DNA of 64,000 nucleotides from Brumimicrobium salinarum (GTDB lineage Bacteria; Bacteroidota; Bacteroidia; Flavobacteriales_D; Crocinitomicaceae). The DNA lies in contig NZ_PJNI01000013.1 of NCBI RefSeq assembly GCF_002844555.1, positions 1 through 64,000 of the forward strand, in the 5' to 3' direction. Positions 1 through 64,000 of this stretch are shown here, one piece after another (positions within the stretch are counted from its first letter, which is position 1; every line of letters begins with the position of its first letter). The notes beneath the pieces are model-generated. The model was not told where the DNA came from. It searched no databases and saw only the letters and a program-made list of their open reading frames with translations. The position numbers were made by a program, and so were the translations under genes.

Positions 1-6
1 GTGGTA

Positions 7-126
7 GACATCAAAATTTATAACGCATTGCATGCGTTTAAAACCAGAAGACCCAATAAAATTAAAAACGAGTTTTTAATTTTATTGGGTCTTCTGGTTT
101 TGCCTTCGGCTATAAATTTTGATGTC
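7..126. repeat. 120-nt nested palindrome with cloverleaf-like folding potential
   Basis: An outer perfect 16-bp stem pairs 7-22 with 111-126. Inside it are three hairpins: 23-27 with 33-37, a perfect 30-bp stem pairing 40-69 with 72-101 around a two-base loop, and GCC/GGC at 102-104 and 108-110. It begins at the 3' end of the tRNA-Pro gene, overlapping its last two bases, and lies downstream of it in the direction of transcription. It may terminate or process the tRNA transcript, or be a small palindromic mobile repeat. There is no long T-run, so a simple intrinsic terminator is uncertain. Confidence 0.7.
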
Positions 127-199
127 GGGATGAGAGGATTTGAACCTCCGATCTCTCGCCCCCCAGACGAGCACTTTAACCGGACTAAGCTACATCCCG
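125..199 (-). tRNA. tRNA-Pro (anticodon GGG)
   Basis: The minus strand folds as a 75-nt cloverleaf. The 7-bp acceptor CGGGATG/CATCCCG is followed by discriminator A. The anticodon stem CTCGT/GCGAG encloses loop CTGGGGG, which places GGG at positions 34-36. The T arm contains GGTTCAAATCC. CCA is not encoded at the 3' end. GGG reads CCC and CCU proline codons. Confidence 0.93.
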
Positions 200-244
200 A
201 ATATTGCAAAAAGGCAAATATAGAATTTTATTTGAACTTTTAAT

Positions 245-1147
245 TTATTTTGATTTGATAACTTTTGCTATCTGAATATCATAGAATATATCTTCATTAG
301 GTTCTACCTGATTAACAAGCCCTTCACTTCCGTATGCTTCTTTGGCAGGAATTTTAATCATTAATCTATCTCCTTCTCTACCAAAATGCAGTGCCTTGTA
401 AAGTCCAGGTACAATGTTGCCATCTCCCATGATTAATTTAAATGGCTTTCCACGCATATAATTATTATCATAACGAGGTTTACGCTCACTACTAACCCAA
501 TAATTTAAATGTACTTCGTCTTTAAAACCTATAGAATCTCCGGGTTCGTCTAATTCATCATATTTCCATATTTGGATATCATCTACAACCTTAGTAGGTT
601 CGAATCTTTCTATAATGCGGAGTGAAATGATATTATTAGCATTAGGAGGCACAAGCCCTTTAATTCCTTTCTCTCCTCTAGCATAAGCAGCCGGTAAAAA
701 GATATCAACATCATCACCTACTTTTAACTCCTGTAGTGCAATATCCCATCCTTTCGTTTGCTGATTCCATCCTACTAAATAAGGAATAGACTTCTTTTTA
801 ACCAGATGATTTCCATCGAATACTGTCCCGTCTTCTAACTTTGCACGATAATCAATCTTTATCATTTCACCTTTTTTAAGTTTGGGCCCACTACCCTTCT
901 TAAAATAAGTGATTCTTATTCCATTTTGGAGTGTAAGTGTATCACTAGGCTCTTCTTTAATCTTTACCTTTTCCGAACTATCATTTTCTAATTCGTTAGC
1001 ATTAGTATCCTTTAGACTTTTTGTCGTATCTAACTGCTTGTCTATATCTGTTTTGTTTTCTACAGACCCAGAATCAACGCCTTTAAGTTCACAACTATAA
1101 AGAAATAATAATGCGAATACGCAATAACTAAATTTTATCATTATCAA
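245..1147 (-). CDS. Lipoprotein with two FKBP-type peptidyl-prolyl isomerase domains
   Basis: The 300-residue protein starts with a hydrophobic signal and lipobox FLYSC (Cys19), so it is probably a periplasm-facing lipoprotein. A Ser/Glu/Asp/Lys-rich linker leads to one FKBP-like domain at about residues 70-180 (landmarks DGTVFDG, GWDIALQ, LPAAYARGEKG and VPPNANN) and a second, more diverged one at about 190-300 (VPGLYKALHFGREGD, IPAKEAYGSEG). FKBPs isomerise Xaa-Pro bonds and help fold exported proteins. Its start overlaps the stop of the upstream FKBP gene by 4 bp, so the two are probably co-translated and may act on the same client proteins. The family call is firm; activity of the second domain is uncertain. 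Confidence 0.85.
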   Translation of the reverse strand: MIMIKFSYCVFALLFLYSCELKGVDSGSVENKTDIDKQLDTTKSLKDTNANELENDSSEKVKIKEEPSDTLTLQNGIRITYFKKGSGPKLKKGEMIKIDYRAKLEDGTVFDGNHLVKKKSIPYLVGWNQQTKGWDIALQELKVGDDVDIFLPAAYARGEKGIKGLVPPNANNIISLRIIERFEPTKVVDDIQIWKYDELDEPGDSIGFKDEVHLNYWVSSERKPRYDNNYMRGKPFKLIMGDGNIVPGLYKALHFGREGDRLMIKIPAKEAYGSEGLVNQVEPNEDIFYDIQIAKVIKSK

Positions 1148-1674
1148 TAAATTTTTACAAGCTCTAAATCAATCAACAATACTTCAATAGGTGGGATTTT
1201 TCTAAAATCCCCGAGCAGTCCATGCCCTAAATGACTGGGAATAATCATTTTGGCTTTATCTCCTTCAGACATATACTTAATCCCTTCCATGACACCTGAT
1301 TCAATATCGGATTTATCTACCTTAAAATTACTCAATTCGTTTTCTGATGTACTGTATAACAATGAATCGTTTAAAAGTCTTATTTCAAAACGAACATCCA
1401 CAATATCATTTTCTTTCGCTTCAACACCTTCAACATCTTCGTAAATCCATAATCGTAAACCTGAACCTGTTTCAATCACATCCCAATGTTCACGGAGTTT
1501 CAGATATGACTTAATTTTAAGATTCTCATCAAAACTCAATCTTTTATTTAATTCGGAAGATTGTTCTTTTGTCCAAATCGGTTTATCAACTGCTTTATTT
1601 GATTCAGATTGACAAGAAAAAAGCAGATAGAAAGAAATAATTAAAACAATAGATGGTCTCAATACTTTAATCAT
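1144..1674 (-). CDS. FKBP-type peptidyl-prolyl isomerase lipoprotein, GldI-like
   Basis: This is a lipoprotein signal (Cys21, FSC) followed by one FKBP-like domain at about residues 60-175, with VMEGIKYMSEGDKAKMIIPS and a GHGLLGD loop. In gliding Bacteroidota the lipoprotein GldI has this form and is often encoded next to a DHH phosphoesterase, as here. The start at 1674 gives a compact signal peptide; an in-frame ATG at 1689 is possible. It overlaps the end of the DHH gene by 8 bp and the start of the next FKBP gene by 4 bp, suggesting one operon. No other gld genes are in the window, so a gliding role is inferred only from resemblance. Confidence 0.78.
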   Translation of the reverse strand: MIKVLRPSIVLIISFYLLFSCQSESNKAVDKPIWTKEQSSELNKRLSFDENLKIKSYLKLREHWDVIETGSGLRLWIYEDVEGVEAKENDIVDVRFEIRLLNDSLLYSTSENELSNFKVDKSDIESGVMEGIKYMSEGDKAKMIIPSHLGHGLLGDFRKIPPIEVLLIDLELVKIY

Positions 1675-2674
1675 ATTCTGGTAATACATTTTTAATTTTT
1701 TGGATCGCTTCTGCTAGCGTACCATTCCATTTTCCTCCAGAAGCATTAGCATGCCCACCTCCTTCGAAGTGAGTTGCGGCCATTACATTAACTGGATTGT
1801 TCTCTCCTTTCGAACGAAAAGAAATCTTAATTATTCCATCCTCTTTTAAAAAAATTGATCTTTTGATTCCATTTATAGATAAACCTACATTTACCAAACC
1901 TTCGGTATCACCTTTAACATAGTTATACTTCTTGAGTTCTGCTTGAGTCAAAGAGATTATAGCAGTTTGAGAATCGGGGATAATTTCTAACTTTTCATTA
2001 ATTGCATAACTTCGTAAACGAAGTTTATCTAATGTATTGGTATCAAAAACAGCTTCATGTATTTTATATGGTTTCACACCATATTTCATTAGCAATGCAA
2101 TTACCTCATGCGTATGAGAAGTAACGCTAGAAAACCTAAAAGATCCTGTATCTGTCATTATCCCAGTATATATGGCTTCTCCAATATTTTCATCTAACAA
2201 TTGCTCATCGTTCATACACAATATAAAGTCTGCTATCAATTGTGCAGTTGAACAAGATGCTGGGTCAGAAAAATTGATATCAAATTCATCACTTGGATGT
2301 AAATGATGATCAATCATAATTTTTTCTGCTTTGGAATTCTCAACTACTTTGCTCATTCCTCCGATCCTATTCAAGGTGTTAAAGTCCAAACAAAAAATCA
2401 CATCAGCTTCTTCTAGCTTTGCTTTAACAGCATCAGGTGTTTGCTCATAGTTGATGATTGTTTCTGTCCCCTTCATCCAATCTAAAAAGTATGGATGCGG
2501 ATCTGGGTGACATATTGTAACATTGATTTTTTTCTTTTTAAGATAATGGTATAATGCCACAGAACTACCTATAGAGTCACCATCGGGTGATTTGTGAGCT
2601 GTAATAACAAAGTTCTTTTTTTCTAGAAAAAGGTTTTGAACTTGAGTCAGTTTTGACTCAGTAAATATCTGCAT
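1667..2674 (-). CDS. DHH/DHHA1 phosphoesterase, NrnA-like (oligoribonuclease / pAp phosphatase)
   Basis: The 335-residue protein has all DHH signatures: HKSPDGDSIGSS (residues 27-38), CLDFN (about 95-99), IDHHLHP (121-127) and TDTGSF (174-179), which supply Mn-binding His and Asp. The C-terminal DHHA1 substrate motif GGGHANASGG is at about 308-317. NrnA-like enzymes degrade nano-RNA and dephosphorylate 3'-phosphoadenosine 5'-phosphate in the cytoplasm. It appears to head a set of minus-strand genes continuing into the two FKBP lipoproteins. The family call is secure; the exact substrate is inferred. Confidence 0.9.
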   Translation of the reverse strand: MQIFTESKLTQVQNLFLEKKNFVITAHKSPDGDSIGSSVALYHYLKKKKINVTICHPDPHPYFLDWMKGTETIINYEQTPDAVKAKLEEADVIFCLDFNTLNRIGGMSKVVENSKAEKIMIDHHLHPSDEFDINFSDPASCSTAQLIADFILCMNDEQLLDENIGEAIYTGIMTDTGSFRFSSVTSHTHEVIALLMKYGVKPYKIHEAVFDTNTLDKLRLRSYAINEKLEIIPDSQTAIISLTQAELKKYNYVKGDTEGLVNVGLSINGIKRSIFLKEDGIIKISFRSKGENNPVNVMAATHFEGGGHANASGGKWNGTLAEAIQKIKNVLPEYD

Positions 2675-2683
2675 ATAGAGAAA

Positions 2684-3181
2684 TTAATTGAGACCGAATT
2701 TAGAAGCTTTTTTTGCTTCTACTAAAATTGCTGCACATTGAACCAAATTTGATTTTTCACCGCCTTTTATTTCCACCTTAATTGTTAATCGGCGGGTGCG
2801 TTCTGATAGAAAAATTGCTTCATCATCAGAAGATTGACTATCATACAAAACTACCTCTTTTGCTCTGTAAGATGTTCTACCATTCTCTTGTGACTTTTCG
2901 ATTTGCTTACCAATTACTTTAAAATCCACATTATCCTCAGAAAAATCTTCAACTCCTGCAGCAGCACTAATGCGGTATTTAATGCCTCCTTGAATAATAA
3001 ACCTCATTTCATACGTTTCTCCTGGTCGAAGTTTTCCAGATTTTGATTGTGAATTTTCACCCCAGTCGTTCTTTGTGTCAACTGAAATGACCTTACTAGC
3101 TGAAGGACATTGAGCATTTGTAATACCCGAAGAAAATACACTTAATAAAACTGTTAATGCTATTGTTTTAATGTTTGTCAT
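2684..3181 (-). CDS. Secreted protein of unknown function
   Basis: The product is about 165 residues with a clear signal peptide (Met-Thr-Asn-Ile-Lys then a hydrophobic core and cleavage after NAQ). The mature part is mixed beta-rich sequence with a Cys near each end, and I recognise no domain. A second ATG one codon upstream (3184) is equally possible. It lies 9 bp upstream of the DHH phosphoesterase gene and 9 bp after the preceding lipoprotein gene, so all may share a transcript. Its function is unknown. Confidence 0.6.
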   Translation of the reverse strand: MTNIKTIALTVLLSVFSSGITNAQCPSASKVISVDTKNDWGENSQSKSGKLRPGETYEMRFIIQGGIKYRISAAAGVEDFSEDNVDFKVIGKQIEKSQENGRTSYRAKEVVLYDSQSSDDEAIFLSERTRRLTIKVEIKGGEKSNLVQCAAILVEAKKASKFGLN

Positions 3182-3193
3182 CATGATAATTTT

Positions 3194-4075
3194 TTAGGAA
3201 ACAATTGAATTTCTGATTTCGAAAACTGTTGATTTCATTTTAGTGAAAGTTGATTCGTCAAATACACAAGATAATCCGCCGTTAAGCATTACCGTTCCTT
3301 CTTTTTCTTCAATTTCAAGATTTGATTCTTGACAATCCATATCCTCATAAACTGAATTTATTTGATTTAGTTGAGCTAAAACATTCGTGACTCCGTCATT
3401 TTGATCATAATTTTTGATGAATCCAATTAGATTTTCAAGTACATAACGTTGATCAATGATATATTCTTCTATTTCATAATGCTTATCATATTCTTCAGCA
3501 GTGTTGAATAAAATATACATAGTTTCAATCCAAGAACCAGCCAAAATCATAGACAATTCAGCTCCTTTCTCATTTTCTATGAGCTGATCATAAATTGAAA
3601 TATAATTTTCAGAAGAAATTTCATAGAGTCTTTCGTCGTCTGCTCCTACGTTTTCTATTTCCTCTATTAATTCTTCTCCGTAAATCTTAGTTATATCAAT
3701 ATTTTGTCCCAGCTTATCTAAAGAAGATAAATAATCTAAGAATACCTTCTTCCCTTGTTCATATCTCAAAAGATAAGCAGCATCAGAGAGGTAAACTCCG
3801 AAATTCAAGGCTTGTTTTTCTATTGTTGTGTAGTTATTAACAGCAGAAAGAGGATTAACGATTTCCTTTTTTACTTCTTCACTTAATGAACGCAATAAAT
3901 CGTATTGATCATTTGGTGATGGAATAGCATAAACAATTTCGTTCTTAGGCGTATCTTCCTCTGAGGTCACTGTAACATCCTCTTTTGAAACGTCTTTCAA
4001 CTTTTCTTGTTCTGTATTACAAGAAGTCAAAGCGAAAAAAATAACAGCTGATGAATATATGTATTTTTTAAACAT
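3194..4075 (-). CDS. Lipoprotein of unknown function
   Basis: The 293-residue protein carries a lipoprotein signal (ALTSC, Cys19), a Lys/Glu/Asp-rich linker and a largely alpha-helical body. I see no catalytic motif. It resembles the uncharacterised helical lipoproteins common in Flavobacteriales. It is on the same strand as the secreted gene downstream (9-bp gap) and 63 bp after dapA. Function unknown. Confidence 0.6.
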   Translation of the reverse strand: MFKKYIYSSAVIFFALTSCNTEQEKLKDVSKEDVTVTSEEDTPKNEIVYAIPSPNDQYDLLRSLSEEVKKEIVNPLSAVNNYTTIEKQALNFGVYLSDAAYLLRYEQGKKVFLDYLSSLDKLGQNIDITKIYGEELIEEIENVGADDERLYEISSENYISIYDQLIENEKGAELSMILAGSWIETMYILFNTAEEYDKHYEIEEYIIDQRYVLENLIGFIKNYDQNDGVTNVLAQLNQINSVYEDMDCQESNLEIEEKEGTVMLNGGLSCVFDESTFTKMKSTVFEIRNSIVS

Positions 4076-4138
4076 TAGTTAAAATTTAAATTTTTATCAA
4101 ACTTAGTTAAATTTAAAAATAAACTCTAAAAAAACAAT

Positions 4139-5026
4139 TTATTTCTTTGAAATTAAATCGATTCCATTGAATTCTTGTTGCATTTTAGCTTTCAATTCAT
4201 CACTTATTGTAGTTAGTGGAAGTCGGACTGTTTCCTCTCCCAATCCGAGTAACTGAAGACAGTATTTTATACCTGAAGGATTTCCCTCTTTAAATAAACT
4301 TTCCGTGATTGCTAATAAATCGAAATGATGTTTCCTTGCCAAACTTAAATCCCCATTATTAACTGAACGAATCATAGTTGAAAATTCAGCAGGAAAAGCA
4401 TTAGCAACAACTGAAATTACTCCATGTCCTCCCATTGCGACTATCGGCATGGTTAAGGCATCTTCTCCTGATAAAACCACAAAGTTTTCCGGAACAGATT
4501 TAAGAAGTTCCATCACTTGATTAATATCTCCTGATGCTTCTTTAACACCTATTATATTATTGATTTGCGCGAGTTCTAGAATCGTAGTCACCGACATATT
4601 ACTCCCTGTTCTTCCTGGAACATTGTATAAAATAATTGGTTTTTGAGCTACTTCTGCTATAGCTTTAAAATGAGCCACAATTCCTCTTTGACTGGGTTTA
4701 TTATAATGTGGTGAAGCACTTAAAAAAGCATCAATTCCTTTGTGATTAAAGCCAGAGATTGATTCTACTAACGCAGCAGTATTGTTATCAGCCAAACCTA
4801 AAACGATTGGGATTTCTCCATTCACTTCTTCAACAACTGTATTCAGTACCTGTTCTTTTTCCTGGTTATTTAAAGTTGCTGTTTCACCTGTTGTACCTTG
4901 CACAACAAGAAAGTCCACATTGTTAATGATATGATACTTTACAAGCTTTCGTAAATTGTCTACATCTACACTTCCATCTTTTTTGAAAGGTGTAACCAAA
5001 GCAACACCTGTCCCTTTTATTTCCAT
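4139..5026 (-). CDS. dapA: 4-hydroxy-tetrahydrodipicolinate synthase
   Basis: This enzyme condenses pyruvate with aspartate semialdehyde, the committed step towards diaminopimelate and lysine. The 295-residue length is typical. Visible active-site residues are Thr45-Thr46 in QGTTGETATL, Tyr134 in LYNVPGRTG, Arg139, and the Schiff-base Lys162 in GVKEASGD. The start overlaps the stop of the small upstream gene by one base, so the two are probably translationally coupled. It is a cytosolic TIM barrel. Confidence 0.96.
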   Translation of the reverse strand: MEIKGTGVALVTPFKKDGSVDVDNLRKLVKYHIINNVDFLVVQGTTGETATLNNQEKEQVLNTVVEEVNGEIPIVLGLADNNTAALVESISGFNHKGIDAFLSASPHYNKPSQRGIVAHFKAIAEVAQKPIILYNVPGRTGSNMSVTTILELAQINNIIGVKEASGDINQVMELLKSVPENFVVLSGEDALTMPIVAMGGHGVISVVANAFPAEFSTMIRSVNNGDLSLARKHHFDLLAITESLFKEGNPSGIKYCLQLLGLGEETVRLPLTTISDELKAKMQQEFNGIDLISKK

Positions 5027-5463
5027 TAATTTTTAATTTTATGTAAATAATTATTTGTTTTTTCAAAAAACTCTTCTGTTGTGCCAGCTTCTATAGCAAT
5101 TGCCAAGTTGTTAAATGACAAATCAGATAAGTTTATTCCCACACTAATCAATCGTGAGTTTTTTATGATTTTTTTAAGTATACTTCCAGACCCTTCAACG
5201 TTAATAATTAAATAATTAACGTCTTTTTCCTGAAGAATCTGTTTAAGCATTGTATTTCTTAACTTTCCAAATAAAGAAAAGTCTTTTGAAGTCAGATAAA
5301 TATTTTTTTGAGGACAATCTTCAAACGAGTGTTTTTTATCATGGGTGTAAAATACATAATCAATTCTAGAGAACCCTAAAACTTTACGTTCAACAATAGA
5401 CTCAATGTCTCGCATTGTTTTTTTATCAATCCACTCAGAAACTATAACAATCCCCTTCTCCAT
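5026..5463 (-). CDS. Conserved hypothetical protein (DUF6913-like) between ligA and dapA
   Basis: The 145-residue protein has no signal peptide or membrane segment. It has alternating beta/alpha sequence with a C-terminal stretch of the form IEAGTTEEFFEKTNNYL. From memory, a gene of this size lies between ligA and dapA in many flavobacteria and is catalogued as a domain of unknown function. It abuts the ligA stop and overlaps dapA by one base. Its conserved coupling to these genes is the only functional hint. Confidence 0.65.
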   Translation of the reverse strand: MEKGIVIVSEWIDKKTMRDIESIVERKVLGFSRIDYVFYTHDKKHSFEDCPQKNIYLTSKDFSLFGKLRNTMLKQILQEKDVNYLIINVEGSGSILKKIIKNSRLISVGINLSDLSFNNLAIAIEAGTTEEFFEKTNNYLHKIKN

Positions 5464-7478
<2,015 letters not shown>

Positions 7479-8339
7479 TTATAATTGTGCGTGAATCATT
7501 CTTTCTTTGTCTTGCAAATCTTTCTTTACTTCTATCTTTGAAAATCCTAGCTTTTGTAACGTAGACTTAACCAACTGCGCTAAATTTTCATGTACTTCAA
7601 AATATAAACTCCCACCATCATTCAAATGATTTTTGGCATAAATACCAATTGCTTTGTAAAAAATCAACGGATTTTCGTTAGGAACAAACAAAGCTGTTTT
7701 AGGCTCATGTTGAATCACATTGTCTTGCATTTCTGTTTCTTCCTCAATTGGTATGTAAGGTGGATTAGAAACAATTACGTCCCATTTTTTTGAAGAAAAG
7801 GAAGACAAATTCATTGCATTTGCAAATTTAAAAGACACATCAAGGTTTAGGTTTTCTGCATTTTCATTTGCTAAATCGAGCGCATGCTGAATCACATCAA
7901 CACCTGTAACTCTGCTATTTTCCAAGTTAGCTTTTAAAGCTAAAGCTATACAACCAGATCCTGTTCCTACATCTAAAATGTTAATATTTGTATCCTTCCA
8001 TTTTTTAAGGATCCAATCTACAAGCTCTTCAGTTTCTGGTCTTGGAATAAGAGCTCTAGGATCAGATTTTATTTCTAATCCATAAAAATGAGAGGCTCCC
8101 AATACATATTGCACCGGTGTACCGTTATTAATTTCTGTAATGACCGTTGAAACACGATTTTTAATATTCTCTGGAACCTGTTCATTTTTATTCAATATCA
8201 ATTCAGAACCATCATAAGACATATAATCCATCATAAACAACTTCCCGATTTGTTTTTTTTCTCTATTTGAAAAATCATCATTCAATTCAGTATTGAATTT
8301 TAAAAGCATTTGGCCAACTGTATTCATATCAAATATCAT
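7479..8339 (-). CDS. prmC: Peptide chain release factor N5-glutamine methyltransferase
   Basis: PrmC methylates the GGQ glutamine of release factors. The 286-residue protein has the N-terminal PrmC domain ending in GTPVQYVLG and FYG, the SAM-binding motif LDVGTGSGCIAL at about 120-131, and the hallmark NPPYIP near 190. The alternative ATG at 8327 would remove four residues. It abuts ligA and both are read leftwards, so they are probably one operon. A divergent start region separates it from the transketolase operon. Confidence 0.94.
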   Translation of the reverse strand: MIFDMNTVGQMLLKFNTELNDDFSNREKKQIGKLFMMDYMSYDGSELILNKNEQVPENIKNRVSTVITEINNGTPVQYVLGASHFYGLEIKSDPRALIPRPETEELVDWILKKWKDTNINILDVGTGSGCIALALKANLENSRVTGVDVIQHALDLANENAENLNLDVSFKFANAMNLSSFSSKKWDVIVSNPPYIPIEEETEMQDNVIQHEPKTALFVPNENPLIFYKAIGIYAKNHLNDGGSLYFEVHENLAQLVKSTLQKLGFSKIEVKKDLQDKERMIHAQL

Positions 8340-8416
8340 TTGTGCAAAAGTAGTAATAAATAAAGGAGCTTAACCACTAAAATTATCACAAATTAACTCT
8401 AAGTTTGTAACCATAT

Positions 8417-8424
8417 TAATTTTG
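8417..8424 (+). promoter_or_regulatory. Putative -7 element of the transketolase operon
   Basis: TAATTTTG fits the Bacteroidota -7 consensus TAnnTTTG and ends 14 bases before the ATG at 8439. No good -33 TTG is visible at the usual spacing, so this rests on one half-site. Confidence 0.35.
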
Positions 8425-8438
8425 TATAATAGTTGAGT

Positions 8439-9281
8439 ATGGATAACAAAACATTGGAGCAATATGCTTCACAAACCAGAAGAGATATAGTAAGAATGGT
8501 AGCAGCCGTTAATTCAGGTCACCCTGGAGGTTCACTCGGATGTGCTGATTTTTTTACCGTTATGTATCATAAAATAATGAAACATAATCCAGAAAAATTT
8601 ACCATAGACGGACAAAATGAAGATTTATTTTTCTTATCTAATGGTCATATTTCTCCAGTTTGGTACAGCACACTTGCCAGAGCAAAATACTTTCCTGTAT
8701 CAGAATTAGCTACTTTCAGAAAATTAAATTCACGATTGCAAGGTCATCCAAGTATAGATCACAACCTTCCAGGTATTAGAGCTGCTTCCGGTTCACTTGG
8801 TCAAGGTTTATCTATGGCTATTGGAGCAGCTGAAACAAAAAAATTGAACAATGATGATCGTTTTGTTTATGCTTTAATGGGTGATGGAGAATTGCAAGAA
8901 GGACAAATTTGGGAAGCAGCAATGTATGCGGCTGCAAATAAGGTGGACAATTTAATTGCAACCGTAGACTACAACGGACGTCAAATTGACGGAGATGTAG
9001 AAGATGTCTTATCTTTGGGTAATCTAAAAGATAAATGGCAAGCTTTTGGATGGGAAACTTTAGAGGTTGACGGTCACGACATGCAAGCATTAATTGATGT
9101 TTTTGAAAAAGCACAATCATTATCAGGTAAAGGAAAACCAATTATTGTTTTAATGAAAACTGAAATGGGACAAGGCGTTGACTATATGATGGGGACACAC
9201 AAATGGCATGGAGCCGCTCCAAATTCAGAACAATTAGAAAGTGCATTAAATCAATTAGAGGAAACACTTGGAGATTATTAA
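8439..9281 (+). CDS. Transketolase, N-terminal (thiamine diphosphate-binding) subunit
   Basis: This is the first half of a split transketolase. It has the TPP/Mg motif starting GDGELQEGQIWEA with the following DYNGRQIDG, SSGHPGGS-like NSGHPGGSLG, and ASGSLGQGLSMAIG. Together with the C-terminal subunit it moves two-carbon units in the non-oxidative pentose phosphate pathway. ATG at 8439 is preferred; TTG at 8433 is in frame. The C-half follows after an unusual intervening VWA gene rather than directly. Confidence 0.92.
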   Translation: MDNKTLEQYASQTRRDIVRMVAAVNSGHPGGSLGCADFFTVMYHKIMKHNPEKFTIDGQNEDLFFLSNGHISPVWYSTLARAKYFPVSELATFRKLNSRLQGHPSIDHNLPGIRAASGSLGQGLSMAIGAAETKKLNNDDRFVYALMGDGELQEGQIWEAAMYAAANKVDNLIATVDYNGRQIDGDVEDVLSLGNLKDKWQAFGWETLEVDGHDMQALIDVFEKAQSLSGKGKPIIVLMKTEMGQGVDYMMGTHKWHGAAPNSEQLESALNQLEETLGDY

Positions 9282-9305
9282 ACAATAAGGAAAAAGAATT
9301 TATTC

Positions 9306-10658
9306 GTGAAAAAAATACTTTTCATACTTTTTATTGGATTGGCTAGTTTTAGCTATTCTCAGGAGGAGTACACACGTATTTTATTTATTTTGGATGCTTC
9401 CAATTCCATGAATAAAAAATGGGGAAATGAATCTCGATTTATAACTGCAAAAAGAATATTATCAAATGCTGTTGATAGCTTAAAAAATATTCCAAACGTT
9501 GAAATCGGCCTGCGGGTATATGGTCATCAATCTCCTGTTACAGCAACTTATCAAGACTGTGCTGATACAAAACTCGAAGTACCATTTGGTAAAAACAACC
9601 ACCAAGCAATTCTTAACAAAATAAAAACCATTCGGGCCAAAGGTACTACACCAATTGCACGATCGCTTGAACAAGCAGCAAGCGATTTTCCGGATCGAAA
9701 GGCAAGAAACATAATTATTCTTATTACAGATGGAATTGAAGCGTGTGATGACGAACCTTGTGTTATTGCTGATAAATTAAGAGAGAAAGGAATTACAATT
9801 AGTCCATTTGTCATAGGATTAGGACTAGATATGTCTTATTTATCACATTTTGACTGTTATGGAAATTACAAATCGGCAGAAGACCCGATGGCTTTTGAAG
9901 CTGTATTAAAAAATGTTGTAAATAAAGCTTTAGTTAACACCACTGTTCAAATAAACTTGAACACCATCAATGGAAGACCACTCGAAACAGATGTATCTAT
10001 GTTGCTCTATGCGTCAGGAACTAAAGATTTAAAACATGCCTACACCCATACATTAAACAAGGTTGACCTTCCTGATACTCTTGTTTTAGATCCGAGTATA
10101 AAATATGATATACTCGTTAAAACCCTGCCTCCTGTTGAAAAGAGAAATATATCTTTAAAACGAAACATACACAACACCATAAACATTGACGCACCACAAG
10201 GTATTTTAAAGTTTGAATTTTTACAACCTACAAAATACAGCTTTGTTGATGTACGGATAATGGAGAAAGGAAAATCTAAAACACTAAATACTCAGAAATT
10301 TTCTGAACCTCAAAATTATATTGTTGGTCAATATGATGTTGAAATCCTTACACTTCCTCGCAGATACAAAACTGTTGATGTTCATCAGAGTTCTACAAAT
10401 ACCGTTTCAATTCCAGCACCCGGCATCTTAAACTTATCGAGTTATAAAATTGTCACTGGACAAATATTTGAAATCAAAGGTAAAAATGAGCTTGAATGGG
10501 TGTGTGATCTTGATGAAAATACTACCCGTAATAAATTCATTCTTCAACCAGGTAATTACAAAATAATTTACCGTCAAAAAGAATTAAAAGAAACCACCTA
10601 TACTAAATCAAAAGAATTTAATATTTACTCAAATAAATCATTAACGATAAATTTATAA
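9306..10658 (+). CDS. Secreted von Willebrand factor A domain protein inserted between transketolase halves
   Basis: The 450-residue protein has a Sec signal peptide (cleavage near FSYSQ) and a VWA domain at about 22-205 with MIDAS-type residues in DASNSM, later TTPIARSL and [11 protein letters not shown]. The C-terminal 240 residues look beta-rich and carry no recognised motif. It starts with GTG 24 bp after the transketolase N-half and its TAA overlaps the ATG of the C-half by one base, so it is embedded in that operon. VWA domains bind protein partners through a metal site; the partner here is unknown and no metabolic link to transketolase is evident. Confidence 0.82.
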
Positions 10659-11614
10659 TGGAAAAGGAAATAAAAATATTAGGAAAACAAGATACGCGTT
10701 CAGGATTTGGAGAGGGTTTACATGAATTAGGAAAATCTCATCCCAATGTTGTGGCTTTGTGTGCAGATTTAACTGGTTCTTTAAAAATGAATGCTTTTGA
10801 AAATGATTTTCCAGATCGTTTTTTTCAAGTAGGAATTTCTGAAGCAAATATGATCAGTATGGCAGCAGGAATGACCATTGGAGGTAAGGTTCCATTTACT
10901 GGAACTTTCGCTAACTTTTCTACAGGAAGAGTTTACGACCAAATTCGTCAGTCGGTAGCTTATTCTGATAAAAACGTAAAAATTTGTGCATCACACGCTG
11001 GATTAACTTTAGGTGAAGATGGCGCAACGCATCAAATCTTAGAAGATATCGGAATGATGAAAATGATGCCTAATATGACCGTTATTGTTCCTGCAGATTT
11101 TAACCAAACAAAACAAGCAACGAAAGCCATTGCAGACCTAGACAGTCCTGTTTATCTTCGTTTTGGTCGGCCAAAAGTGCCTATTTTTATTGCTGATGAT
11201 GCAGAATTTGTAATCGGAAAAGCGGATACCATTTTTGAAGGTAAAGATGTTTCGATTATTGCATGTGGACACATGGTTTACAAATCCATTGAAGCTGCAC
11301 AAGAATTAGCGAAAGAAGGAATTGATGCTGAAGTAATTAACATGCATACAATTAAACCTTTAGATGAAAAAGCGATTTTAGAAACAGCTAAAAAAACAGG
11401 TTGTATAGTTACCGCAGAAGAACATATGATTAATGGCGGTTTGGGTGATGCGGTTGCACAAGTTTTGAGCAGAAACAATCCGACGCCACAAGAATATGTT
11501 GGGGTTAATGATACTTTCGGAGAAAGTGGAACGCCAGATGAGTTGATGACAAAATACAACATAGACACAGCGGACGTTATTAAAGCAGCTAAGAAAGCAA
11601 TCGCTAGAAAATAA
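10658..11614 (+). CDS. Transketolase, C-terminal (pyrimidine-binding) subunit
   Basis: This second half of the split transketolase is 318 residues. It has the pyrimidine-binding domain with [18 protein letters not shown] (catalytic Glu in SEAN) and the C-terminal Rossmann-like domain from about residue 190. It pairs with the subunit at 8439-9281 to form the active heterotetramer. Its start overlaps the stop of the VWA gene by one base. A hairpin with T-run follows the stop. Confidence 0.93.
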
Positions 11615-11620
11615 TATCTT

Positions 11621-11658
11621 AAAAATTCCCTGTGGAGATTTTTCACGGGGATTTTTTA
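11621..11658 (+). terminator. Intrinsic terminator after the transketolase operon
   Basis: The stem ATTCCCTGTG (11625-11634) pairs with CACGGGGAT (11644-11652), allowing a G-T wobble, and is followed by T6. Confidence 0.75.
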
Positions 11659-11713
11659 TCTCCTTCACTCCTATTTCATTCGTTTAATTTTTTTCAACTA
11701 TTCACTTTTTTTT

Positions 11714-12922
11714 ATGGAGAAAAAATCTTCAATTGCAGAAAAATTCAAAAGCATTCAAGGACAAACCAGTCCATTTCCTTTTTTAATCGAAGTTGATTAT
11801 GCAAAAGGAAGTTACCTCTACGATAAAACTGGAAAGGCTTATTTAGATATGATAGCAGGCGTGGCGGTAAACAATATTGGTCACAACCATCCAGAAGTTG
11901 TAAAAGCCCTAAAAGCACAAATTGACCGACACTTGCATGTTATGGTTTATGGAGAATTTATTCAAGATGCTCCACTAGAAATGGCTGAACGTTTAACAGC
12001 AATGCTTCCCTCCTCTTTGAACGCTGTTTATGCCGTAAATTCTGGAACAGAAGCCAATGAAGCTGCAATAAAACTAGCCAAACGAGTAACCGGGAGAAGA
12101 GAAATCATTTCTTGCTACGGCGCTTATCATGGAAGTACAAACGGAAGCTTGAGTCTTTCAAGTAAAGAAATTAAGAAAAAGCCATTTGAACCGCTTTTGC
12201 CAGAAGTTAATTTCATTCACCATAATATTATTGAAGATTTAAGTAAAATTACAGAGAAAACGGCGGGTGTTTTTCTTGAAACAATACAAGGTGACGCTGG
12301 AGTTCGACAAGCAACAACTGAATACCTTACAGCGCTTAGAAAAAGATGCGATGAAACTGGAACCCTATTAATTTTCGATGAAATTCAATGTGGTATGGGA
12401 CGTTCAGGAAAGCATTTCGCTTTTGAACATTCAGGAATTGTTCCCGATATTCTGACACTTGGAAAGGCCTTGGGCGGAGGAATGCCAATTGGAGCTTTGG
12501 TGAGTAGTCAAGAAAATCTTGATTTATTTAGTCATGATCCAATGTTGGGGCACATTACAACATTTGGTGGACATCCGGTAGTTTGTGCAGCAGCTGCGGC
12601 TGGATTAAAAGTTTTGTCAGAAATTGACTACGAAGAAGTAGATAGAATTGGTCAATTTATTGAAGACGAACTACTCAATTTTAAAATTGTTAAGGAAATT
12701 AGACGTGTAGGAATGATGTTCGCCATTGATATGGAAGATGCCGAAATCGTGAATCAAATTGTTTTAAAATGCCTCGAAAAAGGAATGCTGTCGTTTTGGT
12801 TTTTATCTCATCCAGAAAGTTTTAGATTAAGTCCTCCATTAACATTAAGTTGGGATGAAGCGAAAGAAGCGGTTGATATTTTGCGAGCAGCTTTTGGGGA
12901 ATGTTTGATTAATTATGAATGA
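11714..12922 (+). CDS. Class III pyridoxal-phosphate aminotransferase (acetylornithine/ornithine-type)
   Basis: The 402-residue protein has AVNSGTEANEAAIKLA (phosphate-binding region), CYGAYHGST, IFDEIQCGMGRSG and the PLP-lysine motif LTLGKALGGGMPIGA. This is the ornithine/acetylornithine/4-aminobutyrate transaminase superfamily. In Flavobacteriia single genes of this kind are usually annotated as aspartate aminotransferase family protein. It stands alone after a terminator, with no arginine genes nearby, so the amino donor cannot be set. The class is certain. Confidence 0.88.
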   Translation: MEKKSSIAEKFKSIQGQTSPFPFLIEVDYAKGSYLYDKTGKAYLDMIAGVAVNNIGHNHPEVVKALKAQIDRHLHVMVYGEFIQDAPLEMAERLTAMLPSSLNAVYAVNSGTEANEAAIKLAKRVTGRREIISCYGAYHGSTNGSLSLSSKEIKKKPFEPLLPEVNFIHHNIIEDLSKITEKTAGVFLETIQGDAGVRQATTEYLTALRKRCDETGTLLIFDEIQCGMGRSGKHFAFEHSGIVPDILTLGKALGGGMPIGALVSSQENLDLFSHDPMLGHITTFGGHPVVCAAAAAGLKVLSEIDYEEVDRIGQFIEDELLNFKIVKEIRRVGMMFAIDMEDAEIVNQIVLKCLEKGMLSFWFLSHPESFRLSPPLTLSWDEAKEAVDILRAAFGECLINYE

Positions 12923-13076
12923 TGAACGATGAATTATGTACTTTGTACTTCCCTAAATAGCGTTGACCGTTTTGGTAATATTCATCATTTACTCCAATTA
13001 GATAATTATTGTCTGTCTTATTTTAAAAGAGAGAACAGCATTCTGCATACATTTTTTTCCTAAACAAATAAAACAA

Positions 13077-13769
13077 CTACCTCAACATTTTCAAATCATG
13101 AACAAGAATAGCGTTTCGCTCTAAGTGAATTAAGCCTTCCTGCTTCAATTCATTGAGTATGGTAGTTACCTTTTGCCTAGATATACCTGTCATATTCGCA
13201 ATTTCTTGATGTGTTAAATTGTGCTTGATTAAAGTTTCGTAGCCAATAGGTCGGCCGATGTCAACTGCTAATTCATTTAAGAAATCAATGATAATTTGTT
13301 TCGACTTTTTCAGCATTATTGAGCTCAACCGATTATCAACTTTTCTGAACGTGTTTACCGTTTTCTGATATAATAATTGGAAAATTTGTGGATGCTGATT
13401 GCATAATTTCTTGAAAAAGTCGAGTGAAACAGCAGCTACGATCGTTTCCTTATCCATTGCTTTGGCTGCACTTTCGAAATGATTAGCCTCCTTTACATCT
13501 ACAAGCGCATATTCTCCCCAGAAATCTCCAGCATACAGAATACGCTTGATACTTGTTTTTCCATTTTTAAAGGAGTTTAATATTTTTACTCGTCCTTGGA
13601 GTACAAAATAAACACGGTCATTGGTTTGCTCATTATCAAAAAGATAATTATTTTTCTTTAAAGTCAGAATTTCAAGATTATTTAAAACTTTGTCTTTACT
13701 GTTTGCTGGCAAGTTTTCAAACAAACTAATTTCGTTATAAAAATGAGTTTTTTCTGTATTGTTTAGCAT
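13077..13769 (-). CDS. Crp/Fnr-family transcriptional regulator
   Basis: The 230-residue protein has an N-terminal cyclic-nucleotide-binding-like beta-roll at about 15-130 (VYFVLQGRVKIL, AGDFWGEYALVD) and a C-terminal winged helix at about 150-225 with recognition region LTHQEIANMTGISRQKVTTIL. No Fnr-type Cys cluster is visible, so the effector is not obviously an Fe-S cluster. It lies downstream of glnN on the same strand but behind a strong hairpin terminator, so it is probably transcribed separately. Target genes are unknown. Confidence 0.9.
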   Translation of the reverse strand: MLNNTEKTHFYNEISLFENLPANSKDKVLNNLEILTLKKNNYLFDNEQTNDRVYFVLQGRVKILNSFKNGKTSIKRILYAGDFWGEYALVDVKEANHFESAAKAMDKETIVAAVSLDFFKKLCNQHPQIFQLLYQKTVNTFRKVDNRLSSIMLKKSKQIIIDFLNELAVDIGRPIGYETLIKHNLTHQEIANMTGISRQKVTTILNELKQEGLIHLERNAILVHDLKMLR

Positions 13770-13861
13770 TTTAAATCACTTTGATTACACACGTTTGTAA
13801 TGTTCTGTCGAGAATAAAACAAAGTGAAGTAAAAAAGGTTCGAAAACCCTGACAATAAGAC

Positions 13862-13900
13862 AAAAAAATGCTGCAAATATATTACAGCATTTTTTTTATT
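13862..13900 (-). terminator. Terminator of the glutamine synthetase gene
   Basis: ATGCTG pairs with CAGCAT around an 11-base loop. It has A7 on one side and T8 on the other, so it can terminate in both directions. It sits 31 bp past the glnN stop. Confidence 0.75.
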
Positions 13901-13930
13901 TTTTCAAGATACCATCTCCACGCTACTCAC

Positions 13931-16114
13931 TTAACTAGTAAATAACATTTCTCTTAATTTAGGAAAAGGCCATGTTTCATCATCAACTAAAATCTCTAGT
14001 TTATCTGTATGATATGAAATTTTATCAAAGTAAACACGCACAGTATCACGATAGGCTTCCGATCGTTTCGCAATGTCTTCGATTTTATTTGCCTTTTTTC
14101 GGTTTTCTAGCATTTCACGCGCATACTCTTGCATTTTATTCATGTGCATAGAAAGATCAACCAAAATTCCTTTTTGAGCGACGATTCCCTGTTCAGCATC
14201 CTTTCCTAAAACACTTTTTATTCCTTGAATATTTTCAATTAACTTATTTTGATAATCCACCACAACAGGAATAATGTGGTTTTGCGTTAGATCACCAATC
14301 AAGCGTGCTTCAATTTGAATACGCATAATGTATTTTTCATATTCAATTTCTTGTCGTGCTAATAATTCCCTTTTTGAAAAGACTTGCATTTTTTCAAAAA
14401 CATCAATTACATCTTGGCGTTCCCAAACTTTCAAAGCACTTGGTGCATCTTTTAAATTACTTAAGCCTCTTTTCTCTGCTTCTTTAATCCAACTTTCACT
14501 GTATCCATTTCCTTCAAAACGTATAGATTTAGATTCTTTTATCAACTTTTGAAGCTCCTTGAGAATTGCTTCATCTTTGCCATTACCAGACTTAATGCGC
14601 TTATCAACAGCAATTTTAAACTCTTCCAGCTGATTAGCAACAATCGTATTGATTGTAATCATAGGTTGTGCACAATTGGCCAATGATCCAACCGCTCTGT
14701 ATTCAAATTTATTTCCAGTAAACGCAAAAGGTGAAGTTCTATTTCTATCGGTATTGTCCAATAATATTTGTGGAATTTTACCAATATTAAGTTTCAACTC
14801 TGTTTTATCCGCAGGTGTCATTTTACCGGCTTTAATATTTTTTTCTAAATCATCCAACAAAGTAGTTAAATACGAACCAATAAAAGCAGAAACAATCGCT
14901 GGAGGAGCTTCGTGTCCGCCTAAACGATGGTCATTTGAAGCACTTGCAATAGAGGCGCGTAAAGTATCTGAATGTTCATGAATAGCCTTTATTGTGTTAA
15001 CAAAAAACGTAAGGAACTGTAAATTACTTTTGGGATTTTTCCCAGGAGCCAATAAGTTCACACCCGTATCTGTAGCCAATGCCCAGTTGTTATGCTTTCC
15101 AGAACCGTTTAATCCCGGAAATGGCTTTTCATGTAAGACGACTCTATAATCATGTTTTCTAGCAACTTTCTCCAGCAAATCCATCAATAAAAGATTATGA
15201 TCATTGGCTAAATTACATTCTTCAAAAATCGGAGCACATTCAAATTGATTAGGAGCAACTTCGTTGTGGCGCGTTGCAACAGGAATACCCAATCGAATGG
15301 CTTCCATTTCAAAATCACGCATAAAATTGGTTACACGTTCTGGAATAGATCCAAAATAATGATCATCTAACTGCTGACCTTTCGCCGGCGGATGTCCAAA
15401 TAAAACACGTCCCGTCATCATTAGGTCAGGTCGGGCATTATAAAATGCTTTATCAATTAGAAAGTACTCTTGTTCCCAGCCTAAGGTAGCATTAACTTTT
15501 GTTACCTTTTTATCGAAATATTTACAAACTTCCACCGCTGCTTTATCTACCGCATTTAAAGCTTTTAAAAGTGGCATTTTATAATCTAATGCTTCACCTG
15601 TGTAGGCAATAAAAATCGTTGGAATACATAATGTATTAGATATTACAAAAGCAGGAGAAGAAGGATCCCAAGCTGTATAACCTCTGGCCTCAAAAGTATT
15701 TCTTATTCCTCCATTTGGAAATGAAGATGCATCAGGTTCTTGTTGAACCAATAAATCTCCACTAAATTGCTCTATGGCCCTACCAGGACCGATAGGCTTA
15801 AAGAAAGCATCGTGTTTTTCAGCTGTTGCACCTGTCAATGGCTGAAACCAATGCGTATAATGTGTCGCCCCTTTTTCAAGCGCCCATTCTTTCATAGCAG
15901 AAGCAGCAACATCAGCAATATTTCTATCTATTTTCGTTCCGTGTTGAATCGCACTTTTTATTGATTTGTAAGCTTGATCTGGCAAGTACTCACGCATTTT
16001 ATCTTCATAAAATACATTTTCTCCAAATTTCTCTGATATTTTCCCTTCCCATTCAAATTTTTTAGAAGTTCGATGTAAAACATCTTGGTATGCATTTTTT
16101 CTCGCTGATGACAT
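13931..16114 (-). CDS. glnN: Type III glutamine synthetase
   Basis: This makes glutamine from glutamate, ammonia and ATP and is a main route of ammonium assimilation in Bacteroidota. The 727 residues from ATG 16114 match the large GSIII class, against about 470 for type I. GSIII landmarks include HWFQPLTG, the GWEQEYFL metal-ligand region, NEVAPNQFECAP, GLNGSGKHNNWAL and DRNRTSPFAFTGNKFEYRAVGS-type sequence. The frame is open upstream to 16186, but those 24 residues are poly-Lys/Phe and unlike the family. A -7-like element lies 16 bp upstream. Confidence 0.95.
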   Translation of the reverse strand: MSSARKNAYQDVLHRTSKKFEWEGKISEKFGENVFYEDKMREYLPDQAYKSIKSAIQHGTKIDRNIADVAASAMKEWALEKGATHYTHWFQPLTGATAEKHDAFFKPIGPGRAIEQFSGDLLVQQEPDASSFPNGGIRNTFEARGYTAWDPSSPAFVISNTLCIPTIFIAYTGEALDYKMPLLKALNAVDKAAVEVCKYFDKKVTKVNATLGWEQEYFLIDKAFYNARPDLMMTGRVLFGHPPAKGQQLDDHYFGSIPERVTNFMRDFEMEAIRLGIPVATRHNEVAPNQFECAPIFEECNLANDHNLLLMDLLEKVARKHDYRVVLHEKPFPGLNGSGKHNNWALATDTGVNLLAPGKNPKSNLQFLTFFVNTIKAIHEHSDTLRASIASASNDHRLGGHEAPPAIVSAFIGSYLTTLLDDLEKNIKAGKMTPADKTELKLNIGKIPQILLDNTDRNRTSPFAFTGNKFEYRAVGSLANCAQPMITINTIVANQLEEFKIAVDKRIKSGNGKDEAILKELQKLIKESKSIRFEGNGYSESWIKEAEKRGLSNLKDAPSALKVWERQDVIDVFEKMQVFSKRELLARQEIEYEKYIMRIQIEARLIGDLTQNHIIPVVVDYQNKLIENIQGIKSVLGKDAEQGIVAQKGILVDLSMHMNKMQEYAREMLENRKKANKIEDIAKRSEAYRDTVRVYFDKISYHTDKLEILVDDETWPFPKLREMLFTS

Positions 16115-16129
16115 TTTATATTTTTTTGT

Positions 16130-16137
16130 CAAAAGTA
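16130..16137 (-). promoter_or_regulatory. Putative -7 element of glnN
   Basis: On the minus strand this reads TACTTTTG, matching TAnnTTTG, 15 bases before the glnN ATG. No TTG -33 box is visible at 17-21 bp. Confidence 0.4.
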
Positions 16138-16184
16138 GAAAAAGGAAAAAGAAAGTTATGTTAATTTTTATATTTTTTTTCAAC

Positions 16185-16209
16185 ACCCCTATTTTTTAAG
16201 GGGTATTTT
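16185..16209. other. Hairpin upstream of glnN at the edge of the accessory island
   Basis: ACCCCT (16185-16190) pairs with AGGGGT (16199-16204) and is followed by ATTTTT on the plus strand. It could end plus-strand transcription or mark an old junction; no plus-strand gene precedes it. Confidence 0.4.
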
Positions 16210-16303
16210 TGGAATAAATCATATTTTACTTAAATCAACCCTATAAAAAAAGAACCTATTCACAAAAAATAGACACAAAAGAGCAGGAACGAAAATTGAA
16301 GAT

Positions 16304-16663
16304 ATGACTTACCGTTATCAGAAAGATGGAGATGGTAACTTGTTGCGTAATCGATTGTACCATATTAATGATGCTGTTGCGAGCAATATTGACAGTACAG
16401 ATATTGATGATATGGGATTATATACTTCAGATCCAACTTTGATAAACACAGATAACAATTATTCTTATGATGCTGAAGGACGATTGGTTAAAGATAAACA
16501 AGAAGAAATTGATACAATAATCTGGACGGTGAGCGGAAAAGTAAAAGAAATACGTAGAAGTTTGGCAAGTGAAAAGAAAAACGTTATTTTTGAATGGAAG
16601 TGGAAATGGATATGTGGTGATGGGAGGATATCGTTATGGCTTCCAAGGTCAGGAAATGAATGA
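16304..16663 (+). pseudogene. Truncated Rhs/YD-repeat protein fragment
   Basis: The fragment begins mid-domain with TYRYQKDGDGNLLRNRLYHI and continues to NNYSYDAEGRLVKD and IIWTVSGKVKEIRRS, the usual YD-repeat run just before an Rhs core. Upstream the frame is open only to a stop near 16255, so thousands of bases of N-terminal Rhs sequence are missing. The frame is lost after about residue 95, and the Rhs core continues in another frame at 16569. The combined span is one base over a multiple of three, suggesting a single extra base or a small rearrangement. It is probably a displaced 3' tip rather than a working gene. Confidence 0.75.
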
Positions 16664-17537
16664 CGAGGTTAAAGGTGAGGGCAATAGTGTGAATTACAAG
16701 TATCGTATGCACGATCCAAGGGTTGGAAGGTTCTTTAATGTTGACCCATTAGCTTCTAAATTTCCACATAATAGTCCATATGCTTTTAGTGAAAATAGAG
16801 TTTTAGATGCGATTGAATTGGAGGGGCTCGAAGCCTTTTTTATACATGGAACTAAACAAGATGGTCAGTCATGGTCTAATAATGAAGCTGATAGAAAGTT
16901 AATGAAAGAGCTTCTGAAGTTTACTAATAATCAGACGACAAATTCCACTTTTGATTGGTCGGATTTGGCTTTTCAAACAAACTCAAAAGGTGAAAGACGT
17001 GAAGCAGCTGGAAGGTTGGTTGAATATATAATACAATTTAGAAAAGAAAATGCTATAATTGACGAAGAAATCACTTTGATTGGATATAGTCATGGTGGAA
17101 ATGTAGCTATACAAACAGCAGATATGATTTATGAAAGATTTGGTATTAAGGTAAATTTAATAACATTAAATACACCTGTCAATCCTTCTGCTGTTGACTT
17201 AAATCCATTTGAATATAAAAGTTGGGAAGATCCTGAGGCAACAACGGGAGTTAATGACCATATACATTTTTGGACGTTTGAGGATAAAGTCGCTGGTGGT
17301 CTTAGCGGTTCAGATTATTATGGACAAAGGATCTTTTGGGATGATAAAGTGAAAACAACTAATTACATGTTGCGTAGCAAATCTAATGTATCAGGATTAT
17401 TTAACAGTCATTTTTTAGAGAATGTTGGACCAATGAATATCAAGCTTAAAAAGGATAGAAAGTTAGATCCATTAGATAAACCTACAAGAATTCCTAGTAT
17501 TGAGGTAGGAGACCTTGAACAAGAACAAATGAAATAA
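16569..17537 (+). CDS. Rhs core end with lipase-like (alpha/beta-hydrolase) C-terminal tip
   Basis: Residues about 18-72 are the end of an Rhs core: GGYRYGFQGQEMNDEVKGEG, a YKYRMHDPRVGRFFNVDPLA variant of the usual DxGxRYYDPxxGRF motif, and PYAFSENRVLDAIELEG. The variable tip from about residue 80 starts AFFIHGTKQDG and contains the nucleophile elbow GYSHGG (GxSxG), as in lipases and other serine hydrolases, then a helical C-terminus. Rhs tips of this position are usually toxins. A four-helix membrane protein follows after 19 bp, fitting a toxin/immunity pair. The gene lacks its own secretion and shell regions, so it may be an orphan tip awaiting recombination. Confidence 0.72.
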   Translation: MKRKTLFLNGSGNGYVVMGGYRYGFQGQEMNDEVKGEGNSVNYKYRMHDPRVGRFFNVDPLASKFPHNSPYAFSENRVLDAIELEGLEAFFIHGTKQDGQSWSNNEADRKLMKELLKFTNNQTTNSTFDWSDLAFQTNSKGERREAAGRLVEYIIQFRKENAIIDEEITLIGYSHGGNVAIQTADMIYERFGIKVNLITLNTPVNPSAVDLNPFEYKSWEDPEATTGVNDHIHFWTFEDKVAGGLSGSDYYGQRIFWDDKVKTTNYMLRSKSNVSGLFNSHFLENVGPMNIKLKKDRKLDPLDKPTRIPSIEVGDLEQEQMK

Positions 17538-17556
17538 TTCGACACTTATCTGATTT

Positions 17557-17889
17557 ATGAAGGCTTTACGATTGTATATTTCAATATTTTGTAGTATCTG
17601 TATTTTATACCTTGCAATTTGCTTATTAGATTCCAAATATGGATATGAGATTTTCTTAATTTTTGGTGTTTTTGCTCCTATAAGAATAATTATGATTTTA
17701 ACGAATGATGTCTTAATTCTAAAAAATAGATTTATAATTTTAATATCTTCTGTAATAATTATCTGTTTATCGGTTTACTGGGGAAAACATAATGAGACAT
17801 ACTTATTAGCATGCATTCTAATACTTTCCTTTATAGACTTACTTATAGACTTAATCATTTTATACCGACTAAAGAAGAATCGTTTTTGA
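17557..17889 (+). CDS. Four-helix integral membrane protein, candidate immunity protein
   Basis: The 110-residue protein has four hydrophobic segments, at about 5-25, 30-50, 55-75 and 80-103, with short charged loops and a basic C-terminus (YRLKKNRF). I recognise no family. It lies 19 bp downstream of the lipase-like Rhs tip on the same strand, where immunity genes normally sit. A membrane location would suit neutralising a phospholipase-type toxin. The immunity role is inferred from position only. Confidence 0.6.
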   Translation: MKALRLYISIFCSICILYLAICLLDSKYGYEIFLIFGVFAPIRIIMILTNDVLILKNRFIILISSVIIICLSVYWGKHNETYLLACILILSFIDLLIDLIILYRLKKNRF

Positions 17890-18058
17890 GTGCATATTCC
17901 GCAACAAGAAAATATCAATTGATAAATGGACATCAAGGCTATTATTAGTCAAGGTAAATTAAAAACGTATGGTGTAAACAGTAGCTTTTTACAAATTTAT
18001 TGGTCTCATCCATCACTAAAAGAAAATAATTTTTACTTGTTTGTATTTACCGCGCAAG

Positions 18059-18101
18059 TCCCGAGACAAAAGCGAAAAGAACTCTTCGTTACAACGAAGT
18101 T
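18059..18101 (+). repeat. Intergenic repeat R3, copy 1
   Basis: A 43-nt sequence from TCCCGAGACAAAAGCG to AACGAAGTT recurs at 21911-21953 with about four differences. It includes hairpin CTTCGTT/AACGAAG. A short stretch like the start of repeat R2 (TTCCGCAAC) is also present at about 17897. The 465-nt gap 17890-18354 otherwise holds the 5' REP and leader of the RAYT unit. Confidence 0.65.
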
Positions 18102-18197
18102 GATAAATAAGGGGGAATACTATAAATCCCAATTTTTAATTCTTTCAGGTGCAGATTTTTACCAATAGAATTTGAAAAGAATGAATAAGAAAGTAAT

Positions 18198-18987
18198 CCC
18201 CAAGCTGCCGCGAGATTTAGCGCAGCTTCTCGTGGCCTTGGGTCTCCAAACATATATCTCAGTCAAAAAAGCTCACAAAAAACATCATTCCATAAACCTT
18301 GATTGAATAATTTTCACTAACTTATTTAGTATTAACCCAATAAGCCTAAATCAAATGAGTAGAAATTATCGGTTTCACAACCCTGAAGCACCTTATTTTG
18401 TAAGTTTTTCAGTTGTAGAATGGTTAGATGTATTTACAAGAAATGAATACAAAGACATTTTAATTGACAGTTTACATTATTGTCAAGAAAAAAAAGGAAT
18501 GGAAATTTACGCATGGTGTATAATGTCAAATCATGTCCATTTAGTTTTTAGAAGTACTGAAGGAATACCACCAGGTCAGTTACTCGGAAGTTTTAAACGA
18601 CATACAAGCATGGCTGTCGTAAAAGCAATTAAAGAAAATGACAGGGAAAGTAGAAAAGAAAATTTGTTGGAAACTTTTAAACACAATGGAAGTAAAAAAT
18701 CTAATGTAACATATAATCAATTCTGGCGACAAGACAATAAACCAATCGAATTATGGAGTAATTTTGTAATTTCTCAAAAAATTAGATATATCCATAATAA
18801 TCCTGTAGAGCAAGGACTTGTTTTTAGACCAGAAGATTATCCATACAGCAGCGCAGTAGACTATAGTGGTGAGAAAGGTGTTTTAAATGGAGTTGTGGTT
18901 GTTGGATTGTAAAATATTTGTATTTTTAAACAAGGTAATAGTTAGGATTCAGACTACCACGAGATGAAATCTCGCGGTAGCGGGGGG
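18198..18987 (+). mobile_element. RAYT/REP element, copy 1
   Basis: The unit is bounded by two REP-like palindromes. The 5' one at 18198-18242 has outer arms CCCAAG/CTTGGG and an inner stem GCCGCGAGA/TCTCGTGGC. The 3' one at 18954-18980 has CTACCACGAGAT/ATCTCGCGGTAG, followed by G6. Between them is one transposase gene. A copy at 20217-21005 differs by about six substitutions and one single-base indel over 790 nt. Confidence 0.85.
18355..18912 (+). CDS. REP-associated tyrosine transposase (Y1, IS200-like), copy 1
   Basis: The 185-residue protein has the HUH metal-binding motif NHVHLVF at about residues 60-66, N-terminal YRFHNPEAPYFVSF and the catalytic Tyr in RYIHNNPVEQG near residue 146. 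RAYTs are single-strand DNA transposases linked to spread of REP palindromes; this gene sits between two such palindromes. It differs from copy 2 only in two residues (His/Arg in the KxNGSKK stretch and Val/Gly after EQGL). Both copies look intact. Confidence 0.92.
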   Translation: MSRNYRFHNPEAPYFVSFSVVEWLDVFTRNEYKDILIDSLHYCQEKKGMEIYAWCIMSNHVHLVFRSTEGIPPGQLLGSFKRHTSMAVVKAIKENDRESRKENLLETFKHNGSKKSNVTYNQFWRQDNKPIELWSNFVISQKIRYIHNNPVEQGLVFRPEDYPYSSAVDYSGEKGVLNGVVVVGL

Positions 18988-19152
18988 ATTACTAAGCATT
19001 GGAGAGAAGATGGTATTAAAGAAATTGAAAATACAATTCGACGCAATGAAAGTGAATTACAAGGTGTACAGAATAGTTTAGAAGTTAAAACTAAAGAACT
19101 TAATTATCTTATAGATAACTATACTGAGGGGATTAAGAAACAGGAGGATTGA
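18964..19152 (+). pseudogene. Orphan C-terminal tip 1, fused in frame to the 3' REP of RAYT copy 1
   Basis: The frame starts inside the 3' REP (translated MKSRGSGG) and continues into ITKHWREDGIKEIENTI and a charged coiled-coil-like stretch, ending with KKQED. It looks like the last 55 residues of a larger protein cut off by, or joined to, the RAYT unit. The same REP-encoded leader in the same frame begins tip 2 at 20982. No function is recognised. Confidence 0.5.
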
Positions 19153-19200
19153 TTTAATGAATTGTATGTTATGTATTTGAGTCTATAAGGATAGCATAAA

Positions 19201-19533
19201 CTATTTTTTTATAAAAGTTTTACGCACTATTTTTCCTTTTTCTTTCAAAGCTAAAACGAGAGTATCTTTTGAGGCCTGTATTACTTTAATAGAATCTTTT
19301 AATTTTAGTTCATTAGTGAAGTATAGATAGTCATTCTTATTCTCATAGTTAAGCTTAAGTTGATGATTCTCTTCAGGTATTTTAAAAGTCAGTTCATTTT
19401 TGTTAATTTCTAAGATGATGTTTGAATCTTCATTAAACCAATGACCAATGATTTTATTCTGCCCACAACTGTAGAGTAAAAAAGCTATGAACAATGAATA
19501 AATGTATAAATGTTTATTTTTAAAGACTTTCAT
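19201..19533 (-). CDS. Small lipoprotein of unknown function
   Basis: The 110-residue protein has a lipobox at LLYSC (Cys23) and a beta-rich body starting IIGHWFNED, resembling small lipocalin-like lipoproteins of Bacteroidota. It is convergent with the orphan tip ending 49 bp away and lies downstream of an XRE regulator on the same strand. It could be an immunity lipoprotein or unrelated cargo; the sequence does not decide. Confidence 0.6.
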   Translation of the reverse strand: MKVFKNKHLYIYSLFIAFLLYSCGQNKIIGHWFNEDSNIILEINKNELTFKIPEENHQLKLNYENKNDYLYFTNELKLKDSIKVIQASKDTLVLALKEKGKIVRKTFIKK

Positions 19534-19573
19534 TAGGATAATTATTTGCTTTGAATTACTTTGCTGTGCACTT

Positions 19574-19909
19574 TCATAGCGCAGTAATATTTTTAAGTTT
19601 AGCAGCTTTAATCAAATTATCAAGGGCATAAAATATATGAACTTTATCTTCTTTTGAAAGTTGTTCTATGTCTTGTAATCGTTGCATTGTTTTTTTATCC
19701 AGAATCATTTTGTCTGTTTTCCCGAGTAAGTAATCCATACTTACGCTTAACGCATCTGCAATTTTAGAAGCTACCTCAATAGACGGTTTAATTTCTCCTC
19801 TTTCATATCTTCCTACAATAGGTGCAGAAGTTCCAATTTTCTTAGCTAAATCATCTTGCGACAATTTTAGTTGCTTTCTTAATATTGATATTTTTTCTCC
19901 AAAAGTCAT
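19574..19909 (-). CDS. XRE-family helix-turn-helix regulator
   Basis: The 111-residue protein has a Cro/CI-type HTH at residues 5-62 (LSQDDLAKKIGTSAPIVGRY, then EVASKIADALSVSMDYLLG) and a helical C-terminal dimerisation tail. It resembles small phage or toxin-antitoxin-type regulators. It is 40 bp upstream of the lipoprotein gene on the same strand. Location between two RAYT copies suggests accessory cargo. Confidence 0.85.
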   Translation of the reverse strand: MTFGEKISILRKQLKLSQDDLAKKIGTSAPIVGRYERGEIKPSIEVASKIADALSVSMDYLLGKTDKMILDKKTMQRLQDIEQLSKEDKVHIFYALDNLIKAAKLKNITAL

Positions 19910-20017
19910 ACTTAAATGCTTTATAACCCTCTAAACACAAGGTTATGGCAAATATACAATACTTTTTGGTGATAAAAAACATCTATAAAAACAAAAAAGC
20001 CGAGAAAGTTACCAACA

Positions 20018-20216
20018 CGAATGCACACTCCACATAACTCCGCAACAAAACTGTTCCAATATTGGTCAGCCGTGAAAAGTCACCTCAATTTCAAGGATTT
20101 TAAATTTTCTCAATCCAAAATTTCTTGATTTGAGAAATTGATTTGATATTTGGCCAAACTCAGTGAATTTGTCGAGTGAATAACTCTTTTATCGTTATAG
20201 TTTTGAAAACAAGACG
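20018..20216 (+). repeat. Intergenic repeat R2, copy A
   Basis: About 200 nt that align along their length with 21972-22172. Anchors are CTGTTCCAATATTGGTCAGC, GATTTTAAATTTTCTCAATC and a shared end CAAGACGC. Copy A ends exactly where the 5' REP of RAYT copy 2 begins. The gap 19910-20372 contains only this repeat, the REP and the transposase leader. Confidence 0.65.
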
Positions 20217-21005
20217 CCCCAAGCTGCCGCGAGATTTAGCGCAGCTTCTCGTGGCCTTGGGTCTCCAAACATATATCTCAGTCAAAAAAGCTCACAAAAA
20301 CATCATTCCATAAACCTTGATTGAATAATTTTCACTAACTTATTTAGTATTAACCCAATAAACCTAAATCAAATGAGTAGAAATTATCGGTTTCACAACC
20401 CTGAAGCACCTTATTTTGTAAGTTTTTCAGTTGTAGAATGGTTAGATGTATTTACAAGAAATGAATACAAAGACATTTTAATTGACAGTTTACATTATTG
20501 TCAAGAAAAAAAAGGAATGGAAATTTACGCATGGTGTATAATGTCAAATCATGTCCATTTAGTTTTTAGAAGTACTGAAGGAATACCACCAGGTCAGTTA
20601 CTCGGAAGTTTTAAACGACATACAAGCATGGCTGTCGTAAAAGCAATTAAAGAAAATGACAGGGAAAGTAGAAAAGAAAATTTGTTGGAAACTTTTAAAC
20701 GCAATGGAAGTAAAAAATCTAATGTAACATATAATCAATTCTGGCGACAAGACAATAAACCAATTGAACTATGGAGTAATTTTGTAATTTCTCAAAAAAT
20801 TAGATATATCCATAATAATCCTGTAGAGCAAGGACTTGGTTTTAGACCAGAAGATTATCCATACAGCAGCGCAGTAGACTATAGTGGTGAGAAAGGTGTT
20901 TTAAATGGAGTTGTGGTTGTTGGATTGTAAAATATTTGTATTTTTAAACAAGGTAACAGTTAGGATTCAGACTACCACGAGATGAAATCTCGCGGTAGCG
21001 GGGGG
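20217..21005 (+). mobile_element. RAYT/REP element, copy 2
   Basis: This is a near-identical direct repeat of 18198-18987, with the same 5' and 3' REP palindromes and a single intact transposase gene. The two units begin 2,019 bp apart. Near identity implies recent duplication or gene conversion. Confidence 0.85.
20373..20930 (+). CDS. REP-associated tyrosine transposase (Y1, IS200-like), copy 2
   Basis: This 185-residue protein is the same as the copy at 18355 except for two residues. The HUH motif NHVHLVF and the catalytic Tyr in RYIHNNPVEQG are both present. It is expected to nick and rejoin single-stranded REP DNA. Immediately downstream of its 3' REP lies a second, different orphan coding tip. 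Confidence 0.92.
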   Translation: MSRNYRFHNPEAPYFVSFSVVEWLDVFTRNEYKDILIDSLHYCQEKKGMEIYAWCIMSNHVHLVFRSTEGIPPGQLLGSFKRHTSMAVVKAIKENDRESRKENLLETFKRNGSKKSNVTYNQFWRQDNKPIELWSNFVISQKIRYIHNNPVEQGLGFRPEDYPYSSAVDYSGEKGVLNGVVVVGL

Positions 21006-21158
21006 AATACTCCAGCACAATCAAGAGCAAATGCCAATCAAATTCGGAATGATTTAATTGATGCAGGTGCGATTCCAGCAAATATACGTGTGATCCCGCT
21101 GTCAACTCCTCCTCCTTCAGCTAGTAGTACTGTTCCAGATGGACCAACTCTATGGTGA
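20982..21158 (+). pseudogene. Orphan C-terminal tip 2, fused in frame to the 3' REP of RAYT copy 2
   Basis: The frame begins with the same REP-encoded MKSRGSGG as tip 1 but continues into an unrelated sequence starting NTPAQSRANANQIRNDLIDA and ending PDGPTLW. It stops 25 bp before the next lipoprotein gene. It appears to be the end of a larger protein. The shared junction frame in both tips suggests the REP served as a linker or recombination point. Confidence 0.5.
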
Positions 21159-21183
21159 TATTTTAAGAATTAAAAATGCAGAA

Positions 21184-21867
21184 ATGTTGAAATTTTTATT
21201 AATAATAATTGTTATTCTAATTAGTAGTAAATCTTCTTGTCAAGAAAAGAATTATGGATATACTTTCTTAGGAGAAAATGGAGAAAGAATTATAGAGAAA
21301 ACCTCTGTGACCCCTTCTTCAATGTATTCAAATTATTACATTGATTCTAGTTCACAAAAACTCTATACGGGAATTGTTATACAAATGCATGAATCAGTTA
21401 ACAAACCTATAGACTCAATGTGCATTTTCAATGGGGTTTTAGATGGATACCATAAAGATTATGAGTCTATAATATGGAACGTAAAATACCCTAAAAGAAT
21501 AAACTACATTAATCAAAATAAAAGATTTGGAGTATATATAAGAAATTCCTTATCAGACTCGACAAGAGCGTGGTGTTATTTAAAGCTATTCAGAGATAAC
21601 GTTTATTATACTTATGAAATTGAATTTAAAAAGCGAAGAATAAAACTAAAACGGGCAAGAAGAGATGACAACTTAGAAAAATTGAAATTAGAAAAAGACA
21701 GGTTTAGGTTTAAATGCTTAGATGAACTTGAAGAATATTTTAAGTCAGAAGGGGAAAAAGGAATAATCTCAGATGAAATTTTAGATAAATGTAGAAGGCT
21801 TGGTTTTTTTAGTAATGAACCCATTGAAGAGCCTATTATTTTAGGGAATTGTAATATAAAAGAGTAA
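21184..21867 (+). CDS. Predicted lipoprotein, candidate partner of orphan tip 2
   Basis: Starting at ATG 21184, the 227-residue product has a signal with candidate lipobox SKSSC and a mature part rich in Tyr, Lys and Arg. A basic-acidic helix lies at about 145-190 and a C-terminal segment of the form ISDEILDKCRRLGFF follows. No family is recognised. Position 25 bp after tip 2 on the same strand mirrors the toxin/immunity order of the Rhs lipase tip and its membrane partner. Function is inferred only from this order. Confidence 0.5.
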   Translation: MLKFLLIIIVILISSKSSCQEKNYGYTFLGENGERIIEKTSVTPSSMYSNYYIDSSSQKLYTGIVIQMHESVNKPIDSMCIFNGVLDGYHKDYESIIWNVKYPKRINYINQNKRFGVYIRNSLSDSTRAWCYLKLFRDNVYYTYEIEFKKRRIKLKRARRDDNLEKLKLEKDRFRFKCLDELEEYFKSEGEKGIISDEILDKCRRLGFFSNEPIEEPIILGNCNIKE

Positions 21868-21910
21868 TTGCCCCAAGCTCGTGCGCAATCCGTACAGCTG
21901 TCGGCGCTAC

Positions 21911-21953
21911 TCCCGAGGTAAAAGCGAAAAGAACCCTTCGTTGTAACGAAGTT
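21911..21953 (+). repeat. Intergenic repeat R3, copy 2
   Basis: Second copy of the 43-nt sequence at 18059-18101, again with hairpin CTTCGTT/AACGAAG, and again just after a candidate immunity gene. Confidence 0.65.
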
Positions 21954-21971
21954 TATTGAAAAACATGATGT

Positions 21972-22172
21972 TACGTGTGCGTACTCTACATCATTCCGCA
22001 AAAAAACTGTTCCAATATTGGTCAGCTTTGAAAAATGAGCTCAATTTTGAAGATTTTAAATTTTCTCAATCTAAGTTCTCTTGATTTAAAAAACTTTACT
22101 GGTGTTTTGTTAAATTCAATATTTTTTCGTGAGAATAGTCTTGTTAGCACCGTAATTTTGATAGCAAGACGC
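21972..22172 (+). repeat. Intergenic repeat R2, copy B
   Basis: Homologous to 20018-20216, more diverged than the RAYT copies. It follows R3 copy 2 and ends at CAAGACGC. The 520-nt stretch 21868-22388 holds R3, R2 and a solo REP, with no convincing gene. Confidence 0.6.
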
Positions 22173-22182
22173 ACGCTCCCCA

Positions 22183-22392
22183 TCAGACACAAACTAACGG
22201 ACAACCATTGAACTCCCGATTCTCTTGAAGTCTTTCTTTCTGCTCATTCTTTATCTGTTCTCTATATTTTGCTTTGTCAGGTTTTTCACCATTTAAAACC
22301 CCAAGGGCTGCCGCGAGATTTGGCGAAGCCTTTTCGTGGCCTTTGTCATCATACAGATTATTTTCTAAAGAATCACAATCAAAAAATATCAA
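22183..22392 (-). pseudogene. Short REP-containing coding remnant
   Basis: A 69-codon frame reads through the solo REP on the minus strand (KGHEKASPNLAAALG) into a charged helix, GEKPDKAKYREQIKNEQKE. It overlaps the stop of the flavin reductase by 4 bp. It could be a decayed C-terminal tip like the two upstream, or chance coding of a repeat. No function is claimed. Confidence 0.3.
22299..22345 (+). repeat. Solo REP palindrome, 5'-REP type
   Basis: It shares the GCTGCCGCGAGATTT core and the TCGTGGC arm with the 5' REPs at 18198 and 20217, but no transposase is attached. It is a REP with a branched loop (GGC/GCC). Confidence 0.7.
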
Positions 22393-22928
22393 CTTCTCTC
22401 TAAAAAATCAATAAATTTCTGCAAACATGCTTCATGTTCAATTTGTAAGTTTTCATATTTAATTCCTTCTTTTTCGGAAAAATGATCATTGAATGAAGGC
22501 AGTGAGAATACAGAGATTATATTTGCTCCAAATTTTGGCAGGCGTTTTTTAGCTGCATCCAATACATTTTTAGCACCATAACTTCCTGGTGATGTTCCCA
22601 TCAAAAAAACAGGTTTATCCTGAAAAAAACCACTTTGATAACGTGAGCACCAATCCAATAAATTTTTTGCAGCAACCGTATATGAGCCATTATGCTCTGC
22701 TAAAGAAATAATAATTCCATCGGCAGAATGAATTCGCTCTAAGAAAGATTTAATCGACTCGGGATAGCCTTCTTTTTCTTCTAAATCTACACCAAATATT
22801 GGCAAGGGATAATCAGTAATATCCAACCATTCAGTGTTTTGATTTTCAATTTTATCTAGGGTATGTTTTACCAATTTTTTGTTGATCGAATTTCTACTAT
22901 TACTCCCTGCAAATCCAATTATTTTCAT
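22389..22928 (-). CDS. NAD(P)H-dependent FMN reductase family protein
   Basis: The 179-residue flavodoxin-like protein has the N-terminal FMN loop GFAGSNSRNSINKKLV, the middle loop AEHNGSYTVAAKNLLDW and MGTSPGSYGAKN. The family reduces FMN or quinones/azo compounds with NAD(P)H. It overlaps the class IV aminotransferase gene by 4 bp, suggesting an operon with it and the rhomboid gene. Substrate unknown. Confidence 0.88.
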   Translation of the reverse strand: MKIIGFAGSNSRNSINKKLVKHTLDKIENQNTEWLDITDYPLPIFGVDLEEKEGYPESIKSFLERIHSADGIIISLAEHNGSYTVAAKNLLDWCSRYQSGFFQDKPVFLMGTSPGSYGAKNVLDAAKKRLPKFGANIISVFSLPSFNDHFSEKEGIKYENLQIEHEACLQKFIDFLERS

Positions 22929-23791
22929 TCTGCTGTCATTGTTTGATTAGAAAACTTTTCGTTTAACAAATGTATAAATTTCATTGAAATTGTGTTCATA
23001 TATCGTTTTGTTCTGTATCCCCCTACCCATTTCACACCGTTTATGGCGTTGCTTAAAAATACTTCATCGGCTATTAATAAGTTCTGTGGTGTAATTGCAG
23101 ATTCATAAACCTTAATGTTGTTTTCTAAAGCCATATTAATAATGGTCATTCGCATTGTTCCACCTAAACAACCTTCATCCAATGATGGAGTGTAAAGAAC
23201 GCCATTGCTCACTACAAAAAGATTTGAATTCGTTGATTCTATAATTCCTCCTTTATTATTTAAAATCAATAGATCATCTAAATCTTTCTCTTGTGCTTCA
23301 ATAGCCCCCAAAATATAAATCAGTCCATTTTTAGTTTTAAAATTAGCGAGCTTGTTGTTTTCCTTTTTTATTTCTGTGAATAAATCCACCTCTAGCCCTT
23401 TATTATTAAGCAAAAACTGATTATTCTCTAATGGATGTGCTTCAATTAAAAAAGACACTTCATTTGTGGCTGGCGTATAGGTTCCTCCTCTTGATCGATC
23501 AACAGAAAGTCTAATTCGTCCGCCATTTTTTATTCCAGAATGAGATAAAAGCGTTTCAATTTGTTTTTCAAAGAAGGAAACTGTGAAAAAGTTAGGTATT
23601 CGCATTTTCAAGGCAGCCATTCCTTCTTTCAAACGTAAAATATGCACCTCTAGATTAATGGGTTTCCCCGATATGACACGAATACTTTCAAAAAGACCAT
23701 CACCATATAAATGCGCCCTATTTCCTGCCCGAATACTCGGTTCGTTATTTTCTAATAATTCTCCATTGTTGTTTACGTATAATTTTTCCAT
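22925..23791 (-). CDS. Class IV pyridoxal-phosphate aminotransferase (aminodeoxychorismate lyase / branched-chain type)
   Basis: The 288-residue fold-type IV protein has NRAHLYGDGLFESIRV, the PLP-lysine in FKTKNGLIYI, and ESTNSNLFVV followed by GCLGGTMRMTII. Members make 4-aminobenzoate, branched-chain or D-amino acids. The short length and YGDGLFES fit the lyase/D-amino-acid group more than BCAT. Start ATG 23791 is preferred because the upstream 14 residues lie inside the rhomboid gene. It ends with a 4-bp overlap with the flavin reductase. Confidence 0.85.
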   Translation of the reverse strand: MEKLYVNNNGELLENNEPSIRAGNRAHLYGDGLFESIRVISGKPINLEVHILRLKEGMAALKMRIPNFFTVSFFEKQIETLLSHSGIKNGGRIRLSVDRSRGGTYTPATNEVSFLIEAHPLENNQFLLNNKGLEVDLFTEIKKENNKLANFKTKNGLIYILGAIEAQEKDLDDLLILNNKGGIIESTNSNLFVVSNGVLYTPSLDEGCLGGTMRMTIINMALENNIKVYESAITPQNLLIADEVFLSNAINGVKWVGGYRTKRYMNTISMKFIHLLNEKFSNQTMTAE

Positions 23792-23792
23792 A

Positions 23793-24422
23793 TCAACTGA
23801 GTATATATTCAAAAAATGCTTTTCCCTTATCAAAATTAATTAGAAGCACATACACAATTCCAAAAACAGCACCTCCAAAATGTGCGTCATGCGCTATTCC
23901 GGTTCCTCCTTTTTTACTCATATAAAACTCAAACAATAAATACAAGATTCCAAAAAGCCAAGCTGGAATTTCAAAAGGTATGAACATGAGATAAATCCCT
24001 CCTTGAGGCAACCACAAAATTGAAGCAAACAAAATAGCAGAAACTGCTCCAGAAGCTCCTAAACTCATATAGTTTGGATTATCTTTATTTCTCACAAAAG
24101 GCCAAATAGCAGCTGCTAAACCTCCTAAAAAATAAAGTAAAAAGAAATGCAAACTTCCTAATCCTTGCCCATAAAAATCATTGAGCACAAATTCCATTTG
24201 TCTACCAAATGAAAATAAAACGAACATGTTAAAAAGTAAATGTAATCCATCGCCATGAATGAAAATATGCGATAAAATACGATAAAACTCATTTTCCTTA
24301 TTGACTTTAAACGGGTAGAATATCCATTTATACTTCATTTCTGCATCTTTAAGCGCACGGAGTGAAATAATAACTGTTGCCACTATAATTACTAAGGTTA
24401 CTGGAAACTGCTGTATTTGCAT
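23793..24422 (-). CDS. Rhomboid-family intramembrane serine protease
   Basis: The 209-residue protein has six hydrophobic segments. The first lies within the N-terminal 25 residues. The catalytic Ser is in GASGAVSA at about 122-129 and the catalytic His in HFGGAVFG near residue 180, with HIFIHGDGLHLLFNM upstream. Rhomboids cleave transmembrane helices of other proteins. It abuts the class IV aminotransferase gene by one base. The substrate is unknown. Confidence 0.92.
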   Translation of the reverse strand: MQIQQFPVTLVIIVATVIISLRALKDAEMKYKWIFYPFKVNKENEFYRILSHIFIHGDGLHLLFNMFVLFSFGRQMEFVLNDFYGQGLGSLHFFLLYFLGGLAAAIWPFVRNKDNPNYMSLGASGAVSAILFASILWLPQGGIYLMFIPFEIPAWLFGILYLLFEFYMSKKGGTGIAHDAHFGGAVFGIVYVLLINFDKGKAFFEYILS

Positions 24423-24500
24423 AAAAAGTTTGTATCTTTTTAAATTAAAAAAACGATTAGAAATAAAAAATCAGTACTTTCACTCTAACAAACCTACGTT

Positions 24501-26093
24501 ATGAGGAGGATTTTTAGCCTATTTTTAATTCCATTTCTTGTTGTATTGCTTCTAATTAGTTGCAATGCTGCCAATGAATATAATGAAAACGAATTGAACT
24601 CAGGTAAGAATATCGATGAAGAACCAATTTTTATCGATGAAAAAAACATTCATGCACTTAACTTAGAAAAAAAATTATCAAATTGGTGTGTTGCTTTTTA
24701 CAAATTAAGAAACAACCAAGCTGTATGGATCAAAAAATCTAAACCTTTAACTGATAATACTAAGCATTTTTTTAACTATGTTAATAATGATACCTTATTA
24801 AATATCCCCTTTCATTATTTTGAGTCAAATTTAGATCTAACCAATTCTACAAAAGAAGAAAAAGAGATTGTAACACTTTTGCGTATTGCATCGTTTCTTC
24901 ACCTACAGCACAATCCTTTATTTGATTTAAAGAAAATGAATTTACATCCAAGTGAACGTGTCAGTCCTCACGTGGTATTAGAATTCATTAACTCTTTCGC
25001 TGCTGATCGTTCATGGATTGAACATTTAATTACCTACATGGCTCCTAACGCCAATGTTATTCGATTTCATTTTGCTCTTAATCATTTCTTTGCAAAACAT
25101 CCTGTTGAACAGAATGTTAACGCAGTAAAACCAGAAGATTTAAAAGATTCTATTGCTGTTCATAAATTTATAGTTCAGCAACTCTATCATCGAAATTTCA
25201 TATCTGATACCCTTCTAAAACATAAAGAAACGATTGAAAAATTAAAAGAATTTCAGTCCTACAATGGTTTAAATGAAGATGGTAAATTGGGAAAAAACAC
25301 CCTATCTGTTTTAATGTCATCCAATCACGCAAGGTATATTAAAGGAATGATAACTTTAGACAAGCTAAGACGTCTTCCAGATTCTTTAATACAAAGCAAA
25401 TTCATCGCTATTAATATTCCCAGTTTTTTATTACGATTTTATAATAAAGGTGAACGTATTTCAACCAACCGAGTTATTTTGGGAACACAATCCAATCAAA
25501 CACCAATTTTCAGTGCAACCATGAAATATATTGTTGTAAATCCATATTGGAATGTCCCCTATTCTATTGCGAGTCAAGAAATACTGCCTCATTTAAAAAA
25601 AGACAGCACCTACTTAATGCGCAATCATTACACAGTGTTGAATCGAGACAAAGAAACTGTTAATCCAGACAGCATAGATTGGAACAAATATTCGGTTTCA
25701 ACTTTTCCTTTTTTCATTCGACAAGAACCTGGAAGACTAAACAGCCTTGGACATGTTAAAATTATGTTTCCTAACCAGCATTCAATCTATATTCATGATA
25801 CTCCTTCACGGTATTTATTCAATAGAGATGCTCGAACTTTTAGTCATGGCTGCATAAGAACACAAGATCCTTTTGACTTATCAAAGCATATTCTGGCTCT
25901 GGAAGAACATGCTTATAAAGATTCACTTCCGGCATTACGCAAACGAGATAAAGAAACATACTTAATATTAAAAGATACTTTTCCTGTTCATGTTGTATAC
26001 CACACTGCAGGGATTAGTGATTCAACGCATCAAATTAGGTTTTATAAGGATGTTTATAATTTGGAAGCACCACTCTATTCTCTTTTTAAGTGA
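24501..26093 (+). CDS. L,D-transpeptidase lipoprotein (YcbB-like)
   Basis: The 530-residue lipoprotein has a candidate lipobox LLISC (Cys21), a helical scaffold, a peptidoglycan-binding-like segment at about 245-275 (LKEFQSYNGLNEDGKLGKNT) and a YkuD catalytic domain at about 295-470. The active-site sequence is FSHGCIRTQDP, with an upstream His in SIYIHDTPS. It forms 3-3 crosslinks or attaches proteins to peptidoglycan in the periplasm. Gene layout matches YcbB/LdtD-type enzymes. It is transcribed alone towards rpe. Confidence 0.9.
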   Translation: MRRIFSLFLIPFLVVLLLISCNAANEYNENELNSGKNIDEEPIFIDEKNIHALNLEKKLSNWCVAFYKLRNNQAVWIKKSKPLTDNTKHFFNYVNNDTLLNIPFHYFESNLDLTNSTKEEKEIVTLLRIASFLHLQHNPLFDLKKMNLHPSERVSPHVVLEFINSFAADRSWIEHLITYMAPNANVIRFHFALNHFFAKHPVEQNVNAVKPEDLKDSIAVHKFIVQQLYHRNFISDTLLKHKETIEKLKEFQSYNGLNEDGKLGKNTLSVLMSSNHARYIKGMITLDKLRRLPDSLIQSKFIAINIPSFLLRFYNKGERISTNRVILGTQSNQTPIFSATMKYIVVNPYWNVPYSIASQEILPHLKKDSTYLMRNHYTVLNRDKETVNPDSIDWNKYSVSTFPFFIRQEPGRLNSLGHVKIMFPNQHSIYIHDTPSRYLFNRDARTFSHGCIRTQDPFDLSKHILALEEHAYKDSLPALRKRDKETYLILKDTFPVHVVYHTAGISDSTHQIRFYKDVYNLEAPLYSLFK

Positions 26094-26099
26094 AAACAA

Positions 26100-26128
26100 T
26101 TGGAAAGCAAAGAAAATTTGTACTTTTG
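26100..26128 (+). promoter_or_regulatory. Putative Bacteroidota-type promoter of rpe
   Basis: TTG at 26100-26102 and TACTTTTG at 26121-26128 are separated by 18 bp. The -7 box ends 11 bases before the rpe ATG, implying a very short leader. Confidence 0.5.
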
Positions 26129-26139
26129 GATAAAAAAAG

Positions 26140-26790
26140 ATGGGCACAATAATTTCACCTTCTGTATTATCAGCAGACTTTTCTAATTTAGAACGCGATG
26201 TAAAACTCTTGAATGAAAGTAATGCGGATTGGATTCATATTGACATTATGGATGGACAATTCGTTCCCAATATTTCATTTGGTTTACCAGTAATGAAGGC
26301 AATTCATACGCACGCTCAAAAACCATTAGATGTGCATTTAATGATCGCCACACCCGATGATTATTTAGAGGATTTCAAAAATGCAGGTGCTGAAATCTTA
26401 ACGGTTCATTACGAAGCTTGTCCTCACTTACACCGAACACTACAACGAATAAAAACATTGGGAATGAAAACAGGTGTAGCACTAAATCCGCACACACCAA
26501 TTGATTTACTAAAAAACATCATACAAGATATAGACTTGGTATTAATCATGTCGGTTAATCCTGGATTCGGTGGTCAAAAATTTATTCCAGAAACGCTCAA
26601 TAAAGTACGTGAGTTAAAAACTTTAATCAACAATTCCGGTAGTTCTACTTTAATTGAAATAGATGGTGGTGTAAATTTAGAAACAGGAAAAAAGCTCGTT
26701 GATGCAGGAGCCGATGCACTTGTAGCTGGAAGTTTTGTTTTTGGTTCTGATAACCCCAAAGAAACGATAACACAATTAAGTACACTTTAG
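26140..26790 (+). CDS. rpe: Ribulose-phosphate 3-epimerase
   Basis: This TIM-barrel enzyme interconverts ribulose 5-phosphate and xylulose 5-phosphate. The 216 residues are typical. Motifs visible are SVLSADFSNLERDV, HIDIMDGQFVPNISFG with metal-binding His and Asp, VHLMI, MSVNPGFGGQKF and IDGGVN near the C-terminus. It is followed by a strong hairpin terminator. It supplies the substrate for transketolase encoded 17 kb away. Confidence 0.96.
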   Translation: MGTIISPSVLSADFSNLERDVKLLNESNADWIHIDIMDGQFVPNISFGLPVMKAIHTHAQKPLDVHLMIATPDDYLEDFKNAGAEILTVHYEACPHLHRTLQRIKTLGMKTGVALNPHTPIDLLKNIIQDIDLVLIMSVNPGFGGQKFIPETLNKVRELKTLINNSGSSTLIEIDGGVNLETGKKLVDAGADALVAGSFVFGSDNPKETITQLSTL

Positions 26791-26818
26791 TACTTTGCTT
26801 CATTCACAATCATAAAAC

Positions 26819-26858
26819 AAAAAAAATGCTGAAATTAAACTCAGCATTTTTTTTAAAC
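26819..26858. terminator. Bidirectional terminator between rpe and dps
   Basis: AAAAAATGCTGA pairs with TCAGCATTTTTT around an eight-base loop. A-runs and T-runs on both sides serve the convergent rpe (plus) and dps (minus) genes. Confidence 0.8.
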
Positions 26859-26891
26859 TTATCAGTAATTGTAGTTAAAACAACTACTTCA

Positions 26892-27374
26892 TTATTTTTC
26901 TTCTGCGTTATAAGAAGTTAGCATCCAGTGCATTTTCTCTCTTCTACGCATAAAACCAGTAACCAAATCGTCTGTTGAGATATCTCCAATTTCGCGAGCA
27001 GTTTCAATGGTGTCTACCATAAAAGAAAATAAAATCTCGTAATCTTTTAAAATCTCTGAAACAATTTCTTTGGCATTCAAATCAGTGCCTGTTTCTTCAA
27101 TTTCTGAAACTTCTAGATATTTTGCCATAGTACTATATGGAGTTGCTCCAAAAACTCGAATTCTTTCAGCAATTTCATCAATTTCACCAACTACCTCTGT
27201 ATATTCAGCTTCCGTAGTTTCGTGGATATCAAAAAATTCACCACCTGTGATATTCCAATGGTAATTTCTTAACTTTTGATAGTGTACATGCAGGTTAGCA
27301 AGTAATAAGTTTAAATGGTTTACTACTTTTTCAGACTCTTCTGATTCGAAACCTAAATTTTTAAACGTTTTCAT
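26892..27374 (-). CDS. dps: Dps family ferritin-like DNA-protection protein
   Basis: The 160-residue four-helix protein has the Dps signature HYQKLRNYHWNITGGEFFDIHE, with ferroxidase His and the following Asp/Glu, and IDEIAERIRVFGATPYSTM. Dps oxidises iron with peroxide and stores it in a 12-mer, protecting DNA. A small gene lies 50 bp upstream on the same strand. No OxyR site is apparent. Confidence 0.93.
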   Translation of the reverse strand: MKTFKNLGFESEESEKVVNHLNLLLANLHVHYQKLRNYHWNITGGEFFDIHETTEAEYTEVVGEIDEIAERIRVFGATPYSTMAKYLEVSEIEETGTDLNAKEIVSEILKDYEILFSFMVDTIETAREIGDISTDDLVTGFMRRREKMHWMLTSYNAEEK

Positions 27375-27424
27375 TTTAATTGTTTGTTTTTATTTGTTAT
27401 TAATTATTGGCGATGATTTACTAT

Positions 27425-27625
27425 TTAATCATCCTTTGTTAAAATTCCTTCTAGTTGATTTTTATACTTTTCTAGAGACTTAACAAAATCATCACTGTTT
27501 TTGTTCTGGTCGTTGGGAATAGTTTCTGGAGATTCCATCAAATGCTTGTAGGCTCCAGGCTTTTCATCTCTAATTTTATTTGTTAAATCGTTTATTTCTT
27601 TTTGTATTTCCTCTTTTTTACCCAT
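27425..27625 (-). CDS. Small charged helical protein upstream of dps
   Basis: The 66-residue, Lys/Glu/Asp-rich protein has two predicted helices (EEIQKEINDLTNKIRDEK and DDFVKSLEKYKNQLEGIL) and a middle segment with Pro residues. I recognise no family. It is transcribed towards dps with a 50-bp gap and may be stress-related by association. Confidence 0.55.
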   Translation of the reverse strand: MGKKEEIQKEINDLTNKIRDEKPGAYKHLMESPETIPNDQNKNSDDFVKSLEKYKNQLEGILTKDD

Positions 27626-27858
27626 GACTGATTGTTTTTCGTTTCGATTAAAGTAAGCATAAATTAACGACCGTCAGCATAAATACTATTAAAAAAACTT
27701 AAAAATTAAGTTATTCATGATATCTCATTAAATACCTTGTCTACCCGATAAATAATTTGAAACAATTTCGCTCTTCAAGTCAACCGCTTTTTTAAATTGT
27801 TTTAAGTTTTAAATGTATATTTATGGAAATTCGAGAATAATGAATCTCAAAGAAGTCC

Positions 27859-28434
27859 ATGAGAATAAGACGGAAAGAAATAGCAAAGAAAACGGATGAT
27901 GAATTGATTCAATTGTATCGACAAACGAGCAATGAAGATTTTATCGGTGAACTTTATAGGCGATATGGTCATTTAGTGATGGGAACATGTATGAATTATC
28001 TCAAAAACAAAACAACTGCGGAGGACTTTGTCATGGAGATATTTATGGATTTAGGGACCAAACTAAAAAAGCATGAAATTAAATACTTTAAATCATGGTT
28101 GTTTATCCTCACTAAAAACAAATGTTTGATGCTTTTAAGAAAGAAACAACAGCATCACTTGCCTATAGCTGAAGAAATTATTGAAGATTCAAACGAAGTA
28201 GAGGAAAAGGAACTTCAAGAAATCAAACTCACTTTACTTGAAAAAGCTATTGCTGAATTAATGCCACCACAAGATCAAATCATTAAACTTTTTTATTTAG
28301 AGAAGAAAACCTACAAAGAAGTAAGTGAATTACTTAACATCACAATCAAAAAGGTTAAAAGTGGAGTTCAGAATGGTAAAAGAAATTTAAAAATAAAATT
28401 AAAAGAAAATGGTCTTTTTAAATATACTCAATAA
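27859..28434 (+). CDS. RNA polymerase sigma factor, sigma-70/ECF type
   Basis: The 191-residue protein has region 2 at about 12-85 (DELIQLYRQTSNEDF, MNYLKNKTTAEDFVMEIF) and region 4 at about 130-185 (PPQDQIIKLFYLEKKTYKEV and IKKVKSGVQNGKRNLK). It overlaps by 26 bp a gene for a membrane protein with a cytosolic N-terminus and periplasmic TPR-like region, an arrangement expected of a sigma factor and its regulator. Regulon unknown. Confidence 0.9.
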   Translation: MRIRRKEIAKKTDDELIQLYRQTSNEDFIGELYRRYGHLVMGTCMNYLKNKTTAEDFVMEIFMDLGTKLKKHEIKYFKSWLFILTKNKCLMLLRKKQQHHLPIAEEIIEDSNEVEEKELQEIKLTLLEKAIAELMPPQDQIIKLFYLEKKTYKEVSELLNITIKKVKSGVQNGKRNLKIKLKENGLFKYTQ

Positions 28435-29563
28435 AATATTTGGTCCTAAAAAGCCTTTGAGTCGCCATGAGATTCAAGACTATAAGGATGGCGAACATCA
28501 GCATGAAATTGAAATTAAAGCAGCAAGTTCGGCATTCAATGAAGAGGCTTTAGAAGGATGGAAGGAAACTAACGAATCGGTTGCTGAGGGAATGAAAACA
28601 ACGGATGAGAAAATGGCACAACATCTCAATTCCAAATCCAACAATTCTTCAAAAAACGGAATGCTTTGGACACTATTATTTTTCACTTTAGTGATGACAC
28701 TTTTAATTATTTTCACCTATCAAGGAAATAAAAACACTTCTAAAAACAATTATACTTCTACATCTGCATCATCTAAAGACACAGAAAACAAATCAATTAA
28801 TGAATTGGCAACAATTTCTTCTGAGAAAATGATAACATCCTCTCAAATCAAAGCCAATCAAGAAGAAATTAAAGCTTTTGAAAAAAAACAGACCTTAAAA
28901 TCACAAAACAGAGAAACAAAGATTCATACAAAGAATTCGAGTAAAAAGAAAGACACAGACACCGCTATTAATAACGTTTTACCTATTCAATCAAAAGGAA
29001 AAATTCCAAATGAAACAAGTTCAAATTTGAAATACAATCAGGCTAAGGAAGTGTATTTATCTGGACTAAAAAATGTCGATTACAGAGCATATAGAAGCAA
29101 ACCAATTAAAGAGCGAAGTCTTGTTTCTTCAGGATTACCAGCAAATAAAGCGGCACATGATCAAGAAAGTGAATCACCAAGTTCGCCTTCTTATCAAACG
29201 AAAGAATACACTTATTTTAATTATTTATCAAATACGGCTGAACATTTTAGCAAGGGCAAATTTAAAATAGCATTAAGACAATATCTTGAAATACTAGATA
29301 CTTATCCAAAGGATGTAAATGCAAACTTTTATGGAGGTTTATGTTACTTTAACTTAGGCGAATTTAAAAAAGCACAAAATTTATTGCGTTCCTCCTATAC
29401 ACTGGGTTACGGTAATTTCAGACAAGAAGCAAGGTGGTTTATCGTTCAGGCTCATCTGGAACAAAATAATTTTATGAAGGCCAGATATCTGTTAAAAAAG
29501 ATTGTGAAGGAAAATGGATTTTACAGTCAGAAAGCCCAAGAAAAACTCAAGGAATTAGAGTAG
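28409..29563 (+). CDS. Single-pass membrane protein with C-terminal TPR repeats, candidate sigma regulator
   Basis: The 384-residue protein has a cytosolic stretch of about 85 residues, one transmembrane segment at about 89-108 (LLFFTLVMTLLIIFTY), a long Ser/Lys/Thr linker and TPR-like repeats at about 265-380 (GKFKIALRQYLEILDTYPKD, FYGGLCYFNLGEFKKAQN). It overlaps the sigma-factor gene and so is probably co-translated. I see no classic zinc-binding anti-sigma motif, so anti-sigma function is inferred from arrangement only. Confidence 0.7.
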   Translation: MVFLNILNKIFGPKKPLSRHEIQDYKDGEHQHEIEIKAASSAFNEEALEGWKETNESVAEGMKTTDEKMAQHLNSKSNNSSKNGMLWTLLFFTLVMTLLIIFTYQGNKNTSKNNYTSTSASSKDTENKSINELATISSEKMITSSQIKANQEEIKAFEKKQTLKSQNRETKIHTKNSSKKKDTDTAINNVLPIQSKGKIPNETSSNLKYNQAKEVYLSGLKNVDYRAYRSKPIKERSLVSSGLPANKAAHDQESESPSSPSYQTKEYTYFNYLSNTAEHFSKGKFKIALRQYLEILDTYPKDVNANFYGGLCYFNLGEFKKAQNLLRSSYTLGYGNFRQEARWFIVQAHLEQNNFMKARYLLKKIVKENGFYSQKAQEKLKELE

Positions 29564-29622
29564 TTAAATCATTACCATTTAACACCTAAAAGTTGATTAC
29601 AATCAGGTGGACAGAGAATATT

Positions 29623-29657
29623 AAGAGCTCAGCCTCAAACATGGAAGCTGAACTCTT
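29623..29657. terminator. Hairpin between convergent sigma operon and beta-oxidation genes
   Basis: AAGAGCTCAGC pairs with GCTGAACTCTT with one mismatch, followed by ATTTTG on the plus strand. A weak T-run makes efficiency uncertain. Confidence 0.5.
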
Positions 29658-29671
29658 ATTTTGATTAAAAA

Positions 29672-30838
29672 TTAATCGTAAAACTTTGTTTGACTTTTAG
29701 CCATTCTTCTCAACAATGGACTTGGTCTGTAACGATCTTCTCCATATTCTTCAAACAATGCCTGTAATTGATCGAGAACATTGCTAATTCCAATTTCATC
29801 GGCCCATTTTAATAATCCTTTTGGATAATTTACACCTTTAGTCATTGCTAAATCAATATCATCTCTTGTTGCAACATTCAAAAATAATGCATCCGCAGCC
29901 TCGTTTATCAGCATAACTAAAATCCGATTTAATATCAGCTTACCTACCACTTCATTCTCTTGAGCTTTTGGGTTAACAGCATTTTCAGCGTAATCGTAGT
30001 AACCTCTACCTGATTTCCTACCTAAATACCCTGCCTCAGCGTGTCTTTTTTGCGTAAAAGAAGGTTTGTATCGTGGATCGTAATAAAATGCTTCAAAAAC
30101 TGTTTCCGTAACGGTATAATTGATATCATTTCCAATATAATCCATCAAAGTAAAGGGTCCCATTCTAAATCCACCTAATTGAGTCATTGCCCAATCGATT
30201 GTAGCAAAATCAGCAATCCCTTCCTCGTAAATTCTTAAGGCTTCTCCATAAAAAGGACGTGCTACACGATTTACAATAAAACCGGGTGTATCCTTGGCAA
30301 GAACAGTAACTTTGTCCCATGAGTCAATTAATGTTCGTGCGGTTTTCACAACGCTCTCGTTGGTTTGAACTGCTGGGATGATTTCAACCAAAGGCATAAG
30401 TGGTGCTGGGTTAAAGAAATGTATTCCCAAGACACGATGAGGTGATTTTAACACCGAACCGATAGCAGCAATTGACAAAGATGAGGTATTCGAAGCTAAG
30501 ATACAATCTTGATCAACAATAGCCTCTAACTTTGAAAAAACAGCATGTTTTATTTCAATATTTTCAACAATTGCTTCTATTACTAATCCTGCACCTTCAA
30601 AGTCATTTAAATCAGTAGAAAAAGTAATACGACCAAACAATGCATCTCCAAAATCTTGGGTCCACTTTCCTTTTTCAATTAACCGTTCTGCAATGCGATG
30701 TAATTTTATTTTTGCAGTTTCAATTGCACTTGCATTCACATCAACTAGCACGACTTTATGCCCCGATTGTGCAGCTACCTGAGCTATTCCGGCGCCCATC
30801 GTTCCAGCTCCTAAAATCCCTACTTTTATTTTACTCAT
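29672..30838 (-). CDS. 3-hydroxyacyl-CoA dehydrogenase (PaaH-like)
   Basis: The 388-residue protein has the N-terminal Rossmann motif GAGTMGAGIAQ, then SNTSSLSIAAI, GIHFFNPAPLMPLVEII with catalytic His, and a tandem C-terminal domain, including GYLGRKSGRGYYDY and a second dimerisation domain at about 305-388. It oxidises 3-hydroxyacyl-CoA with NAD+. It lies 36 bp downstream of a PaaG-like gene on the same strand, and in the phenylacetate pathway PaaG and PaaH work together. No other paa genes are in the window, so general beta-oxidation is also possible. Confidence 0.87.
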   Translation of the reverse strand: MSKIKVGILGAGTMGAGIAQVAAQSGHKVVLVDVNASAIETAKIKLHRIAERLIEKGKWTQDFGDALFGRITFSTDLNDFEGAGLVIEAIVENIEIKHAVFSKLEAIVDQDCILASNTSSLSIAAIGSVLKSPHRVLGIHFFNPAPLMPLVEIIPAVQTNESVVKTARTLIDSWDKVTVLAKDTPGFIVNRVARPFYGEALRIYEEGIADFATIDWAMTQLGGFRMGPFTLMDYIGNDINYTVTETVFEAFYYDPRYKPSFTQKRHAEAGYLGRKSGRGYYDYAENAVNPKAQENEVVGKLILNRILVMLINEAADALFLNVATRDDIDLAMTKGVNYPKGLLKWADEIGISNVLDQLQALFEEYGEDRYRPSPLLRRMAKSQTKFYD

Positions 30839-30874
30839 TATATATTTCTCTTTATGCTTAAAACTATTTGCTTG

Positions 30875-31648
30875 TTATTTCCCCGTGAAATTTGGTTTTC
30901 TTTTCTCTAGAAACGCTTGAGTTCCCTCTTTAAAATCGGAGGTGCTACCTGCGATGGCTTGTAGTTTTTCTTCTAAATCTAATTGTTCTTTTAAGGAATT
31001 ATTAAACGAAGCATTAATTGCTTTCTTTGTCAAACCATAACCTCTTGTTGGCATCTTTGCCATTTTAGCGGCCATTTTTGTTACAAATTGATCAAACTCA
31101 TCATCTGCAATAGATTTATAAATCATATTCATAGCTTCAGCTTCATCTGCGGAAACCTTATCTCCAGACATCATGAGCGCCATTGCTTTTTGGGCTCCAA
31201 CAAGACGTGGAAGAAAAAATGTTCCACCTGAATCTGGAATAAGTCCAATGGCTGCAAAAGCCTGAATGAAAGTAGCTGATTTTTTAGCAACAACAATATC
31301 ACATGCCAAAGCTATATTTGCACCTGCTCCAGCTGCGACACCATTTACAGCCGCTATAACTGGTTTTTCAATATCTCGCAATTGAGTTATGATTGGATTG
31401 TAATGTTTCCCTACTATATTTTTTAAAGGTGGACCGTTTGGATCTGTTGCTTCTGCTAAATCTTGACCCGCACAAAATGCTTTCCCCTCTCCAGTCAGAA
31501 CAATCGTGCGTATATCATCATCTTTTTTACAATCATCCAATGCTTTTTGAACTGCGAAGGCTAATTCTTGATTGAAACTATTGTATTTATCTGGACGATT
31601 AAATTTTAGTGTCGCCACTCCATCTTTTTTAACAAAATCTAAAACCAT
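30875..31648 (-). CDS. Enoyl-CoA hydratase/isomerase family protein, PaaG-like
   Basis: The 257-residue crotonase-fold protein has LTGEGKAFCAGQDL, AVNGVAAGAGANIALACDIV (oxyanion hole) and IPDSGGTFFLPRLVG, ending in FTGK. The DSGGT region and the ending match PaaG, ring-1,2-epoxyphenylacetyl-CoA isomerase, more closely than FadB-type hydratases. It is directly upstream of the PaaH-like gene. The family is certain; the pathway is inferred from the pairing. Confidence 0.86.
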   Translation of the reverse strand: MVLDFVKKDGVATLKFNRPDKYNSFNQELAFAVQKALDDCKKDDDIRTIVLTGEGKAFCAGQDLAEATDPNGPPLKNIVGKHYNPIITQLRDIEKPVIAAVNGVAAGAGANIALACDIVVAKKSATFIQAFAAIGLIPDSGGTFFLPRLVGAQKAMALMMSGDKVSADEAEAMNMIYKSIADDEFDQFVTKMAAKMAKMPTRGYGLTKKAINASFNNSLKEQLDLEEKLQAIAGSTSDFKEGTQAFLEKRKPNFTGK

Positions 31649-31752
31649 TTTCTTTCTTTTTGCCTAAAAATATAAAAGAATCTTCCACTTTATCCTTTTA
31701 GAACTTATTATTTTGATTAATTCAATCCATTTTTAATACTTTAGAGGTCAAG

Positions 31753-32343
31753 ATGAAAAAAAAATATTACGCCATATACAAACCGTTTAATATGCTCTCA
31801 CAATTTACAGGGGCTGAAAATGCTAGTCTTTTAGGTGATTTATATACATTTCCAAAGGATGTTTATTCCATTGGAAGACTCGACAAAACAAGTGAAGGTC
31901 TACTTTTAATGACAAACGATAATCAATTCAAAAACAAAGTATTATCACCTTTAGACAAAATTGAAAAAACGTATTATGTGCAAGTTGATCAAGAAATTAC
32001 AAATCAAGCTTGTGAGGAATTAGCCGCAGGAACAATTCAAATAAAACACAATGGGAAAACACATCAGGTTGCTCCAGCGAAGTGTATAAAAATTGAGTCT
32101 CCAAATCTTCCAGAGCGGAGTGTTCCGATAAGATTTCGAAAAGATATTCCTACGAGTTGGATCGCTTTGACTTTGAAAGAAGGAAAAAACCGGCAAGTTC
32201 GTAAGATGACAGCTGCAGTAGGATTCCCAACATTGCGACTTGTTCGTTTTTCAGTAGGTGCACTTACTTTAGGTAAAATGCGACCTGGAGATGTTATAGA
32301 AATCAACCCAAATGAAGTTATACCTAATTGGAATGAAAAGTAA
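31753..32343 (+). CDS. RluE/RluF-type 23S rRNA pseudouridine synthase
   Basis: The 196-residue protein has YYAIYKPFNMLSQF at the N-terminus and catalytic Asp in IGRLDKTSEGLLLMTND at about 42-58. EKTYYVQV and GKNRQVRKMTAAVGFPTLRLVR follow at the C-terminus. There is no S4 domain, which fits RluE. The overlapping next gene begins inside its last 12 bp. It isomerises a uridine in 23S rRNA. Confidence 0.92.
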   Translation: MKKKYYAIYKPFNMLSQFTGAENASLLGDLYTFPKDVYSIGRLDKTSEGLLLMTNDNQFKNKVLSPLDKIEKTYYVQVDQEITNQACEELAAGTIQIKHNGKTHQVAPAKCIKIESPNLPERSVPIRFRKDIPTSWIALTLKEGKNRQVRKMTAAVGFPTLRLVRFSVGALTLGKMRPGDVIEINPNEVIPNWNEK

Positions 32344-32995
32344 GACAACAGTAAATACGCGCACTCAAAAGATCTTGATAAAACAAGCTGCTTTTTCACT
32401 GTTAATCATATTAACTTACAGTCTCCTCAGTGGTTGTCAGGCTGAGAAAAAGCCCGAAAGCATTTACAAAACACCCTTAAAACACTTTGAAAATGAAGTC
32501 TTTGACTTACATATTCCAAATCAACACATATCCGAAGTTACCCTAACCCTGCCTAGTTGTTTTCGTAAAATATATCAATCTATTAGTTTAAACAATGAGC
32601 ACAATTATCATTGTCGAGATAAAGAAGTTTATATATCGATTGATGAAATCCCAAGTCAATCAATGTCGTTTTATAAAAGTTATTTTACCCATCGAAATGA
32701 ATCCCCAAAAAATAATATGCAAGTTATTTTGAATTATGCTATACAAATCAAAAAACAAGCTTTATCAGAAGCAATAATCTCTACAGATTCAAAAACAACC
32801 ACTTATGAAGGAGTGCCCATAATCACAAAAAGCATAAAAGGAAAAAAGAATCGATATATGTCCGAAATTTTTCACCAATTCGGTGTTTTTCAAGTTGGAA
32901 ACAAGTATTATTTACTTCAAGGAATTATGAGTACCCGTAATGCTCATTTTATGCATCAAGATTTAATAGAAATTTTTAAGAACATTAAATTATAA
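32333..32995 (+). CDS. Lipoprotein of unknown function
   Basis: The product is about 220 residues with a lipobox at LLSGC (Cys35 counted from this start) after a long basic N-terminus. The mature part has a Cys pair and a C-terminal region YLLQGIMSTRNAHFMHQDLI. No family is recognised. ATG 32333 overlaps the RluE gene by 11 bp; an earlier start at 32312 is in frame. It may be co-transcribed with the Nudix gene 8 bp downstream. Confidence 0.6.
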   Translation: MKSKTTVNTRTQKILIKQAAFSLLIILTYSLLSGCQAEKKPESIYKTPLKHFENEVFDLHIPNQHISEVTLTLPSCFRKIYQSISLNNEHNYHCRDKEVYISIDEIPSQSMSFYKSYFTHRNESPKNNMQVILNYAIQIKKQALSEAIISTDSKTTTYEGVPIITKSIKGKKNRYMSEIFHQFGVFQVGNKYYLLQGIMSTRNAHFMHQDLIEIFKNIKL

Positions 32996-33003
32996 ATAAA
33001 ACA

Positions 33004-33645
33004 GTGTCCATTACATTAACAGAGATTCAAAAACGATTAAAACTCCAACTCCCAGGTGAAAATGCACATATTCCCATGTCACCTTCAGGTCGTGGACGTT
33101 CTTCTGAAGCCATAAAGAATGCTATCAATTACCGCAAAAGCGCTGTTGCATTGGTCATTTATGAAAATAAGAGTGAACTCAAGGGAGTTTTAACCGAGCG
33201 TTCACCGTATGCTGGTTTTCATAGTGGAGAAATTTGTCTACCAGGTGGAAAAAAAGAAGAATTTGACCAGGACTTAGTGGAAACAGCTGTTCGTGAATGT
33301 GTTGAGGAGACTGGACTCATTCATGATCATTTTAGTTTTATGGGTGAACTCACTCCTGTCTTTATTCCGATTAGCAATTTCAGTATACAACCTTATGTAT
33401 TTCACTACTTAGAAACCCCAGTTTTTACACCAAACCCAAGAGAAGTAGCCGAAATTTTCACCTTTCCCCTTACCCAATTATTAGAAAAAAATGCAATCAA
33501 AAAAACCAATATTGAAATATATGGAAATAAGACACTAAATAACATTCCCTATTTTGACATTAATAATAAAGTTGTTTGGGGTGCAACTGCGCTTATTCTA
33601 CACGAGTTTAAAGAGTTACTCGAAAAAAAACATTTTGACTTATAA
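33004..33645 (+). CDS. Nudix hydrolase, coenzyme A pyrophosphatase-type (NudL-like)
   Basis: The 213-residue protein has a Nudix box at about 81-103: GGKKEEFDQDLVETAVRECV followed by EETGL. The upstream LTERSPYAGFHSGEICLPGG matches the NudL/CoAse signature. It hydrolyses CoA or related diphosphates. It begins with GTG 8 bp after the lipoprotein gene. Confidence 0.88.
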   Translation: MSITLTEIQKRLKLQLPGENAHIPMSPSGRGRSSEAIKNAINYRKSAVALVIYENKSELKGVLTERSPYAGFHSGEICLPGGKKEEFDQDLVETAVRECVEETGLIHDHFSFMGELTPVFIPISNFSIQPYVFHYLETPVFTPNPREVAEIFTFPLTQLLEKNAIKKTNIEIYGNKTLNNIPYFDINNKVVWGATALILHEFKELLEKKHFDL

Positions 33646-33689
33646 AATCAACCTAACAATATAACTAAAACTAGTATATTTCTCTAAGA

Positions 33690-33745
33690 AGACCCTTGAC
33701 TGCGCCTGAAGTTCCTAAGCTAGCCGAATGGATCGAAGGCAACAC
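33690..33745. repeat. Possible intergenic palindromic repeat
   Basis: The 240-nt gap 33646-33886 is AT-rich except this island, which begins GACCCTTGACTGCGCC and ends GGATCGAAGGC. It is GC-richer than its surroundings and has weakly complementary ends. No other copy is found in the window. Confidence 0.3.
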
Positions 33746-33886
33746 TTTTCAATATTTCAAAACAAAACACCATCTTTTTTCAACACTAATTTCATTTTTG
33801 TTAATAACAAATCCACTTAAATACCAATTTCTCATCTATTTATCATTAATTTCATTCAATCATTCATCATTATAAAAAGATTATCA

Positions 33887-36800
33887 ATGAGTAAAGTAAT
33901 TTCACTTCGACCACTACTCTATTTTTTAACCACATTGCTTCTCTTTTCCGCTTGCAGCGAGGAGGATCCAGCAGAGTTTAAAATCAATCCCGATTTTCAA
34001 AAGCATATTAGTTCTTTTACATCAGGGGTGATTTCAAGTGCATCTCCTGTTCAAATTCAATTATCTCAACCTTATCCAAAAGAGATTAAACCCAATCAGC
34101 CAATTAAAGAAGATTTTATCTCCATTTCTCCCGAAGTGAAAGGAAAAACAGTTTGGAAAGATCAATATACTTTGGAATTTATTCCAGAGGAAAATTTCAT
34201 ATCAGGTCAAGATTATTGGGTGGAGTTTGAACTGGGGAAAGTGAGTGATGTTCCCAATGAATTAAAAACTTTTAAATTCCCTTTTTCAATCATTAAACAA
34301 GCCATCAATTTTGAAGTGGATGGATTGAAAAGTTATTCTAATGAATCCATGGAGTGGTATCAATTTTTGGGAACGGCCATTACCGCTGATGTGATCAATA
34401 CAAAAAAATTAGATGAGATTTTCAATGTAACGATTAATGGAAAAACCAAAAAAGCCACGTTCTCAGAATTCGGTGTTGATGGTTTGTATAATTTGGTTGT
34501 GGATAGCGTTGAAAGAAAAGATCAGACCGGAGAAATCAAAGTTACTTGGAATGCCAATCCAAATGGCGAAAAAGAAGAACGAGAAATGCGTCACGAAATC
34601 CCTGCCATGGGTGATTTTAAAGTTACGCAAACTACAGTCGTTCAACATCCAGAACAATATGTGAGAATTCGTTTTTCAGATCCTTTATTGGCCAATCAAA
34701 ATCTGAATGGTTTGGTAGAAATACAAGGAGATAACAATTTAAAAACGGCCATAGCCACCAACGAATTAAAAGTTTATCCCTCCAAAAGATTAGAAGGCAA
34801 TCACACTTTAGTTTTAAATGCAGCCATTCAAAACGTGAAGGGATATAAATTCAAGAAAACCGAACAAATCTCCGTTGATTTTCAAGCAATAAAGCCTGCA
34901 GTGAAATTAGTGGGAAAAGGAAGTATTTTGCCTTCCTCTAACAACATGATGGTACCTTTTGAAGCCGTCAACTTGAAAGCCGTGGACATTCGCATCATTA
35001 AAATCTTTGAAAGTAACATCAAACAATTTTTCCAAAACAATGACTATTCTGGCAGTGATGAATTGAAACGCATTGGTCGAGTGGTGAGAAAGAAAACGAT
35101 TTACTTAGGAGAAAAAAAACCTTTAGATTTAGGTAAATGGAACCGTTTCAATTTAGATTTATCCGAATACATCGAAGTTGATCAAGGGGCTATTTATCGC
35201 GTAGAAATTGGATTTAGAAAACACCATTCAGTTTATCCGTGCACTAATGCTCAAAAAGAAGACATCGAAAGAGATGAAAGTGATTGGGACGAAAAAGACT
35301 ACGCCGATGCCGACAAATGGGAATACATCAACGATTGGAATCATCATTACAACAATTATGATTATTTCCCAGGTTACGATTACAACAGGCAAGATGATCC
35401 TTGTTCTTATTCCTATTACAGAGGAAAAAATGTAGTCAAAAATATCTTCGCTTCCGATATTGGAATTGTAGCTAAATCGGGAACTAACGGCGAAACTTTT
35501 ATTGCGGTAACTGATATCGTAAGTACCCAACCCATTCAAGCAGCTACGGTTCGTGTTTACGATTACCAACAGCAAAAAATTACAGAAATACAAACTAATC
35601 AAAAGGGAATTGCCCAAACAAAAGCGTTAAAAGCAAAACCGTTTTTCATTGAAGTAGAACACGATTTGAAAAAAGGTTATTTACGTTTAGGAAATGGAAA
35701 CAACTTACCCCTCAGTCGATTTGATATTGACGGAGCCACGATTCAAGAAGGAATCAAAGGATATATTTATGGAGAACGTGGTGTTTGGCGACCAGGAGAC
35801 ACTTTGTTTTTAAACTTTATTTTGGAAGACAAGGACAATGTTATTCCCAACAATCATCCTGTGATTTTTGAATTGCACAACGCCCGAGGCCAACTTGTAA
35901 AAAGAAATGTACAAAAAGAAGGATTAAATGGATTTTACAATTTCACTACGCCAACAAACGTAGATGCACCAACAGGAAATTGGACGGCGAAAGTGGAAGT
36001 TGGTGGAGCTACTTTTACCAAAACCATAAAAGTAGAAACCATCAAGCCCAATCGACTAAAAATTAATTTGGACATTCAAAATGATTTGATCAGTTCAGCG
36101 AATCCTTATGTAAAAGGAGATTTAATCGTAAAATGGCTACACGGTGCGCCGGCCAAGGAATTAAAAACTGACATTTCATTAAAATTTGTCCCCACTTCTA
36201 CTGATTTTAAAGGATTTAAGAATTACACTTTCGATGATCCAAGCAAGAACTTTTTCGCTTCAGAAGAACAGTTTTTAGAACGAAATCTCAACGCCGAAGG
36301 AAAATTGTCTTTCAATGAAAAAGTGGAAGTGCAAGACCAAGCGCCAGGCATGTTGAAAGTCATATTTAAAACCCGAGCTTTTGAAAGAGGCGGAGATTTC
36401 AGTACCGATCAAATGGCGGTAAATTATGCGCCTTACGAATATTTTGTAGGTGTTCAATCGCCAGAAATCAATAAATACGGAGCATTAGAAACAGACACTA
36501 CTTATCAATTCCCTATTGTTTCGCTAAACAAAAAAGGAGAAAGAGCAGCCAATAGAAAAGTTAAAGTAGAAGTTTACAAAATTGAATGGAGCTGGTGGTG
36601 GCAAAGTGGTTCCGACAATGTGGCGCGCTACATTAATAGAAATAATGTGCGTCCGATTTCAAGTGAGACAATCACTACGAATGCCAGCGGAGAAGGCTTT
36701 TCAAAAACGAAAATCGATAAATATGATTGGGGTCGCTACCTTATAAAAGTAGAAGATATGAATAGCGGTCACTCTACTGGAATTATGACTTATTTCGATT

Positions 36801-39469
36801 GGCCAAGTTGGATGTCGAGAGCTGGAAGAGCAACGCCAGACGGTGCAAATATGTTGACATTCTCAGCAGATAAAGAAGAATATACCACAGGAGAAAAAGC
36901 CAAAATCAGTTTCCCTTCTGCAGAAGAAGGACGCGCTTTGATTTCCATTGAAGATGGCAAAAAAGTGATTGATGCTTTTTGGATAGAAACCTTGGATAGC
37001 GAAACCTCTTTTGAGTTGCCGATTACACCAGATTTAGCACCGAATTGTTATGTGCATATCACGTTTTTACAACCGCACAAAAGCACCAAAAACGACGCTC
37101 CGATTCGCATGTATGGCGTAGTTCCAATTATGGTAAAAGATCCACTCACGATTCTTGAACCTGAAATAGAAATGCCCGATGAATTGGCTCCAGAATCGTC
37201 ATTTACGATAAAAGTCAACGAGAAAAATAGTCGTGACATGACGTATACAATCGCCGTTGTGGATGAAGGATTATTGGATTTAACCCGATTTAAAACGCCC
37301 AATCCTTGGAATCATTTTTACGCACGTGAAGCCTTAGGCGTAAGAACTTGGGATTTGTTCGACCATGTCATTGGAGCTTACGGAGCGAAAGTGGAGAATA
37401 TTCTCACGATTGGTGGTGACCAAGCCATCAATCCAGGAGACGATACCCCAATTCGATTCAAACCGATGGTACGATTTATTGGCCCATTCAAACTTAAAGG
37501 AGGAAGTTCAGCGAAACACAAAATTGATGTTCCGAATTATATTGGATCGGTAAGAACAATGGTGGTTGCCGGTCAAGATGGTGCTTATGGAAGTGCGGAA
37601 AAAACAACGCCTGTAAAGAAACCATTGATGGTCTTAGCAACTTTACCGCGTGTATTGGGACCCAAAGAAAAAGTACAACTTCCGATTAACGTTTTTGCCA
37701 TGGATAAAAAGGTGAAAAACGTACAACTAAAAGTCAAAACCAACAAATATGTTAGTGTTGTTGGTTCACCGAACAAGCAAATCACTTTTAATGATGTTGG
37801 CGATCAGGTGGTGAATTTTGAACTCGAAGTCGGCACATTAACAGGCGCTGCAAAAGTGGAAGTCATTGCCACCAGTGGAAATGAAAAGTCTACACACACC
37901 ATTGATTTAGCAGTGCGTCAACCGAATCTCCCAGTAACGATTTACAAAGAAGGCGCATTAGATGGAAAAACGTCGTGGAAGGAGGAAATCAACTTGCCGG
38001 GAATGGACAACAGCAATTCTGCGAAATTAGAATTGTCGAACATCCCTCCTATTAATTTGGAAAAACGGTTGGGTTATCTCATTCGTTATCCGCATGGTTG
38101 TTTAGAGCAAAAAACATCGGGTGCTTTCCCACAATTGTATTTGTCGAGTTTAATTGAAATTGATGCCAAAACAAAAGCGAGAATCGACAATAATGTGCGT
38201 TCGGTACTCAATAAAATTCAAAGACATCAACTCAACGATGGCGGATTTGCGTTTTGGCAAGGTGGCGGAACTTCAAGTGATTGGGGAACAACTTATGCAG
38301 GTCATTTTATGCTAGTAGCTGAAAAGAAAGGTTATGCTCTCCCCTATGGATTGAAAGAAAAATGGATTAAATACCAGAAAAATCAAGCCCAGCAATGGAG
38401 TCCGCGCAATCACAACAATTACCGCAATAATGATTTACCACAAGCTTATCGTTTATATACTTTGGCTTTGGCGGGAGATCCTGTTTTGAGTGCTATGAAT
38501 AAATTAAGAACGCAAGACGATCTATCCGTTCAAGCCGCATGGAGATTAGCAGCCGCTTATCAAATTGCAGGTAAAAACGAAGTGGCCAAACGCATTGTAA
38601 AAGATAAGTCGACACGAATCCAGCCGTACACGGAATTGGGGCATACTTTTGGAAATAATCACCGTGACCAAGCGATGATTATTGAAACCTTGACCTTAAT
38701 GGGGGAAAAAGCAAAAGCCGCTGCATTGGTAAAAAAACTTTCCGAAACCTTGAGTAAAGACCGATGGATGAGTACGCAAACCACTGCTTATTCTTTAATG
38801 GCCATTGCGCAATTCACGGAAAATAATAACCCCAAAGACGGCATGAAAGCTTCCTTTGTTTATAATGGCAAAACAACAAACATATCCAGTTCAAAAGCCA
38901 TAGAGTTGATTGATTTAGATGTTTCTGGAACGCAAAAATCGGCAGCAGTAGAAGTAGAAAATAAAGGCGAAAGTTATTTATTTACTCGATTAATTGCCAC
39001 TGGAGTTCCTTTAGCCGGCAATGAAGTTTCTCGTTCCGACCATTTATATTTGGATGTCGTTTATCGCAACGCAGCAGATGAAATTATATCTGTTGATCAA
39101 CTGGAACAAGGAACTGACTTTTCTGTGGAAGTAACGGTTTCTAATCCAGGAAATCGCGGAGACTATAAAGAACTCGCTTTATCTCAAATATTCCCAAGCG
39201 GTTGGGAAATTCACAACCAAAGAATGGACATGAATTACAGCGGAAACGATGGTCAACACATCAATTATCAAGACATTCGCGACGATCGAGTTTATACCTA
39301 TTTCGATTTACGCAAGAATCAAAGCAAGACGATTAAAATCAATTTACATGCGGCTTATGTGGGCGAATATTATATGCCTGCGATTCACATTGAAGCCATG
39401 TACGACGCAACGATTTCTGCTTTAAAGAAAGGTAAAAAGGTGAAAGTCGTGAAACCCGGCAGAAGATAA
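33887..39469 (+). CDS. Bacterial alpha-2-macroglobulin lipoprotein with thioester
   Basis: The 1,860-residue protein has a lipoprotein signal (LFSAC), many beta-sandwich (MG-type) domains, and a C-terminal all-helical thioester domain with YPHGCLEQKTSG (CxEQ thioester) at about 1397-1408. Bacterial A2Ms trap proteases that reach the periplasm. A Cys-bracketed, Asp/Tyr/His/Asn-rich loop lies at about 450-505. It is followed after 2 bp by pbpC, the classic partner, suggesting joint envelope defence and repair. Confidence 0.93.
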   Translation: MSKVISLRPLLYFLTTLLLFSACSEEDPAEFKINPDFQKHISSFTSGVISSASPVQIQLSQPYPKEIKPNQPIKEDFISISPEVKGKTVWKDQYTLEFIPEENFISGQDYWVEFELGKVSDVPNELKTFKFPFSIIKQAINFEVDGLKSYSNESMEWYQFLGTAITADVINTKKLDEIFNVTINGKTKKATFSEFGVDGLYNLVVDSVERKDQTGEIKVTWNANPNGEKEEREMRHEIPAMGDFKVTQTTVVQHPEQYVRIRFSDPLLANQNLNGLVEIQGDNNLKTAIATNELKVYPSKRLEGNHTLVLNAAIQNVKGYKFKKTEQISVDFQAIKPAVKLVGKGSILPSSNNMMVPFEAVNLKAVDIRIIKIFESNIKQFFQNNDYSGSDELKRIGRVVRKKTIYLGEKKPLDLGKWNRFNLDLSEYIEVDQGAIYRVEIGFRKHHSVYPCTNAQKEDIERDESDWDEKDYADADKWEYINDWNHHYNNYDYFPGYDYNRQDDPCSYSYYRGKNVVKNIFASDIGIVAKSGTNGETFIAVTDIVSTQPIQAATVRVYDYQQQKITEIQTNQKGIAQTKALKAKPFFIEVEHDLKKGYLRLGNGNNLPLSRFDIDGATIQEGIKGYIYGERGVWRPGDTLFLNFILEDKDNVIPNNHPVIFELHNARGQLVKRNVQKEGLNGFYNFTTPTNVDAPTGNWTAKVEVGGATFTKTIKVETIKPNRLKINLDIQNDLISSANPYVKGDLIVKWLHGAPAKELKTDISLKFVPTSTDFKGFKNYTFDDPSKNFFASEEQFLERNLNAEGKLSFNEKVEVQDQAPGMLKVIFKTRAFERGGDFSTDQMAVNYAPYEYFVGVQSPEINKYGALETDTTYQFPIVSLNKKGERAANRKVKVEVYKIEWSWWWQSGSDNVARYINRNNVRPISSETITTNASGEGFSKTKIDKYDWGRYLIKVEDMNSGHSTGIMTYFDWPSWMSRAGRATPDGANMLTFSADKEEYTTGEKAKISFPSAEEGRALISIEDGKKVIDAFWIETLDSETSFELPITPDLAPNCYVHITFLQPHKSTKNDAPIRMYGVVPIMVKDPLTILEPEIEMPDELAPESSFTIKVNEKNSRDMTYTIAVVDEGLLDLTRFKTPNPWNHFYAREALGVRTWDLFDHVIGAYGAKVENILTIGGDQAINPGDDTPIRFKPMVRFIGPFKLKGGSSAKHKIDVPNYIGSVRTMVVAGQDGAYGSAEKTTPVKKPLMVLATLPRVLGPKEKVQLPINVFAMDKKVKNVQLKVKTNKYVSVVGSPNKQITFNDVGDQVVNFELEVGTLTGAAKVEVIATSGNEKSTHTIDLAVRQPNLPVTIYKEGALDGKTSWKEEINLPGMDNSNSAKLELSNIPPINLEKRLGYLIRYPHGCLEQKTSGAFPQLYLSSLIEIDAKTKARIDNNVRSVLNKIQRHQLNDGGFAFWQGGGTSSDWGTTYAGHFMLVAEKKGYALPYGLKEKWIKYQKNQAQQWSPRNHNNYRNNDLPQAYRLYTLALAGDPVLSAMNKLRTQDDLSVQAAWRLAAAYQIAGKNEVAKRIVKDKSTRIQPYTELGHTFGNNHRDQAMIIETLTLMGEKAKAAALVKKLSETLSKDRWMSTQTTAYSLMAIAQFTENNNPKDGMKASFVYNGKTTNISSSKAIELIDLDVSGTQKSAAVEVENKGESYLFTRLIATGVPLAGNEVSRSDHLYLDVVYRNAADEIISVDQLEQGTDFSVEVTVSNPGNRGDYKELALSQIFPSGWEIHNQRMDMNYSGNDGQHINYQDIRDDRVYTYFDLRKNQSKTIKINLHAAYVGEYYMPAIHIEAMYDATISALKKGKKVKVVKPGRR

Positions 39470-39471
39470 TT

Positions 39472-41885
39472 GTGTATTTGAAAATAGGAAAATATCATTT
39501 CTATTTTGCACCTAGAAAGTTAACAGCCTTTGCATTTTTTGCTTTTGTTGTTTACTTTCTGGGTTGCTTGCCCAGTACTTTATTCGACCAACCGACTTCC
39601 ACTATTCTGCTCAGCAAAGACGGTCGGTTGATGAACGCACGAATTGCCACGGATGGTCAATGGCGATTTCCTCCGATGAACAATACACCCGAAAAGTTCA
39701 ACGCCGCAATTATCGCTTTTGAAGACCATGATTTTTATACCCACGCTGGCGTAAGCTTTTTGGCCATTGGTCGAGCAGCGTTGAGCAACATGAAAGCAGG
39801 AAAAGTCGTTAGCGGAGGCAGTACGATTACCATGCAAATCGCTAGAATGGCGCGAAATGGAAATCGAACTTTCTACAATAAATTTATCGAAGCGATTTGG
39901 GCTTTGCGCATGGAATTTCGCTACTCGAAAAAAGAATTGCTCAATATTTATGCTGCTAATGCACCGTTTGGTGGAAACGTGGTTGGATTAGAAGCTGCGG
40001 CTTGGCGCTATTATGGTTTGCCGCCCCATGATTTATCGTGGTCGCAAGTAGCTACTTTGGCTGTGCTTCCGAATGCTCCAAGTTTAGTTCATCCTGGGAA
40101 AAATCGTAAGAGATTACTCGAAAAGCGCAATAAAGTGCTTAAAACATTACTGGAACACGGAGAAATTGACGAAATCACTTATGAATTGTCTTTAGAAGAA
40201 CCGTTAATTGGCGCACCAAAAAGATTGCCTTCCTTGGCTCCTCACCTACTTGATCACGCTATTTTGAATGGACAAAAAGGACAACGCATTACAACTCATC
40301 TGGATGATAGAAAACAAAAAAGATTAAGCGAAGTTTTGGAACGCCATCAATATCATTTGAATCAGAATTACATTCACAATGCGGCACTTTTAGTCATTGA
40401 TGCTAAAACCAACGAAGTCGTTACTTATATTGGGAATTCTGCAACGGAAAACGAACACCAAAAGTTTGTTGATATCGTGCGTGCGCCAAGAAGTTCAGGG
40501 AGTGTGCTCAAACCTTTTCTTTATGCAGCTATGACGCAAGAAGGCATGATTCACAACCGACAATTGATTCCCGATGTACCGATGTATTTCGATCATTTTT
40601 CTCCTAAAAATTATGACGAAAAAAACCAAGGAGCCGTTCGTGCTGGAGAGGCTTTGGCGCAATCTTTAAATGTGCCGGCTGTTTATTTACTTAAACAATA
40701 CGGCATCGATAAATTCTTGCATAAGTTGCGCTCCATTGGTCAAACGCATGTTTCTAAAAGTGCCCAACACTATGGATTATCTTTAATTCTTGGCGGCGGA
40801 GAATCTTCACTTTGGGAAATCACCAACGCTTATGCGGGCATGACAAAAACATTGAACTTTTATAATGAGGAGAATATGTATAGTGCGGGAAGTTGGGATA
40901 AAGCTGAAGTTTTTTTTGAAAAAAAACTTCAGAGTGGGACTTCGACTACGCTAAGTCTCCACAGAGATAGGGAGAGTGAAAGGGAGAGAACTAGAACTAC
41001 TTCAAAATTTGATGCGGCTTCTATTTATGAAACTTTTCAGGCTTTGCTGAGTGTAAATAGACCTTACATGGATGCTTCTTGGGAACAGTACGCTTCTTCT
41101 TCCAAAATTGCTTGGAAAACAGGAACGAGTTATGGCAATAGAGATGCTTGGGCTGTGGGCTGTACTCCCGATTATGTGGTTGGGGTTTGGGTTGGAAACG
41201 CCACCGGAGAAGGTCGGCCAGGGATTATTGGAACAACTGCAGCAGGTCCGATTTTATTTGATGTTTTTTCGCATTTAACCCAAAAAGGTCTTGGTTTGTT
41301 CCTCCCTATGATGAATTGGTAAAAATGAGTATTTGCAAAGAAAGTGGACATCGAAATACGATGAATTGTACCAAAATAGATACTGTTTCTGTACATCAAA
41401 ATGCTTTGCGTGGTCCAGCCTGTAATTTCCACGAAGTTTTTCTTACCGATGAAAAAGAACAATTCCGTTACCATCAATCTTGTGCGCCAAATGTTCCACT
41501 AAAAACAATCTCTCAATTTGTATTGCCACCATTGCAAGCCTACTTTTATAAAAGTGCTCATCCCAATTACAAAACGCTTCCTCCCTTCCATCCCGATTGT
41601 AAAAGCGGTAATGAAAACAAATCATTTACGCTTATTTATCCAGAACACAATAGTCGAATGGTAGCGACCACAGATTTAGACGGCGTTTCCAAAGGAATTA
41701 TTTTTGAAGCTTCTCATCCCGATCGTTCTGCGACTTTGTTTTGGCATGTAGATGATGAATATTTAGGACAAACAAGAGGTAATCACACGATTCAGTATCT
41801 TCCAGAAAAAGGAGAGCATTTGTTGACGGTATTAGATGAATTGGGGAATCAGAAGAAAGTGTTGTTTGAGATTTTAAATAAGTGA
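39472..41885 (+). CDS. pbpC: Penicillin-binding protein 1C, broken by a -1 frameshift
   Basis: This bifunctional glycan polymerase and transpeptidase paired with A2M has a GT51 domain with FEDHDFYTHAG and GGSTITMQIARM, then a transpeptidase with SVLK, SLN and KTGTSYG. The frame stops at 41322 after GLFLPMMNW. Restoring one base near 41286 makes it read WFVPPYDELVKM into the C-terminal BiPBP_C domain, now a separate frame from 41316, giving about 804 residues, normal for PBP1C. An in-frame low-complexity insert encoding SGTSTTLSLHRDRESERERT lies at about residues 486-506. Confidence 0.88.
40904..40990 (+). repeat. Repeat-like insert inside pbpC
   Basis: A perfect 14-bp inverted repeat, CTGAAG plus T8 against A8 plus CTTCAG, separated by one base, spans 40904-40932. 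It is followed by GGGACTTCGACTACGCTAAG and a run of GAGAG-type bases, in frame with pbpC. It looks like a REP-type insertion rather than protein-evolved sequence. Confidence 0.5.
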
Positions 41886-42103
41886 TCAAATGTTTAATAA
41901 AATTTAGAAACTCAACTATTTTTAAAAGAGAAATGCGGTAAACCTTTCAAATTAATCTGGAATATTCACTGTACTTTTTATTTTAAGAGAAGAAATATTT
42001 TTCTATTAGATGAATAGCTTATTTTCAAATCCCCATAAAACTATGCTCCTTTAGAAATGAAGATTTTTTTCATTTAAAACCTATTAAACCCCCGATTTCT
42101 ATT

Positions 42104-42111
42104 AATTTTGG
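42104..42111 (+). promoter_or_regulatory. Putative -7 element of the BatA-like gene
   Basis: TAATTTTG fits TAnnTTTG and ends 6 bases before the GAACG-ATG start. The -33 half is not evident. Confidence 0.35.
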
Positions 42112-42115
42112 AACG

Positions 42116-44154
42116 ATGAGTTTTGTATATCCACATATTCTGTATTTCTTGTTTTTGTTAATCATACCGATTATCATTCACTTATTTAATTTCAGAAGAT
42201 ATAAAAAACTATATTTTTCTAGTTTACAATTTATTAAGAAGGTTGAAAAAGAGACCAATGCTACAAGAAATCTAAGACATTACCTTATTCTTGCTTGCAG
42301 AATGTTAGCATTTACAGCAATAATATTAGCATTTGCACAACCCTACATTCCCACCTCAACTCAAAACAAATCCTTTGAGCGTGTTGTACCAATTTATATA
42401 GATAATTCGCTTTCTATGTCTGCCAAAGGATCAAATGGAGATCTTTTGAATCAAGCAAAAACAGCTGTTCAAGAAATAGTTGACGCTTATCCTAGAGGTC
42501 AAAAATTCATGCTTTTAACCAATAAATTAGAAGGAAAAGAATACCGTATCATTAATAAAACAGAACTTGAAGATCGGCTTGCTTTCATTGATTTTTCTGC
42601 AATTTCTAGATCAATAACAAGTCCCCTAGAAAGCACTAACGCTTATTTAAATTCCATTGATTTTGACGGTCAGGTACATTATTATGTATTATCAGACTTT
42701 CAGAAAAGAAACTTATCTGCAACTGAAGATTTGTTAGACACAAATGCTACCTATTCATTTTTACAAATGAAACCACAAATGAAACAAAATCTTTACATTG
42801 ATTCTGTTTGGTTTGATCAACCCTTTCAGCGTGTAAATCAAAACAACACCCTGAATATAAGAGTTTTTAACACTGGAGACACAGACCTTACTAACGTTGC
42901 TTTAAACCTTGAAATTGATGATTTAAAACGACAAACATTAACAGATGTAAAAGGTAAAGATTACACAATAGTTTCTATGAACTACACCGATAAAAGTGTT
43001 GGTAGCAAGGCTGGTTTTATAGAATTGGTAGATGAAAACCTATACTTTGATAATCGATTTTATTTTAGTTATGATGTTACATCAACTGTTAAAATACTAA
43101 TAGTGAACAATGAAAATAGTACACCTTATCCTGGATTGGTTTATGCTACTGATGATTTTTATCAAATTGAACAAAACAATGTTAACCAACTCAAAACAAA
43201 CATCCTAAACGAGGCTAATCTAATAGTTTTAAATGAATTAGAATCGATTAGTTCTGGTTTACAAACACAACTCAAGCAACTAACAGACAATGGTACTCAT
43301 TTATTAATCATCCCCTCCCCTTCTTATGACCCTAAATCGTATAATAATCTTTTAGCTTCAATGCATTTACCATTAATTAACCAAAAAAGGAATAAAGAAA
43401 TAAGAATTGGAAAAATCAATTCTTCCTCCCTATTTTTCAAAGGTATGTTTGATGAAAAAGTTGAAAAAATCACCATGCCTCCGCTAAGTAAATATTTCAC
43501 GAGTACGGTTTATACTAACGCAAACTATCGCTCCCTCATTAACTACGAAAATGGTCAGCCTTTATTTGTAGAACAAGGAGAAACAGAATCTATTTACATG
43601 TTATACAGTGCCATTCAAGATAGCTTTAACAATCTTGGAAAATCTGCTCTATTTTCATCACTTTTATTACGTGTTGGTGAAAAAAGTCAAGGAAATCAAC
43701 CACTTTCATTAACATTAGGCTCTGGAGAAAATTATAAAATTAAAACAACTGAGCAAGATCAAAACCCTTTGCAGCTTCAAAATGAAGCTCTTGTTTTTAT
43801 TCCTGAAATGACAAAAAAACAGGACATACTTCTATCTCTGTTAGAAACGCAAATAAAAATCACGCGATAAAAGACGGAATTTACAATATTTTACAAGGTG
43901 ATAAAAAACTGGGTAAAATAGCTTTAAACTTTAATCGTTTAGAATCAGATATGCAGATTGCGGCACCAAATGAAATCAATGCGTATTTTGAATCAATAAA
44001 CTTGCCTCATATACGTGTTGAAGAAATGGTTATTTTTGACGATTTACAAAACATAAACCTCAATGAACCTAACACGTATTGGAAACTTCTTTTAATTTTA
44101 GCATTAGCGTTTTTTATCTTAGAAATGCTAATCATCACTTTTTGGAAAGTATAA
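42116..44154 (+). CDS. BatA-like (aerotolerance-type) membrane protein, broken by a -1 frameshift
   Basis: The N-terminus has two hydrophobic helices and the BatA N-domain signature, including [20 protein letters not shown] and [13 protein letters not shown]. The body (residues 90-580) is a periplasmic domain containing a VWA-like [11 protein letters not shown]. The frame stops at 43870. One added A in the A-rich tract at about 43850-43860 lets it run into a second frame that ends with a transmembrane helix ([20 protein letters not shown]), giving about 679 residues. It ends two bases before the dihydroorotase-like gene, so the pair is an operon. Confidence 0.82.
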
Positions 44155-44155
44155 A

Positions 44156-45418
44156 ATGAAAATTTTACTGAAACAAGCAAAAATATTTGATCAAGCATCT
44201 TCCTTTTTTAATCAAAGAAAAGACATTCTCATTATTGACGGGAAGATTGTAAAAATCGAAAATGAAATACAAGATGAATCTGCTGAATCAATAAGCAGTA
44301 AATCTTTATGTGTTTCACAAAGTTGGGTAGATTTGAAGGCGGATTTTTGCGATCCTGGAAATGAACAAAACGAAGATCTTCAATCGGGTTTAAAACTTGC
44401 CGAAAATGGAGGTTTTGGTCATGTGTTTTTAGTCCCTTCCACTTCACCTGTAATTGATAGTAAAGGTCAGGTAAGTTATATCAAAACAGAAAGTAAGAAT
44501 CATATTGTTGATCTTCACCCAATGGGTGCTATCTCAAAAACATTATCCGGTGAAAGCTTATCTGAAATGTATGACATGTATAAAGCAGGGGTTCGACTAT
44601 TTACTGATCATACACAATTTACTTCTTCAGGAATTCTTTATCGGGCATTGTTGTATGTAAATAATTTTGGAGGTAGAATTATTTCATTTCCTCAAGACGA
44701 ATCATTGAGCAAAAATGGTCAGGTAAATGAAGGTATTGCTTCGTTAAGAACGGGACTCAAAGCCATTCCTTCAATTGGAGAAGAAATACAAATTCAACGT
44801 GATTTAAGCTTATTGGAATATACCAACGGTGCAATTCACTTCACGGGCGTCTCAACGAAAAAGTCACTTGAATGCATACGAGAGGCTAAATCAAATGGAG
44901 CTAAAGTGACATGTGATGTACATTTACATCAACTTTTATTTAATGAAAAAGCAGTCTTGGGTTATGATACTAATCATAAGGTTTTTCCACCATTCCGACC
45001 AGAGAAAGATAGACTTGCTTTATGGCAAGGAATAAAAGACGGTACGGTTGATTGTATTGTATCTAATCATCAGCCACATGCAGTTGAAGAAAAAGATATT
45101 GAATTTGATAATGCAGCCTTCGGAAATATTACCTTGCAAAGCTTTTACTCCGCATTAATTACAGATAATGAAGAAAACCAAGTTGATTTTATCGATAAAA
45201 TAACTGTTCAACCCCGTAAAATTGCTAATTTTGAAGTTGATTCAAGTATAAACACTAACAATATTGCTGATCTAACGATTTTTGACCCAACGATAAAATG
45301 GAGATTTAGTTCGTCTAACAATTATTCGAAAAGTAGTAATACTCCATTTTTAGGTCAAGAAATGAAAGGTAAAGCAATCGGAATCATTAAAAATGACACA
45401 ATTATTTTAAACCATTGA
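44156..45418 (+). CDS. Dihydroorotase-like amidohydrolase lacking the HxH metal site
   Basis: The 420-residue protein follows the dihydroorotase family along its length ([50 protein letters not shown]). At the canonical D-x-H-x-H-x-R-x-PG metal motif it reads [13 protein letters not shown], so the two His ligands and the Arg are absent. This matches inactive dihydroorotase homologues seen in Bacteroidota; they may act as structural partners of another pyrimidine enzyme. It is coupled to the BatA-like gene. Confidence 0.85.
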
Positions 45419-45422
45419 AGCC

Positions 45423-45989
45423 TTGAGTAAAAAGAAAAATAATTTTCTAAAGGAATTTTTTAAAGAGCGAAAAACAGTCGGAGCAATAAAACCTAGTTCG
45501 AAATCTTTAGCAAAAAAGATGCTTAAACATATCGATTTTGAAACCGAAAAAGTAATTGTAGAATTCGGTCCAGGTACAGGTGTTTTCACAAGAGAAATCA
45601 TTGACAAAATGAGAGATGATGCAATTCTTTATGTTTTTGAATTGCACGAACCATTTTTTATAAAATTGAAAAAAGAGTTTGAAGAAAACAAGCAGGTTAA
45701 AATCATCAATGATAGTGCTGTAAATGTAAGAGAGTACATATCAGCAGACAACTATGAAAATGCTGATGTCATCATATCATCACTTCCATTAACCAATTTT
45801 GATCAAAAATTAACCATGCGTATTTTAAAATCGGCTGAAATTGCCTTAAAAAAGAATGGTAAGTATATTCAATTCCAGTATTCTTTAAATGCTAAAAAAA
45901 TACTCAACAAGATTTTCGATTCGATTGATTTGCAATTTACGATAAACAATCTTCCCCCAGCCTTTGTTTATACATGTATAAAAAAATAA
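45423..45989 (+). CDS. SAM-dependent methyltransferase, rRNA-adenine or phospholipid N-methyltransferase-like
   Basis: The 188-residue class I methyltransferase has VIVEFGPGTGVFTREI (SAM loop) at about 40-55 and FELHEPFFIKLKKE. A second motif is DVIISSLPLTNFDQ in place of the NPPY of N6-adenine enzymes. Overall it resembles PmtA-like phospholipid N-methyltransferases or KsgA-fold relatives. Translation begins with TTG just after the dihydroorotase stop. Substrate undecided. Confidence 0.78.
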   Translation: MSKKKNNFLKEFFKERKTVGAIKPSSKSLAKKMLKHIDFETEKVIVEFGPGTGVFTREIIDKMRDDAILYVFELHEPFFIKLKKEFEENKQVKIINDSAVNVREYISADNYENADVIISSLPLTNFDQKLTMRILKSAEIALKKNGKYIQFQYSLNAKKILNKIFDSIDLQFTINNLPPAFVYTCIKK

Positions 45990-46014
45990 GCCCGAGGATT
46001 CGAGCTTATTTTTA
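45985..46014 (+). terminator. Terminator after the methyltransferase gene
   Basis: AATAAGC pairs with GCTTATT, with a partly paired inner stem, then T3. The stop codon TAA lies in the left arm. Confidence 0.65.
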
Positions 46015-46341
46015 GTTTTCATCAGTAGTAGTGTAATGTTTTCTAATAAAAAAACGTCTTCAGGAACCTTAAGGTTGCTTCGCTTTCCCTAATAAAATAA
46101 GGTTTTTTAACGGTTTTTTAACAACCCTCTGATTAACAAATATTTAATAATAAAAAAATCTTAAATTATTTTTGTAATTGTTAAAATAAAAGATGTGTTT
46201 CAGTCAAATTACCACTAAATTTTTCCTCCACTAGAGTTAAATAATAGAACTGGGGTATCAAGATAGGTCGTTAATCACTAGTCTTAAGGTTGTGTTTTTT
46301 CAATAATTACAGCCGAGAATCGTATCAATTAATTTTATCTA

Positions 46342-46536
46342 GTGTTAAACTTTATCAAAAAAGAAAGAAGGGATTTAGTCGAAGGTCTGAGAACTCCTCA
46401 GTTGTTAAAATCTAATGTTTTATCAACTACTGGAATGACAGCTCATAAGGAGGTCTTTGGGGTAAAATTGGCTCAAGCTAAGCTAGAGCAAACTTTACCC
46501 CCGCCAAGCCACAGAAATCCTGCTATTCCGAAGTAG
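46342..46536 (+). other. Structured intergenic segment with a doubtful 64-codon frame
   Basis: The nearly 1-kb gap between 45990 and 46997 has no clear gene. Two hairpins stand out: 46400-46410 with 46418-46428, and 46459-46466 (GGGGTAAA) with 46494-46501 (TTTACCCC) plus inner GCTC/GAGC. A frame of 64 codons starting GTG overlaps them. Stem-loop density suggests a non-coding RNA or an mRNA leader, but I recognise no RNA family. Confidence 0.35.
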
Positions 46537-46971
46537 TCCCGAGAACTTGGGGCGACGAGGAATCTATCTTTAAATAATTACGATTTATTTTGGTAACCCA
46601 ATAATAGAAATTGAGTTATTTTATTTAAAAAAGTTATCCTGGATAAACATCAAGATTTCTAATGCGCAATAAAAAGTTAGGGTTATCTCTTTAAATCGCA
46701 GATTGTAACAACCAATTTACGTCCCATCCAAGTCCACTTTTTTATATTGATGGTCAGTGTTTTGGCTTCTTAATGTTAATAGGGACATATCAAAATAAAC
46801 CCTTTGTAAAATAAAAAATTGTGATATTTTATATTACAAAGGATGACATTCTTAATAGAGTTAGGAGGTCAAAATCAGGTTTTAAATAAATAACCTGCAG
46901 AATAAGAACCAGATACAAAAATAATATTTGTCATAAAAGCAACTAAACATATCACCTATTCGTTTTTTTGT

Positions 46972-46979
46972 TATATTTG
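46972..46979 (+). promoter_or_regulatory. Putative -7 element of the universal stress protein gene
   Basis: TATATTTG matches TAnnTTTG and ends 18 bases before ATG 46998. No clear -33. Confidence 0.4.
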
Positions 46980-46997
46980 ATATATAAACCAAAACTT

Positions 46998-47807
46998 ATG
47001 AGTGCCAATTTATTCATTGTACCCCATGATTTTACTAGCGTTGGAGATGCCGCGCTCAAATATGCAATTTTTCTAGCCAAACCACGGAAAACTACCATCA
47101 TGTTACTGCACATTGTTAGCAACAAATCAAAAGCGAAAGCAGCGCATGAAAAACTTCAAAAAATAATTAACAATTTAGACCTAGGTGTTGGAGATGGTAG
47201 TGTTGAACCTAAAGTGATAGAAGGAAATATTTTCGAAGATATATCAAAAATTGCAGAGAAAAATGAAGCCCGTTTAATCATTATGGGAACACACGGCGCC
47301 ACAGGAATGCAAAAATTATTTGGTTCTTATGCGATGAAGGTTGTAAGTAATTCGAGTATTCCTTTTTTAGTCGTTCAAGATGGTGTTGATCAAAGTAAAC
47401 TCAATAAAATTGTCGTTCCAATAACCACTTCTAAAGAAAGTTTGCAAATTATTCATATTGCTGGCGAAATTGCCAAGACTTTTGATGCGAAGATTTATGT
47501 AATTGCAGAAAAACAATCGGATCAAAGATTAGCCCAACAATTAAAAGTTCGAATTTCCTTGGTGAAAAATCAATTTGAAGAAAAAGATATTGATGCTGAA
47601 ATTGTTCAAATTGATTCTAAAAAGTCTTTCCAAAAGGAAATTGTTAATTTTTCAAAGGAAAATAAATGTGATTTAATCGCTGTAGCCCATCATTCTTCAA
47701 GTATTTTTGCACAATTTGAAAAATACACACAAGATCTAATTACCAATGATGAATACATGCCTTGTTTGGTTGTTAATGCGAAATTGCTCTCAAAACTGTA
47801 TTACTAA
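46998..47807 (+). CDS. Universal stress protein with two Usp domains
   Basis: The 269-residue protein is two tandem UspA domains at about 4-132 and 136-268. Domain 1 has the nucleotide-binding MGTHGATGMQKLFGSYAMKV and VVSNSSIPFLVV. Domain 2 keeps an AVAHHSSSIF-type loop but lacks the full G-x2-G-x9-G(S/T) motif. Tandem Usp proteins respond to stress and stationary phase. Start ATG 46998 is used because the upstream frame contains a promoter-like box. Confidence 0.9.
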   Translation: MSANLFIVPHDFTSVGDAALKYAIFLAKPRKTTIMLLHIVSNKSKAKAAHEKLQKIINNLDLGVGDGSVEPKVIEGNIFEDISKIAEKNEARLIIMGTHGATGMQKLFGSYAMKVVSNSSIPFLVVQDGVDQSKLNKIVVPITTSKESLQIIHIAGEIAKTFDAKIYVIAEKQSDQRLAQQLKVRISLVKNQFEEKDIDAEIVQIDSKKSFQKEIVNFSKENKCDLIAVAHHSSSIFAQFEKYTQDLITNDEYMPCLVVNAKLLSKLYY

Positions 47808-47846
47808 GAAAGTTCAATTAACTTTGCAGAAGCAAAAAAATTGAAT

Positions 47847-48677
47847 ATGACTTATATCGGGGAACATGTTAACCTAAGAATTGATCGTTTTACTAGTGTT
47901 GGAGCATATCTTGAAGATGATAATGGCTTCGAGGTTTTACTTCCTAATAAATACCTGACAGACGATTTAGAATTAGATCAAGAAATATCTGTTTATATCT
48001 ATAATGATTCTGAAGATCGACCTGTTGCGACTACGGAAACACCTAAAATAGAACTCGATTCTTTTGCTTTTCTAATTGTTAAAGAAGTAAGTAACTTTGG
48101 GGCATTTCTCGATTGGGGTTTAGAAAAAGATTTATTGGTTCCTTTTAAAGAACAAACCGCTAAAATGGTTGAAGGAGGTATCTATCTAGTTCGACTTTAT
48201 CGAGATGAACAAACTAATCGATTGGTCGGTTCTGCTAAAATCAATAAATTCTTAACAGATCAGGTAGAAGGGTTAAATCAAGGCGACGAAATAGACTTAT
48301 TTATTGGTGAAATAACTGATTTAGGTAGAAAAGTAATCGTCAACAATCGATATAATGGTTTAATTTTTAAAGATAGACTCGTCAAACCTTTAAAAACAGG
48401 AGAAACAACCAAAGGTTATGTTGAATTTATTCGTGAAGATGGTAAAATTGACGTGTCTTTAGTTCCTGTTGGACTTGAGAAGTTTGATGCATTTTCGGAA
48501 ATGGTTCTTGCCTACCTCAAGGAAAATGATGGTGAAATTTCGGTGACTGATAAATCGAGTCCAGATTTAATTCGATCTGAATTAAAAATGAGCAAAAAAT
48601 CCTTTAAAAAAGCGGTCGGAAATCTTTACAAAAATAAAATTATCAAAATCAATTCAGATTCGATCACACTGTTATAA
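47847..48677 (+). CDS. S1-like RNA-binding regulator, CvfB/YitL family
   Basis: The 276-residue protein begins with successive S1-type OB folds (TSVGAYLEDDNGFEVLLPN, SNFGAFLDWGLEKDLLVPF) and ends in a winged-helix domain SELKMSKKSFKKAVGNLYKN that matches CvfB. It binds RNA and in other bacteria affects virulence or stress genes. It lies 39 bp after the universal stress gene and may share its promoter. Confidence 0.88.
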   Translation: MTYIGEHVNLRIDRFTSVGAYLEDDNGFEVLLPNKYLTDDLELDQEISVYIYNDSEDRPVATTETPKIELDSFAFLIVKEVSNFGAFLDWGLEKDLLVPFKEQTAKMVEGGIYLVRLYRDEQTNRLVGSAKINKFLTDQVEGLNQGDEIDLFIGEITDLGRKVIVNNRYNGLIFKDRLVKPLKTGETTKGYVEFIREDGKIDVSLVPVGLEKFDAFSEMVLAYLKENDGEISVTDKSSPDLIRSELKMSKKSFKKAVGNLYKNKIIKINSDSITLL

Positions 48678-49044
48678 CTATAAAAGCCGGTTTGGCTGTT
48701 TCTTCAACAAGTATAACCCGAATTATTCACCAATCTTAAAGTTTATGAATATTAACATCTGTAAGTCAGTATTTTAACTGTATTTCCTGTAAAATTTGAG
48801 AAACCCATTTTTGGGTATTTATGTATTTGTAAGATTTTGATTTAATTTTGATCTATTCGTCGTTACAAGCCCCGCGAAATATACATATATTACTTTAGGT
48901 CTTGTGCCTAGAATAGATTTAAAATTAAATGCATGAATAATCCGGGATAAATTAAGAATCAAGTCTCTTTATGTTTTGCTTTATACTTCAGGTGCTAATT
49001 CAAAAAATCAATATTTTTAATATGTAAAGTTAAATTTTGAAGAT
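48678..49044. other. Intergenic region without recognised features
   Basis: This AT-rich gap has only a weak hairpin ACCCA/TGGGT near 48804-48820. I see no gene or known RNA. Confidence 0.5.
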
Positions 49045-49079
49045 AAAAAAAGGCTGTCCCGAAAAGACAGCCTTTTTTG
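49045..49079 (-). terminator. Terminator of the TPR protein gene
   Basis: A7-GGCTGTC pairs with GACAGCC-T6 around a seven-base loop. It works on both strands and lies 20 bp past the TPR gene stop. Confidence 0.85.
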
Positions 49080-49098
49080 TAAGTTTAAATTCTTCGTT

Positions 49099-50313
49099 TT
49101 AATTTCCTGCAGCAGCCTTTTCAGCTTTCTTTTTGTATTCTAAAGCTTCCTCCGAATTACCTGCATTTCTATGAACTTGATAAAGTACATTTAATACTCC
49201 TGCATTATTCGGATCTTGTTTAATGTAAATCTCTAAGGGTGCAATTGCCTTTTGATACATTTCCTGACTCCTTTTACTCACTGCCTCATAATTAGGATTG
49301 TTATAATCCATTTGACCTGCAGTGTTTTTTAGCTTTTCACCTCTACCTAAATAAAGAACACCTAAGTTATATGCAGCTTCAGCATATTCAGGATCTATCT
49401 CGATAGCTCGTTCTAAGTTTGTCTCAGCTTTAGTGTATAACTCCTCTACTTCATCAGATTTTTGTTGATACCCATCATCTGTTATTTCCATTGCAGCAAA
49501 CTCATTATAAGCTTTGTCGGCAGCTGATAAGTAAATAGAACCCATATTTGAAAATAGAACTTTATTTTCAGGCGAATTTTCCGCAGCAGCATTGAAAAAG
49601 CCCTCTGCCTGTTCTAGGTCGTCCTTGCTCAATGCTAAATTTACACCAGCAATTGCCAACTCTTCACTTTTAGGAAACATCTCTAAAGCACCATTGATAA
49701 ATTCAATTGCTTTTTCAATTTCATTCGTTTTCTCTAAAGTATCAATATAATTTCTAGCTGAGATAATTGCATTTGTTCGCATTGCCTCGCGCTCTTCTTC
49801 AATGTTGGCTATTTTTTTAACTTGGTATGCACTTGCAAATCCTGCATAAGCCATCTGAAAGTTTTTCTGCTTAAACATCATTTCACCAACAGAAACAGCT
49901 TGACTTACTTTTCTATTGAAGAAATCTTCAAGCTCTCTTCTCCATCTTTTTTTAGCTGATGCCTTTTCAGTTGAATTTTCAATAACATCAATAATCGAGT
50001 CGTTTTGATATACCTCTAACTCAGCATATTTACCTAGACTAGATAATTCTACTAAACTGTAATTAATTAATACATTGTAATAATTACCTTTTTCATCATT
50101 GATCGTTGATTCATTCTTCATTGCCAAATCGATATAAGATTTAGCTTCAATCAAATGAGTTTTAGCTTTGTCAAAATCCTGCTGCATAAAAGCAGGTTGG
50201 TATTTATTAAACTCTAACGCTGCAGAGATTACGTTGCTACTCTGTGCAAACACTTGAGATGTAATAAATAAAGTTGAGGCAATAATTCCTATGCTAACTT
50301 TGAATAATTTCAT
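49099..50313 (-). CDS. Secreted tetratricopeptide-repeat protein
   Basis: The 404-residue protein has a signal peptide (cleavage near VFAQ), then TPR-like helical pairs from about 100, clearest at 230-330 (GSIYLSAADKAYNEF, AAYNLGVLYLGRGEKL) and at the C-terminus. It ends EALEYKKKAEKAAAGN. The TPRs are probably a periplasmic protein-binding scaffold. It lies 18 bp downstream of gyrA on the same strand and may be co-transcribed. Confidence 0.82.
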   Translation of the reverse strand: MKLFKVSIGIIASTLFITSQVFAQSSNVISAALEFNKYQPAFMQQDFDKAKTHLIEAKSYIDLAMKNESTINDEKGNYYNVLINYSLVELSSLGKYAELEVYQNDSIIDVIENSTEKASAKKRWRRELEDFFNRKVSQAVSVGEMMFKQKNFQMAYAGFASAYQVKKIANIEEEREAMRTNAIISARNYIDTLEKTNEIEKAIEFINGALEMFPKSEELAIAGVNLALSKDDLEQAEGFFNAAAENSPENKVLFSNMGSIYLSAADKAYNEFAAMEITDDGYQQKSDEVEELYTKAETNLERAIEIDPEYAEAAYNLGVLYLGRGEKLKNTAGQMDYNNPNYEAVSKRSQEMYQKAIAPLEIYIKQDPNNAGVLNVLYQVHRNAGNSEEALEYKKKAEKAAAGN

Positions 50314-50331
50314 TTCGTTTTAATTTTAAAT

Positions 50332-52911
50332 TTAATCTTTATTTTCACTGTCTGTATCAGCATTATCTATGCCATTGTTTGAATCTTCAGTGTTTTCTTG
50401 ATTTTCATTGTTCTCTATTCCATCAATATTTTCTAAATCTTCATCCTCTTCTTTTGGTACTTTAGCCACCGCTGCAATTTCACCACCTTTTGATAAGTTA
50501 ATTACTTTTACACCTTGAGCAGCTCTACCCATTACACGAATTTGATCTACACGAGAACGAATGGTTATTCCTCGTTTGGTGATAATCATTAAATCATCAT
50601 CATCCGTAACATTCTTAATTGCAATTAAGTTTCCTGTTTTTTCGGTTACAGAGATCGTTTTAACACCTTTACCTCCTCGATTAGTTACACGGTAAACCGG
50701 CTCTCCTGTTTCGGGATCATTAAAGAACGAACGCTTTCCATAACCATTTTCTGAAACTACAAGAATACTATTTTCACTATCTGGCTCTAAACAAATCATA
50801 CCGATAACTTCATCATCAGGTTTACTCATTTTTACACCTTTCACTCCTATAGAGTTTCTTCCAACTGTTCTAACCGTTGATTCATTAAATCGAATGGCAT
50901 ATCCAGATTTTTTAGCTAGAATAATTTCTTGATTTCCATTAGTGAGTTTCGCTTCAAGGAGCTCATCACCTTCGTTAATATTTATGGCATTAATACCATT
51001 AGAACGTGGCCTTGAGTAGGCTTCTAATTTTGATTTTTTAATGATACCATTCTTAGTACACATTACAATGAAGTTATTATTTACATATTCTTCATCTGTA
51101 AGATCTTTTACATTAATGTATGCCTTAATTTTATCATCCTGCTCAATATTAATAAGGTTTTGAATTGCTCTTCCTTTTGATGTTTTACTACCTTCCGGCA
51201 CTTCAAACACACGCATCCAGAAACATTTTCCTTTTTCAGTAAAGACCATCAAATAATTATGGTTTGTAGCCACAAATATAGACTCTAAAAAGTCTTTGTC
51301 TCGAGTAGTTGAGCCTTTCGATCCTGTTCCTCCTCTATTTTGAACCTTGTATTCAGATAGACTTGTTCTTTTAATATAACCTGCACGTGAAATAGTAACC
51401 ACTACTTCCTCATCTGGAATTAAATCCTCGATACGCATTTCTGATGCCGAATATTCAATAACAGAACGACGGTCATCTCCATATTTATCTCTGATATAAA
51501 TAAGCTCTTCTTTAATGATTTGCATTCTACGCGAGCGGTTTGCCAAGATGTCTTTCAAATCAGCAATGGTTGTCATCAACTCCTCATACTCAGTTCTTAA
51601 CTTATCCTGTTCTAGTCCAGTTAATTGTCTCAATCTCATTTCAACAATTGCACGAGACTGAAGCTCAGACAAATCAAAACGTTTAATTAAATTTTCTCTG
51701 GCAACTTCTGGACTTTTAGAAGCACGAATAATCTTAATAACTTCATCTATATTATCTGAAGCAATGATTAATCCTTCTAATAAATGCGCACGTTCTTCTG
51801 CTTTTCGTAATTCATATTTCGTACGCCTAACAATCACCTCATGTCTGAACTCAACAAACTTTTCAATCATTTGCTTGAGGTTCAACAATTCTGGGCGCCC
51901 GTCTACTAAACAGATATTGTTTACAGAGAAGGATGTTTGTAATGCAGTAAACTTAAACAGTTTGTTTAAAACCACATTAGGAATTGCGTCACGTTTCAGT
52001 TCATACACAACACGTAAACCATTTCTATCTGATTCGTCACGTATATCAGTAATCCCCTCAATCTTACCATCATTAACAAGATCAGCAGTCTTCTTAATCA
52101 TATCCGCCTTATTCACCAAATAAGGAATTTCGTTGACTACGATATGTTCTCTTCCGTGTTTATTTTCTTCTATATTTGCTTTCGCTCTTATAACTATACG
52201 TCCTTTCCCAGTTTCAAAAGCAGATTTAACCCCTTCATAACCATAAATAGTTCCGCCTGTTGGAAAATCAGGAGCCGTAACAAACTTCATCAAACCTTCT
52301 ATGTCGATATCATTATCATCCACATAAGCGATAGTCCCGTTAATTACCTCAGTTAAATTATGCGGAGCCATGTTGGTAGCCATTCCTACTGCAATACCAC
52401 TTGCCCCATTAATCAAAAGATTAGGAATCTTTGTCGGAAGTACAGTCGGCTCTGTTAAACTGTCATCAAAATTGGCAACAAAGTCAACCGTTTCTTTATC
52501 TAAATCGCCAAGCATTTCCTCAGAAATCTTTCTTAATCTAGCCTCAGTATAACGCATTGCTGCAGGACTATCACCATCCATTGATCCGAAGTTACCTTGC
52601 CCGTCAACCAATGGGTAACGCAACGACCAATATTGGGCCATACGCACCATAGTATCATAGACAGAGCTATCTCCGTGCGGATGGTATTTCCCTAAAACCT
52701 CACCAACAATTCTTGCTGATTTTTTATGGGCTTTATTAGAGTAAACTCCTAAATCTTGCATTCCATATAATACACGTCTGTGTACTGGTTTAAACCCATC
52801 ACGCACATCTGGAAGAGCACGTGAAACAATTACCGACATCGAGTAATCGATGTAAGCGGATTTCATTTCATCTTCGATGTTAATCTTAATGATTTTTTCT
52901 CCTTCTGCCAT
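50332..52911 (-). CDS. gyrA: DNA gyrase subunit A
   Basis: GyrA carries the breakage-reunion activity that introduces negative supercoils. The 859-residue length is typical. Visible are [19 protein letters not shown] with residues matching E. coli Ser83 and Asp87, which are quinolone-sensitive, and the catalytic Tyr in [10 protein letters not shown]. The C-terminal pinwheel includes a GyrA-box-like [11 protein letters not shown] long Asp/Glu/Asn tail follows. It is divergent from clpC across a 221-bp region. Confidence 0.97.
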
Positions 52912-53132
52912 CTTGTCATTTAATTTATTACTGCACGAATCTTGCGTGCGTTAAGAATGTTCGAAAATAAGGATTAAAATCAATATAGCGTTTAGAAGAG
53001 TAGTAATTTATAAACAAAAATCTGTGAATAATTGTGAACAACTTAAACCATTTGAATAGAAAATCGTTTTATTTTTGAAGGTGTGGTTATAAATATTAAA
53101 AAAGCCACTCAAATTATGTATATTCGTAAACT

Positions 53133-55681
53133 ATGGAAGCAAAATTTTCACCAAGAGTTAAAGATGTTATAAATTTTAGTCGTGAAGAAGCATTACGTCT
53201 CGGAAATGACTATATAGGTGTTGAACACCTTTTGCTTGGTCTAATTCGCGAAGGTGAAGGACTAGGAATACAGGTTTTAAAAGAATTTAATCTAGACTTG
53301 GAACAAATTAGGTATCAGATTGAATCTTACTTGAAAAAATCTACTGGAAAACCAGGTCAAGATCTCACCAACGTACCCCTTGTAAAACAAGCAGAAAAAG
53401 TTTTAAAAATCACTTATTTAGAAGCAAAGTTATTTAAAAGTACAGTTATAGGTACAGAACATTTACTTTTATCAATTTTAAAAGATGAAAATAATGTTGC
53501 TTGTCGTACTTTAAATAGATATGGAGTTATATACGACAATGTAAAAGATGAAATAGAAGCTATGTTAGAAGAAAATAATCCAAAATTTGAATTTCCAAGT
53601 TCCAGTGATGGTGACGATGCTGGCTTTGCTGGTGGTTCTGGTTCGCCATCCGGTGGTTCTCGAAAATCAAGCGATACCAAGTCTAAAACTCCCGTTTTGG
53701 ATAATTTCGGAAGAGATTTAACCAAATTAGCCGAGAATGATCAATTAGATCCTATTGTCGGAAGGGAAAAAGAAATTGAAAGGGTAAGTCAGATCTTATC
53801 ACGAAGAAAGAAAAACAACCCTATCCTAATAGGAGAACCTGGAGTAGGTAAAAGTGCAATTGCAGAAGGCTTAGCACTTAGAATAGTACAGCGTAAAGTA
53901 TCACGTGTTTTATTCGACAAAAGAATTGTATCGTTAGACTTAGCATCTCTTGTTGCGGGCACAAAATATAGAGGTCAGTTTGAAGAAAGAATGAAAGCCG
54001 TAATGGCAGAAATTGAAAAAAATAGAGATGTAATTTTATTTATTGATGAAATTCATACCATTGTTGGCGCAGGAGGAGCTAGTGGCTCATTAGACGCTTC
54101 AAATATGTTTAAACCTGCTTTGGCAAGAGGCGAATTGCAAGCGATTGGAGCAACAACATTAGACGAATACCGTCAACATATTGAAAAAGATGGTGCTTTA
54201 GAGCGTCGTTTCCAAAAAGTTTTAGTTGAACCTACAACGATTGAGGAGACTGAACAGATACTAGAGAATATAAAAAGTAGATATGAAGATCACCACAGCG
54301 TGTCTTATACAAAAGAAGCGATTCAAGCTTGTGTGGCTTTGACGGATCGATACATTTCGGATCGACACTTACCAGACAAAGCCATTGATGCATTGGATGA
54401 AGTTGGTTCTCGTGTACATCTAACCAATATCAATGTTCCACCAGTAATTGTGGAAATTGAGAATAAAATTGAAGAAATTAAGGTTAAAAAAATGATGTTA
54501 TCAAATCTCAGCAATATGAAAAAGCAGCTGAACTAAGAGATACCGAGAAGAAACTTCAAGACGAGTTAGTCGAGGAAAAGATAAAATGGGAAGAGGATAC
54601 AAAGAATCATAAAGTTACCGTTACTGAAGAGAATGTTGCAGATGTTGTAGCCATGATGACTGGGATTCCTGTTCAACGAATTGCTGAGAAAGAAAGCGGT
54701 AAGTTGGCCAAGATGGAATCAGAAGTTAGAGGTAAGATTATTGGACAAGATGATGCTGTAGCCAAAGTTGTTAAAGCGATTCAAAGAAATCGTGCCGGAC
54801 TTAAAGATCCGAATAAACCCATCGGTTCATTCTTTTTCTTAGGACCAACTGGGGTGGGTAAAACCCTTTTAGCTAAAGTTCTTGCTAAACATATGTTTGA
54901 TTCAGAAGAAGCATTGATTCGTGTCGACATGTCAGAATATATGGAGAAGTTTTCTATTTCGAGATTAGTTGGAGCACCTCCGGGTTACGTAGGATATGAA
55001 GAAGGCGGTCAATTAACCGAAAAGGTAAGAAGAAAGCCATATTCAATTATATTGCTTGATGAAATAGAGAAAGCTCATCCCGATGTTTTCAATTTGCTCT
55101 TGCAAGCATTAGATGACGGGCACATGACAGATGGTTTAGGACGAAAAATTGATTTTAAAAATACAATCATTATTATGACTTCTAACATCGGTGCGCGTCA
55201 GCTACAAGATTTTGGTACGGGTGTAGGATTTAGCACTGCGGCAAAAGAGGCGTCGACTGATGATGATCAAAAATCTGTAATACAGAATGCACTCCGTAAG
55301 GCTTTTTCTCCAGAATTCTTAAACCGAGTGGATGATATGATCTTATTCAAATCATTAGAACGTGATGATATTTATAAGATTATTGACTTAGAGTTAGTGA
55401 CTTTATATTCAAGAATTAATGAGTTAGGTTACCAAATTGAACTTCAGAAAGAAGCCAAAGACTTTATTGTAGATAAAGGTTATGACTCAAAATTTGGAGC
55501 TCGTCCTTTAAAGCGTGCGATTCAGAAGTATATTGAAGATCCTTTAGCTGAAGAAATTATCAATTCAACAATTAAAGAAGGCGACAAAATTTCACTTTCT
55601 TTAAATAAAGAAGGCAATGGATTAAAATCTGAAGTAGTTAAGAGCGAAACTGAAGATGAAAATACAGAAGAGAAAAAATAA
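53133..55681 (+). CDS. clpC: ATP-dependent protease ATPase ClpC, broken by a -1 frameshift
   Basis: ClpC unfolds proteins for ClpP. It has Clp_N repeats at about 1-145, a Gly/Ser linker, AAA1 with [13 protein letters not shown], and then the frame stops near residue 467 inside the UVR-type middle region. One extra A in the A7 run at 54486-54492 turns VKKMMLSNL into [20 protein letters not shown] and joins AAA2 with [13 protein letters not shown] from about 54653, giving about 849 residues. The break is the same kind as in ligA. Confidence 0.92.
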
Positions 55682-55702
55682 TATTTGTTATTTAACCATT
55701 CT

Positions 55703-55731
55703 AAGGGAGTTTCATTAACTCCCTTTTTTTA
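55703..55731 (+). terminator. Terminator after clpC
   Basis: AAGGGAGT (55703-55710) pairs with ACTCCCTT (55718-55725), followed by T-run. Confidence 0.85.
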
Positions 55732-55740
55732 ATTTTCATT

Positions 55741-56598
55741 ATGAAGAATACAGTATTTTTTATTTTATTTTTTTCAATTTTCATCAATTTACATGCTCAA
55801 GTTAATCCAACGCTTGTAAATATTCCACATGAAGTATTCGTAAATGATGGTAGAACAGATTTCAACAAGCTATTTGTTAAAAATGATACTTTAAAAGAAC
55901 AAGTCAAACTATTACATACACAAAACGAATTATCTCATGATTTTTCTGTTCAAGTTAGCAACTTTGAACAATATTGGAATCACTTTAAAGCAGATTGGAA
56001 CTATGTTAGATTTAAAAAAAATGCAACACCCCTACTCCTATTTAGCGGTTATAAAAATGCAAATGACGAACGCGAATACGTGGAGGTATATAATGCAAAG
56101 CAAGACAGAAATCAACGGTTACTTTTCAGTGAAGTAGGAAATCTACTGGCATACAAAATAAATCCTCACACACAAGAAAGCATATTATATGTACACAAAT
56201 ATCCCTGTTGTAGAAGCGCAAGTCATAACATTTACAAACTTAGACAAACCGAACAAGGAGTTCACATAACTGACCGATTTTTTGTGGGTCGAGATAGAGG
56301 CGACATGCAAGGTGATTTTTTTCCTGAAAAAACACAATTTAATAAAGAGTATAAAATCTTAAAGAAAAAAACTGCACTAAGATGGTCGCCAGAAGTGATT
56401 GAAAAAGATGCATTTGTGGGGTGGACAGAAAGCAACCTAATGATACATTATAACAAAGGAGCAATTTACAAAGTGCTAGCAGAAAAAGATGATTGGTATT
56501 TTGTTTTATTTCTTTCAGGCATAGTAGAAGAGCAAAGCATGATGTTAAACTATACGAATTTTAAACACAAAGGTGTTTATGGATGGATTAAAAAATAA
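55741..56598 (+). CDS. Secreted protein of unknown function
   Basis: The 285-residue protein has a Sec signal (cleavage near LHAQ). The body includes a Cys pair in KYPCCRSASHN. The C-terminal 50 residues resemble an SH3-like or short beta domain. No family is recognised. It follows the clpC terminator, and its end overlaps the upstream region of the CCA-adding enzyme gene. Confidence 0.6.
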   Translation: MKNTVFFILFFSIFINLHAQVNPTLVNIPHEVFVNDGRTDFNKLFVKNDTLKEQVKLLHTQNELSHDFSVQVSNFEQYWNHFKADWNYVRFKKNATPLLLFSGYKNANDEREYVEVYNAKQDRNQRLLFSEVGNLLAYKINPHTQESILYVHKYPCCRSASHNIYKLRQTEQGVHITDRFFVGRDRGDMQGDFFPEKTQFNKEYKILKKKTALRWSPEVIEKDAFVGWTESNLMIHYNKGAIYKVLAEKDDWYFVLFLSGIVEEQSMMLNYTNFKHKGVYGWIKK

Positions 56599-56603
56599 GT
56601 TTC

Positions 56604-56630
56604 TTGAATCACAAAAGACACGTATATTTG
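56604..56630 (+). promoter_or_regulatory. Putative promoter of the CCA-adding enzyme gene
   Basis: TTG at 56604-56606 and a perfect -7 TATATTTG at 56623-56630 with 16-bp spacing, slightly short. The ATG follows 8 bases after the -7 box, suggesting a near-leaderless mRNA. Confidence 0.5.
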
Positions 56631-56638
56631 CAACCGAA

Positions 56639-58051
56639 ATGAAATTAAATTATTCAGATAAACTTAAACATCCTGTTTTTAAAGTAACCCGAGAAATTGT
56701 TACTGAGTTAGGACTAGAAACCTACACCATAGGTGGATTTGTTCGAGATTTACTTTTAGAGCGTCCTTCAAAAGATATTGATATTGTTGTGGTTGGAAAT
56801 GGATTAGCTTTGGCTGAAAAAGTAGCTAAAAAGTTAAAAGTAAAAAAAGTAACACGTTTTAAATCGTTTGGAACTGCTCATTTTCGGTATAAAGATTTAG
56901 ATGTTGAATTCGTAGGTGCAAGAAAAGAATCCTATCAACGAGACTCACGAAAGCCAATCGTTGAAAACGGTACACTTTCCGATGATCAAAAACGTAGAGA
57001 CTTCACTATAAACGCCCTTGCATTAAGCCTTCACGCTGACAATTATGGAGATTTAATAGATCCTTTTGACGGAATTTCTGATTTAGAAAAAGGCATAATT
57101 AGAACACCTTTAGAACCCGCTACAACCTACTCAGACGATCCTTTGAGAATGATGCGTGCAATAAGGTTTGCTACGCAGCTCAACTTTAAAATTGAAATAA
57201 ATAGTTTAAACGCTATAAAACAGAATGCTGAAAGATTATCCATCATTTCTATGGAACGTATAACCGAAGAATTAAATAAAATTATTCTTAGTGATACCCC
57301 TTCAAGAGGTTTTAAACTACTGTATTCAACTCATTTACTTCATCAGTTTTTTCCTGAAATGGTTCAATTAGCAGGAGTTGAAACCATCAATAACCATTCA
57401 CATAAAGACAATTTTTATCATACTTTAGAAGTACTCGATAATATTTCAGAAAATACCGATAATTTATGGCTAAGATGGGCAGCAATACTTCATGATATAG
57501 CTAAACCTCCAACCAAAAGGTACAAGAAGAAAACTGGGTGGACCTTTCATGGTCATGAGGATTTAGGAGCGCGAATGACGCCTAAAATTTTTAGAAAGTT
57601 AAAATTACCGATGGATACAAAAATGAAATACGTACAAAAACTGGTGCGTTTACATTTACGTCCAATTGCTTTAGTGAAAGGAGATGTCACAGATTCTGCT
57701 ATTAGGCGCTTACTAAATGAAGCAGGAGATGATATTGATGACCTGATGACATTATGTAATGCAGATATTACCTCAAAAAATGAATTTAAAGTTAGAAAAT
57801 ACAAAAACAACTTTAAAAAAGTTGAGGAAAAACTAAAAACTGTTGAAGAGAAAGATAATGTAAGAAATTTTCAACCTCCAATTGATGGGAAATTAATCAT
57901 GGATACATTTAATATTACACCTTCAAATGAAATAGGTATTATCAAAAGTAAAATTAAAGAAGCCATTCTTGAAGGTGAAATTAAAAACGATTATCAAGAA
58001 GCTTATGAATTGATGCTTAAAATAGGAAAAGAAATAGGCTTAGAATCTTAA
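56639..58051 (+). CDS. CCA tRNA nucleotidyltransferase with HD domain
   Basis: The product is about 470 residues. An N-terminal class II nucleotidyltransferase core has GGFVRDLLLERPSKDIDIVV (GG and DxD motifs) and RRDFTINALAL. An HD domain at about 245-375 (HNHSHKDNFYHTLEVLDNI, HDIAKPPT) and a helical tail follow. It adds or repairs the 3' CCA of tRNAs, which fits the tRNA-Pro gene lacking encoded CCA. ATG 56639 is preferred; upstream codons overlap the previous gene. Confidence 0.92.
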   Translation: MKLNYSDKLKHPVFKVTREIVTELGLETYTIGGFVRDLLLERPSKDIDIVVVGNGLALAEKVAKKLKVKKVTRFKSFGTAHFRYKDLDVEFVGARKESYQRDSRKPIVENGTLSDDQKRRDFTINALALSLHADNYGDLIDPFDGISDLEKGIIRTPLEPATTYSDDPLRMMRAIRFATQLNFKIEINSLNAIKQNAERLSIISMERITEELNKIILSDTPSRGFKLLYSTHLLHQFFPEMVQLAGVETINNHSHKDNFYHTLEVLDNISENTDNLWLRWAAILHDIAKPPTKRYKKKTGWTFHGHEDLGARMTPKIFRKLKLPMDTKMKYVQKLVRLHLRPIALVKGDVTDSAIRRLLNEAGDDIDDLMTLCNADITSKNEFKVRKYKNNFKKVEEKLKTVEEKDNVRNFQPPIDGKLIMDTFNITPSNEIGIIKSKIKEAILEGEIKNDYQEAYELMLKIGKEIGLES

Positions 58052-58092
58052 AAAAATTAACTTCGCACATTGTTTTTATTGCAATAATTAAT

Positions 58093-58650
58093 ATGGCAGG
58101 ATTAAAATTTAGAATTTTATTAGATAGTATTGATGATAAAGAAGTCTTTAGAGATATTCTTATCAACGACGATTACAATTTTGAACATTTTTATCATACC
58201 ATTCTAGACGCTTTTGGCCTACCAAATGATCAAATGGCATCTTTTTTCGTAAGTGATGAAGATTGGAATAAAGGTGAAGAAATTGCATTAATGGACATGT
58301 CTTTTGGAGCTGACGAAAGCGAAGAAGCCCCTATTCAAATGAAAGATATTCCACTAAAAGAAAAAAACACGAAGGTCCGACAACGCTTCATATTGGTGCA
58401 TGATTTCTTATCTATGTGGATATTTTTAATAGAACTTCATGAAATAACCACACAAGAGTATGAACATCCACAATTATTGATGGAGGTTGGAGAAATTCCA
58501 GAAGATCTCATCAAACAAGGGCCACGATCAATAGAAGATATGTCTTTTGAAACAGAAATTGATCCTGATGCAGACGATTTTGATATTGATAATTTTGGCG
58601 ACCACCTTGATAGTGACAACTTTGATAATATAGACGATTACGATATTTAA
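58093..58650 (+). CDS. pRiA4b ORF-3-like (IS1096 TnpR-like) protein
   Basis: The 185-residue protein begins LKFRILLDSIDDKEVFRDIL and contains FEHFYHTILDAFGLPNDQM, the pattern of the plasmid pRiA4b ORF-3 family found as stand-alone genes in many flavobacteria. The last 40 residues are a strongly acidic Asp/Asn/Phe repeat tail. It is on the same strand as, and 42 bp after, the CCA-adding enzyme gene. Molecular function unknown. Confidence 0.75.
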   Translation: MAGLKFRILLDSIDDKEVFRDILINDDYNFEHFYHTILDAFGLPNDQMASFFVSDEDWNKGEEIALMDMSFGADESEEAPIQMKDIPLKEKNTKVRQRFILVHDFLSMWIFLIELHEITTQEYEHPQLLMEVGEIPEDLIKQGPRSIEDMSFETEIDPDADDFDIDNFGDHLDSDNFDNIDDYDI

Positions 58651-58651
58651 A

Positions 58652-59362
58652 ATGCAAAAAAACGATCCAATTGGTCAGGCAATTTGGGATTTCCACAACA
58701 ATAATCAGCCAGAAGATATTATTGTGGCTTCTGATTTAGTTGAAGATGATGTCCTACCTATAGATTTATTATTTAGAGCGTATAAAGACTTTCAGCCACT
58801 GGAAAAAACAGCAATGAAATATTGCAAAGGCAGCATTCTTGATATAGGAGCTGCGGCTGGACCACACACCAAATATTTATTAGAAAATGGTTTTACCGTT
58901 TCAACAGTCGAAAAAAGTCCCAAGGCCCATCAATACCTTTTAAGTAAATTTCCTGATTGCAAACATTACCACACCTCAATATTAAACTTTAAAGAAGATA
59001 AATACGATACTATTTTATTATTAATGAATGGTATTGGAATTGCAGAGACTTTTTCAAATGTTATTCCATTTTTAAATCACATCGCCACCTTGCTAAAACC
59101 TGGTGGAAGCATAATTTGCGATTCCACGGACGTACAAAACGTATTCGAGGATGAAGAAGGTGGATTATGGGTAGATTTGAATGCCAATTATTATGGAGAG
59201 TTCAAATTCAATATGAAATATAAAGATTCTGAAAGTGGTTGGTTCAATTGGGTTTATGTAGATTTAAAGAATCTTGAAAAATTTGCAAATGAAGCCGGAC
59301 TTCAATTATCTTTGTTAGACGAAGATGAAAATTCTTTTTTGGTTCAATTAAAAAAACAATAA
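58652..59362 (+). CDS. Class I SAM-dependent methyltransferase
   Basis: The 236-residue protein has ILDIGAAAGPHTKYLLENG (SAM motif I) at about 68-86, TVEKSPKAHQYL, and ILLLMNGIGIAET, with LLKPGGSIICDSTDVQN later. The substrate is not evident. It starts one base after the pRiA4b-like gene stop and ends one base before the TraB-like gene, so it is part of a tight operon. Confidence 0.85.
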   Translation: MQKNDPIGQAIWDFHNNNQPEDIIVASDLVEDDVLPIDLLFRAYKDFQPLEKTAMKYCKGSILDIGAAAGPHTKYLLENGFTVSTVEKSPKAHQYLLSKFPDCKHYHTSILNFKEDKYDTILLLMNGIGIAETFSNVIPFLNHIATLLKPGGSIICDSTDVQNVFEDEEGGLWVDLNANYYGEFKFNMKYKDSESGWFNWVYVDLKNLEKFANEAGLQLSLLDEDENSFLVQLKKQ

Positions 59363-59363
59363 T

Positions 59364-60233
59364 ATGAAAAACTTTTACTTACTTCTTACCTCCTTTATTT
59401 TTGTTATTTCTTCTGGAATAGCTCAAGATTCTCTTTCAACCTCCTTACTTTGGGAGATTACAGGAAAAAAAGTAAAACAACCCTCCTACATCTTTGGAAC
59501 CATGCATTTAATACCTGAGGATGATTTTCTGTTTCCAGAATCGCTTCAAAACAAAGTAAAAGAGAGTGACCTTCTCGTTATGGAGATTGGTGGAATTACG
59601 GAACAAATGAAAGCTATGCATTTAATGATGCTTGATTCAGGTAGTATGTTTGATTATTTTACAGAACCACAATTGGACTCACTTTTTGCATATACCGATG
59701 CGGAATTAGGATACGACGAAAAGCAGATGCGTACCATGTTTAGTAAAATGAAACCATTTGTTTTACTTCAACTTTTTACAAAAGAAGCTTTTGGTACCAA
59801 TCCGCAAAGCTATGAAATGTCACTTCAAAAGATAGCCCAAAAAAATGATTTAGAAATTATTGGATTAGAAACTGTCGAAGAACAAATGAGTTTCATCGAT
59901 AATTTGAGTCAAGAAGATCAAGTGAATATGATTATGGAAAGTATCCGTTCCGAAGACATTGACTTTAGTGAAACAAAAGAACTCATTGAAATTTATCTTT
60001 CTCAAGATATAAACGCAATTCATAAATACACAGTGAGTGCTAGTATAAGTTCTCCTGAATTTGAAGCTAGTTTCTTAAACGAAAGAAATAAAAACTGGAT
60101 TGCTCCCATAAAAAAGTTAATCAAAAAAAATAAAACTTTTATTGCAGTAGGCGCTGCACATTTAGGTGGCCCGAAAGGCGTTGTTGAATTATTAAGAAAT
60201 GAAGGCTACACGCTAACGCCGATTAAATTATAG
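59364..60233 (+). CDS. TraB/GumN family secreted protein
   Basis: The 289-residue protein has a signal peptide (cleavage after GIAQ) and the family motif GTMHLIP at about 44-50, where Gx2H residues are thought catalytic, plus a C-terminal AVGAAHLGGPKGVVELL. This family includes Tiki-like metal-dependent proteases in animals; bacterial members are largely uncharacterised. It is located between the methyltransferase and an FKBP lipoprotein gene, all closely spaced. Confidence 0.88.
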   Translation: MKNFYLLLTSFIFVISSGIAQDSLSTSLLWEITGKKVKQPSYIFGTMHLIPEDDFLFPESLQNKVKESDLLVMEIGGITEQMKAMHLMMLDSGSMFDYFTEPQLDSLFAYTDAELGYDEKQMRTMFSKMKPFVLLQLFTKEAFGTNPQSYEMSLQKIAQKNDLEIIGLETVEEQMSFIDNLSQEDQVNMIMESIRSEDIDFSETKELIEIYLSQDINAIHKYTVSASISSPEFEASFLNERNKNWIAPIKKLIKKNKTFIAVGAAHLGGPKGVVELLRNEGYTLTPIKL

Positions 60234-60236
60234 AAA

Positions 60237-60689
60237 ATGAGATACATCACTTTATTACTCTTAACTATTGTTATCAGTAGCTGCTCTACATATTCAGATC
60301 AAGAATTAAGTGCTTTTGATGAAAAAATAAAAGCGCATTTAGATTCTTTAAATAAGAAGATGGAAAAAACGGAAAATGGCTTGTATTACGCTATAAAAGA
60401 TACCGGTCATGGATCTGAATTTATATCTTATAAAGATCAGGTTACTTTTACCTACAAAGGTTCTTTTTTAAATGGAAATACTTTTCAAGTAATCGGCAAG
60501 GAGGATCCTTTGGTGTATAAAGTTAAACAGCTAATTGTTGGATGGCAAGATGCACTCATGATGATCAAGGAAGGTGGAAAGATTGAGATTATTATTCCCC
60601 CACAATTAGGTTATGCCACACAAAAAACGGATATTATTCCTGCCAATAGTATCTTAAAATATGAATTAGAAGTATTAAAAGTTGAATAA
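60237..60689 (+). CDS. FKBP-type peptidyl-prolyl isomerase lipoprotein
   Basis: The 150-residue protein has a lipobox at VISSC (Cys16) and one FKBP domain at about 55-150 with VTFTYKGSFLNGNTFQV, VGWQDALMMIKEGGKIEI, IPPQLGYA and the closing ANSILKYELEVLKVE. It is probably periplasm-facing and folds exported proteins. It follows the TraB-like gene by 3 bp and is the last gene before a terminator. Confidence 0.9.
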   Translation: MRYITLLLLTIVISSCSTYSDQELSAFDEKIKAHLDSLNKKMEKTENGLYYAIKDTGHGSEFISYKDQVTFTYKGSFLNGNTFQVIGKEDPLVYKVKQLIVGWQDALMMIKEGGKIEIIIPPQLGYATQKTDIIPANSILKYELEVLKVE

Positions 60690-60690
60690 A

Positions 60691-60720
60691 AAAAGCCCAA
60701 ACTAATCAGTTTGGGCTTTT
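60691..60720. terminator. Bidirectional terminator between FKBP and GAPDH genes
   Basis: AAAAGCCCAAACT pairs with AGTTTGGGCTTTT, a perfect 13-bp stem with a four-base loop. It serves convergent genes. Confidence 0.9.
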
Positions 60721-60741
60721 GAAATAAAAAACAGGATAATT

Positions 60742-62193
60742 CTAGTAATAAATCAATCTTCTCACCTTTGCTACAAACTTAGCCAGACGAATAACTTGTT
60801 TTGTATAACCAAACTCGTTGTCGTACCATGTATATAGAACAACATTTTTCTTATCTTTTGATACAATAGTTGCCGGTGAATCAAATACCGAGCAACATGT
60901 ATTTCCAATAATATCATTTGAAACCAACTCTTCATCAATGGAATAATGAATTTGATTAATTAAATTACCATTTAGCGCTGCATTTCGAATCTCATTATTT
61001 ACATCTTCAACGCTTACTTCTTTATTTAATTCAAGTGATAAAATTGCTAAAGAACCATTTGGCGTAGGAACACGAACAGCGTTGGCGGTTAGTTTGTTTT
61101 CTAAATCCGGGATCACTTTTGTTACTGCTTTTCCAGCTCCAGTTGAGGTAATCACCATATTTATTGCTGCAGACCTACCTCTTCTTGGTTTTTTGTGCAT
61201 ATTATCCAATAAGTTTTGATCGTTCGTATACGCATGAACAGTTTCAATATGCCCTTTAACAACACCAAACTTATTATTAATTACCTCTAGAACAGGAGAT
61301 ATAGCATTTGTCGTACAAGAAGCTGCCGAAAAAATTCGTTCTTCTTCCAACTTTAATTCACCTTGATTTATTCCATAAACGATATTCGGTATTCCTTTAC
61401 CAGGCGCAGTTAAAATTACACGGGCTGCTCCTTTCGCTTGCAGATGTTTTGAAAGACTTTCTTTATCATTGTACACTCCTGTATTATCAATAATTAATGC
61501 GTTATTAATTCCATACGCTGTATAATCTATGTCTTCAGGATTTTTGGCTTCAATCATGGAAATTTTCATTCCATTAATATTTAAAACCTTATTTTCAACA
61601 TCTACATCTACAATACCGTCAAAAGTCCCATGTACAGAGTCATTTTTAAATAAAGCTGCTCTTTTCTCAATGATTTCTTTAGTTACATTTCGTGTAACAA
61701 TAGCTCTCAAACGCAATTGTTGACCTTTACCAGCCTGCTTAATCAATTCGCGAGCAGCTAAACGACCAATACGACCAAATCCAAACAAAACTACATCTCT
61801 TGGCTCCATTGTAAACTTATCTTGACCGATGAAGTCTTTAAGTTTATGTTTTAGAAATGAAACTTTGTCTTCAAATTTATCTTTTGATTCGATATACTCA
61901 TAAGCGAGTCTTCCAATGTCGAGTTTGGAAGGAGCGAGATCAATGGATAAAAGAGCCTCTGCTAGATCAGAAGTTGTAAAAACATCAATTTCCTTTTGAA
62001 CTACATTACGAGCGTAATCGTGTAAGTTCATAATTTCAGAGACCGTTAAACTAACCAAGTGATTTCTAAAAAGCACCAATTCAACTCCTTTATCATAAAG
62101 TAATTGTCCTGTTTTACTTGCCAATTTAACTGCAGCACGTTCTCTTTTAACGTGTGCGTCTAATTGTTTTTCATACCCGTGTGAAGTATTCAT
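60742..62193 (-). CDS. Glyceraldehyde-3-phosphate dehydrogenase, long form
   Basis: The 483-residue protein has about 145 extra N-terminal helical residues, then the NAD-binding GFGRIGRLAARELIKQ, the catalytic Cys in SAASCTTNAISP, and a C-terminal WYDNEFGYTKQVIRLAKF. Long GAPDHs of this size are common in Bacteroidota. It interconverts glyceraldehyde 3-phosphate and 1,3-bisphosphoglycerate. The helical extension's role is not evident from the sequence. It is transcribed towards the convergent FKBP gene. Confidence 0.93.
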   Translation of the reverse strand: MNTSHGYEKQLDAHVKRERAAVKLASKTGQLLYDKGVELVLFRNHLVSLTVSEIMNLHDYARNVVQKEIDVFTTSDLAEALLSIDLAPSKLDIGRLAYEYIESKDKFEDKVSFLKHKLKDFIGQDKFTMEPRDVVLFGFGRIGRLAARELIKQAGKGQQLRLRAIVTRNVTKEIIEKRAALFKNDSVHGTFDGIVDVDVENKVLNINGMKISMIEAKNPEDIDYTAYGINNALIIDNTGVYNDKESLSKHLQAKGAARVILTAPGKGIPNIVYGINQGELKLEEERIFSAASCTTNAISPVLEVINNKFGVVKGHIETVHAYTNDQNLLDNMHKKPRRGRSAAINMVITSTGAGKAVTKVIPDLENKLTANAVRVPTPNGSLAILSLELNKEVSVEDVNNEIRNAALNGNLINQIHYSIDEELVSNDIIGNTCCSVFDSPATIVSKDKKNVVLYTWYDNEFGYTKQVIRLAKFVAKVRRLIYY

Positions 62194-62268
62194 ACTAATT
62201 TATTTATGTTTTATTTTAAATATATGCCAAATAAAAAGGGCCACTAAATCTAGCAGCCCTGAAATTTC

Positions 62269-63135
62269 TTATCCTAAATAAGCTTTCAACAGTTTGTTTC
62301 GCGAAGTATGTCGCAGTCGTCGAATTGCTTTTTCTTTGATTTGTCTAACTCTTTCTCTAGTTAAGTTAAACTTAGAACCTATTTCTTCTAAAGTTAAACC
62401 GTGATTCATGCCGATACCGAAAAACAAACGAATAATTTCTCTTTCTTTATCTGTTAAGGTGGAAAGTGAACGTTCGATTTCTCTTTGTAATGATTCTGAC
62501 ATTAATAACATATCTGCTTTTGGAGAGTCTCCATTGGCCATAACGTCCATTAATGTTCCTCCATCTTCATTTGCTGACAATGGTGCGTCCATAGAAACAT
62601 GGCGACCAGAAACATTCATACTTTCTTTAATTTTATCTTCCGGCACCTCTAATGCTTCAGCAAGTTCTTCAGCAGAAGGAGGTCTTTCGTATTCTTGTTC
62701 TAAACGAGAAAATGCTTTATTTATTTTATTTAAAGAACCAACTTGATTAAGCGGTAGTCTTACAATACGTGCTTGTTCTGCAAGAGCAGACAAAATTGAT
62801 TGACGAATCCACCAAACAGCATAAGAAATAAACTTAAACCCTCGGGTTTCATCAAATTTTTGTGCTGCTTTAATTAAGCCTAAGTTTCCTTCATTAATTA
62901 AATCAGGAAGTGTTAAGCCTTGGTTTTGATATTGCTTTGCAACAGAAACAACGAATCTTAAATTGGCGCGAGTCAACTTTTCTAAAGCGCGCTGGTCACC
63001 TTGTTTGATCTTTCTAGCCAGTTCTACTTCTTCATCGGCTGTAATTAACTCCTCTTTCCCAATATCTTGAAGATACTTGTCTAAGGATTGACTCTCACGG
63101 TTAGTGATTGATTTTGTAATCTTTAGTTGTCTCAT
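62269..63135 (-). CDS. rpoD: Primary RNA polymerase sigma factor RpoD/SigA
   Basis: The 288-residue protein has regions 1.2 to 4.2 and no long 1.1 region, as in Bacteroidota. Landmarks are [20 protein letters not shown] (region 2.2), [20 protein letters not shown] (2.3-2.4) and region 4.2 [20 protein letters not shown]. This factor recognises the TAnnTTTG promoters noted here, including a textbook one in front of its own gene. Confidence 0.96.
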
Positions 63136-63174
63136 GTTTATGTTTCCTTAATAAAAATGTAAAATAAAGTGTGG

Positions 63175-63205
63175 CAAACTTACACCAATTAAATTATACT
63201 ACAAA
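63175..63205 (-). promoter_or_regulatory. Consensus Bacteroidota promoter of rpoD
   Basis: On the minus strand TTTG (63202-63205) is separated by exactly 19 bp from TAAGTTTG (63175-63182), matching the TTTG-N19-TAnnTTTG consensus. It lies 39 bp upstream of the rpoD ATG. Confidence 0.75.
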
Positions 63206-63238
63206 ATATAATTGACGGCAAATGCCAAATTAATAAAA

Positions 63239-63277
63239 TAAAAAAACGTCCTTGGCTTTTTATAAAACCAAGAACGT
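63239..63277 (-). terminator. Terminator of the HtrA-like gene
   Basis: AACGTCCTTGG pairs with CCAAGAACGTT with one mismatch, and A6 on the left gives a T-run on the minus strand. It is 28 bp past the protease stop. Confidence 0.7.
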
Positions 63278-63304
63278 TATTGTAACGCTGAGTATTCACT
63301 TTAG

Positions 63305-64000
63305 TTACAATCCAAACCCAACATAATCTTTTTGACCACTTTCAGTCATTACTTCTAAAAGTACACCATTATTATTTTCACTCTTTAAATAAGATGTTAA
63401 TTGTTCAATACTTTTAACTGGTTCATTATTTATTTTTGTAATAATAATTCCTTTTGATAATCCATTAGATCTCAATTTACCTGTAGAAATAGAAGATATT
63501 TTTACACCGTAATTAATATTCAGGGCTTTTTTCTCTTCTTTTGTTAATTCCGCAAATGTTGCACCTAACGCAGAGTGTTTTTCCAATTCCTCTTTTGAGG
63601 TTAATTCTGTATTTCCTTCAATATTTTTAAGTAAAACATCTTTATTGATTATCTTACCATCTCTTCTCAAAGTTAATCGAACAATATCACCTGGGCGACG
63701 TCTTCCTATTTCCTCTTGCAATTCAGCAACAGAGTTAATTGATTTTGCTCCAACTTTCAAAATTACATCTCCCTCTTTAATTTTGGCTTTTTCAGCACCA
63801 GAATCTTCATTAACTCCTGCTACGTACAAACCTTGAGCATTCTCTAATTCTTTTTCGTTAATTAAATCTTGCGTAATCTCTTGAATTTGTATACCTAAAA
63901 ATCCACGCTGAACCATTCCGTAATCGATAATATCATTCATAATTTTTGCAACTAATCTTGATGGGACAGCAAATGAATATCCTGCATAATTTCCTGTTTG
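63305..64000 (-). CDS. HtrA/Deg-family periplasmic serine protease, C-terminal part
   Basis: The gene continues past the right edge of the window. The visible 231 residues open with GNYAGYSFAVPSRLVAKIM, the region after the protease active site, and hold a PDZ domain at about 40-130 (GFLGIQIQEITQD, EDSGAEKAKIKEGDVILK, VAELQEEIGRRRPGD). A second, shorter PDZ is at about 145-231. HtrA proteins degrade misfolded envelope proteins. It is on the same strand as rpoD but separated by a terminator. Confidence 0.9.
   Translation of the reverse strand, partial: QTGNYAGYSFAVPSRLVAKIMNDIIDYGMVQRGFLGIQIQEITQDLINEKELENAQGLYVAGVNEDSGAEKAKIKEGDVILKVGAKSINSVAELQEEIGRRRPGDIVRLTLRRDGKIINKDVLLKNIEGNTELTSKEELEKHSALGATFAELTKEEKKALNINYGVKISSISTGKLRSNGLSKGIIITKINNEPVKSIEQLTSYLKSENNNGVLLEVMTESGQKDYVGFGL

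What the first reader, a model, noticed from the sequence alone, without database searches (positions are those of the whole stretch)
16304..22392. Candidate undescribed system: RAYT-bounded toxin-tip cassettes
The module order recurs: coding tip, small membrane or lipoprotein gene, repeat R3, repeat R2, then RAYT with REP or a solo REP. It fits the Rhs tip plus membrane protein and tip 2 plus lipoprotein; the tip 1 interval is only partly alike. This suggests that REP/RAYT activity assembles or trades toxin-immunity tips in Bacteroidota.
Basis: inference. Interest (0 to 1): 0.75.

Follow-up and report, generated by a model that had tools for sequence, protein, structure and literature searches.

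The report
Toxin-immunity scraps at jumping-palindrome boundaries
In a marine bacterium, leftover pieces of cell-to-cell toxin genes with their likely protective partner genes lie in a row separated by a small transposase and its palindromes; in relatives this transposase lies beside such toxin genes more often than chance, but whether it shuffles them or only sits there is not shown.

Summary
The window is from a Brumimicrobium-like genome (Crocinitomicaceae). Positions 16.2-22.4 kb hold an island absent from the four congeners examined. It contains three displaced Rhs toxin-end cassettes and two near-identical, intact RAYT genes (REP-associated tyrosine transposases). RAYTs over the curated NF047646 cut-off lie within 5 kb of Rhs cores more than expected: 6 of 37 in 56 relatives' genomes, own genome excluded, against 0.33 expected. 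Low-scoring RAYT hits (1 of 78) and DDE transposases (0 of 38, little power) do not. The seven over-cut-off loci, the window included, are all codirectional with the core. Repeat R2 is an Rhs 3' flank found also in a genome without such RAYTs, so it is not part of the RAYT element. RAYT and an Rhs core fragment are 99% identical to another species' copies, flanking genes 68-81%, so both moved recently. Best reading: an orphan-immunity array built by Rhs displacement, with REP/RAYT lodged at cassette junctions. RAYT-driven assembly is neither shown nor excluded. Two right/left asymmetry tests were negative or weak, and no intact homologue of a truncated tip was found.

The parts
16266..16593 (+). 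Rhs core fragment, 5' truncated, 98.8% identical to an Rhs fragment beside a REP in G001:C6; the frame breaks after it
16629..17537 (+). Rhs core C-terminus (TIGR03696) joined to an alpha/beta-hydrolase (DUF676-like) tip
   Evidence: TIGR03696 33.2 bits in the genome search (cut-off 32.5; 30.6 bits for the ORF alone), PF05057 21.4 bits (cut-off 20.3)
17557..17889 (+). small membrane protein, presumed immunity gene of the lipase-like tip
   Evidence: position and hydrophobic sequence; no family hit
18052..18104 (+). repeat R3, first copy
18198..18243 (+). left REP of the first RAYT
   Evidence: z -3.8
18355..18912 (+). RAYT 1 (HUH/Y1 transposase, H60-V-H62, Y145)
   Evidence: NF047646 90.7 bits (cut-off 80)
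18952..18987 (+). right REP with GGTAG and G-run of the first RAYT
   Evidence: z -3.3
18988..19152 (+). presumed truncated toxin-tip tail 1 (open frame from the REP to a stop)
   Evidence: inference; Pfam scan without a match over cut-off
19201..19533 (-). small lipoprotein-like gene on the opposite strand
   Evidence: no family over cut-off
19574..19909 (-). RstR-like HTH repressor
   Evidence: NF041951 98.6 bits (cut-off 80)
20017..20216 (+). repeat R2, first copy, cut at its right end by the next REP
20217..20263 (+). left REP of the second RAYT
20373..20930 (+). RAYT 2, 99% identical DNA to RAYT 1
20970..21005 (+). right REP of the second RAYT
21006..21158 (+). presumed truncated toxin-tip tail 2
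   Evidence: inference; no Pfam match
21139..21867 (+). lipoprotein-like gene, presumed orphan immunity gene (a likelier start is at 21187)
   Evidence: no family over cut-off
21904..21956 (+). repeat R3, second copy
21983..22192 (+). repeat R2, second copy
22296..22343 (+). solo REP near the right end of the island
   Evidence: weak fold

Best explanation
An island of three displaced (orphan) Rhs toxin-end/immunity cassettes inserted between glnIII and an FMN-reductase gene. Shown: the island is absent in the four congeners examined; the Rhs core is truncated and its frame broken; intact REP-RAYT-REP elements sit between small-gene 3' flanks and short open tails, in the direction of the cassettes; RAYT and Rhs pieces were both exchanged recently between species. 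Inferred: the tails are toxin scraps and the small whole genes are immunity genes kept for protection against kin that still carry the toxins. New cassettes displaced old ones by recombination at shared Rhs core and 3' flank (R2/R3) sequences; RAYT/REP copies settled in these 3' flanks, where insertion does no harm, and then gave further homology for deletion and duplication, as in G001, where one REP/RAYT-remnant/Rhs-core handle occurs three times, twice with complete but different tips. No step needs RAYT to move the cassettes.
For: Empty site: glnIII and FMN reductase about 150-165 bp apart in G001, G003, G004, G005. Enrichment: 6 of 29 over-cut-off RAYTs within 5 kb of an Rhs core in the family set, expected 0.21; without the own genome 4 of 25, expected 0.17; with 29 further genomes, mostly other families, 6 of 37, expected 0.33. 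Controls: below-cut-off RAYT hits 1 of 55 and 0 of 23, PF01609 transposases 0 of 38 (compared by eye; expected 0.24). Seven over-cut-off loci: 7 of 7 codirectional (p 0.016), 6 with the RAYT downstream of the core; with three more pairs picked because near (one low-scoring hit, two fragments from the capped list) 10 of 10 and 9 of 10. R2: 14 sites in 5 of 58 genomes, 13 within 6 kb of an Rhs core, all 13 codirectional, 8 of the 14 in G006, which has no over-cut-off RAYT. RAYT 99.1% and Rhs fragment 98.8% identical to G001, against 68-81% for the five of six flanking genes that gave a DNA match. G001 handle: 95% identical block from the REP to the core/tip border. On the RAYT tree the toxin-neighbour label, given by me, needs 9 changes, at least 8 by starred branches. 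Published analogue: displaced effectors with kept immunity genes in Vibrio cholerae (PMC5361080, passages).
Against: No intact homologue of a tip tail was found (G009 tail: 1 of 379 genomes, itself; G003 tail: none in plasmids or viral contigs; the other tails were not searched in genomes), so 'tip tail' rests on open frames and position. Open frames running outwards from the RAYT are no longer on the right than on the left (36 of 41 RAYTs with enough flank, medians 40.5 and 40, p 0.94; 13 of one clade, p 0.65). Signal-peptide-like small genes: right 12 of 36, left 5 of 36, a weak excess. No presumed immunity gene matched a known immunity family over cut-off. The 5 kb limit was chosen after a first look; genomes are related and fragmented, which the Poisson test ignores; some below-cut-off RAYT rows are fragments. 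The label on the tree is weakly clustered (35 of 500 shuffles as low), and changes may be losses.
Confidence: 0.6

Rival explanations
1. REP/RAYT activity assembles or trades the cassettes: the transposase mobilises DNA between REP hairpins, carrying tip tails and immunity genes, much as a recombinase is thought to do in rAID arrays.
For: Cassettes lie between REPs of one orientation; the right REP directly abuts an open tail in own1, own2, C76 and C86-end, and, judged by eye, in G003, G008, G009, G012, G033; the repeated block in G001 starts at the REP edge; RAYT and Rhs fragments moved recently; R3 accompanies the RAYT at C65, away from any Rhs core.
Against: In the search made (the island's DNA in 59 genomes, listing capped) no whole cassette was seen at a second place with the same RAYT; no target duplication or excised form seen; R2 lies beside Rhs without over-cut-off RAYT in G006; tails differ in length and look like scraps, not whole modules; seven of eleven own REP loci carry no clear tip.
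Confidence: 0.15
2. Pure tolerance: Rhs islands are gene graveyards, any mobile element accumulates there, and RAYT has no special link.
For: Seven of eleven own REP loci are ordinary sites; a second REP family also sits in the G001 array; asymmetry tests negative or weak.
Against: DDE transposases near Rhs 0 of 38 and low-scoring RAYT hits 1 of 78, though the expectation is below 1 for each, so these controls have little power; strict codirection (7 of 7 over-cut-off loci) is not expected from tolerance alone.
Confidence: 0.2
3. REPs are kept at the 3' ends of immunity genes for transcript stability or termination, and RAYTs ride on them; the cassette link is a by-product of 3'-UTR placement.
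For: 6 of 7 over-cut-off RAYT loci lie downstream of and in line with the Rhs core; solo REPs lie between genes elsewhere in the genome; such roles are hypothesised for REPs (abstract of PMC3733652 in a search listing).
Against: Does not explain right REPs that run into tail frames or the Rhs core fragment.
Confidence: 0.05

Closest known systems
Orphan Rhs tip/immunity arrays and T6SS immunity arrays (Vibrio cholerae, PMC5361080, passages; Salmonella orphan Rhs, PMC3967940, start of abstract in a search listing)
   Same: Displaced toxin 3' ends with kept immunity genes near a conserved toxin core
   Different: Here REP/RAYT elements lie at the junctions; the V. cholerae passages shown (12 of 15 places) name homologous and homology-facilitated illegitimate recombination and mention a transposase only for one disrupted cluster
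rAID, recombinase-associated acquired interbacterial defence of Bacteroidales (PMC12247911, passages)
   Same: Tyrosine enzyme gene, co-oriented short immunity-like genes, conserved intergenic motifs, Bacteroidota
   Different: The enzyme here is an HUH/Y1 RAYT, not a tyrosine recombinase; toxin remnants are present; two genes on the opposite strand interrupt the row
RAYT/TnpAREP, with subclass 2.6 of Bacteroidetes (PMC6006769, passages)
   Same: HUH and Y motifs, single gene flanked by inverted palindromes with copies elsewhere in the genome
   Different: The passages shown describe no Rhs or immunity cassettes; they do mention E. coli strains in which the RAYT locus was replaced by a toxin/antitoxin operon. 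Subclass was not tested here

Membership tests
RAYT (REP-associated tyrosine transposase) | Match to the curated family model | tested here: met
   NF047646 90.7 bits, cut-off 80
RAYT (REP-associated tyrosine transposase) | HUH motif and catalytic tyrosine | tested here: met
   H60 in 40 of 41, H62 and Y145 in 41 of 41 rows; the roles of these residues are recalled
RAYT (REP-associated tyrosine transposase) | Flanking inverted REP palindromes with solo copies in the genome | tested here: met
   18 matches of the element in the own genome (40 of 76 candidates scored); 17 of them, one 5'-flank piece dropped, merge into 11 loci; folds
RAYT (REP-associated tyrosine transposase) | Single-strand cleavage at REP | not testable with these tools
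   needs biochemistry
Orphan Rhs tip/immunity array | Displaced Rhs core remnant followed by tip and small gene | tested here: met
   16266-17889 only; before tails 1 and 2 no core was found
Orphan Rhs tip/immunity array | Tails are the C-termini of known toxins | tested here: inconclusive
   no homologue found for those searched
Orphan Rhs tip/immunity array | Small genes neutralise the toxins | not testable with these tools
   needs co-expression
rAID | Predicted tyrosine recombinase at the head of the array | tested here: not met
   Pfam hits of the eight island ORFs scanned show Y1_Tnp and no recombinase
rAID | Array of co-oriented short immunity genes with conserved intergenic motifs | tested here: inconclusive
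   two co-oriented small genes and two genes on the other strand; R2, R3 and REP recur

The most novel reading that the evidence does not exclude
A RAYT-based counterpart of rAID: the HUH transposase and its REP hairpins cut out, copy or insert toxin-tail/immunity cassettes at Rhs 3' flanks, so that a domesticated REP transposase builds orphan-immunity arrays in Flavobacteriales.
Probability: 0.12. Interest if true: 0.8.

Novelty: new variant of a known kind. Interest (0 to 1): 0.5.

Why it matters
How orphan immunity arrays grow is open (PMC12247911 calls the mechanism of rAID biogenesis an area of active research), and TnpAREP is described as a domesticated transposase, with REP dissemination poorly understood (abstract of PMC8266576 in a search listing). 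A recurrent, same-strand association of RAYTs with Rhs cassettes links the two questions and can be tested in cultivable Brumimicrobium species or in laboratory E. coli.

Tried and rejected
Rejected: R2/R3 as parts of the RAYT element (R2 occurs beside Rhs in G006 without over-cut-off RAYTs, R3 in G007). Rejected: the ATG in the REP loop as a designed start of the tails; it is in frame for win1, win2, C76 and the G001 handle, but C86-end has no ATG there and G008 is out of frame, no better than chance by eye. Rejected: a G-run as insertion target; the left REP has a matching C-run, so the run more likely belongs to the element (inference). Rejected: a known RNA in the island (no Rfam match up to E 1). 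Led nowhere: tip homologues, Pfam/NCBIfam for tails and small genes (the two G001 cassette proteins gave the Rhs core and, for one, a weak sub-cut-off hit), PADLOC (hits for the repressor only), PDB by sequence for the RAYT (no hit at E 0.01) and for the tip (two weak matches over the Rhs core part only). Null: outward open frames. Literature: of searches of one open-access library (3-15 rows shown of 3 to 1,365 papers; judged by title and start of abstract) none showed a paper joining RAYT or REP with Rhs or immunity cassettes; PMC3390384 was checked by passages (RAYTs and immunity genes in separate sections) and PMC10210955 likewise (Correia elements flank T6SS gene clusters in Neisseria). 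This is no proof of absence from print.
Full report
Setting. The window lies in an unnamed 3.41 Mb assembly of 86 contigs. The nearest named RAYT records are Brumimicrobium species and other Crocinitomicaceae or Bacteroidota (titles of 9 loci). Handles G001-G009 are of the same genus, G010-G035 of the same family, G036-G058 of the same order.

The island. Between glnIII and an FMN-reductase gene the window holds about 6.1 kb that is missing in G001, G003, G004 and G005, where the two genes lie about 150-165 bp apart (the other five congeners were not examined for this). It contains an Rhs core fragment with a broken frame and a lipase-like tip, a small membrane gene, two REP-RAYT-REP units, two short open frames directly after the right REPs, two genes on the opposite strand (a lipoprotein-like one and an RstR-like repressor), a lipoprotein-like gene on the main strand, two copies each of R2 and R3, and a solo REP.

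The RAYTs. Both pass the curated family cut-off (four in the genome pass, two distant ones do not), differ at 2 of 185 residues and keep the HUH pair and the tyrosine. The ends of the first fold as hairpins. This is an ordinary RAYT.

Is the link to Rhs more than chance? In the own genome 18 matches of the element were found (40 of 76 candidates scored); after dropping one 5'-flank piece they merge into 11 REP loci, of which 2 lie within 5 kb of one of the 3 Rhs cores (expected 0.10), one of them being the discovery locus. Two more (C76:176.6 kb, C86:213.7 kb) carry tail-like frames and small genes. The other seven are plain sites: C65, between a large gene and one read from the other strand (a 7-codon frame after its REP is too short to judge), and six intergenic singles. 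In 27 family genomes I mapped RAYTs (78 rows) and Rhs cores (84 rows). Of 29 RAYTs over the cut-off, the own four included, 6 lie within 5 kb of a core (expected 0.21); of 55 below it, 1 (expected 0.44). Without the own genome: 4 of 25, expected 0.17. In 29 further genomes, 22 of them of other families, 2 of 12 (expected 0.16) and 0 of 23 (expected 0.13). Together without the own genome 6 of 37, expected 0.33, Poisson p about 1e-6. DDE transposases in 28 genomes: 0 of 38 rows, expected 0.24, a control with little power. The seven over-cut-off loci near a core (own window counted once) are all codirectional with it, six with the RAYT downstream; with three more pairs that I picked because they are near (G010, G002, G022:C21; low-scoring or fragments) it is 10 of 10 and 9 of 10, gaps 0.5-3.4 kb. 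One over-cut-off pair about 7 kb apart (G040) is in opposite directions, one at 7.7 kb (G003) in the same. The 5 kb limit was chosen; kinship and contig breaks are ignored.

What lies at the right end. In own1, own2, C76 and C86-end (a REP pair without RAYT) the right REP runs into an open frame; in the last three it ends close to the start of a small membrane or lipoprotein-like gene in line, in own1 no such gene follows. By eye a tail, of fewer than 20 codons in two cases, and a small gene in line follow in G003, G008, G009, G012 and G033, most with other REP sequences. In one starred clade of 13 RAYTs that makes 8 with and 5 without (labels mine). A mechanical test for signal-peptide-like small genes gave 12 of 36 on the right against 5 of 36 on the left. 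Outward open frames do not differ (clade alone). So the tail pattern is suggestive, not proven. The two tails searched have no homologue in what I could search, and no tail scanned gave a family over cut-off.

R2 and R3. The R2 core was sought in 58 genomes: 14 sites in 5 genomes, all of this genus, none for the reversed control pattern. Thirteen lie within 6 kb of an Rhs core, all on its strand, 11 downstream; the fourteenth, in G008, follows a tail and lipoprotein-like gene. G006 has eight R2 sites and no RAYT over the cut-off. R2 is therefore an Rhs 3' flank. R3 occurs near Rhs fragments in G007, with no REP of this family in the stretch held, and once beside a RAYT without Rhs, at C65.

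Movement. Against G001 the RAYT is 99.1% and the Rhs fragment 98.8% identical, five flanking genes 68-81% (a sixth gave no DNA match). The same Rhs fragment in G001 lies about 14 bp after a REP and is followed by different sequence. On G001:C16 a handle of REP, RAYT remnant and half a right REP fused to an Rhs core fragment occurs three times: the first is cut after about 250 bp by another REP, the other two continue into different tips and share a 95% identical block that begins at the REP and ends at the core/tip border. RAYT pieces are thus copied together with Rhs cores, by recombination or otherwise. On the RAYT tree the toxin-neighbour label needs 9 gains or losses, 8 forced by starred branches, and is only weakly clustered (35 of 500 shuffles as low), so it is not one inherited insertion.

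Reading. Displacement of toxin ends with retention of immunity genes is known (PMC5361080, passages). The new part is the recurrent, same-strand presence of RAYT/REP at the junctions. I think the elements settle in the 3' flanks and add homology; that they act as the shuffler is possible and would resemble rAID (PMC12247911, passages), whose recombinase was not found among the ORFs scanned here.

Noticed in passing
window 19574-19909 (-): RstR-like repressor beside a lipoprotein-like gene on the strand opposite to the cassettes; similar DNA in G022:C25 and G009:C109, a similar HTH left of the RAYT in G009.
   Followed up: partly
L026 6747-6900 (own C86, about 149.7 kb): A variant REP runs directly into what looks by eye like the C-terminus of a RelE/ParE toxin.
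   Followed up: no
L066 6372-7102 (G005:C2): Two REPs of one orientation enclose what looks by eye like a YafQ-type toxin-antitoxin pair.
   Followed up: no
L074 (G037:C1), right of the RAYT: HigB/HigA-like genes (by eye) follow the RAYT, and an R2-like half core precedes it although the genome is of another family.
   Followed up: partly
window 20023-20216 and 21983-22192; L058, L068, L089, L092: R2 copies begin near GCACACTCC and, where complete, end with GACGCACGCTCCC-like sequence, as if bounded by a short direct repeat; nature unknown.
   Followed up: partly
own contigs C1, C5, C86: All three Rhs core matches of the assembly lie in open frames of 315-473 residues; no full-length Rhs gene was seen, perhaps lost at contig ends.
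   Followed up: no
L058 (G001:C16): A second REP family (CTGCAGTTGTACTGCTGCG) also lies in the Rhs array; a similar palindrome flanks another RAYT pair of that genome.
   Followed up: no
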